Below are positions 1 through 34,561 of a stretch of DNA of 34,561 nt, one piece after another (positions within the stretch are counted from its first letter, which is position 1; the number at the start of each line of letters is the position of its first letter). Position numbers and translations under genes: made by a program. Source of the stretch: a virus. The stretch lies in the IMG/VR virus record IMGVR_UViG_3300034683_000622, positions 1-34,561 of that record; one strand, given 5' to 3'. Below the pieces are notes generated by a model, which saw only the letters and a list, made by a program, of their open reading frames with translations, made no database searches and was not told where the DNA came from.

Positions 1-486
1 ATGATTAATGAAGAAGTATCTAGGTCAAGTCTTAATCTTGAAGTAAGGCTTGCAAAAGCAACAAGTAAAGCAATTCTTGATGCCTTAAAGAAAGTACACA
101 AGCAAATAGAAGAACAAGGAGGCTTGAAAAATGTAATAAAAAATAACGGAGAAGAAGTAAAACTAAAAGATATGGTTAAAAAGGGACAGTTAGAAGAAAT
201 TAATCTAAAGGATCCTGAGTTAAAAGAATTAAAGAAAATTTTAAATAAACACGGAGTGAAGTTTTCTGTTATGAAAGATAAGGAAACTGGCAATCACTCT
301 GTATTTTTTCAATCTAAGGATATAAAGGTAATGGAACACGCCTTTAAAAAAGCAGTTAAGGCTTCTGAAAGAAAGGCCGATAGAAAAGATTCAATAACGA
401 AAACTATAAATAAGTTTAAAGATATGGCTAAGGACACCATCAGCAAAGATAAAGTTAAAAATAAACATAAGGAGCAAAGCTTATGA
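1..486 (+). CDS. PcfB / DUF3801 family conjugation accessory protein
   Basis: A 161-residue, lysine-rich soluble protein resembling the DUF3801/PcfB family, which in pCF10-type systems works with the VirD4 coupling protein at the transfer channel. No signal peptide or membrane segment is visible. The centre (about 70-120) has the family-like stretch in which ELKKILNKHGVKFSVMKD is followed by a short strand ending in VFFQSKDI. The C-terminal 30 residues are basic and contain SITKTINKFK, resembling the C-terminal tails of two other proteins in this element. The ATG is the first base of the window, so upstream signals cannot be judged. Its stop overlaps the next start (ATGA), and virD4 follows two genes downstream, as expected for pcfB-pcfC pairs. 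Confidence 0.75.
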   Translation: MINEEVSRSSLNLEVRLAKATSKAILDALKKVHKQIEEQGGLKNVIKNNGEEVKLKDMVKKGQLEEINLKDPELKELKKILNKHGVKFSVMKDKETGNHSVFFQSKDIKVMEHAFKKAVKASERKADRKDSITKTINKFKDMAKDTISKDKVKNKHKEQSL

Positions 487-1217
487 TAAGTAATTTAAAA
501 ACATTTGAAAATAAGAATTTTGGAAAACTCACTGTTATAGAAAAAGACGGTGAGTTTTTCTTTATAGCAAATGAAGTAGCAACTATGTTGGGATATGTTA
601 ATCCAAGAAAAGCTATTTATGACCATGTAGATGAAGAAGATAAGGGTGTAACGAAATGGAACACCCCTGGAGGAATACAGAATATTTCAATAATTAACGA
701 ATCAGGATTGTATTCACTTATCCTCTCATCAAAACTACCACAAGCAAAAATATTCAAGGCTTGGGTAACTAGAGAAGTCTTACCAAGTATTAGAAAAAAC
801 GGAGGATATATAGTAGGGCAAGAAAAGAAAACTAATGAAGAAATACTTGCAGATGCAATTCTTGTAGCCAATAGAATTATTGCCGAGAGAGAAGAAGAGA
901 TTGAAGAATTAAGACCAAAGGCAGACTATTATGACAAATTAGTAGATTATAACCTACTTACAAACTTTAAAAATACTGCCAAAGAGTTAGGAATACCACA
1001 AAACCAGTTTATAAGTTTTTTAATGGATAAAGGATTAATTTATAGGGATAAGAAAAAGAAACTCTTACCATATGCAGATAAGAACAAAGGATATTTTGAA
1101 GTAAAGGAATGGGTTGATCCACTAGGTACACTTGTAGGAATACAAACATTTATAACACCAAAGGGAAGACACTACCTACTAATTTTATTAGATAGTGAAG
1201 GTTTCTACGATGAATAA
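483..1217 (+). CDS. BRO-N / KilAC-type phage antirepressor-like protein
   Basis: A 244-residue protein with an N-terminal BRO-N domain (about 5-105; the stretch GEFFFIANEVATMLGY and later SGLYSLILSSKLPQAKIFK are characteristic) and a C-terminal KilAC/ANT-type DNA-binding region (about 145-240, including NFKNTAKELGIPQNQF, ITPKGRHYL and related segments). A short coiled-coil-like stretch lies between (EREEEIEEL). Family members in phages act as antirepressors or DNA-binding regulators. Here the gene sits inside the conjugation operon: its start overlaps pcfB by four bases (ATGA) and its end overlaps virD4. This suggests co-transcription and a regulatory role in the element rather than a stray phage gene. 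The target is unknown. Confidence 0.8.
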   Translation: MISNLKTFENKNFGKLTVIEKDGEFFFIANEVATMLGYVNPRKAIYDHVDEEDKGVTKWNTPGGIQNISIINESGLYSLILSSKLPQAKIFKAWVTREVLPSIRKNGGYIVGQEKKTNEEILADAILVANRIIAEREEEIEELRPKADYYDKLVDYNLLTNFKNTAKELGIPQNQFISFLMDKGLIYRDKKKKLLPYADKNKGYFEVKEWVDPLGTLVGIQTFITPKGRHYLLILLDSEGFYDE

Positions 1218-3006
1218 GATATTGGAAGCTGTTCTTTCTGATATTAAAAACTTAATTAAAATAGACAACCCAAAGAAATTTATATTATCAAACATTCCCT
1301 ATTTATCATTTTGTTACATTGGAAATATTTTTTCTAAGCACATCAATTCTTATGTAGGAGGAGATATTATTGATAGAATAATGGTGGGAATTTCTGATAT
1401 AGGAACTTTATCTTATATACCAAGCCTTAATCCAAGGGACTTGTTAGTAGGTATTTCAGTTGCTGGTCTTGTTAAGCTACTTGTTTATAGTAAAGGTAAA
1501 AATAAAAAGAAATATAGGCAAGGCAAGGAATATGGATCTGCAAGATGGGGAGAAAGTAAGGATATTGCTCCATATATTGACCCAAAGTTTGAAAATAATG
1601 TACTAATAACTAATACCGAAAGACTTACAATGAACTCAAGACCTAAAAATCCTAAATACGCTAGAAATAAAAATGTATTGGTAATAGGTGGTTCTGGATC
1701 AGGTAAAACAAGATTTTATGTAAAGCCAAATCTAATGCAAATGCACTCTTCCTATGTAGTAACAGACCCTAAAGGCACACTTGTCTTAGAGTGTGGAAAA
1801 ATGCTTTATGAAAATGGATATGACATAAAGATTTTAAATACAATAAACTTTAAAAAGTCCATGAAATACAATCCCTTTGCTTATTTGAGAAGTGAAAAAG
1901 ATATTTTAAAGCTTGTCCAAACTATAATTGCTAACACCAAGGGAGATGGAGAAAAGGCAGGAGAAGATTTCTGGGTAAAGGCTGAGAAGTTATATTACAC
2001 CGCCCTTATCGGATATATCTATTATGAAGCACCTGAAGAAGAAAAGAACTTTAAGACACTTTTGGATATGATTGACGCAAGTGAGGTCAGAGAAGATGAT
2101 GAAACCTATATGAACCCCATTGATAGGCTTTTTGAGGCTCTTGAAAAGAAAGATCCAAGTCATTTTGCAGTTAAGCAATATAAGAAATATAAGCTGGCAG
2201 CAGGAAAAACTGCCAAGTCAATTCTCATATCTTGTGGAGCAAGACTTGCACCTTTTGACATAAGAGAACTTAGAGAGCTAATGAGTGAAGATGAATTAGA
2301 ACTTGATAAAATTGGAGATAGAAAAACTGCTTTATTCGTAATAATATCAGATACTGACGATACTTTTAACTTTGTAGTCTCAATAATGTATTCCCAATTA
2401 TTTAATCTATTATGTGATAAGGCAGATGATGTGTATGGTGGAAGACTTCCTGTTCATGTAAGATGTCTACTTGATGAGTTTGCCAATATAGGCTTAATTC
2501 CAAAATTTGAAAAATTGATTGCAACAATTCGTTCAAGAGAAATATCAGCAAGTATAATACTGCAAGCACAATCTCAATTAAAAGCAATTTACAAAGATCA
2601 TGCAGATACAATAGTTGGTAACTGTGACTCAACACTCTTTCTAGGAGGAAAAGAAAAAACAACAGTAAAAGAGTTATCAGAAACCTTAGGAAAAGAAACC
2701 ATAGACCTATATAACACATCAGAAACAAGGTCAAATCAAAAATCTTTTGGTCTAAATTACCAAAAGACTGGGAAGGAACTTATGAGCCAAGATGAAATAA
2801 CTGTAATGGATGGTGGTAAGTGTATATACCAGCTAAGAGGAGTAAGACCTTTCTTATCTGATAAATTTGATATTACAAAGCATAAAAATTACAAGTTGTT
2901 GGAAGATTATGATAAGAAGAACTTGTTTGATGTGGAAGAGTATCTAACAAATAGAGATAAGGTAAAGTTAAAATCAAGTTATAAGATAAATAGGTTAAAC
3001 ATTTGA
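1210..3006 (+). CDS. VirD4/PcfC-type type IV coupling ATPase
   Basis: Type IV secretion coupling protein that would dock the relaxase-DNA complex at the membrane channel and drive transfer. N-terminal hydrophobic segments (about 20-40 and 80-95) precede a cytoplasmic ATPase with Walker A GGSGSGKT at residues 160-167 and a Walker B region LLDEFANIG around 420-428. The TDPKG and QAQSQL motifs typical of the TraG/VirD4 family are also present. An in-frame GTG lies at 1195, but I prefer ATG 1210, preceded by GAAGG eight bases away; this start overlaps the antirepressor gene by eight bases. At 598 residues it is full length for the family. A decayed second copy of its C-terminal half lies downstream at 3330-3764. 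Confidence 0.93.
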   Translation: MNKILEAVLSDIKNLIKIDNPKKFILSNIPYLSFCYIGNIFSKHINSYVGGDIIDRIMVGISDIGTLSYIPSLNPRDLLVGISVAGLVKLLVYSKGKNKKKYRQGKEYGSARWGESKDIAPYIDPKFENNVLITNTERLTMNSRPKNPKYARNKNVLVIGGSGSGKTRFYVKPNLMQMHSSYVVTDPKGTLVLECGKMLYENGYDIKILNTINFKKSMKYNPFAYLRSEKDILKLVQTIIANTKGDGEKAGEDFWVKAEKLYYTALIGYIYYEAPEEEKNFKTLLDMIDASEVREDDETYMNPIDRLFEALEKKDPSHFAVKQYKKYKLAAGKTAKSILISCGARLAPFDIRELRELMSEDELELDKIGDRKTALFVIISDTDDTFNFVVSIMYSQLFNLLCDKADDVYGGRLPVHVRCLLDEFANIGLIPKFEKLIATIRSREISASIILQAQSQLKAIYKDHADTIVGNCDSTLFLGGKEKTTVKELSETLGKETIDLYNTSETRSNQKSFGLNYQKTGKELMSQDEITVMDGGKCIYQLRGVRPFLSDKFDITKHKNYKLLEDYDKKNLFDVEEYLTNRDKVKLKSSYKINRLNI

Positions 3007-3024
3007 TTTTACGGAGAAAGCAAA

Positions 3025-3300
3025 ATGTGTGAAAATAGAAAATCATCTTTAATTATATTAAATATAAATGGGGAGCAGTTTATTCTAGAAAGTGATACAG
3101 AACTCACTAGTGATAAGAAAAATTATATTGAAGCAATATGTGAGACAATGTACGATGAAAGTAATGAATGGTATGAAGATATTTACGATATGTCACCATA
3201 TGATATAGCTGAGCTATTTGAAAAAACAGTAAAAGACGAAGTAGGAATAACTGTTACATTTAAAGCGATAGACCTCGAAGTATCTATTTTAGAAGACTAG
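3025..3300 (+). CDS. Small acidic protein of unknown function
   Basis: A 91-residue acidic protein without membrane segments or recognisable domain. It starts at ATG 3025 behind ACGGAG, 18 bases after virD4, so it is probably co-transcribed with it. The middle is rich in aspartate, glutamate and tyrosine (YDESNEWYEDIYDMSPYD). It lies between the intact virD4 and the decayed virD4 copy, so it may have arrived with, or been duplicated with, the intact copy. I do not recognise a function. Confidence 0.6.
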   Translation: MCENRKSSLIILNINGEQFILESDTELTSDKKNYIEAICETMYDESNEWYEDIYDMSPYDIAELFEKTVKDEVGITVTFKAIDLEVSILED

Positions 3301-3329
3301 AAATAATGTGTTAATAGGCGATAGAAATT

Positions 3330-3764
3330 AAAAACTCTCAAGAGAAATATCAACAAGTATAATACTTCAAGCACAATCTTAATAAAAATCAATTTACAAA
3401 GACCATGCGTATACAATAGTTGGCAACTGTGATTTTACACTCTTTCTAGGAGAAAAAGAAACCATAGATCTATGTAACACATAAGAAACAAGATCAAACC
3501 AGAAATCTTTTGGACTAAATTACCAGAAAACTGGCAAGTAACTTATTAGCTAGGATGAAATAACTGTAATGGATGGCGGTAAGTTTATATACCAAATTAA
3601 GAGGAGTAAGACCTTTCTTGCCTTATAAATTTGATATTACAAAGCATAAGAATTAAAAGTTATTAGAAGATTATGATAATGAAAACTTGTTTGATGTGGA
3701 AGAGTATTTAAAGCAAAAAGGGAGGGCGAAGTTGACACCAAATACAAGGATATTTAGGGTATGA
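3330..3764 (+). pseudogene. Decayed C-terminal part of a second virD4
   Basis: The sequence from about 3330 runs closely parallel to virD4 from about 2530 to 2960: matching words include AGAGAAATATCA, CAATTTACAAAGA, TAACTGTAATGGATGG and TTTGATGTGGAAGAGTAT. The copy carries several stops where virD4 has sense codons (for example CAA TTA became TAA TAA, and a TCA became TAA). It also has a frameshift before the AGAGGAGTAAGACC-like segment, and a 42-base in-frame loss. In virD4 that lost stretch is bounded by two copies of GGAAAAGAAA at 2647 and 2689. Its end differs from the intact gene: in the frame restored by the last shift it reads EEYLKQKGRAKLTPNTRIFRV and a stop. It therefore looks like the relic of a divergent virD4 rather than a recent duplicate. 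Confidence 0.88.
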
Positions 3765-3801
3765 TATATATGATATAAATTAAGAAAGAGGAGGAAAAAC
3801 A

Positions 3802-4110
3802 TTGGTTGATTATTTATTCAATTCATCTGGAGAATGGATCTGTTTCAAAGTTAATAAATTTATTTGGGACAAAAATGGAAAATTGATAGGATGGCTTCCG
3901 TGGGGAGATAATGAAGTTGTTACAATGAAAGGAGATTATTTAGGAACTATTGTAGATAAGGATAGAATTTATTATTTTACAAATCATCCTTATAGAGGCA
4001 ATCCAGGCTATCCAGGTTATCCGGGTTATCCAGGCTATCCAGGTTATCCAGGATTTGCTGGATATAAGCCTTTACCATCGGGTGCAAAAGATATAGTTAT
4101 AAAAAAATAA
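3802..4110 (+). CDS. 4-fold beta flower-like protein with Gly-Tyr-Pro repeats
   Basis: A 102-residue protein starting at TTG 3802, seven bases after a strong GAGGAGG at 3788-3794; no ATG fits this site. Residues 1-65 contain repeated short units built around hydrophobic-x-G turns (SSGEWICF, NGKLIGWLPWG, KGDYLGTIV, KDRIYYFTN), as in proteins annotated as 4-fold beta flower. A collagen-like tract of five PGY repeats follows (about residues 68-85, around 4000-4055), then a short tail. The family resemblance is from memory and moderate. It stands alone between a decayed gene and two terminators, so it is probably an accessory gene rather than a transfer component. Confidence 0.55.
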   Translation: MVDYLFNSSGEWICFKVNKFIWDKNGKLIGWLPWGDNEVVTMKGDYLGTIVDKDRIYYFTNHPYRGNPGYPGYPGYPGYPGYPGFAGYKPLPSGAKDIVIKK

Positions 4111-4135
4111 AAGGATTTGTTTATTTGAAATTGAG

Positions 4136-4170
4136 AAAGCAGTAAGTCTAATATGATTTGCTGCTTTTTT
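4136..4170 (+). terminator. Rho-independent terminator after the beta-flower-like gene
   Basis: A seven-base stem, AAAGCAG (4136-4142) with CTGCTTT (4161-4167), encloses an 18-base loop and runs into six to seven T residues. It lies 25 bases after the stop at 4110. The large loop makes it a moderate-strength terminator. Confidence 0.6.
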
Positions 4171-4197
4171 ATATCCAACAATTTGAAGGAGGTTAAA

Positions 4198-4224
4198 ATG
4201 GTAAGGATAAGAAGTCCCACTTAA
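4198..4224 (+). CDS. Putative 8-residue leader peptide
   Basis: A strong AAGGAGG at 4186-4192 precedes ATG 4198 by five bases, and the frame stops after eight codons (MVRIRSPT). A perfect terminator-type hairpin follows 24 bases later, before the SSB-like gene. Good initiation signal, tiny frame and downstream hairpin together look like a leader or attenuator, but it may equally be the stub of a deleted gene. Confidence 0.35.
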   Translation: MVRIRSPT

Positions 4225-4248
4225 AACAATTTAATATATAAGACATTT

Positions 4249-4280
4249 AGCGATTGAATTATAAGTTCAGTCGCTTTTTT
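4249..4280 (+). terminator. Strong intrinsic terminator / possible attenuator upstream of the transfer operon
   Basis: A ten-base stem, AGCGATTGAA (4249-4258) paired with TTCAGTCGCT (4266-4275) with one G-T wobble, has a seven-base loop and a T run to 4280. It sits between the eight-codon frame and the SSB-like gene, so read-through here would decide expression of the following operon. Confidence 0.75.
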
Positions 4281-4313
4281 AATTGAAATTTTTAGATTAA
4301 GGAGAAGAAATTA

Positions 4314-4625
4314 ATGGATAGAGAAATGATAAATATTAATGCAAATTTAGTTAAGGAAGCTGAATTCTCAGAATTTGAAAAAGATGGAGAAAATGTTCAA
4401 GTAGCAAATTTTGCTCTTGTTAAAAAATATGGAAAGGGCAAAGAATATACAAATTGCTCAGTATATGGAGAAAAGGTAGAAATTGTAAAAGAATTTGAAA
4501 AAGGGGATCTAATCCATGTCTTTGGATATTTCAAAGAAAATAAAAAAGGAGATAAGGTCTACAAGAATTTTATAGTTAAATCACTAAACAAAATAGAAAA
4601 TAAGAAAGAAAACGAGGAGGAATAA
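4314..4625 (+). CDS. SSB-like OB-fold protein
   Basis: A 103-residue protein with an OB-fold pattern like single-stranded DNA-binding proteins: an N-terminal strand (ININANLVKEAEF), then VANFALVKKY, YTNCSVYGEKVEIVKEF, then GDLIHVFGYFKENKKGDKVYKNFIV, and a short acidic tail. It is shorter than housekeeping SSB and lacks the usual DDDIPF tip. The second half of the protein at 24439-25095 is clearly similar (YTNCS-x-YG, GD-x-(I/V)-(H/K)-(V/I)-FG), so the element carries two related OB-fold genes. ATG 4314 follows AAGGAG. The next gene starts two bases after its stop. Coating the transferred strand is the likely role, by inference. Confidence 0.7.
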   Translation: MDREMININANLVKEAEFSEFEKDGENVQVANFALVKKYGKGKEYTNCSVYGEKVEIVKEFEKGDLIHVFGYFKENKKGDKVYKNFIVKSLNKIENKKENEEE

Positions 4626-4626
4626 T

Positions 4627-4842
4627 ATGGAATTTTTTACAGCTGGAGTTGGAGTTTTAAAGACACTTGTAACTGCAATTGGTGCAGGTTTAGGAGCATG
4701 GGGAGTTATTAACTTGATGGAAGGTTATGGTAATGATAACCCTGGTGCTAAATCTCAAGGTATTAAGCAGCTTATGGCTGGTGGGGGAATTGTACTAATC
4801 GGTATTAAATTAATTCCACTACTTGCAAATGCTTTAAATTAG
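4627..4842 (+). CDS. Maff2 family small membrane protein
   Basis: A 71-residue protein with two hydrophobic helices (about 5-28 and 48-68) and a central polar loop containing YGNDNPGAKSQGIKQLM, typical of the Maff2 family found just before the VirB6-like gene in CTn/Tn1549 elements. Size and topology resemble VirB2/TrbC-type pilin-like subunits, but that role is inference. A strong GAGGAGG, located in the end of the preceding gene, positions ATG 4627. Confidence 0.82.
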   Translation: MEFFTAGVGVLKTLVTAIGAGLGAWGVINLMEGYGNDNPGAKSQGIKQLMAGGGIVLIGIKLIPLLANALN

Positions 4843-4852
4843 GAGAAAGTCT

Positions 4853-5716
4853 ATGTTTGGTATCTTTGACAAGCTAACTGAATTTTTTAAGGATATGCTA
4901 CTTGGAGGTATCAAAGCAAATCTTGAGTCCATGTTCTTAGATATAAATGACAAGGTAGGAATTATTGCAACTGATGTTGGTAAAACACCAATGGGTTGGA
5001 ATGGAGAAGTATATAACTTTATAAAAAACATTAATGACAATGTAATTGTTCCAATAGCAGGTCTTATGATAACAGCAGTATTATGTATTGAACTCATAAA
5101 TATGGTTATGCAAAAGAATAATATGCATGATACAGATACTTTTGAGTTTTTCAAATACATTATAAAGATGTTTATAGCAGTCTACCTTGCAAGCCATGCC
5201 TTTGAATTTTCAATGGCAGTCTTTGATGTGGCACAAAATCTTGTAAACAAAGCGGCAGGGGTAATCACTACTTCTGCCACTGTTTCAGGAGATCAAATAG
5301 TTGCAATGGTTGATGCATTAAAAGAAAAAGAGATAGGTGAGCTTTTAATGATACTAGTTGAAACGAGCCTTGTAAGGATTGCGATTCAAGGAATTTCACT
5401 AGTTATAACATTAATTGTATATGGGCGTATGTTTGAAATATATGTCTACTCATCAGTATCATCCATACCATTTGCGACTATGGGAAATAAAGAATGGGGT
5501 CAGATTGGAACAAATTATATCAAAGGACTTTTTGCCTTGGGACTACAAGGTTTGTTTTTGATGGTATGTTTAGGTATCTACACCGTTTTAATAAGAACGG
5601 TACAGGTTACAGATATTCACGCAAGCTTGTTTAGTATATTAGGATATGCTCTACTACTTGGACTTATGATGTTTAAGAGTGGAACAGTTGCAAAAAGTAT
5701 TATGAATACGCACTAG
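4853..5716 (+). CDS. VirB6/TrbL-like conjugal transfer membrane protein (CD1112 type)
   Basis: A 287-residue polytopic membrane protein, the inner-membrane channel component of Gram-positive type IV secretion. An amphipathic N-terminus (IFDKLTEFFKDMLLGGI) is followed by roughly five hydrophobic segments around residues 65-85, 103-120, 165-190, 222-245 and 255-275. Length and position after Maff2 and before PrgI/VirB4 match the CD1112 family of C. difficile elements. ATG 4853 follows GGAGAAAG after a ten-base gap. Confidence 0.85.
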   Translation: MFGIFDKLTEFFKDMLLGGIKANLESMFLDINDKVGIIATDVGKTPMGWNGEVYNFIKNINDNVIVPIAGLMITAVLCIELINMVMQKNNMHDTDTFEFFKYIIKMFIAVYLASHAFEFSMAVFDVAQNLVNKAAGVITTSATVSGDQIVAMVDALKEKEIGELLMILVETSLVRIAIQGISLVITLIVYGRMFEIYVYSSVSSIPFATMGNKEWGQIGTNYIKGLFALGLQGLFLMVCLGIYTVLIRTVQVTDIHASLFSILGYALLLGLMMFKSGTVAKSIMNTH

Positions 5717-5725
5717 GAGGAAGCA

Positions 5726-6016
5726 ATGTTAAAAAAGAAAAATTGTGCTTTATTGGGACTTGGAATTTTATTGGGAGGAACTTATGAGATCTTAAAAGAG
5801 AAAAAAAGAAATGAAGAGATTAGAAACTTAAAGAGGAGAATAAATATACTCGGAAGATGTCACAATGAATTTGTTATGTATCAAGGAGAATACAATGATA
5901 GAAATGAAGAAAAACAAGAAGAATTAGAACAAAGAATTGACTACCTAGAAGAGGAAACAACATCTAATTATGACCATATACTTGAACTTTCCAAAGAAGA
6001 AGTAGAGGGAGATTAA
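5726..6016 (+). CDS. Small membrane-anchored coiled-coil protein
   Basis: A 96-residue protein: a short hydrophobic N-terminal segment (about 6-22, CALLGLGILLGGTYEIL), then a charged, heptad-like helix (about 25-95) rich in Glu, Arg and Lys. This suggests a membrane-tethered coiled coil facing the cytoplasm. It is nine bases after the VirB6-like gene with a strong AGGAGG, and two bases before PrgI, so it belongs to the channel operon. I do not recognise a named family. Confidence 0.65.
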   Translation: MLKKKNCALLGLGILLGGTYEILKEKKRNEEIRNLKRRINILGRCHNEFVMYQGEYNDRNEEKQEELEQRIDYLEEETTSNYDHILELSKEEVEGD

Positions 6017-6017
6017 A

Positions 6018-6428
6018 ATGGCATATGTACCAATACCAAAAGATTTGGACAAGATTAAAACAAAGGTTGCCTTTAACTTAACTAAAAGACAACTTATAGG
6101 TTTTTCTGTGGCAGGACTAATTGGCATACCAACCTATTTATTTATGAAAAAATATCTACCTAATGATGTTTCAATTATTGTAATGCTAATAGTAACCCTG
6201 CCAATCTTTTTTATAACCTTATATGAAAAAGATACCTTAACTTTTGAAAAATATTTTAAATTTTTCTATCTTCATAAGTTTTATCAACCAACTAAGAGAA
6301 TAAGAAAGGAGGCATACCTTGAAGCAAAGAAAAAAGCAAATCAGCGACTTAAATCTAAGGGAAAAACAATTAAAAAAAGACCGAAAGGAAGTAAGAAGGC
6401 TAAAAACAAAGAAAGATCCAACAAATAG
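6018..6428 (+). CDS. prgI: PrgI family (VirB3-like) transfer protein
   Basis: A 136-residue protein with the PrgI signature: N-terminal VPIPKDLDKIKTKVAFNLTK, two membrane helices (about 28-46 and 51-69), then a cytoplasmic part. PrgI is the small inner-membrane partner of VirB4 in Gram-positive conjugation systems. The C-terminal 40 residues are almost entirely Lys/Arg/Ser and are encoded by DNA that also encodes the start of VirB4 in another frame. RBS GAGGGAG precedes ATG 6018. Confidence 0.88.
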   Translation: MAYVPIPKDLDKIKTKVAFNLTKRQLIGFSVAGLIGIPTYLFMKKYLPNDVSIIVMLIVTLPIFFITLYEKDTLTFEKYFKFFYLHKFYQPTKRIRKEAYLEAKKKANQRLKSKGKTIKKRPKGSKKAKNKERSNK

Positions 6429-8742
6429 TCTTCTAAGTGTACTTTTAAAGAAAGAGAAAAAGAGATTTACAGTTGAGGATACAATTCCATATATAAGAAT
6501 GTTACCAGAGGGCATTTGCCAGTTAGATGAAAAAAATTATTCAAAGACAATTTCATTTCAAGATATAAATTACCAGTTGGCATTGGAAGAAGATAGAGAT
6601 TTAATCTTTAACCAATTTGCCAACTTTTTAAATTCTTTTGATCCAAGTGTCCACATTGAACTATCATATGTAAATCAATTAGGAAGAAATAAGGACTTAC
6701 AAGACGCAATTAAAATTGCTGATAAGGGAGACTTTTATGACGATGTAAGAAAAGAGTTTAGAGAGATGTTAAAGCTTCAACTTGCAAAGGGGAATAACGG
6801 ACTTAAAAAGATGAAGTATATAACCTTTACAACAGAAGCCGGTAACCTAGAGCAAGCAAGAGCAAAGTTAAATAGACTTGAAGTAGATATTTTATCTAAC
6901 TTTAAATCTATGGGAGTAAGAGCAGAAAGCCTTGATGGCGAAGAAAGACTAAGACTTGTTCACGATATGTTAAATCCAGACAAGAACTTTGATTTTTCAT
7001 ATAAAGATTTGAAGAAGAAAGAGTCTACAAAATCACATATAACTCCCAATATCTTTAATTTTGCACCAGCAAATAATTTTAAATTTGGTAAATATATTGG
7101 AGCAGTAAGCCATTTTCAAATACTTGCAAGCGAGTTATCCGACAGAATGTTATCTGAGTTTTTAGATATTAATGACAATATTTATGTAGCTTTTCATATA
7201 GATGTAGTTGAACAAGCAGAAGCAATTAAACTCATTAAGAGAAAGAACACAGACCTAGACAGAATGAAAATTGAAGAACAAAAGAAAGCAGTTCGTGCAG
7301 GATATGATATGGATATTATCCCATCAGATATAAATACTTTTGGTGCGGATGTTAAGTCCATGTTATCTGACTTACAAAATAGAGATGAAAGGCTCTTTGT
7401 AGTTACCATAGTAATGATGAATTTTGCTAGGACTAATCAAAAGTTAGAAAACACTATTGCTCAAATCTCATCAATTGCAAACAGACATAATTGCCAGGTA
7501 AAAAGATTATCTCATCAACAAGAGCAAGGACTTGTTTCTGCCTTACCTCTAGGAGTTAACCAAGTCGAAATAAAAAGATTTTTAACTTCATCATCAACGG
7601 CAGTTTTTATGCCTTTTACAACAGAAGAGCTATTTATTGATTCGGCAAATTCTTTGTACTATGGCTTAAACGCTCTTAGCCAAAACTTGATTATGGCAGA
7701 TAGGAAGAAACTCAAGAACCCTAATGGACTAATATTAGGAACACCAGGTTCTGGTAAATCTTTCTCAGCAAAGAGAGAGATGGCAAATGCAATTCTTGTC
7801 ACAGATGATGATGTAATTATTTGTGATCCAGAAGGCGAGTATTCAAACCTTGTAAAACAATTTAATGGAGAAGTTATTAAAGTATCAGCAAAGTCAAAGG
7901 ACTATCTAAATCCATTAGATATTAATATGAACTATGGAGATGGGGACGCACCTTTAAAAGATAAGGCAAATTTCATAATGTCTATGCTTGAACTTGTAGT
8001 AGGAGGATCTGGTCTTACTGCTGCAGAAAAATCTGTTATAGATAGGTGTTTACCAAAGATATATCAAAAATATTTTGAAGACCCAAAACCAGAAAATATG
8101 CCTATACTAGGAGATTTATACGATATGCTCCTATCCCAAGAAGAGGGAGTTGGTAGAAAACTAGCAACAGAAATGGAAATTTATGTTAAGGGAAGTCTTA
8201 ATGTCTTTAATAATAGGTCAAATGTTGACCTAAATAGACAACTGCTTTGCTTTGATATAAAAGAGCTAGGAACACAACTTAAAAAAATAGGTATGCTTGT
8301 AATTCAAGACCAGGTTTGGAACAAGGTTTCCCTAAATAGAGGAAGCAAGTCTACAAGATACTATATAGATGAGTTCCACCTTTTATTAAAAGACCCACAA
8401 ACTGCTTCATATTCAGTAGAAATCTGGAAAAGATTTAGAAAATGGGGCGGTATTCCAACAGGTATAACTCAAAACGTAAAAGACCTTTTAACAAGTCAGG
8501 AAATTGAAAATATCTTTGATAATACAGACTTTGTTCTAATGTTAAATCAAGCATCTGGAGATAGGGATATTCTTGCTAAGAAATTAAAAATATCGCCTTA
8601 TCAATTAAACTATATTACTAATTCAAACGCAGGTGAGGGACTATTATTCTTCGGAAATACTATTGTTCCATTTATTGATAAATTCCCTAAAGACACTATG
8701 TTATATAAGCTTATGACAACAAAACCAGAAGAAGCTAAGTAG
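6319..8742 (+). CDS. VirB4/TraE-type conjugation ATPase
   Basis: An 807-residue AAA-type ATPase that energises the mating channel. Walker A GTPGSGKS is at residues 474-481 and Walker B YYIDEFH at about 681-687; the N-terminal half carries the VirB4-type region (EDTIPYIRMLPEGI, then SFQDINYQLA). The start is TTG 6319, six bases after AAAGGAGG (6305-6312), which places the first 110 bases inside prgI in a different frame. The arginine/lysine-rich leader before the conserved DTIPY segment is usual for this family, so the overlap is probably real. Full length. Confidence 0.93.
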   Translation: MKQRKKQISDLNLREKQLKKDRKEVRRLKTKKDPTNSLLSVLLKKEKKRFTVEDTIPYIRMLPEGICQLDEKNYSKTISFQDINYQLALEEDRDLIFNQFANFLNSFDPSVHIELSYVNQLGRNKDLQDAIKIADKGDFYDDVRKEFREMLKLQLAKGNNGLKKMKYITFTTEAGNLEQARAKLNRLEVDILSNFKSMGVRAESLDGEERLRLVHDMLNPDKNFDFSYKDLKKKESTKSHITPNIFNFAPANNFKFGKYIGAVSHFQILASELSDRMLSEFLDINDNIYVAFHIDVVEQAEAIKLIKRKNTDLDRMKIEEQKKAVRAGYDMDIIPSDINTFGADVKSMLSDLQNRDERLFVVTIVMMNFARTNQKLENTIAQISSIANRHNCQVKRLSHQQEQGLVSALPLGVNQVEIKRFLTSSSTAVFMPFTTEELFIDSANSLYYGLNALSQNLIMADRKKLKNPNGLILGTPGSGKSFSAKREMANAILVTDDDVIICDPEGEYSNLVKQFNGEVIKVSAKSKDYLNPLDINMNYGDGDAPLKDKANFIMSMLELVVGGSGLTAAEKSVIDRCLPKIYQKYFEDPKPENMPILGDLYDMLLSQEEGVGRKLATEMEIYVKGSLNVFNNRSNVDLNRQLLCFDIKELGTQLKKIGMLVIQDQVWNKVSLNRGSKSTRYYIDEFHLLLKDPQTASYSVEIWKRFRKWGGIPTGITQNVKDLLTSQEIENIFDNTDFVLMLNQASGDRDILAKKLKISPYQLNYITNSNAGEGLLFFGNTIVPFIDKFPKDTMLYKLMTTKPEEAK

Positions 8743-8749
8743 GTGTGAT

Positions 8750-11329
8750 ATGGATAAAAAATTAAAAAAAGATTTTCAAAAGAAAATTATACGAAATAGG
8801 GACGCTCCTGAAAAGAATACGGATAGTAAACTTGTTCATTCCGATGATTATACCAATAAGATTATTAAGACTAAGGATAGGTTCGGAGATAAATTTTCAG
8901 AAAAAGAATCTAAACTTATTCATGAGAATGTATTATCTAAAGATCAAAAACAAGATAAACTAAAAGATTTTCAGAAGTCTAAAAACAAGGAAAGAATTAG
9001 AAACGAAGTTTTAGATAATAAGGATAAGGCTAATGAAGTTAAACAAGCTAATCTTGAAATAAGGACAGATGAAAGCTTTAAACTTGATGAAGACTTAGAT
9101 GTAGACTTCAAAAAGGTAAATTTTGATAGTGAAAACAGTAGAAATATTAATTCTAATAAACTAACAACAGATGATATTTCAGCTAAGGCTCAACCAATAA
9201 GCAATAAGAAGGCATCAAGTAAAAGACAAGTTCTTAAAAATTACGAGGATAAACTTATCCATAGTAAAGATAAATTCCAAGACAAAATCAACGAGAAAGA
9301 GTCTAAGCGAATCCAGACAAGTGAAGATAAACCTATCGAAGCAAAGAAAAGCAAGAGAGTATATAGAAAAGATAAGCTTGTTAAAGATGAAGTAAGTAAG
9401 AACGAAAGTAATACTATTATCGATAAAAAGCAAAAGCAGAAACTTTATCAAGAAAAGAAGTTTAGAGATAAGGAAAAAATTTCTAAAGAGATAGATAAAG
9501 AAAATAAGCTAAGCGAAGTTGATACAGATAAAACTTTTGATAATTCTGAGCTTAAATACAATAATCTTGAATTTATAAAAGATGAAAAGGAAACAAGCCT
9601 TAAACCTTCAGAACAAAAGAAAGTTAATAAAAAGAAGACTTACTACAAGAGAAAAAATTGTGAAAGTGATAAATTTACTCGAAAGAAAATCGATAACTTA
9701 AAAAATGAATCTAAGAAGGCTACAACGAAAGATTCTAAGAAAGCACAAGATGTTAAAGACTTTATCTCAGATAAAAAGATTGGAGAGCTTGAAAAGTCTA
9801 AAAGTAAGCTAAAAGATAATATCCTAAAAAACAAAACTAAAGGAGGTCTATCTTCTGGGGTTTTATTATCTGGAGCTAAGTCATCAGAATTAGTGAGAGA
9901 TTATTTAAGTTCAGGATCTGATAATACTGGTGTAGAATCTGGAGAAAAGGCCGCTAATGTAAGCTCTAAACTCCAGCATGGAATAAGGAAGTATAAGCTA
10001 GATAAAAAGAAAAAGTCCTTAAAAAAGCTATCTAAACTTGATAAGAAAATAAGAAAGAGAAAAAGCAAGTTGGAGTTTAAAAGTTGCTTGGAAGATTTAA
10101 AAAAGTCAGATGCCTATATAAAGAAAAATAGATTTAATAAGTTTTACCAGAGAAAACAAATGAAAAGCATGATAGCTAAAAAGAACGAAACAAGACTTGT
10201 AGATAGAGTTAAAAAAGCTATTTTAAGTTTAGGTAAGGCTTCTAAAGAGCTAATAATAAGAAAAAGCAAGATGGTTCTATTTGTAGTAATAGGACTAGGT
10301 CTTATGCTATCAATCATGATTGGTGGCGGAAGTGTTGGTATGAGTGGACTAAGTAACTCTGTTAACTCAATAATGACAACAACATACCTATCACAAGATA
10401 CAGTTCTAAGTGAAGTTAATCAAGAATTTTCATCAATGGAATATGACCTACAATCACAAATCGAAAGTGTAAAAACAAGTCATCCTGGATATGACGAATA
10501 TATTATAAATAAAGAAGGTGAAATTGGTCATAATACACATGAACTTTTATCCTATATAACTTCAAGATGTGGAGAAGTAAAATCAGCAACTGAAGTAAAA
10601 GGAATTTTAAAAGAGATTTTTGACAAGATGTATAAGCTTGATTTTAAGGAAGAAATTGAGATTAGAACAAGAACAGTAGCAAGAACAAGATATGATAGTC
10701 GTGGCAATCCTTATACTAGCTATGAAAAAGAAGAGTACGAATATAAAAAGTTAATTGTAACTTTAAAGAAAAAAGAAATGGATGAAGTTGTTAGGGAAAT
10801 ATTTAAAGATTATCCAGACAATGTAGTTCATTATGAAGCTCTTCTTGATGCTAAGGGGAATATGGGAGATGTTTTTGGATCAGGCAACGGGGACTTAGGA
10901 GAAATAATAGATAATCCAAACTTTGGAAATCCTGGTCTTGCTTTTGATTCAGCTACTGCAAAGGCTCTTTTTAATGAAGCAGAAAAACATATAGGTAAAA
11001 GATATGTGTTTGGAGCAAGTGGACCATCTAACTTTGACTGTTCAGGTTTTGTATGCTGGTCATTTACAAAATCTGGTGTAAAGAGAATGCCAAGAACAAC
11101 TGCATGGAGAATATACAAAGACTATTGTAATCCAGTAAGTCCAAGTGAAGCTCAACCTGGAGATATTATATTTTTCCACTCAACATATAACAGTGGAACT
11201 CCAATATCTCATGTAGGAATATACGCAGGTAACGGAATGATGATTCATGCAGGAGATCCAATTCAATACACATCAATAAATTCAAAATATTGGAAATCAC
11301 ACTTTTATGGTTTTGGAAGACCAAGATAG
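8750..11329 (+). CDS. CD1108-type transfer protein with NlpC/P60 peptidase domain
   Basis: An 859-residue protein made of a long charged, lysine-rich N-terminal region (1-505), one membrane helix (about 508-528), an extracellular spacer with helices (530-735) and a C-terminal NlpC/P60 cysteine peptidase (about 740-859). Catalytic residues are visible: Cys764 in FDCSGF, His821 in SHVGIYAG, and a third-position residue around His833. The enzyme would locally cut peptidoglycan stem peptides to let the mating channel through. It follows VirB4 by seven bases, as in the CTn family. The N-terminal region has imperfect internal repeats (residues 27-57 and 168-188), which is unusual. Usual family members also have long variable N-termini. 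Confidence 0.88.
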   Translation: MDKKLKKDFQKKIIRNRDAPEKNTDSKLVHSDDYTNKIIKTKDRFGDKFSEKESKLIHENVLSKDQKQDKLKDFQKSKNKERIRNEVLDNKDKANEVKQANLEIRTDESFKLDEDLDVDFKKVNFDSENSRNINSNKLTTDDISAKAQPISNKKASSKRQVLKNYEDKLIHSKDKFQDKINEKESKRIQTSEDKPIEAKKSKRVYRKDKLVKDEVSKNESNTIIDKKQKQKLYQEKKFRDKEKISKEIDKENKLSEVDTDKTFDNSELKYNNLEFIKDEKETSLKPSEQKKVNKKKTYYKRKNCESDKFTRKKIDNLKNESKKATTKDSKKAQDVKDFISDKKIGELEKSKSKLKDNILKNKTKGGLSSGVLLSGAKSSELVRDYLSSGSDNTGVESGEKAANVSSKLQHGIRKYKLDKKKKSLKKLSKLDKKIRKRKSKLEFKSCLEDLKKSDAYIKKNRFNKFYQRKQMKSMIAKKNETRLVDRVKKAILSLGKASKELIIRKSKMVLFVVIGLGLMLSIMIGGGSVGMSGLSNSVNSIMTTTYLSQDTVLSEVNQEFSSMEYDLQSQIESVKTSHPGYDEYIINKEGEIGHNTHELLSYITSRCGEVKSATEVKGILKEIFDKMYKLDFKEEIEIRTRTVARTRYDSRGNPYTSYEKEEYEYKKLIVTLKKKEMDEVVREIFKDYPDNVVHYEALLDAKGNMGDVFGSGNGDLGEIIDNPNFGNPGLAFDSATAKALFNEAEKHIGKRYVFGASGPSNFDCSGFVCWSFTKSGVKRMPRTTAWRIYKDYCNPVSPSEAQPGDIIFFHSTYNSGTPISHVGIYAGNGMMIHAGDPIQYTSINSKYWKSHFYGFGRPR

Positions 11330-11343
11330 AAGGGAGATATTAT

Positions 11344-11583
11344 GTGAACAGGAAGCTTATAAGTATTAGGAACAAAAAGAAAAAAATAGAAGAGAAGTTA
11401 AAAGATTTAAATGCAAAATACAAGGAAATTTGCGATGAAGAAATACAAGTTGAAAATGAAGAAATAATTGTAACTCTTAGGAGGAACAATATTAGCTTGG
11501 AAGAATTAATGGAGAAAATTAATGATAAAAAAAGAGAAGAAAAATTAAAAGAAAAGGAGAACATTCATAATGAAGAAATTTAA
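11344..11583 (+). CDS. DUF4315 family protein
   Basis: A small (79-80 residue) highly charged helical protein of the DUF4315 type, which regularly follows the NlpC/P60 gene in these elements. Two coiled-coil segments flank the conserved short motif region EEIIVTLRRNNISLEELMEK. The frame is open further upstream to 11290, but that would overlap the peptidase gene. GTG 11344 lies eight bases after GAAGGGAG and is preferred. An ATG at 11342 is in another frame and stops immediately. Its end overlaps the start of the next gene by 14 bases. Function unknown. Confidence 0.72.
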   Translation: MNRKLISIRNKKKKIEEKLKDLNAKYKEICDEEIQVENEEIIVTLRRNNISLEELMEKINDKKREEKLKEKENIHNEEI

Positions 11584-13144
11584 TACGAACAGACTAAGAG
11601 CCTTTTTTATGGCTCTTTTATTAGTTTTAACATCAACCTCAACTACTAATGTACTAGCTAAAGCTGATGATACAGATGGTAGTAAAAAAGTGATAGAAAG
11701 TTCAATAAGTAAAATTAGTGATTTAGAAAATCAGATCAAAGACTTAAATGATAAGAAACAAGAAGACCAATCAAAGATAGATGAATTAAAGGAAAAGTTA
11801 GAATCTTGCAAAGATAATGGAGAGAAACTAAAACAAGAAAAAGCTAAGCTAGAAGAAGAAATTAGAGATAAAGACAATAAGATTGCTCAATTGAATAAAG
11901 AAATTGATGATCTTAAAAACTCCAATAATGATGAACTAATAGCAGAAATTACTCAGCTTAAAGATGAATTAAAAAGATTACAAGATGAAAATGCAAAACT
12001 AAAAGAAGATTATTCATCTACAAAATGGGAGTTAGAAGCTGAGAAAGAAAAGACTGATAAAAACGAAAATAAAATCAAAGAAATGCAAGAAAAGCTTGAG
12101 TCTTTAGAAGGAGAACTTGCAAAGAAGACTAAAGAAATTGAGGATAAAGACAATAGAATTAAGGACTTAGAAAAAGCTCTTGATGAAAAAGATACTAAGA
12201 TAAAAGACTTAGAGTCTAAAAAGAAAGAAATAGAAAATTCTAAGTCAGAATGTTGTAATAAAATTGAAGAGCTTCAAAAGGCTATTGATAGTTTAAAAGA
12301 ATCTTCTGAAAATACAAAAAAAGAATTAGAAGAGAAGATTAAAGGATTAGAAGAAAAACAAAAAGCTTCTGAAGAAGAAATTAAAAAGCTAAAAGAAGAT
12401 TTAGATAAGAAAATTGAAGAAGCCAAGAAGTTAATCGAGGAAGCAAATAAAAAAGCTAAAGAAGAACTTGAAAAGCAAGCTAAAGATGAAAAAGATAAAA
12501 ATCTAAACCAAGACTTATCTAAGAAATTAGATGAACTTCTAAAACTCCAAAAAGAAAAGAAAGAAGATAAGAAATCTCAAGATAAGAAGTGGGACGAACT
12601 TTTGAAAGCTGATGACAAGAATATCCTAAATCAATTTGATCTTAACAAGATGAAAGAGCAAGAGGAACAACAAGGTAAAAAACAAGTTAAAGATGAAAAA
12701 GGATTTGCAGTTTTTCAAGTAGACAAAAACTTTTATAACATTATCAACAAAGATGGTAAGACAACAGTTTACATGGATGTAAAAACTTATGTAGACCAAG
12801 GAAGAACTATGATTCCAGTTAGATATATTGCCTATACTCTAGGTTTTAATGTTGAGTATGACAACTCTACTCGTGAAGCCATTTTCTCAAATAAAGAGAA
12901 TAATATCTTAGCTAAAAAAACGTTAAGACTAAATATTGATACTGGTGTTATGAAAGATTCAGATGGAAAGGTCTACAATTCAGATGTTAAGCCAGTGATT
13001 ATAAATGGAAGAATTCATGCTTCAATTTCAAATATTGCTAAAGCTTTTGGAGCAAGTCATGGAGATATTAAAGATGGTAAAAACCAAACAATAGAATGGG
13101 ACAATGCTAGAAAAGCAGTCTATGTATTTAAAAATGTAAAATAA
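11570..13144 (+). CDS. Secreted coiled-coil protein with copper-amine-oxidase-N-like domain
   Basis: A 524-residue exported protein. Residues 1-31 are a signal peptide (basic KKFNTNRLR, hydrophobic FFMALLLVLT, cleavage expected near VLAKA). Residues about 40-350 form an almost uninterrupted coiled coil rich in Lys, Glu, Asp and Leu. The last 140 residues resemble the 'copper amine oxidase N-terminal' stalk domain that Bacillota use as a surface module (YVDQGRTMIPVRYIAYTLG is typical, with a second INGRIHASISNIAKAFG segment). No sortase motif is seen. By position in the transfer operon, a cell-surface or mating-contact role is plausible; that is inference. The start ATG 11570 follows AAAGGAGA. 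Confidence 0.75.
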   Translation: MKKFNTNRLRAFFMALLLVLTSTSTTNVLAKADDTDGSKKVIESSISKISDLENQIKDLNDKKQEDQSKIDELKEKLESCKDNGEKLKQEKAKLEEEIRDKDNKIAQLNKEIDDLKNSNNDELIAEITQLKDELKRLQDENAKLKEDYSSTKWELEAEKEKTDKNENKIKEMQEKLESLEGELAKKTKEIEDKDNRIKDLEKALDEKDTKIKDLESKKKEIENSKSECCNKIEELQKAIDSLKESSENTKKELEEKIKGLEEKQKASEEEIKKLKEDLDKKIEEAKKLIEEANKKAKEELEKQAKDEKDKNLNQDLSKKLDELLKLQKEKKEDKKSQDKKWDELLKADDKNILNQFDLNKMKEQEEQQGKKQVKDEKGFAVFQVDKNFYNIINKDGKTTVYMDVKTYVDQGRTMIPVRYIAYTLGFNVEYDNSTREAIFSNKENNILAKKTLRLNIDTGVMKDSDGKVYNSDVKPVIINGRIHASISNIAKAFGASHGDIKDGKNQTIEWDNARKAVYVFKNVK

Positions 13145-13158
13145 GAAAGGATAAAAAA

Positions 13159-14025
13159 ATGAATAAGAGTATTAAACGAGGAGTAGCCATAGCGTTACTC
13201 CTTTTTACATTTACAGTACCAGCAACTACATTTGCAATGACAAATGAAGGGCAAATAGAAAGTCAAAACGAATCAATCTATGAACCACAAAAAGAAGAAT
13301 TTGAAAAAATGTTGAAAGATGATGTTTTTACACCATCAAAAGAAGAGATTCCTTATCAAGATGTTCCAAGAATACCAGGAAATACAGGTGAAGCAACCAA
13401 GCCTTCAAATAATCCTCCTAGGAAAACACCACTTGTAAAAGGTGGTAATACTAAGGCAGTAAATAGTCTAGCAACACAAGAAAATAAGGCAAGAGGTTCA
13501 GTAATTGAAAATGTAGATAGGAATGGAAAAGATATTACACCAAGTGGAAATACAGAAAAAGACAAAGAAAATCCAGTTGATGTAAGACAATTTTTAACAT
13601 TTCAAACCAAAAGTGGAAAAACTATGCACCTAATAGTGGATCACTCATCAAATCAAGATAATGTAAGGCTATTGACAGAAGTAGGAGAGCAAGACCTACT
13701 TAATATGATTGAATCAGAAGATAAAAATACTATAAAGGTTGAAGAGCCTAAGAAAGAAGAAGTAAAAAAAGAAGAACCTAAGACTGTTCCATTAAAAGAA
13801 GAAAAGAAAAGCGGGATAGGTTCATTTCTAATTGTTGCACTTGTAATTGGAGGAGTTATAGGAGCAGGATATTATTTTAAGGTAGTCAAAGCAAAAGAAG
13901 ATAGAATGTTGGAAGACTTTGAAGAAGATGAAGAAGATTATATTAGCGAGTCAGAAGATGAATCAGACAATGAAGAAAGTCATGAAGAATCTTTAGATGA
14001 AGACGATGAAGATGAACTATTATAA
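13159..14025 (+). CDS. CD1107-type (DUF4366) membrane protein
   Basis: A 288-residue protein with signal peptide (about 1-27, IALLLFTFTVPATTFA), a proline-rich extracellular segment, a compact domain around 135-190 (VDVRQFLTFQTKSGKTMHLI and HSSNQDNVRLLTEVGEQDLL) that matches the DUF4366/CD1107 family of conjugative elements, a KEE/PK-rich spacer, one membrane helix at about 218-240, and a strongly acidic cytoplasmic tail of Asp and Glu. It follows the coiled-coil protein by 14 bases and ends just before a strong terminator, closing the transfer operon. The function of the family is not established. Confidence 0.82.
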   Translation: MNKSIKRGVAIALLLFTFTVPATTFAMTNEGQIESQNESIYEPQKEEFEKMLKDDVFTPSKEEIPYQDVPRIPGNTGEATKPSNNPPRKTPLVKGGNTKAVNSLATQENKARGSVIENVDRNGKDITPSGNTEKDKENPVDVRQFLTFQTKSGKTMHLIVDHSSNQDNVRLLTEVGEQDLLNMIESEDKNTIKVEEPKKEEVKKEEPKTVPLKEEKKSGIGSFLIVALVIGGVIGAGYYFKVVKAKEDRMLEDFEEDEEDYISESEDESDNEESHEESLDEDDEDELL

Positions 14026-14041
14026 TAATTTTTAAAAGCTT

Positions 14042-14072
14042 GAGCGAGAGAGAAATCTTTCGCTCTTTTTTT
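14042..14072 (+). terminator. Strong intrinsic terminator ending the transfer operon
   Basis: Ten-base stem GAGCGAGAGA (14042-14051) with TCTTTCGCTC (14056-14065), one G-T wobble, GAAA loop, then seven T residues. It lies 17 bases after the CD1107-type gene and just before topoisomerase III. Confidence 0.88.
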
Positions 14073-14088
14073 ATTTATGGAGGTATTA

Positions 14089-15810
14089 ATGAAGTTAGTA
14101 ATAGCAGAAAAGCCAAGTGTAGCAGTTACAATTGCAAAAGTAATTGGAGCAAGGTCAAGAAAAAACGGATATTATGAGGGTAATGGATACGTTGTTTCCT
14201 GGTGTGTAGGTCATTTAATTCAAATGGCAAGTCCAGAAAGACACGACGAAAAATGGAAGAAATGGACAATAGACACTCTTCCTATAATCCCAGAAGAATA
14301 TATTTATGAAGTATCTAAAAGCACTAAGAAACAATATGGAGTTTTAAAGAAGCTTTTAAACGATAAGAACATCGACACAGTTATAAATGCTTGTGATGCT
14401 GGAAGAGAAGGAGAACTTATTTTTAGGCTTGTATATAATCAAGCTAAATGTAAGAAGAAGATTCAAAGGCTTTGGATATCTTCAATGGAAAACAAAGCTA
14501 TTGAAGATGGCTTTAGAAATCTTAAAGACGGAGAAAACTTTGAAGACTTATATAGATCGGCAAGTGCAAGAGCAATTGCGGATTGGCTAGTAGGAATGAA
14601 TCTAAGTAGGCTTTATTCTTGCATTTACAAGGAAACATATTCAGTTGGTAGAGTACAAACACCAACTCTATATTTAATAGCTAAAAGGGATAGTGAAATA
14701 AACCTATTTAAGAAGCAAAAATATTATACAGTTGACCTATCTTATGGAGGATTGAAACTTGTATCAGATAGGATTGATAAAATTGAAGTTGCAGAACAAC
14801 TATTAAATCTGCTAGAAGATGAAATAGTTATTACAGAGGTAGAAGATAAAGAAATAAGTACAAAACCAGATAAGCCTTATGATCTCACTACCTTACAAAG
14901 AGAAGCAAATAAATATTTTGGATATTCAGCAAATGACACTTTAAACCTGGCACAAGGCTTGTATGAAAAAAAGCTAATCACATATCCAAGAACAGATAGC
15001 AGGTATTTAACCGATGATATGGTTAATACTATGAAAGAATTATTAGAAGGACTTGAAGAAGATTTTAAAATCAATGAATCAAACTTTAAGTCTATTTTTA
15101 ATTCATCTAAAGTTACAGACCACTATGCAATTATTCTTACTATATCAGGCATTGGAAAAGCTAAAGATTTATCTGATAAAGAAAGCAAAATCTACAATCT
15201 AATTAAGAATAAATTACTTGCTTCATGTTCGGATAACTTAAAGGAATCTAGTAGAAAAATCAGATATGAATATGATAAATTTAACTTCAATGCAAGTGGC
15301 AAGACTGTAATAGATGAAGGTTATACAAAGTATCTAAAGACTTATGGAAAAGAAAAACAAGAAAATGAATTACCAGATATAAAGACTGGAGATAAAATTA
15401 AGCTAACTTCTAAAAACATATCTGAGAAATTTACAAAAGCTCCAAGCCATTATAATGAAGATACGCTTTTAAAGGCTATGGAGAATGCAGGAGTAGAGTC
15501 TTTGGATAAAGACATAGAAGTAGAAAGAAAAGGCTTAGGAACACCAGCTACAAGAGCAGGAATTATAGAAAATCTTATCCATAAGGATCTCATAAGAAGA
15601 GATAAGAAAAATCTACTTGTAACAGAAAAAGGCAATAGACTTGTATCGATTGTAGAGGATAAGTTTAAGTCGGCAGAAACAACTTCTGAATGGGAAATGA
15701 AACTTGCAAAGATTAGCTCTGGCGAAGTAGATAAAGAAGACTTTTTAAGAGAAATAGAAGATAGTATAAGGGAGCTTGTAGATAGGTACAAGAATAATCT
15801 AAATGAATAA
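14089..15810 (+). CDS. topB: DNA topoisomerase III (type IA)
   Basis: A 573-residue type IA topoisomerase of the kind carried by conjugative elements. The Toprim domain begins at residue 2 (KLVIAEKPSVA) and contains the metal-binding DAGREGEL at about 103-110. The catalytic tyrosine is Tyr299 in LITYPRTDSRYL. The downstream GLGTPATRAGIIENL motif, a family hallmark, is present. It would relax or decatenate DNA during element replication and transfer. ATG 14089 is preferred over the in-frame ATG 14077, because the GGAGG at 14079-14083 can only serve the later start. No zinc fingers follow the core, which is usual for TopB of mobile elements. Its last eight bases overlap the methyltransferase gene. 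Confidence 0.93.
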   Translation: MKLVIAEKPSVAVTIAKVIGARSRKNGYYEGNGYVVSWCVGHLIQMASPERHDEKWKKWTIDTLPIIPEEYIYEVSKSTKKQYGVLKKLLNDKNIDTVINACDAGREGELIFRLVYNQAKCKKKIQRLWISSMENKAIEDGFRNLKDGENFEDLYRSASARAIADWLVGMNLSRLYSCIYKETYSVGRVQTPTLYLIAKRDSEINLFKKQKYYTVDLSYGGLKLVSDRIDKIEVAEQLLNLLEDEIVITEVEDKEISTKPDKPYDLTTLQREANKYFGYSANDTLNLAQGLYEKKLITYPRTDSRYLTDDMVNTMKELLEGLEEDFKINESNFKSIFNSSKVTDHYAIILTISGIGKAKDLSDKESKIYNLIKNKLLASCSDNLKESSRKIRYEYDKFNFNASGKTVIDEGYTKYLKTYGKEKQENELPDIKTGDKIKLTSKNISEKFTKAPSHYNEDTLLKAMENAGVESLDKDIEVERKGLGTPATRAGIIENLIHKDLIRRDKKNLLVTEKGNRLVSIVEDKFKSAETTSEWEMKLAKISSGEVDKEDFLREIEDSIRELVDRYKNNLNE

Positions 15811-16768
15811 GGTAAAAATATTAGAGCTTTTCGGTGGCATAGGTGCTATTAGAAAGGCTTTTATTAATTTGAAGATACCTTATGAAGTAGTTGATTATGT
15901 AGAAATAGATAAGGCTTGTGTTAAATCATACAACGCACTTTATGGAGAAGACTATAAGCCAAAATCAGTAGTAGGATATAAAGCTCCTAATGAAAAGATA
16001 GACTTAATTATGCATGGAAGTCCTTGCCAAGACTTTTCAAGAATAGGAAAAAAACAAGGAGGAGTAAAGAATTCAGGAACTAGATCAAGCTTACTATTTG
16101 AAACAATTAGAATAATTAAAGAAATGAAAGATAAACCTAAATGGATAATTTGGGAAAATGTAAAGGGAGTCCTTGATAGAAATATGAGGGACTCTTTTTT
16201 TATTTATCTAAAAGAGCTAGAAAACCTTGGATATTAAAGCAAGTATGAAATCTTAAATGCAATGGACTTTTGGATACCTCAAAAAAGGGAGAGGATATTT
16301 GTTGTTTCATGTCTTGGAGCAAATAACTTTTCTTTTAATAAATTGGAGAGGAAAGAAACAAGACCACTAAGTGAATTTTTAGAAAAGGATGTAAGTGAAC
16401 TTTATACAATGACCCAACCTTATATGCTGAAATTTTTAAATAAAGGCATAGATAATAGTTTTAGAGGGCGACTAAAAGTGATTAAAGATTTTTCTTATAC
16501 TATTTCTACAAAACAGATGAGAGTACCCAATTCTGGAGTAATAGATATTGGAAATGGTAAATATAGGTATTTAACAGAAAGAGAATGTTTAAGACTCATG
16601 GGTTTTGATGATAGAGATATAGACAAACTAGAAGAAGTACATCCAAGAAGAAAAAATTGCACCTCAAGTAAACTATATAAACAGGCTGGCAATTCTATTG
16701 TAGTTGATTTTTTAATGGCTATTATAAAAGAAATTTATAGAATGGAGGTAGTAAATGCAAGTAAATGA
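15803..16768 (+). pseudogene. C5-cytosine DNA methyltransferase with one in-frame stop
   Basis: A single reading frame carries all main C5-cytosine methyltransferase motifs: motif I LELFGGIGAIRKAF (SAM binding), PCQDFS with catalytic Cys75, WENV at 117-120, QKRERIF, RYLTERECLRLMGF and the C-terminal QAGNSIVVDF. It is interrupted only by TAA at 16235-16237, just after LENLGY. The frame continues without any shift to 16768 (KYEILNAMDFWIPQKRERIF follows). The ATG 16262 after the stop lacks a good ribosome binding site, so a separately translated second half is unlikely. A Trp stands where relatives usually have Gly (DFGIPQ). ICE-borne methylases of this kind protect incoming DNA from restriction. 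Start ATG 15803 overlaps topB. Confidence 0.88.
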
Positions 16769-19700
16769 TTTTAAGAATATACAAGAAGCAATAAAGTATG
16801 AAGTTTTGCAAGATGAAAAAGAATATTTAAAACTCTTAAAAGTTATAGGCAATAATCAGAAATATGATTTTTCTAGCCAACTAAGTATATACAACAAAGA
16901 ACCTGAAGCTAGAGCTTGTGCGACATTTGATATGTGGAAGAAATATTTCGGTCGAGTTGTTATGAGAGGTCAAAAAGGTATTCCAATTTTAGTTGGAAGT
17001 GATATAAATCAAAGAATTTCATATATCTTTGATATTAGTCAGACCACATCAATGGATAGGAATATTAATGAGGTTAGCTTATGGCAGTTTGATCACGAAA
17101 ACCATAACGAGGCTTTAAAAGAAATAATAAATTCTTCTTCATTTGAAGCTATTGATTCACTTAATGAAAATATATTTTCTTTGAGCCGAATTTATGGAGA
17201 TGAATATATTAATTTAGCTCTTGCTGATTTGAGAATAGATATAGAGGATAGACTTAGCTTTGAAAAGTTTATGAGAGACTCAATATCCTATGCGGTAGCT
17301 AATAGGTTTAATACAGTCTATCCTATGGATATGGAAAATTTAAAAAATAATTTTTTGAGGATTAATACAATTTCTTTAGAACAGATAGGTCTTGTAATAT
17401 CAAGGGTTAGTGAAGATATTATAGATAGAACAATAGAAAAATCTAAGGAAATGGATCGTGCTAGGCTGCTGACAGAAAGAGCTGCTGCCGACTATAATAG
17501 AGATATAGAAAATATAAATGAAGATAGAGGAGGTCAAAATGATTTATATAGACGAGATGATAGGTCAAGAAGTAGAGATGGACGAGTTTTCACAGATGGA
17601 AGCGACAGAGGAAATAGCAATGAAGATCGAAGAGAAAACCTTGGACGTGATGGAGAAGGATCTGGAATTTATGGAGAGATTCCCGAATCCAACATACGCA
17701 GTTCTAAGACTATCTTACCTAGTAGGGAGCGAGGACATGGAGAACTGGAAGAAACTTCAGGAAATGTACGAGGAGAAAACACTCTTGAACCATCTGAAAG
17801 AAATTCAGAATCAGGCAGTGGACTTTATCAAGAGAGAAAAAGTCAAGATGATGAAAGCACAAGGATTGACAGAGAAGATGATGAGAGAGAATCCAGAGGA
17901 ATACCAAGGACAGATGAACAACTTGATGGCAACAGTGAAGAAAATGGCAATCAAGGAATACGTGGAAGCTTAGAAAATGAAATAAGCCAAGAAAAGGAAG
18001 CTGATGAAGCTTCTTTTTTTGATGGCAAAAACACTGAAAACGGAAAAGATTACTGGATTGTAGAATTTAATGAAAACCACGAATTAGTTCCTGATTATAG
18101 TGGGCAGATATTAACTAAAGACTTAATTAATGTCCTAAGACAAAAGGATATTGATGTTAAAGACCATAATCAAACTCTTGGAGAAAATGAATTTGGAGAA
18201 ATGATTGATGATTATATCGGATATTTCAAATTCTATTTTGACCATTATGTAGATGGCGAAGTTGTCGAGCATTATAGGATTGACCTTGGTGATGGTGAAG
18301 AAGTAAATGAGCGTGAATTTTCATATTTAGAAGAGCAAGTTGCACTAAGTGAGGAAAAATCTTTACAGGAAGAAGTTAAGGAAAATATAGAGCCTAAATT
18401 TAAGATAGGTGATCAGGTTAGATATAAAGATAAGGACTTTACCATTACAGATTTTGATGAACTAAGTGGAGGACTTAAAACTGTCACTATCAGAGATAAT
18501 ATGGAATATATGGGAGGTATGATTAGGGGGTCGGAAGTAATTCCATATAGAAACGATTCACACCTTGAAGAAATATTTGAAAATCTAAGTCAAACATCAG
18601 AAAAACTAGCAGTAAAAGTTGGTAAAGAATTTATTTTAGAAGATGAGAATACCTTTGATGGAATTAACTTAATTGAAACAGGAACTAAGGTGGAAGTTAA
18701 TGGGGAAAAATATCCTTTATATAAGGGTGAAACATTTGAAGAAAGTAGAAAGATTGATGACCTTTTAGATAGTGGAAATTATGAGATATATAAGTTATCT
18801 GAGCATGAAAAACAAATTGAAAGAGAAGTAGAGCAAGAAAGCTTTATAGATAACCACAATCTTGAAATTGACCAAATGATGGATAGATACAATGTCCCAA
18901 GACAAGCAGCCGAAAACTTATTGAGGGGTAAAGAAGATTTAAAGAATCTAGGCTATGAACCTAATAAGGAAAGGCTAAGTTTTACTAGAAATTATGAGTT
19001 GAAAAATCATATCTACTCGGAATACCTAACACCATCAGAAAAGTTAGATAAAAATATCAAAGCTATTAAAATGCTCAAAAGACTTGAAAATGAAAATAGG
19101 AGTCCAAGAAAGTATGAACAAGTCTATCTTGCTGATTATTTAGGTTGGGGAGGTCTTGCCGATGTCTTTGATGAAGAAAAGGGAGGACAATGGTTAGAAG
19201 CAAGAAATATTTTAAAAGAAAATTTAACGAATGAAGAGTATTTGAATGCTAAAGAGTCTACTTTAACATCCTTTTATACACCTAGAGAGGTAATGGATGG
19301 AATATATAAGACTCTAACAGATATGGGTTTTAAGACTGGGAATATCCTTGAACCATCTGCAGGGGTCGGTAATTTTATTGGTAATATGCCAAGTGAAATA
19401 CAAGGCTCTAAAGTATATGGAGTAGAAAAAGATAGTCTAAGCGGAAGAATAGCAAGAGAGCTTTATCCTGAAGCAAATATTCAAATTAAAGGATTTGAAG
19501 AAACAAACTTCTCAAATAACTTCTTTGATTTAGTAATTGGAAATGTACCCTTTGGAGATTTTAAAGTTAACGATCGTGAATATAACAGAAATAACTTTCT
19601 GATTCACGATTATTTTTTTGCAAAGTCAATAGACAAGGTTAGGAATGGAGGAATTATTGCCTTCATAACATCATCTGGAACTATGGATAAAAAAGATGAA

Positions 19701-22700
19701 TCTGTTAGAAAATATATTAATGCAAGATGTGAGTTTTTAGGAGCTATGAGGCTACCTAATACAACATTTAAAGGACTTGCTGGTACAGAAGTTACTTCAG
19801 ATATTATTTTTCTAAAGAAGAGAGATTCAGTTATTGAAAGAGATGATGATTGGATACACCTATCAACTGATAAAAAGGGTTTAACCTACAATAAATATTT
19901 TGTAGATAATCCTCATATGGTATTAGGGGATATGAAAGAAGTATCTGGTAGATTTGGAAATACTATTACTTGTGATGAAAAAGAAGAAAATCTAAAAGAT
20001 TTAATGGATCTTGCAAGTAAGGAAATATCTTCAAATTCAAAATATGAAGAGGTCGAACTATTGGAAGATGAAGAATTAAGTCTTCCAGCAACAGATGACG
20101 TTAAAAACTTTTCTTACACTATTATTGACGAAGAGGTCTACCTTAGAGAAAACTCAGTCTTAATTAAGCAAAATATATCAGATAAAAATAAAGAAAAGAT
20201 AAAAGATTACCTTGATGTAATGAATGCTTTAAAAAATGTAATAGAAAAGCAAAAGGACGATTTTTCTGATGAAGAAATAAAAGAGTCACAAGCAAAGTTA
20301 AATGAAGTCTATGATAACTTTTCAAAGAAACATGGCTTTATTAACTCCTTATCAAATACTAGAGCCTTAAAGGAAGACTCAAACTTTCCTTTGGTATCAT
20401 CAATAGAAATACTTGATGATGAGGATAATTTCAAAGCTAAGAGTGATATATTTTCAAAAAGAACAATAACAAAGGCAAAAGTAGTAGACCATGTAGATAC
20501 TTCCCTTGAAGCTTTAGTCTTATCTGTTTCACAAAAAGGATATGTAGATTTTAAATATATGGAATCTATCACAAGTAAAGATAGGGATACCTTAATTGGT
20601 GAGCTTGAGGGCGAGATATTTTTAGATATTAAGGATACAGACCTAATAAATAACAGAATGCCTTTTGAGAACTTTGACAATGACGATCCATTTCATTTTT
20701 CATATGTATCATCTGATGAATATTTAAGTGGTAATATCAGAGAGAAAATTGGCTATCTCAATTCATATATCGGAGAAATTGAAAATGTAATAGATTTAGC
20801 ACCTTCTGAAAAGAAAGATACATTATTAAACGAGTTAGGCAAACTCAAATATCAAAGAGAAAAATTACAAGAAGTTATGCCTGAAGAACTTACGGCTTCT
20901 GATATAAATGTAAGGTTAGGAGCAACTTGGATACCTCAAAAAGATATAGAAGACTTTACTTTTAATCTTTTAAAAACACCAGGTTATGGTAGGTGGAATA
21001 TAAATGTTAGGTTTTCACCACATACAAGTGAATGGAACATTGAAGGTAAAAGTGTTGACTCGGCTAATGACCTTGCTAACATGACTTATGGTACAAGTAG
21101 AGTAAATGCTTATAAGCTAATTGAAAATGCCCTTAATCTAAAAGATACAAAGGTATTTGACCAAGTAATAAATGATGATGGGTCTAAGACTTCTGTACTG
21201 AATAAAAAAGAAACTATGCTTGCAAGTCAAAAGCAAGAACTGATTAAAGAAGAATTTAAGAATTGGATATTTGAAGATCCTGATAGAAGATATAGGCTAG
21301 AAAAGATTTATAATGAAAAATTCAATTCAATTAGAAATAGAGAATTTGATGGTTCTAACTTAACTTTTGATGGAATGAATACTGAAATCAGACTTAGAGA
21401 ACATCAGAAAAATGCCATAGCAAGGACTTTATATGGTGGAAACACACTACTTGCCCATGTAGTAGGAGCAGGAAAAACTTTTGAAATGGTGGCTTCTGCT
21501 ATGGAATCTAAAAAGTTAGGACTTGCAAGTAAATCATTATTTGTAGTTCCTAACCATCTAACCACTCAAATTGGTAGAGAGTTTATGCAGTTATATCCGT
21601 CAGCAAATATTATGGTGGCCGATAAAAAAGACTTTCAACCCAAAAATAGAAAAAGATTTATTGGTAGGATTGCAACGGGAGAATATGATGCGGTCATCAT
21701 AGGACACTCTCAATTTGAAAAAATACCAATGTCCAAGGAATACCAGGTAAGGCATATACAAGACCAAATAGATGATATAGTTTCCTTTATTGATGAGAAC
21801 AAAAGAAATAGAGGAGAAAATTTCACAGTTAAACAACTGGAAAAGACAAAGAAGAAACTCTTGGTAAGACTTGAAAAACTAAATGATGACTTTAAAAAAG
21901 ATGATGTAATAACCTTTGAAGAACTAGGAGTAGATAAGTTATTTATAGACGAAGCTCATAATTACAAAAACTTATTTTTGCATACAAAGATGAGAAATGT
22001 GGCTGGTATCGGTCAGAGTGAAGCCTTTAAGTCTTCGGATATGTATATGAAATGTAGGTATATGGATGAAATGACAGATGGAAAGGGAGTTGTGTTTGCT
22101 ACTGGTACACCAATATCAAATTCAATGACTGAGCTTTATACTATGCAAAGATACCTTCAGTATGATGATTTAAAGGCAAGAGGATTAGAACATTTTGACG
22201 CTTGGGCTTCTACTTTTGGAGAAACAGAAAACACCTTTGAATTATCTCCAGAAGGTACTGGATATAGGCAAAAGACAAGATTTTCAAAGTTTTATAACTT
22301 GCCAGAGTTGATGTCTATGTTTAAAGAAGTAGCAGATATAAAGACTTCAGATATGTTGAATTTGCCAGTACCAGAAGCAAATTTTGAAGTTATTAAGACA
22401 AAACCTACTGAGGAACAAAAAGAAATATTAGAAGCTATTTCAGAAAGAGCAGACGCAGTTAGAAATAACCAAGTAGAACCAACAGAAGATAATATGCTAA
22501 AGATTACAAATGATGGTAAAAAACTTGCCCTAGACCAAAGATTAATAAATCCACTACTTCCAGATGATCCTAATTCAAAGGTAAATGTATGCGTTAAAAA
22601 CGTCTTTAGTATCTGGGATAAGACAAAAGAAAATTCATCAACCCAATTAGTGTTTTCAGATATGTCTACACCAAAAGGAGATGGAGAATTTAATATCTAT

Positions 22701-24395
22701 GATGATATTAGAAATAAGCTAGTGAATATGGGAATACCTAAAGAAGAAATAGCCTTTATCCACGAAGCAGATACAGACAAACAAAAAGATGAATTATTCT
22801 CTAAGGTAAGAAGAGGAGAAGTAAGAGTATTATTAGGCTCTACTCAAAAAATGGGAGCAGGTACAAATGTACAAAATAAATTAATAGCCTTACACGATTT
22901 AGACGTTCCGTGGAGACCGTCTGACCTAGAGCAAAGAAGTGGTAGAATTGTTCGTCAAGGTAATGAAAATGATAAGGTAAATATATTTAGATATGTAACA
23001 GAAAATACCTTTGACGCCTATTTATGGCAGACTATAGAAAATAAGCAGAAATTCATATCCCAAATTATGACTTCAAAAACTCCAGTAAGAGTTGCAGAAG
23101 ATGTTGATGAAGCAAGTCTATCTTATTCAGAAATTAAGGCTTTAGCTACTGGCAATCCTCTGATTAAAGAAAAAATGGATTTAGATAACGAAGTTACAAA
23201 GCTAAAAATGCTGGAAGCAAACTATAAGTCTAATAAATATAAGCTTGAAGATAAGGTAAATAAGATTTATCCTCAGAGTATTTTAAAAACTGAAGTGGAA
23301 ATACAAGCAGTTAAAGAAGATATTGCAAGTGTTGAGAACTTAGGAGAAGGAGATAGTAAATTCACTTCAATTAGTCTTGGTGGAAATAAAATTTTAGATA
23401 AGAAAGAAGCTGGAGATAAGCTATTAGAAGAAATAAAAAAAGTAAAGATAAATGATAGCAAGGTCATTGGTAAATATAGAAATTTAGACTTACAAGTTTC
23501 ATATAACTTTATGACTAATACTCACACCTTTAAACTTTTAGGAAAAGCAGAATACTTAGGAGAGTTTTCAAACTCTACTGATGGAAATATAACAAGGCTT
23601 GATAATGCCATTGAAAAAATGCCTTCAAGACTTGAGAGGTTAAATCAAAACCTTGAAAACTATAAAGAATCTTTAGAAAATGCCAAAGTAGAATTAACCA
23701 AACCATTTGAAAAAGCAGATGAGTTAAGGGATAAGACACTAAGACTAGCTGAAATTAATAAACTTTTAGATATGGGAGAAGTGGAAGAGTTAGAGAACCA
23801 ATCACCATTATTAGAAGATTTAAAGAGGGCGATAGTTGATTATTCTAACTACGAGTTTTCAGAATCTAATAGCTATGAAGACTTCGACAAACTATACCCC
23901 GATTTAAGTCATATAGGACTTGCCTATACAGAAACTCCTGATGGTAAGCACTCTATTCAATATGAGGTAAATTTGGAAGAAAAAACATGGACTCAGTATG
24001 TGGATAATGTTGCTATTAGAACAGAATCTTTTGTAGAAGAAGATATATCAAATTCACAAGCTATTAAAGATATGACTGAAGCCATAAAGATGTCAAGTTT
24101 TGATGATCTGGCATCAGTAGATGAAGAAGATTTAAAACAAGCTCTAGGACTAGAAATAGATGATGACGGAAACTTCTATGACCCACTAGCAAAAGATCTT
24201 GACAATGATGGAATATCAGATAGGTATGACAATGATTTTAAGGATAGTGATTACTTTGAATCAACTTATGATGTAGAGGATAATCTTCACGCAAGGGAAG
24301 AGAAACCATCAATATTAGGACAAATATCAAAATTCAAATCGGAAGAAGAAAAAGATAAAAATCAAGAAAAAAGTGAAAAAGGACAAGAAAGATAG
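16755..24395 (+). CDS. Giant polyvalent protein: adenine methylase-like plus SNF2 helicase
   Basis: A 2546-residue multidomain protein typical of Tn1549/CTn elements. The N-terminal ArdC/LPD-like region (1-130) contains [20 protein letters not shown] disordered Asp/Arg/Glu/Gly-rich linker (about 250-420) is followed by polyvalent-protein-associated domains (about 420-800). An N6-adenine methylase-like domain has EPSAGVGNF at 866-874 and NVPF at 930-933 in place of NPPY. The SNF2-type helicase has GAGKT at 1571-1575, DEAH at 1732-1735, and motif [12 protein letters not shown] at about 2060. A coiled-coil region and a Ca-loop-like segment ([14 protein letters not shown], about 2480) precede a basic tail. 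It probably remodels or protects transferred DNA. ATG 16755 follows GGAGG. The linker DNA also carries a second gene in another frame. Confidence 0.92.
17539..17973 (+). CDS. Overprinted TnpV-like protein inside the helicase gene
   Basis: A 144-codon frame in the +1 register of the giant gene. ATG 17539 is preceded by AGAGGAGG (17526-17533) with five bases between, one of the better initiation sites in the window; the frame is also open to an earlier ATG at 17518 without such a site. The protein is well-behaved: mixed hydrophobic and charged helices, with [35 protein letters not shown], and a C-terminal half with [20 protein letters not shown]. Spacing of L-x-HL-x-EI-x3-A, QG-x-TE, and the MNN then EYV ending resembles the TnpV family of transposon proteins (remembered, not searched). 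The host frame here is low-complexity linker. Expression is inferred from the RBS. Confidence 0.65.
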
Positions 24396-24396
24396 A

Positions 24397-24420
24397 GGAG
24401 GGCGAAAAGCTCTCCTTATT
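24397..24420 (+). terminator. Weak hairpin between helicase and SSB genes
   Basis: Stem GGAGGGC (24397-24403) with GCTCTCC (24409-24415), one G-T wobble, GAAAA loop, followed by a mixed T/A tract rather than a clean T run. It may attenuate or protect mRNA rather than terminate. Confidence 0.4.
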
Positions 24421-24438
24421 TAATACAAGGAGGAAATT

Positions 24439-25095
24439 ATGGAATACAAAGATATTAGAGAAAACTTAGAAGAAATGATGAATGATAATTACAAGGATTT
24501 TATAAAAGCACTTGTGAGCATAGAAAAAGGTGTTAATGATGAAAAGGCACTTGAAGAAGTCTATGTCTTATACATGAATAATGACACAACAGGTCTACTA
24601 AGTGATGACTTTGACTATATGATTGATGATATGAAAGAACAAGGTAAGATTGTTGAAAATGTCAGTGATATTGAAGAAAAAGATGATCTTATAAATCTCG
24701 TGGGTAATATAGTTGGCGAAGTAGAAAATCTTGAAAGAGAAAATGCTAATGGAGAAAAGTTTAAAGTAAGTAATTTTTCAATTGTTTCAAAAGATGACGA
24801 TGGGAATAAAATTTATACCAATTGTTCAGCCTATGGAGATAAGACAAAAGATTTAGATAACCTAAAACAAGGAGATTTTGTTAAAATATTTGGTCAAGTA
24901 AAAACAAGCATTGACAACAACGGAAAGGAACATAAAAATGTTCGTATTTTGTCTTCTAAACTCTTAAAAGCAAAAGAACAAGTAAAGAGTCAAGACAAGG
25001 ATAAAAAGTCCATATTAAGGCAAATAAAAAGCTTTAAGACAGACGATGAAACTAAATCAAACAAGAAAGACCATAGCAAAGGTGCAGAAAGATAA
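24439..25095 (+). CDS. Two-domain SSB-like protein with helicase-like C-terminal tail
   Basis: A 218-residue protein. Residues 1-75 form an acidic helical domain (YKDIRENLEEMMNDNYKDF) known from hypothetical ICE proteins. Residues about 85-175 form an OB-fold like that of the SSB-like gene at 4314 (NLVGNIVGEVENL, FSIVSKDDDGNKIYTNCSAY, GDFVKIFGQV, NVRILSSKLLKAKEQ). The last 30 residues (KKSILRQIKSFK, ending KGAER) align without gaps to the last 30 of the giant helicase. ATG 24439 follows AAGGAGG. It is the last gene before a strong terminator, and is transcribed after the helicase gene; a joint role in single-strand DNA handling is inferred. Confidence 0.75.
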   Translation: MEYKDIRENLEEMMNDNYKDFIKALVSIEKGVNDEKALEEVYVLYMNNDTTGLLSDDFDYMIDDMKEQGKIVENVSDIEEKDDLINLVGNIVGEVENLERENANGEKFKVSNFSIVSKDDDGNKIYTNCSAYGDKTKDLDNLKQGDFVKIFGQVKTSIDNNGKEHKNVRILSSKLLKAKEQVKSQDKDKKSILRQIKSFKTDDETKSNKKDHSKGAER

Positions 25096-25100
25096 ATATC

Positions 25101-25129
25101 GGCAGTCTTCGGACTGCCTTTATTTTTTT
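25101..25129 (+). terminator. Strong UUCG-loop terminator
   Basis: Perfect seven-base stem GGCAGTC (25101-25107) / GACTGCC (25112-25118) with TTCG tetraloop and a T-rich tail (TTTATTTTTTT), five bases after the SSB-like gene. Confidence 0.9.
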
Positions 25130-25156
25130 GCTTTTTTAAAGTGATATATCAATTGA

Positions 25157-25186
25157 TTGAAAATAACCTATAGTTAATGTTATAAT
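25157..25186 (+). promoter_or_regulatory. Sigma-70-type promoter of the truncated regulator
   Basis: TTGAAA at 25157-25162 and TATAAT at 25181-25186 with an 18-base spacer, about 90 bases before the ATG of the truncated Xre-type gene. It now points into the prophage-like segment, so it may drive the truncated tail-protein frame and lysis genes. Confidence 0.6.
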
Positions 25187-25273
25187 AGATTTGTATGTAA
25201 TAACAAACATAAGTATTTTTTAAATGTATATATGTACGAGATTAGCTATCGAAAAAATAATCTTGGAGGTTAT

Positions 25274-25339
25274 ATGGAATTAAGTTATAAAAGGTTATTT
25301 AAAAAACTTATTGATTTAGATATGCAACATAGATCGTAG
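25274..25339 (+). pseudogene. 5' stub of an Xre-type helix-turn-helix regulator
   Basis: ATG 25274 follows GGAGG and begins MELSYKRLFKKLIDLDM, which is the conserved N-terminus of small Xre/HTH_26-type regulators common in these elements (relatives continue with a basic stretch and the helix-turn-helix). Here the frame ends after 21 codons at 25339, since the sequence changes to unrelated prophage-like DNA around 25,326-25,335. The complete gene would have about 65-70 codons. The recognition-helix portion is lost, so this is a fragment. Confidence 0.7.
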
Positions 25340-26792
25340 TGGTGGAACACCTGATAACTATTTTGGTAGTGTATCAGTTTCATCTCAATTTATTACACTT
25401 GGAGATGAAGGTGAAGCCAACTACGAATTTGAAATAGAATCTGCTGGTTTTTATGATGTAGCCATTCGCTTTTCTTTTCCTTTCTGGGACAAGAATACTA
25501 TCCATGTTTCGCTTGACGGAATAAATAAGGTATTTAGTGAGAGTAGGTTATGGTGGCCATACTGGAGAACAACTTGCTGGAGCTCTTTGGCTTCGAGTGT
25601 ATATCTTTCAGCTGGAACTCATACTGTCACAGTTAGTTCCTCAGTAACAGGAGTACAGTTCTATGGATTTCGGGTATGTTCAAGCTTTAGTGAAGAGCCT
25701 TCTGCTGGAGAGGCTGACTTCATGTTATCCCCTCGCCAGTTTAAAGATGTGAACGGTTTAATGGTTCAGCCCGATCGAGGATTTAAATTGACAACGGAAG
25801 TACTTCGTAGAAAGCCTGATTCAGCACTAATTTGGTATGAGGACTTTCGAGATGAAAATCCGCTTCCATCCAGCTATTGGACAACATTAAGCGGAGAGTG
25901 GGAGGTGTGGCAGAACAAGAATGATCCAGCTACTCGCCCTTATTCACAGCTTGATGGACATGGGAGGTTGGCGTGGAAATATAATGGTTTCTCAGATGTC
26001 CATCTAAGAGCGAGATTAGCTTTTCCTTCAGATGGAAGTGGTCGAGCTGGCATTTTTTGTGGAGAACTCTTTTGCTGTTTAAATATTAATTCACAGCGTA
26101 TTGAACTATATAATGGTTCTACTCTAATCGGAAGCTATGCAACCGAAATTTCTAAAACTCCATCATCAGATCTTCGCTCAAATCCAAGAATGTACACCAT
26201 TGAAATGAGGATACGTAGTAATTCTGTAAGGGTTTATTCTGGAGCAAGTAGTATTTTGCGATTCACAGCGTCGCTTGATGGTTATTCAGGTGGTTATGCC
26301 GGAGTTCAATCTGATGGACGTATTCTATGTGAATTAATAAGATTAGGAGATGCCTGGACTTATGAACCTTATGAAAGATTTGATGTAATCTTCCCAGATG
26401 GAACAAGAACGGAGTATGGGAGACTAGAAAGAACTGGTGTTACATGGGATAGTGAGTTTCAGGTTTTTACAGTTAACAGTGATGTGGAGGAAGCTTCAAC
26501 AAGAAGTCAGGATATTTCCATGGATTATGATTTCTTTCACTCGGGGCTTTTATCATTGATCTGTGGAAATGACTATTCAGTAAAGATTGTGCCTAAGGAC
26601 ATTAATGTATGGATTTCGCGCCTATTTCTCGGGGATGCTGATGGTTTCTCGATTCTTTACTACCAAGACGTGGATAGCCTAGTCTATTGGGCAAATGAGG
26701 CGGCGTATCGATGGAAGCTTAGGGGGATTGCGATATGGTCTCTGGGACAGGAGGATATGAGGTTATGGGAAGCCTTACCTAAACAAATATAA
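25320..26792 (+). pseudogene. 5'-truncated phage tail/host-recognition protein with GH18-like end
   Basis: The frame is open from 25320 with no good start; the TTG at 25587 is internal to a clear domain. Order: a carbohydrate-binding beta-sandwich like CBM6/35 (about 25,335-25,690; GEANYEFEIESAGFYDVAI, then LSAGTHTVTVSS), a laminin-G/concanavalin-like module (about 25,830-26,350; VHLRARLAFPSDGSGRAGIF), then a C-terminal part ending RGIAIWSLGQEDMRLWEALP, which resembles the last strand and helix of GH18 glycosidases in phage and spore proteins. The catalytic portion of GH18 is not evident. Likely a tail-fibre or base-plate wall/glycan-binding protein. Start is lost to the junction with ICE DNA. 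Confidence 0.62.
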
Positions 26793-26808
26793 ATTAACAC
26801 ACTGAACC

Positions 26809-26841
26809 AAGAGTGTTTGCGATAATGCAGACACTCTTTTT
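26809..26841 (+). terminator. Intrinsic terminator after the tail protein
   Basis: Twelve-base stem AAGAGTGTTTGC (26809-26820) with GCAGACACTCTT (26827-26838), one T-G wobble, six-base loop GATAAT, then five T residues. Confidence 0.85.
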
Positions 26842-26874
26842 ATATATGCACCAATCATGAAGGAGGTAAAAATA

Positions 26875-27285
26875 ATGAAGGAAATTTGGAGTTGGATACA
26901 AACTGCATTTACTGTACTTGGCGGACTCTTGGGATGGTTTTTAGGAGGTTTTGATGGATTTTTATATGCATTAGTGGCATTAATGGTGGCTGATTATATC
27001 ACCGGTGTCATGTGTGCCATTGTTGAAAAGAAGCTATCAAGTGAAATAGGGTTTAAGGGCATCTTTAAAAAAGTGCTCATTTTTATTCTAGTTGGAATTG
27101 GACATTTGATTGATACGAACCTGATCGGAGATGGAAGTGTGCTCCGGACTGCCATTATCTTTTTCTATTGCTCCAATGAAGGAGTATCTATGCTAGAAAA
27201 TGCTGGCCGGCTAGGACTACCAATACCAGAAAAATTAAAAGATATTCTTGTTCAGTTGCATAATAAAGGAGGTAAGGAACAATGA
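26875..27285 (+). CDS. Phage holin (toxin secretion/phage lysis type)
   Basis: A 136-residue holin of the Phage_holin_4/TcdE-like family, which forms pores that let the endolysin reach the wall. Three to four hydrophobic segments (about 10-25, 32-50, 65-82, 95-110) are seen, with the family-typical core ALMVADYITGVMCAIVEKKL and the C-terminal segment CSNEGVSMLENAGRLGLPIP. ATG 26875 is preferred over the in-frame ATG 26857, because AAGGAGG (26860-26866) lies between them and serves the later start with eight bases of spacing. The stop overlaps the amidase start (ATGA), giving a classic lysis cassette. Confidence 0.92.
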   Translation: MKEIWSWIQTAFTVLGGLLGWFLGGFDGFLYALVALMVADYITGVMCAIVEKKLSSEIGFKGIFKKVLIFILVGIGHLIDTNLIGDGSVLRTAIIFFYCSNEGVSMLENAGRLGLPIPEKLKDILVQLHNKGGKEQ

Positions 27286-27983
27286 ATCTAAGAAAACTTA
27301 TTCTGACTGAAAATGCATGTTATAAGGCAGGAAAAAAGATTACACCGAAAGGTATCATGGTTCATAGCACCGGTGCCAACAATCCTTATCTTCGTAGATA
27401 CGTTGGACCGGATGATGGTCTATTAGGTGTAAATCAGTACAATAATCACTGGAATCAGGATAGACCTGACGGAAGACAGGTTTGCGTCCATGCTTTCATT
27501 GGAAAGCTTAAGAATGGTTCAATTGCCACTTATCAAACTCTGCCATGGGACCATCGAGGGTGGCATGCTGGAGGAAGTGCAAATGATACACATATTGGCT
27601 TTGAAATATGCGAGGACGGATTGACCGATGCCACGTATTTTAATGCGGTTTATAAGGAAGCGGTAGAGCTTTGTGTTTATCTTTGCAAATTATACAATCT
27701 AACTGAAAAAGATATTATTGGCCATTATGAAGGCTATCAAAGAGGAATCGCAAGTAATCATGGTGATCCGAAAAACTGGTTTCCTAAGCATGGAAAGAGT
27801 ATGGATACATTTCGTGCAGATGTAAAAAGCCTCTTAAGTGAAGGAGCTAAATCTGGAGAAACAGAGAAAAAGAAATACTACCGCGTTCAAATCGGTGCTT
27901 ATTCCGTAAAAGCCAATGCAGAGGCCCAGCTTGCCAAAGCGAAAAAGGCTGGCTTTACGGATGCGTTTATAAAGTATGATTAA
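27282..27983 (+). CDS. N-acetylmuramoyl-L-alanine amidase endolysin with SPOR-like tail
   Basis: A 233-residue phage lysin. Residues about 20-170 are an Amidase_2 (PGRP-like) zinc amidase that cleaves the MurNAc-L-Ala bond; candidate zinc ligands are His28 (GIMVHST), His148 or His160 (GHYEGYQRGIASNHGDP) and Asp162. Residues about 198-233 form a SPOR-like peptidoglycan-binding unit (YYRVQIGAYSVKANAEAQL, ending AFIKYD). There is no signal peptide; release depends on the holin, whose gene overlaps it by four bases. A terminator follows. Confidence 0.92.
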   Translation: MNLRKLILTENACYKAGKKITPKGIMVHSTGANNPYLRRYVGPDDGLLGVNQYNNHWNQDRPDGRQVCVHAFIGKLKNGSIATYQTLPWDHRGWHAGGSANDTHIGFEICEDGLTDATYFNAVYKEAVELCVYLCKLYNLTEKDIIGHYEGYQRGIASNHGDPKNWFPKHGKSMDTFRADVKSLLSEGAKSGETEKKKYYRVQIGAYSVKANAEAQLAKAKKAGFTDAFIKYD

Positions 27984-27994
27984 CACTTTTACCT

Positions 27995-28036
27995 ATGACC
28001 TGAGGAGTGTAATAGCTCTTCGGGTCATTTTTTTTT
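27995..28036 (+). terminator. Intrinsic terminator after the lysis cassette
   Basis: ATGACC (27995-28000) pairs with GGTCAT (28023-28028), with a further short TGAGGAG/CTCTTC-type interior pairing, followed by eight to nine T residues to 28036. Confidence 0.8.
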
Positions 28037-28068
28037 GACCTTTAGGGGTTCGAATCATTAGGGATTTT

Positions 28069-28119
28069 TGCATATAGGTGCAGGGGTCTACCTGTAGAAA
28101 TGGAGGTTACCTATATGCA
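28069..28119 (+). repeat. 11-base inverted repeat covering the SHOCT gene start
   Basis: TGCATATAGGT (28069-28079) is the exact reverse complement of ACCTATATGCA (28109-28119). The right arm includes the start codon ATG 28115, and the 29-base interior includes the ribosome binding site GGAGG plus a small CAGG/CCTG hairpin (28081-28094). It could be an RNA structure that masks the start, an operator, or part of an attachment region next to the recombinases. The sequence alone does not separate these. Confidence 0.6.
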
Positions 28120-28336
28120 GATTACTAAAATTACAGATAAACAGGATCTACTATTAAATCCAAAAAGGAAATATCTAAGTGCCGAGGCTCTTCAAAGAGA
28201 ATTTGATTATTATAGGGCGGAAAAGCTATTACATCAAATGCTTGATAAGGGTCTTATTTCAAAGGAAGAGTTCAACAAAATTATGCTATTAAACCGCGAA
28301 ACTTTCTCACCTATGTTAGCACAGATAATGCCCTGA
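28115..28336 (+). CDS. Small SHOCT-like protein adjoining the recombinases
   Basis: A 73-residue protein that ends in a SHOCT-like helix pair (AEKLLHQMLDKGLISKEEFNKI), a short module seen at the C-terminus of many Bacillota proteins. ATG 28115 follows GGAGG (28102-28106) by eight bases; an in-frame ATG at 28100 has no site of its own. It lies about 60 bases upstream of the first serine recombinase and is commonly found there in related prophages and elements; a recombination accessory role is inference. Confidence 0.7.
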   Translation: MQITKITDKQDLLLNPKRKYLSAEALQREFDYYRAEKLLHQMLDKGLISKEEFNKIMLLNRETFSPMLAQIMP

Positions 28337-28397
28337 AATCGTTGATATATAAGGGTTTCAGAGGTAATATGTGACCTACCAAGAAGGAGGTGAGAGG

Positions 28398-29963
28398 ATG
28401 AAAAAGATAACAAAAATAGAAGGAAATCTAGCCAACTCTTTTCTTAAGCCAAAAACACGAGTGGTTGCCTACTGCCGAGTTTCAACAGATAGTAATGAAC
28501 AGCTAGTCAGCTTGCAAGCACAAAAGGCTCATTATGAGTCCTACATAAAGGCAAATCCAGAATGGGAATATGCAGGCTTATATTATGACGAGGGAATCAG
28601 CGGTACGAAAAAGGAAAATCGCTCTGGTCTTCTTAAAATGTTATCAGACTGTGAAACTGGGAAGATTGACTTAATTATTACAAAGTCCATCAGCCGATTT
28701 GCGAGAAATACTACAGACTGCTTGGAGATGGTTCGCAAACTGATTGACCTTGGGGTTCATATCTATTTTGAGAAGGAAAATATCAATACGGGGTCAATGG
28801 AAAGTGAGTTGATGCTTTCTATATTAAGCGGGCTTGCAGAAAGTGAGTCAATTTCCATTTCGGAAAATACTAAGTGGGCAATTCAAAGACGATTTCAGAA
28901 CGGAACTTTTAAGATTTCATATCCACCATATGGTTATGACAACATTGATGGTCAAATGGTGATAAACCCTAAGCAGGCTGAAGTTGTGAAGTATATTTTT
29001 GCAGAGGTATTATCGGGAAAAGGTACACAGAAAATTGCAGATGATCTTAATCAAAAGGGTATTCCATCAAAAAGAGGTGGTCGTTGGACGGCTACTACCA
29101 TTCGAGGGATTCTGACCAATGAAAAATATACTGGCGATGTTATTTTGCAAAAGACCTATACTGACCGCCATTTTAACAGGCACACCAATTATGGTGAGAA
29201 AAATATGTATCTAGTAGAAAACCACCATGAGGCAATTATCAGCCATGAAGATTTTGAAGCTGTGGATGCCATTCTCACTCAGAGAGCAAAGGAAAAAGGC
29301 ATCGAAAAGCGCAATAACAAATATCAAAACCGATATTCTTTCTCCAGCAAAATTATCTGCTCGGAATGTGGCAGTACCTTTAAAAGACGGATTCATTCGT
29401 CTGGAACAAGAAAATACATTGCTTGGTGCTGTAGCAAGCATATAAGCCAGATAACGGAATGTTCTATGCAGTTCATTCGAGATGATGATATAAAGACGGC
29501 ATTTGTTACGATGATGAATAAACTCATTTTCGGTCAGAAGTTCATATTAAAACCACTTTTGGATGGGTTACGTAACCAGAATAGTGCAGCGAGTTTTCTC
29601 AGAATTGAAGAGTTGGAAACTAAGATTGAAAACAACATGGAGCAGAGCCAGATGCTGACAGGTTTACTGGCCAAAGGATATCTGGAACCTGCTCTGTTTA
29701 ATAAAGAAAAGATTTCACTGGAAGCAGAAAGAGAAAGACTTCTTGCTGAAAAGGATCAACTTACTCGTTCCATCAATGGCAATTTTGCAAAAGTAGACGA
29801 GGTTGACCGTCTGCTTAAGTTTACCACTAAGTCCAAAATGCTCAAAACCTATGAGGATGAGCTGTTTGAAAATTACGCAGAGAAGATTATTGTTTATTCA
29901 CGAGAGATAGTTGGATTTGAATTAAAATGCGGAATCACATTGAAGGAAAGGTTGGTGAATTAG
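28398..29963 (+). CDS. Large serine recombinase 1
   Basis: A 521-residue large serine recombinase. Resolvase-type catalytic domain (about 20-155) with catalytic Ser29 in AYCRVSTD and the arginine-containing SISRFARNT segment; recombinase domain (about 170-280, PPYGYDNIDGQMVINPKQ then NEKYTGDVILQKTY); zinc ribbon (CSECG then WCC, about 315-345); and a coiled coil (about 400-460). ATG 28398 follows AAGGAGG; an in-frame GTG 28371 lies upstream of that site and is disfavoured. It ends with TAG immediately followed by the ATG of the next gene, so translation is probably coupled. All catalytic residues appear intact. Confidence 0.92.
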   Translation: MKKITKIEGNLANSFLKPKTRVVAYCRVSTDSNEQLVSLQAQKAHYESYIKANPEWEYAGLYYDEGISGTKKENRSGLLKMLSDCETGKIDLIITKSISRFARNTTDCLEMVRKLIDLGVHIYFEKENINTGSMESELMLSILSGLAESESISISENTKWAIQRRFQNGTFKISYPPYGYDNIDGQMVINPKQAEVVKYIFAEVLSGKGTQKIADDLNQKGIPSKRGGRWTATTIRGILTNEKYTGDVILQKTYTDRHFNRHTNYGEKNMYLVENHHEAIISHEDFEAVDAILTQRAKEKGIEKRNNKYQNRYSFSSKIICSECGSTFKRRIHSSGTRKYIAWCCSKHISQITECSMQFIRDDDIKTAFVTMMNKLIFGQKFILKPLLDGLRNQNSAASFLRIEELETKIENNMEQSQMLTGLLAKGYLEPALFNKEKISLEAERERLLAEKDQLTRSINGNFAKVDEVDRLLKFTTKSKMLKTYEDELFENYAEKIIVYSREIVGFELKCGITLKERLVN

Positions 29964-30377
29964 ATGGGTCACATACCCTATGGATATAGAATTGAAAACG
30001 GTAAGGCTGTTGTGGATGAAATAGCATCGGAGCGGGTAAAAGAATTATTTTCAGGATACTTGGCAGGACTTTCTTTGAAGGGTGCTGCTAAAAAAGCTGG
30101 GATAGACTGCTACCATGCCACAGTAAGTAAGATGTTGCAGAATAAGCACTACCTTGGCGATGAATTCTACCCTCCAATTATTGATGAGGAGACCTTTGAA
30201 AAAGCCAGAGTAGAAAGACGAAAACGAGCAGAAAAGCTAGGAAGGATATGGGAGCCTAAAGATGAACCAAAAACGGATTATCCTGTAAAGTTCAAAGCAA
30301 AGTCTCTGGTGCAAAAATATGAAGACCCATACAAGCAGGCAGAATATGCTTACAGTTTGATAGAAAGTGAGGTGTAA
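29964..30377 (+). CDS. Catalytic-domain-less recombinase-family protein
   Basis: A 137-residue protein that matches only the recombinase domain of large serine recombinases (IPYGYRIENGKAVVDEIA at the N-terminus, then SKMLQNKHYLGDEFYPPIID). It has no resolvase domain or catalytic serine, no zinc ribbon and no coiled coil. The start codon is directly after the previous stop and the next gene begins three bases after its own stop, so the trio is one operon. Small partners of this kind occur between two large recombinases in other Clostridia elements. It may be an accessory DNA-binding or directionality factor, which is inference; it could also be the relic of a third recombinase. Confidence 0.8.
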   Translation: MGHIPYGYRIENGKAVVDEIASERVKELFSGYLAGLSLKGAAKKAGIDCYHATVSKMLQNKHYLGDEFYPPIIDEETFEKARVERRKRAEKLGRIWEPKDEPKTDYPVKFKAKSLVQKYEDPYKQAEYAYSLIESEV

Positions 30378-30380
30378 CCA

Positions 30381-31952
30381 GTGGCGGTAAGTAGGAATGT
30401 AACAGTGATTCCAGCAATTAAACGAGTCGGAAATAATAAAAATAGTGAAAGCAAACCCAAAATTCGAGTGGCTGCTTACTGCCGTGTTTCAACGGATAGT
30501 GAGGAGCAGGCTTCGAGCTATGACATTCAGATTGAGCATTATACAAATTATATTAAGAAGAACAAGGAATGGGAATTGGCAGGGATTTTTGCGGATGACG
30601 GTATCACAGGTACAAATACCAAAAAGCGTGATGAATTCAACCGCATGATTGAAGAGTGCATGGCAGGCAATATTGACATGATCATCACAAAATCCATAAG
30701 CCGATTTGCCAGAAACACGTTGGACTGCCTTAAATACATCCGTCAGTTAAAGGATAAAAACATCGCTGTGTTCTTTGAAAAAGAGAATATAAACACCATG
30801 GATTCTAAGGGTGAAGTCCTGCTGACCATTATGGCATCCCTTGCCCAACAGGAAAGCCAGTCCTTAAGCCAAAACGTTAAGCTGGGTATTCAGTATCGCT
30901 ATCAGCAAGGTGAAGTTCAGGTCAACCACAAGCGTTTCCTTGGATACACCAAAGATGAAAATAAGCAATTGGTGATTGACCCAGAGGGTGCTGAGGTTGT
31001 TAAACGGATTTACAGGGAGTACCTTGAGGGTGCGAGCCTTTTACAAATAGCAAGAGGACTGGAAGCAGACGGTGTTCTAACAGCGGCAGGCAAAGCAAAA
31101 TGGAGACCTGAAACACTGAAAAAGATACTGCAGAATGAAAAATACATCGGGGATGCACTCTTGCAAAAGACCTATACGGTTGACTTCCTTTCCAAAAAGC
31201 GTGTCAAGAATAATGGTATTGTTCCCCAGTATTATGTGGAAAACAGCCATGAACCTATCATTCCCCGTGACCTTTTTATGCAGGTTCAAGAAGAGATGGT
31301 TCGAAGAGCGAATCTCCGAGGCGGTAAGGGCGGTAAAAAGCGAGTCTATAGTAGTAAATATGCCTTATCGAGTATTGTTTACTGCGGGCAATGCGGTGAT
31401 ATTTACCGACGAGTACACTGGAATAACCGAGGTTACAAGTCTATTGTTTGGAGATGCGTCAGCCGTTTAGAGGAAAAAGGATCTGAATGTACGGCCCCTA
31501 CCATAAACGAGGAGACATTACAGACAGCAGTGGTCAGGGCTATTAACGAACTTTTGGCTAACAAAGAGCCTTTCCTCTCAACCTTGCAGAAAAACATAGC
31601 TACCGTACTTAATGAAAAAAATGATAATGCCACCGATGATATTGATAGAAAATTGGAAGAGTTACAACAACAGCTCCTTATACAAGCAAAATCCAAGAAT
31701 GACTATGAAGATGTGGCTGATGAAATTTATCGACTTCGGGAGTTAAAGCAAAATGCACTTGTAGAGAATGCAGAGCGAGAAGGGAAAAGGCAACGAATAG
31801 CTGAAATGACTGATTTCTTTAATGAGCAATCCTGCGAGTTAGAGGAATATGATGAACAGTTAGTAAGGAGGCTTATTGAAAAAGTTACGATTCACGATGG
31901 CAGGGTTGAAGTGGAATTTAAGTCAGGCATTAGTATAGACATTGAAAATTGA
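30381..31952 (+). CDS. Large serine recombinase 2
   Basis: A 523-residue large serine recombinase starting at GTG 30381. Catalytic Ser37 lies in [17 protein letters not shown] follows in the resolvase domain (about 28-170). Then come the recombinase domain (about 180-290; [38 protein letters not shown]), a zinc ribbon (CGQCG then WRC, about 335-360), and a coiled coil (about 415-490). It is clearly homologous to recombinase 1 but diverged, so the pair is not a recent duplication. Base use is richer in G and C than in the ICE. A terminator follows, ending the operon. Confidence 0.92.
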
Positions 31953-31974
31953 ATAGAAATAGTTATTAGAATCT

Positions 31975-32004
31975 AACACCTTGCTGAAATGCAGGGTGTT
32001 TTTT
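31975..32004 (+). terminator. Intrinsic terminator after the recombinases
   Basis: Ten-base stem AACACCTTGC (31975-31984) with GCAGGGTGTT (31991-32000), one T-G wobble, TGAAAT loop, then T residues. Confidence 0.88.
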
Positions 32005-32015
32005 AATGAGTCAAT

Positions 32016-32061
32016 ACAAATTAGTTTATTAGTATTTACAAATTAGTGGTATAATTTGTAA
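32016..32061 (+). promoter_or_regulatory. Promoter with overlapping operator-like repeats
   Basis: A TATAAT -10 box lies at 32050-32055, with only a weak -35 (TTATTA near 32026). The exact inverted repeat TTACAAATTA (32036-32045) / TAATTTGTAA (32052-32061) with six bases between covers the -10. A third half-site, ACAAATTAGT (32016-32025), repeats ACAAATTAGT at 32038-32047 exactly 22 bases away, two helical turns. This arrangement is typical of an operator, and the following gene has a ribbon-helix-helix-like N-terminus that could bind it. Regulation is inferred. Confidence 0.65.
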
Positions 32062-32087
32062 TAGAGTAAATAGTGGAGGTGTAGACG

Positions 32088-32600
32088 GTGAATAAGAGCG
32101 TGACCTTTACAGTGGATGCAGATGTGTATGAGAAATTCTGCATCGCATTGAATTTAACAAATGAAATACAAGATGTTGCAGTGGAAAGCTGTATGCGTTG
32201 GTATATTGCAAAAACCTTTGAAAAAGCATCACAAGCCTATAACCCAAAAACAATAGCAAGACAGAATGAAGATACAAACAGGGATTTTTACGGAAAAGCA
32301 AATCAACGAATCCCAGTATGGGCTATAAAGTCGAATCAATATAACCACAAGATCATCCGTGCTTATTTTAAGGCGGTTGCCGCCACAGGTCGTGCTACCA
32401 TAGATATGATGGAACGCTTATGCAGTGAAGAAAACAACCCGGAACTGTACGTGCCAACTTTTAAGAATAATTACTCACAGATGAAGTTGGATGGACCTAA
32501 AAGTCACGGTAAAGTATTTGAGGATGACGGTGAAACGGTAACTATCTGGCATGAGGTTGAAGATACGCTAATGAAATACAAATCGAGTTTTTGTGATTAA
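32088..32600 (+). CDS. Putative ribbon-helix-helix protein with unknown C-terminal domain
   Basis: A 170-residue protein starting at GTG 32088, eight bases after GGAGG. The N-terminus (SVTFTVDADVYEKFCIALN, then a helix to about residue 45) resembles a ribbon-helix-helix DNA-binding fold: one strand and two helices. The C-terminal part (about 75-170; RIPVWAIKSNQYNHKIIRAY, then HGKVFEDDGETVTIWHEVED) is conserved-looking and known to me only from uncharacterised Bacillota proteins. It is the first gene of the right-end cluster, directly behind the palindromic promoter, so autoregulation is plausible. An N-terminal DNA-binding half with an enzyme-like or ligand-binding second half is possible but not shown. 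Confidence 0.5.
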   Translation: MNKSVTFTVDADVYEKFCIALNLTNEIQDVAVESCMRWYIAKTFEKASQAYNPKTIARQNEDTNRDFYGKANQRIPVWAIKSNQYNHKIIRAYFKAVAATGRATIDMMERLCSEENNPELYVPTFKNNYSQMKLDGPKSHGKVFEDDGETVTIWHEVEDTLMKYKSSFCD

Positions 32601-32641
32601 GGGAGCAAATTTATGCTTTAATAAGATAGGGGGATTACATA

Positions 32642-33142
32642 ATGAGTAATCAATTAACAGAACGAGAAGTTTTACAACAATTGAATATTCCGGATTTTCG
32701 GTATATTACAAAAGATAAAATTATGACTTTTGCATCCATGCTGCAGAATATGGAGCCAGAAGTTGCAAAGAAAGCGTTAGAGCAATTCCCAGAGTTTGCA
32801 AAAATGGCTTTGGAAGTGCTGAAAGATTATAGAAGTGTCATGGAAAAAACACTGGATGGAAATTCAGCGAGTAGCAAGCAGTGCTATGACATATACAATG
32901 AAGTCATTGATGCCTTAAAGACTTGTTTGGCGAAGGGTGACTTGCCTTTCGAGGAGAAAAAATATTACATCGAAAAAATGATGGAAATTGCAAAAATGGC
33001 CGAAAGTAAGGATACAGAAAACAAAGGATTTAACTGGAGAATGATTTCGTTAGGCACATTGGCAGTCTTTACAGTTGTTGGTATAGGCGCAAGCATTCTT
33101 GGTGGTAACACTAATATTAAGTTGCCAAAACCAAAGCTATGA
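32642..33142 (+). CDS. Helical protein with one C-terminal membrane anchor
   Basis: A 166-residue protein. Residues 1-130 are mostly amphipathic helix (KIMTFASMLQNMEPEVAKKA, KDYRSVMEKTLDGNSAS, KKYYIEKMMEIAKMAES). One hydrophobic segment (about 135-155, RMISLGTLAVFTVVGIGASI) is followed by a short basic tail. It would sit in the membrane with the N-terminal bulk in the cytoplasm; there is no signal peptide. It starts at ATG 32642 behind AGGGGG, 41 bases after the preceding gene, so the two are probably one operon. I do not recognise the family. Confidence 0.6.
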   Translation: MSNQLTEREVLQQLNIPDFRYITKDKIMTFASMLQNMEPEVAKKALEQFPEFAKMALEVLKDYRSVMEKTLDGNSASSKQCYDIYNEVIDALKTCLAKGDLPFEEKKYYIEKMMEIAKMAESKDTENKGFNWRMISLGTLAVFTVVGIGASILGGNTNIKLPKPKL

Positions 33143-33163
33143 TTATAGAAGGTAGGTAGTTAA

Positions 33164-33982
33164 ATGTATGATTTTGACTTGAGAACACCTGATAGAGCGT
33201 ATGATTTTTTACTTACTTTCTTTAATATGTCTGGAGAAGAATATATTGAAGAGCTTATTATCAATAGTAATAATGAGTTTGAAAAATTTTGGGATCGCAA
33301 TGCAGCAAAGGTAAATAACATCAATATGGATACTATTAGAATATGGGGATTTCATGTTATAGGGTCTTTAGATGAATGCGGAGAAATTCATAGTCAAGGC
33401 TTAAAGAATCTCCAAAAGGTTTTATCTGGGGATACTCTATTAAGCAGAATGCTAAAATCCAATGGCGTATTTTTTGATGTGGAAAGACGTTTATTGTTCT
33501 ATAAAGGTAAAGAGTACAATGTGGATTATGATTGGTATAGGAATAATGATTATTCAATGTCTCCGGAGAAATATCTCAAGCCGATTGCACATCGAGTTTA
33601 TTACGACTATTGCGTTAATGGATTTATGATGAATGATGATATTTTTTCCTATGGAACAAATATTCATGAAAGACCAGAATTTTTGATGAAACTTTCCGCT
33701 GCTTTTCCGGATTTGAAAAAGATGGAGGAAGAATGGGCTAAACGTAGTAAAGGCTATAAAGTGAATTTTTACGCAACGATAGATCAAATCCATCGGTTCA
33801 ATTTTGACTTAAATGATACTCAAGAAGAACTGACAGATGAGGAAATTGTACATATAAAACGGTGGATGGTAAGCCGTGCGATTGATCGAGCTAATAATAA
33901 TTTGATTTCTGAAGTGTTCTTATATATAAAAGACGAAATAGATATTCCGCCTGAGCAAATAACCAGTTGTGAGGAAATATAG
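33164..33982 (+). CDS. 272-residue protein of unknown function
   Basis: A soluble mixed alpha/beta protein with no signal peptide or membrane segment. One stretch, about residues 60-85, reads IRIWGFHVIGSLDECGEIHS and then GLKNLQKVL. An H-x6-(C/H)-x-GL-type arrangement after an aromatic residue recalls the start of the ADP-ribosyltransferase-like fold, in which His, Tyr and Glu form the NAD site. A later ERPEFL and KVNFYATIDQIH segment could be matching strands. This is weak and unproven. It starts at ATG 33164 after GGTAGG, 21 bases after the membrane protein, and so is probably cotranscribed with it. A role as effector of the cluster is possible. Confidence 0.55.
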   Translation: MYDFDLRTPDRAYDFLLTFFNMSGEEYIEELIINSNNEFEKFWDRNAAKVNNINMDTIRIWGFHVIGSLDECGEIHSQGLKNLQKVLSGDTLLSRMLKSNGVFFDVERRLLFYKGKEYNVDYDWYRNNDYSMSPEKYLKPIAHRVYYDYCVNGFMMNDDIFSYGTNIHERPEFLMKLSAAFPDLKKMEEEWAKRSKGYKVNFYATIDQIHRFNFDLNDTQEELTDEEIVHIKRWMVSRAIDRANNNLISEVFLYIKDEIDIPPEQITSCEEI

Positions 33983-34090
33983 ATTTTTGAGTACAGATGT
34001 TATTATAGACACTAGGATAACTGGAGTTCAGAATCTGTTGAAAGACACGACGGTTTGTTTAGTACTATTTGCGAATGAAGGTGAAAAATA
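33983..34090 (+). other. Gap without a recognisable feature
   Basis: About 108 bases between the unknown protein and the SEC-C gene. I see no terminator hairpin and no well-spaced promoter pair, so the SEC-C gene may be read through from upstream. Confidence 0.4.
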
Positions 34091-34561
34091 ATGAGAATAG
34101 GAAGAAATGATCCTTGTCCATGTGGTAGCGGCAAAAAATATAAAAAATGTTGTCTTGGAAAAGCTGATGATGTTTACTATTCTAATCCACTTAATCTTCT
34201 AGAAACCTATAAAAAAGTGCGAAAAGAATCGAGAATTAAAAGATGTCTACATCCTAAATCAGACGAATGCTCTGAAAAAATAATCGGGGCACATTCAATC
34301 CAAAACAATAAAATAATCAAGCGTTTATCTTCTAATGGTATAGTGTATATGCCTTGTCCAAAATCGGACAATCCATTTGCGCCAATGACTGTGTACGGTA
34401 GAAAAGAAGCAACTGTTTTTACAGGATTTTGTGGATATCACGATAAGACGGTATTTCAACCTATCGAGGATGGAATGTTTGACAAAAGCATACAGCATAT
34501 TTTCCTTTATACATATAGATGTTTTGCCATTGAATATCATAAAAAGATAATTCTTAAATAA
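34091..34561 (+). CDS. SEC-C motif protein with HNH-like zinc region (possibly shortened)
   Basis: A 156-residue protein. Residues 1-23 hold a complete SEC-C zinc motif ([19 protein letters not shown]), a short module found at the end of SecA and in many nucleic-acid or nuclease-associated proteins. Residues about 53-156 contain Cys and His pairs arranged as in HNH/treble-clef-type domains (CLHPKSDEC, then GAHSIQNN, then [17 protein letters not shown]). Relatives I recall with this combination are often considerably longer, so the TAA at the last base of the window may be premature. The stop is inside the window; I cannot see what follows. ATG 34091 follows GAAGGTGA, 108 bases after the previous gene. 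Confidence 0.55.

Follow-up and report, generated by a model that had tools for sequence, protein, structure and literature searches.

The locus between virD4 and ssb

The window, by which we mean the whole stretch of 34,561 nucleotides that was analysed, is an IMG/VR virus record and consists mostly of part of a conjugative element. It encodes a VirD4 of the CD1115 type (NF045973, 579 bits for a cut-off of 250) and, in the same cluster, a VirB4 of the CD1110 type (NF045971, 1041.6 bits for a cut-off of 325). The presence of these two proteins in one cluster is a feature of the CD1115-type VirD4 conjugative elements, whose gene order is Tn1549-like. The record is a 34.6-kb fragment, and no relaxase is recognised among the ORFs of at least 100 amino acids after position 13100.

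Between 25587 and 31952, the conjugative-element genes yield to phage late genes that encode a 401-aa protein (no Pfam match), a holin and a SPOR-domain amidase, adjoined by three serine recombinase ORFs (28371–31952). This region is 67–70% like Streptococcus Javan-type phages and gut phages. It is the end of a prophage joined to the conjugative element, which may be the reason why the record was classed as viral. We also note that a C5 cytosine DNA methylase (15803–16768) is split into two ORFs (15803–16237 and 16262–16768) and is probably broken.

The features of the locus are all on the + strand. An antirepressor gene (483–1217; Bro-N and ANT domains, PF02498 and PF03374) stands upstream of the intact gene of the virD4-type coupling protein (1210–3006; PF02534 and PF12696), whose start is taken from the annotation of the pAPRE01 homologue. 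On the other side, the backbone continues with the gene of a single-stranded DNA-binding protein (ssb, 4314–4625, identified from the annotation of the pAPRE01 homologue), preceded by a conserved leader (4165–4313) which forms the right flank of the variable slot. This leader includes a short ORF (ATGGTAAGGATAAGAAGTCCC...) followed by a terminator-like hairpin and T run at 4249–4275 (4198–4275 for the whole); the arrangement is conserved in relatives and looks like an attenuator.

The slot between virD4 and ssb contains a gene for a 91-aa protein (3025–3300), the left half of a terminator (3317–3338), the relic of a virD4 3' end that is the subject of this study, and a gene for a 102-aa protein. 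The 91-aa protein has no Pfam, NCBIfam or PADLOC match. The 102-aa protein (3802–4110, TTG start) resembles the 4-fold beta flower family (Bflower, PF21784, E = 1.4e-4), with a score of 22.6 bits that is below the cut-off of 25. A candidate terminator of the Bflower module (AAAGCAGTAA ... TTGCTGCTTTTTT, 4136–4170) was read by eye, is of the same type as in L011 and L117, and is not listed by the terminator scan.

The relic and its junction

The relic covers 3338–3764 and matches virD4 from 2533 to 3003, the last quarter of the gene. BLAST of positions 3301–3801 against the intact virD4 gives E = 1e-111, with 79.2% identity over 428 columns including gaps, and chance is excluded as the source of this match. 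The original prediction had placed the relic at 3330–3764: the end is correct (the TGA of the tail is at 3762–3764), while the match begins only at 3338. When the relic is read in frame, five stops occur before 3593, a +1 shift at 3594 and one further internal stop, that is, six premature stops before the final QKGRAKLTPNTRIFRV-stop. In addition, virD4 has two GGAAAAGAAA repeats, starting at 2647 and 2689, and the 42-base unit defined by these two starts is missing from the relic. The nonsense changes, the frameshift and the 42-base loss that had been described from the sequence are thus all present. So is the difference at the C-terminal end: in ungapped comparison with the virD4 of the same element, the identity is 88.6% (295/333) for 3338–3671 and 69.6% (64/92) for 3672–3764.

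The differences between the window relic and the family consensus fall on codon positions 1/2/3 in the numbers 9/6/19, against 14/0/107 in 11 intact genes pooled (chi-square p = 6e-7; eight of ten relics were pooled in this analysis, with the siblings L193 and L198 set aside). The spread over codon positions in the relic shows that it evolves without coding constraint, as expected from the idea of an old copy that is decaying. The alignment with intact genes included the 10 relics of the window's junction, without L196, a near twin of L197. The 42-base loss is common to eight of the 10 aligned relics and is found in none of the 16 intact genes, which speaks for a common descent of the relic; at the same site, the loss is larger in L005, and 31 of the 42 bases remain in L006. 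The loss is flanked by direct repeats and could have recurred independently. In L192, the reading frame of the relic is still open from end to end, so that the degree of decay varies between relics.

The point where the relic begins is informative. There, the left half of the slot terminator (GGCGATAGAAATTAAAAACTCT) is joined to position 2533 of virD4, with ends that overlap by approximately 1 base. The terminator is whole in the relatives that have no relic. Eight loci (L002, L003, L008–L010, L082, L083 and L096) follow the window to about 3338 (3333 in L008) and resume at 4164 or 4165, within a few bases, directly in the ssb leader; in the seven whose sequence was read across this point (L002, L003, L008–L010, L082 and L083), a terminator of the GGCGATAGAAATTAAAAACTCTATCGTCTTTTTT type is completed by this direct resumption. 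In four other loci (L005, L006, L007 and L118), a virD4 3' end interrupts the terminator at the same base as in the window, and a terminator of the GGCGATAGAAATTAAAAACTCTATCGTCTTTTTT form is found again at the right end of the slot. A second copy of GGCGATAGAAATTAAAAACTCT is present at this right end in L004–L007 and L118.

In a family search, nine of 130 genomes align through the junction of the window; in a tenth (G030), the junction follows another cargo gene, and a search of the taxonomic order found it in the same 10 of 249 genomes. Similarity to the window stops exactly at base 3338 in 20 other places of 19 genomes (in the 130-genome family search), and in 18 of these 20 places it resumes at 4164–4166 (one place, in G001:C2, was seen through L133). 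An exact pattern scan of viral contigs returned three contigs, all of which were already among the earlier matches. That the junction is common to 10 other genomes shows that the event is old and was inherited, and decay confined to the element of the window is therefore rejected. The junction results from one old event, and the cargo behind it varies.

The original prediction considered the replacement, in this element, of an older and divergent virD4 by a newly acquired one, the old copy being left to decay. The relic does decay, and its end does differ from that of the intact gene. However, positions 3338–3671 of the relic are 87–91% identical to every close intact virD4 tried (87.1–90.7% for six of the intact genes), as opposed to 69–82% for more distant genes (L014, L027 and L031); these first 334 bases belong to the same close family as the intact gene, which suggests that their divergence is mostly decay. 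Moreover, the junction was inherited in 10 other genomes with different cargo, and the tail of the relic is a separate, later import. We consider that replacement is extremely unlikely.

The origin of the tail is visible in identity profiles. The window is 84.1% identical to L214 up to 3666 and 99.0% from there to 4163, and 86.3% identical to L215 up to 3676 and 99.6% from there to 4163 (0/1000 shuffles reach either change point); the left crossover of the imported module is thus best placed at 3666–3676. Against L224, the identity goes from 89.8% to 99.5%, with a step estimated at 3740 (0/1000 shuffles). There is no such step between L214 and L215 or between L214 and L224 (248 and 105 of 1000 shuffles reach it, respectively). 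In L214 and L215, the Bflower gene is preceded by virD4 sequence that starts at nt 2839 and is fused to part of a dead gene unrelated to it, and to the left of 3603, L214, L215 and L224 are unrelated to the window. The tail at 3672–3764 lies inside the stretch that is 96–100% identical to L214 and L215, and is only 64.1–69.6% identical to six intact tails. Judging from this jump in identity, the relic is a chimera, whose first 334 bases are older and whose remainder was imported, the Bflower module having arrived with the last ~95 bases of its own virD4 tail. Recombination between related elements, the other explanation considered at the outset, is thus supported, as a later import of tail and Bflower. 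To the right of 4165, the window is 96.7% identical to L003 and L010 and 96.8% identical to L214, which places the right crossover in the ssb leader region and no more precisely.

These observations also bear on a local tandem duplication of the virD4 3' end, the 91-aa gene and the half terminator, followed only by decay and by the loss of the second copy of the 91-aa gene. Such a duplication would produce exactly the junction that is observed and would account for the repeated GGCGATAGAAATTAAAAACTCT on the right side of the slot in L005–L007 and L118, and it agrees with the family to which 3338–3671 belongs; for that part of the relic alone, it remains compatible with the data. For the tail it is refuted, since 3672–3764 is 69.6% identical to the intact tail and yet lies in a stretch that is 96–100% identical to L214 and L215. 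It had been anticipated that a simple duplication would leave a relic closest to its own virD4 along its full length, which is not what the tail shows. Besides, in the 11 elements read, what follows the relic is never a second 91-aa gene but one of seven different modules. Duplication followed only by decay is thus an unlikely account of the whole.

Cargo modules and identity boundaries in the virD4 tail

The seven modules behind a junction of the window type, in 11 elements, are the following: Bflower in the window; the Kiwa defence proteins KwaB and KwaA in L006 (8752–10247; PADLOC, 6.6e-110 and 4.8e-46); a DUF1706 protein with a polyketide-cyclase-like protein and a SAP-domain protein in L192 and L194; a 383-aa protein in L005; a 226-aa protein in L007; two small proteins with no Pfam match in L118; and a 106-aa protein in L193, L196, L197 and L198. 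The Bflower gene is found at 97–100% DNA identity in three of the 130 genomes, and its protein has four weak matches in viral contigs. The DUF1706 (ClbS/DfsB) module stands behind three intact virD4 genes and behind 12 relic entries, two of which are one place; the virD4 tail that goes with it reads KIKINRNSLITRL wherever it has been kept. This count for the DUF1706 module takes in the window, L002–L120 and L190–L221, the short loci L121–L189 being left out; the same place appears twice among the loci as L118/L195, L006/L191, L003/L221 and L028/L211.

Whether the antirepressor, virD4 and the 91-aa gene came as one block was a question raised beforehand. The genes for PcfB, the antirepressor and VirD4 form a common backbone, which is also present without the 91-aa gene in L011, L040 and L117. 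In these three loci and in L012 and L013, which all lack the 91-aa gene, virD4 ends differently after nt 2917–2977. The three genes are thus not one block; the 91-aa gene alone, which is the cargo of the first slot and travels with a virD4 tail of its own (KVKLKSSYKINRLNI), acts as a module that can be exchanged. In L192 (3756–4223), the 91-aa protein is the C-terminal part of an HTH_3 regulator and stands behind another virD4 tail remnant (3548–3670); that locus contains several units of tail and cargo in a row.

Dead virD4 3' ends also occur in at least four other settings. They start at 2702 behind a gene for a class II (LysRS-type) tRNA synthetase ending in a tRNA-binding domain (L204–L207, L209 and L210; domains identified in L205), at 2839 behind a dead-gene fragment (L212, L214, L215 and L224), and at 2793 behind a gene for a 72-aa HTH protein (L211, L216 and L221); in A. 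marasmi (G005), they stand in a row with other cargo (L190 and L202). The synthetase gene had been taken for metG on account of its tRNA-binding 3' end, which is wrong: the domain in L205 ends a class II synthetase of the LysRS type. In L212, the gene before virD4 has no Pfam match and would be a methyltransferase fragment, judging from its sequence alone.

We compared the abundance of such ends with that of other gene parts, using 311-base probes on the same 130 genomes. At most five candidates were scored per genome, so that the counts are lower bounds: the virD4 3' end has at least 183 matches, distributed over 83 genomes, the middle of virD4 at least 142 (78 genomes) and the virB4 3' end at least 119 (74 genomes). 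Among the matches listed, virD4 3' ends are more numerous than virD4 middles in 39 genomes, the reverse being true of 10 (p = 4e-5). They outnumber virB4 ends in 48 genomes and are fewer in five; the virD4 middle, too, is in excess over the virB4 end, in 23 genomes against five. General ICE debris is rejected as an explanation, the excess of fragments being strongest for the virD4 3' end despite the 10 exceptions. Besides the window, five of the 115 related loci (L003, L005, L006, L007 and L028) have a further virD4 fragment on the same strand, and L114 has one on the opposite strand. The pattern is narrow and is missing outside the close family of the window.

As a separate observation, in many relatives the similarity to the virD4 of the window starts sharply at nt 2201 (residue ~330). 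Of the 123 plasmid records matched, 94 are from Enterococcus, and those listed carry the fragment from 2201 on; in two of the Enterococcus records listed, its neighbours include VanZ-family genes, carboxypeptidase genes and an IS256-family transposase.

For most tested pairs of related loci, the limit of the DNA that they share lies between 2902 and 2977 of virD4, according to change points and 50-base identity profiles (19 comparisons; those of the relics of the window and of L118 with the virD4 of the same locus were not used, being overlapping self-alignments). When the left side is the same and the cargo differs, the identity is lost at 2914 (L204/L210), 2918 (L211/L221) and 2947 (L212/L214) for dead ends, and at 2961, 2914 and 2918 for intact genes (window against L117, L012 and L013, respectively), with 0/500 shuffles in each case. 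These six pairs are distinct and come from four left contexts (L028/L003, which repeats L211/L221, is not counted). When the cargo is the same and the left side differs, the identity between L118 and L213 goes up at 2977, the step between L194 and L206 is less clear and falls just after the stop codon, and L192 and L205 have no change point (407/500 shuffles reach it).

Another reading is site-specific integration, in which the virD4 3' end would be the target of a recombinase belonging to small mobile modules, and the relics would be scars of attachment sites. IMEs with serine integrases are known to insert within traG (virD4) and maff2 of ICEs (PMC5357655). A break in maff2 (window 4742–4778) fits such an insertion: in L002, L003, L009 and L083 the match stops at 4744, and in the first three of these it starts again at 4742 after some 2.7 kb, as by insertion of an IME; many other relatives break at 4778 in this region. 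On the contrary, the ORF lists of the seven modules contain no recombinase apart from a transposase-like ORF in L006, no integrase ORF is found between 3006 and 4314 in the window, the left junctions differ (virD4 2533, 2702, 2793 and 2839) and the change points are spread over ~75 bases. Site-specific integration is therefore very unlikely.

Proposed mechanism and comparison with known systems

We propose, as the probable explanation of these sequence data, that the relic is a dead virD4 3' end which persists as a homology arm, and that virD4 3' ends, alive or dead, are the left arm for the exchange of cargo between ICEs and relics, Kiwa (KwaAB) included. In the ancestor, virD4 would have been followed by the 91-aa gene, the terminator and ssb. 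Either a tandem duplication or a junction with a related element then presumably brought another virD4 3' end, beginning at nt 2533, into the terminator, with an overlap of ~1 base. This copy lost its coding constraint and decayed in the descendants, most of which share the 42-base loss. The DNA behind it was then swapped between elements, with left crossovers that would lie in the last ~100 bases of virD4, where the identity boundaries are seen, and, in the case of the window, a right crossover in the ssb leader region. The import into the window, of the last ~95 bases of a different virD4 tail and the Bflower gene, would be recent. The agent of the exchanges is presumably homologous recombination of the RecA type, between related elements that reside in the same cell. 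The same exchange would take place at the intact virD4 and at dead virD4 ends elsewhere, which would explain why the last ~15 codons of the intact gene vary with the neighbouring cargo. The relic would be useful through the homology that it offers, and a protein product would be unneeded. It appears to have no coding role and to serve as matching DNA for swaps of accessory genes, including phage defence genes.

A stronger version is that the virD4 3' end is a dedicated capture handle, that selection retains intact and dead virD4 ends next to cargo slots because through them cargo, including defence genes, is traded between elements and chromosomal remnants (the lysS end, for example), and that the VirD4 tail is linked to the cargo and may tune which element is served. 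We regard this as rather improbable.

If the homology-arm mechanism is correct, apparent junk is a readable record of the trade in accessory genes within one family of conjugative elements, Kiwa phage defence included. It would explain how elements that are otherwise nearly identical come to differ at the end of a gene essential for conjugation, it predicts the site of the next exchange, and it makes it simple to test whether gene flow between mobile elements is steered by short dead ends of genes.

We found no description, in the open-licence literature, of dead ends of virD4 or of other coupling genes as points of cargo exchange. The closest analogue would be the orphan rhs-CT array. In Rhs systems, and likewise in CDI, a conserved gene swaps its 3' end together with a linked downstream gene (rhs-CT/rhsI); 3' fragments that have been displaced are located after the main gene, each followed by a downstream gene of its own, and are able to recombine with the main gene (PMC3967940). 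Here too, a 5'-truncated copy of a gene end, with another downstream gene, stands behind the intact gene, and the breakpoints in the virD4 tail, in most pairs (the exceptions are L192/L205 and L194/L206), point to exchange by homologous recombination in the shared part. On the contrary, the variable end and the downstream gene are not a toxin/immunity pair, since the virD4 tail of ~15 residues is not a domain and the cargo consists of Bflower, DUF1706, KwaAB and others. The gene is that of a coupling protein, only its last ~15–20 residues vary, the cargo is unrelated to the end of the protein, and dead ends also stand alone at other sites in the genome. The likeness is thus one of mechanism only, and we do not count the virD4 relic as a member of the Rhs/CDI-like systems.

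Streptococcal IMEs insert within traG (virD4), maff2 and snf2 of ICEs (PMC5357655). The target genes in related ICEs are the same as here, but those insertions are driven by an integrase, unlike the relic modules read here, which have none and whose left junctions differ. The ICEs of the ICESa2603 family have intergenic hotspots in which variable DNA occupies fixed places of the backbone, some of them at the 3' ends of conserved genes (PMC4735348, in the portion seen). Variable DNA at fixed backbone places is also what we observe, whereas dead copies of the neighbouring gene, or breakpoints inside the gene, are not described in that portion of the paper. We consider the exchange at virD4 ends as a variant of hotspot exchange by homologous recombination.
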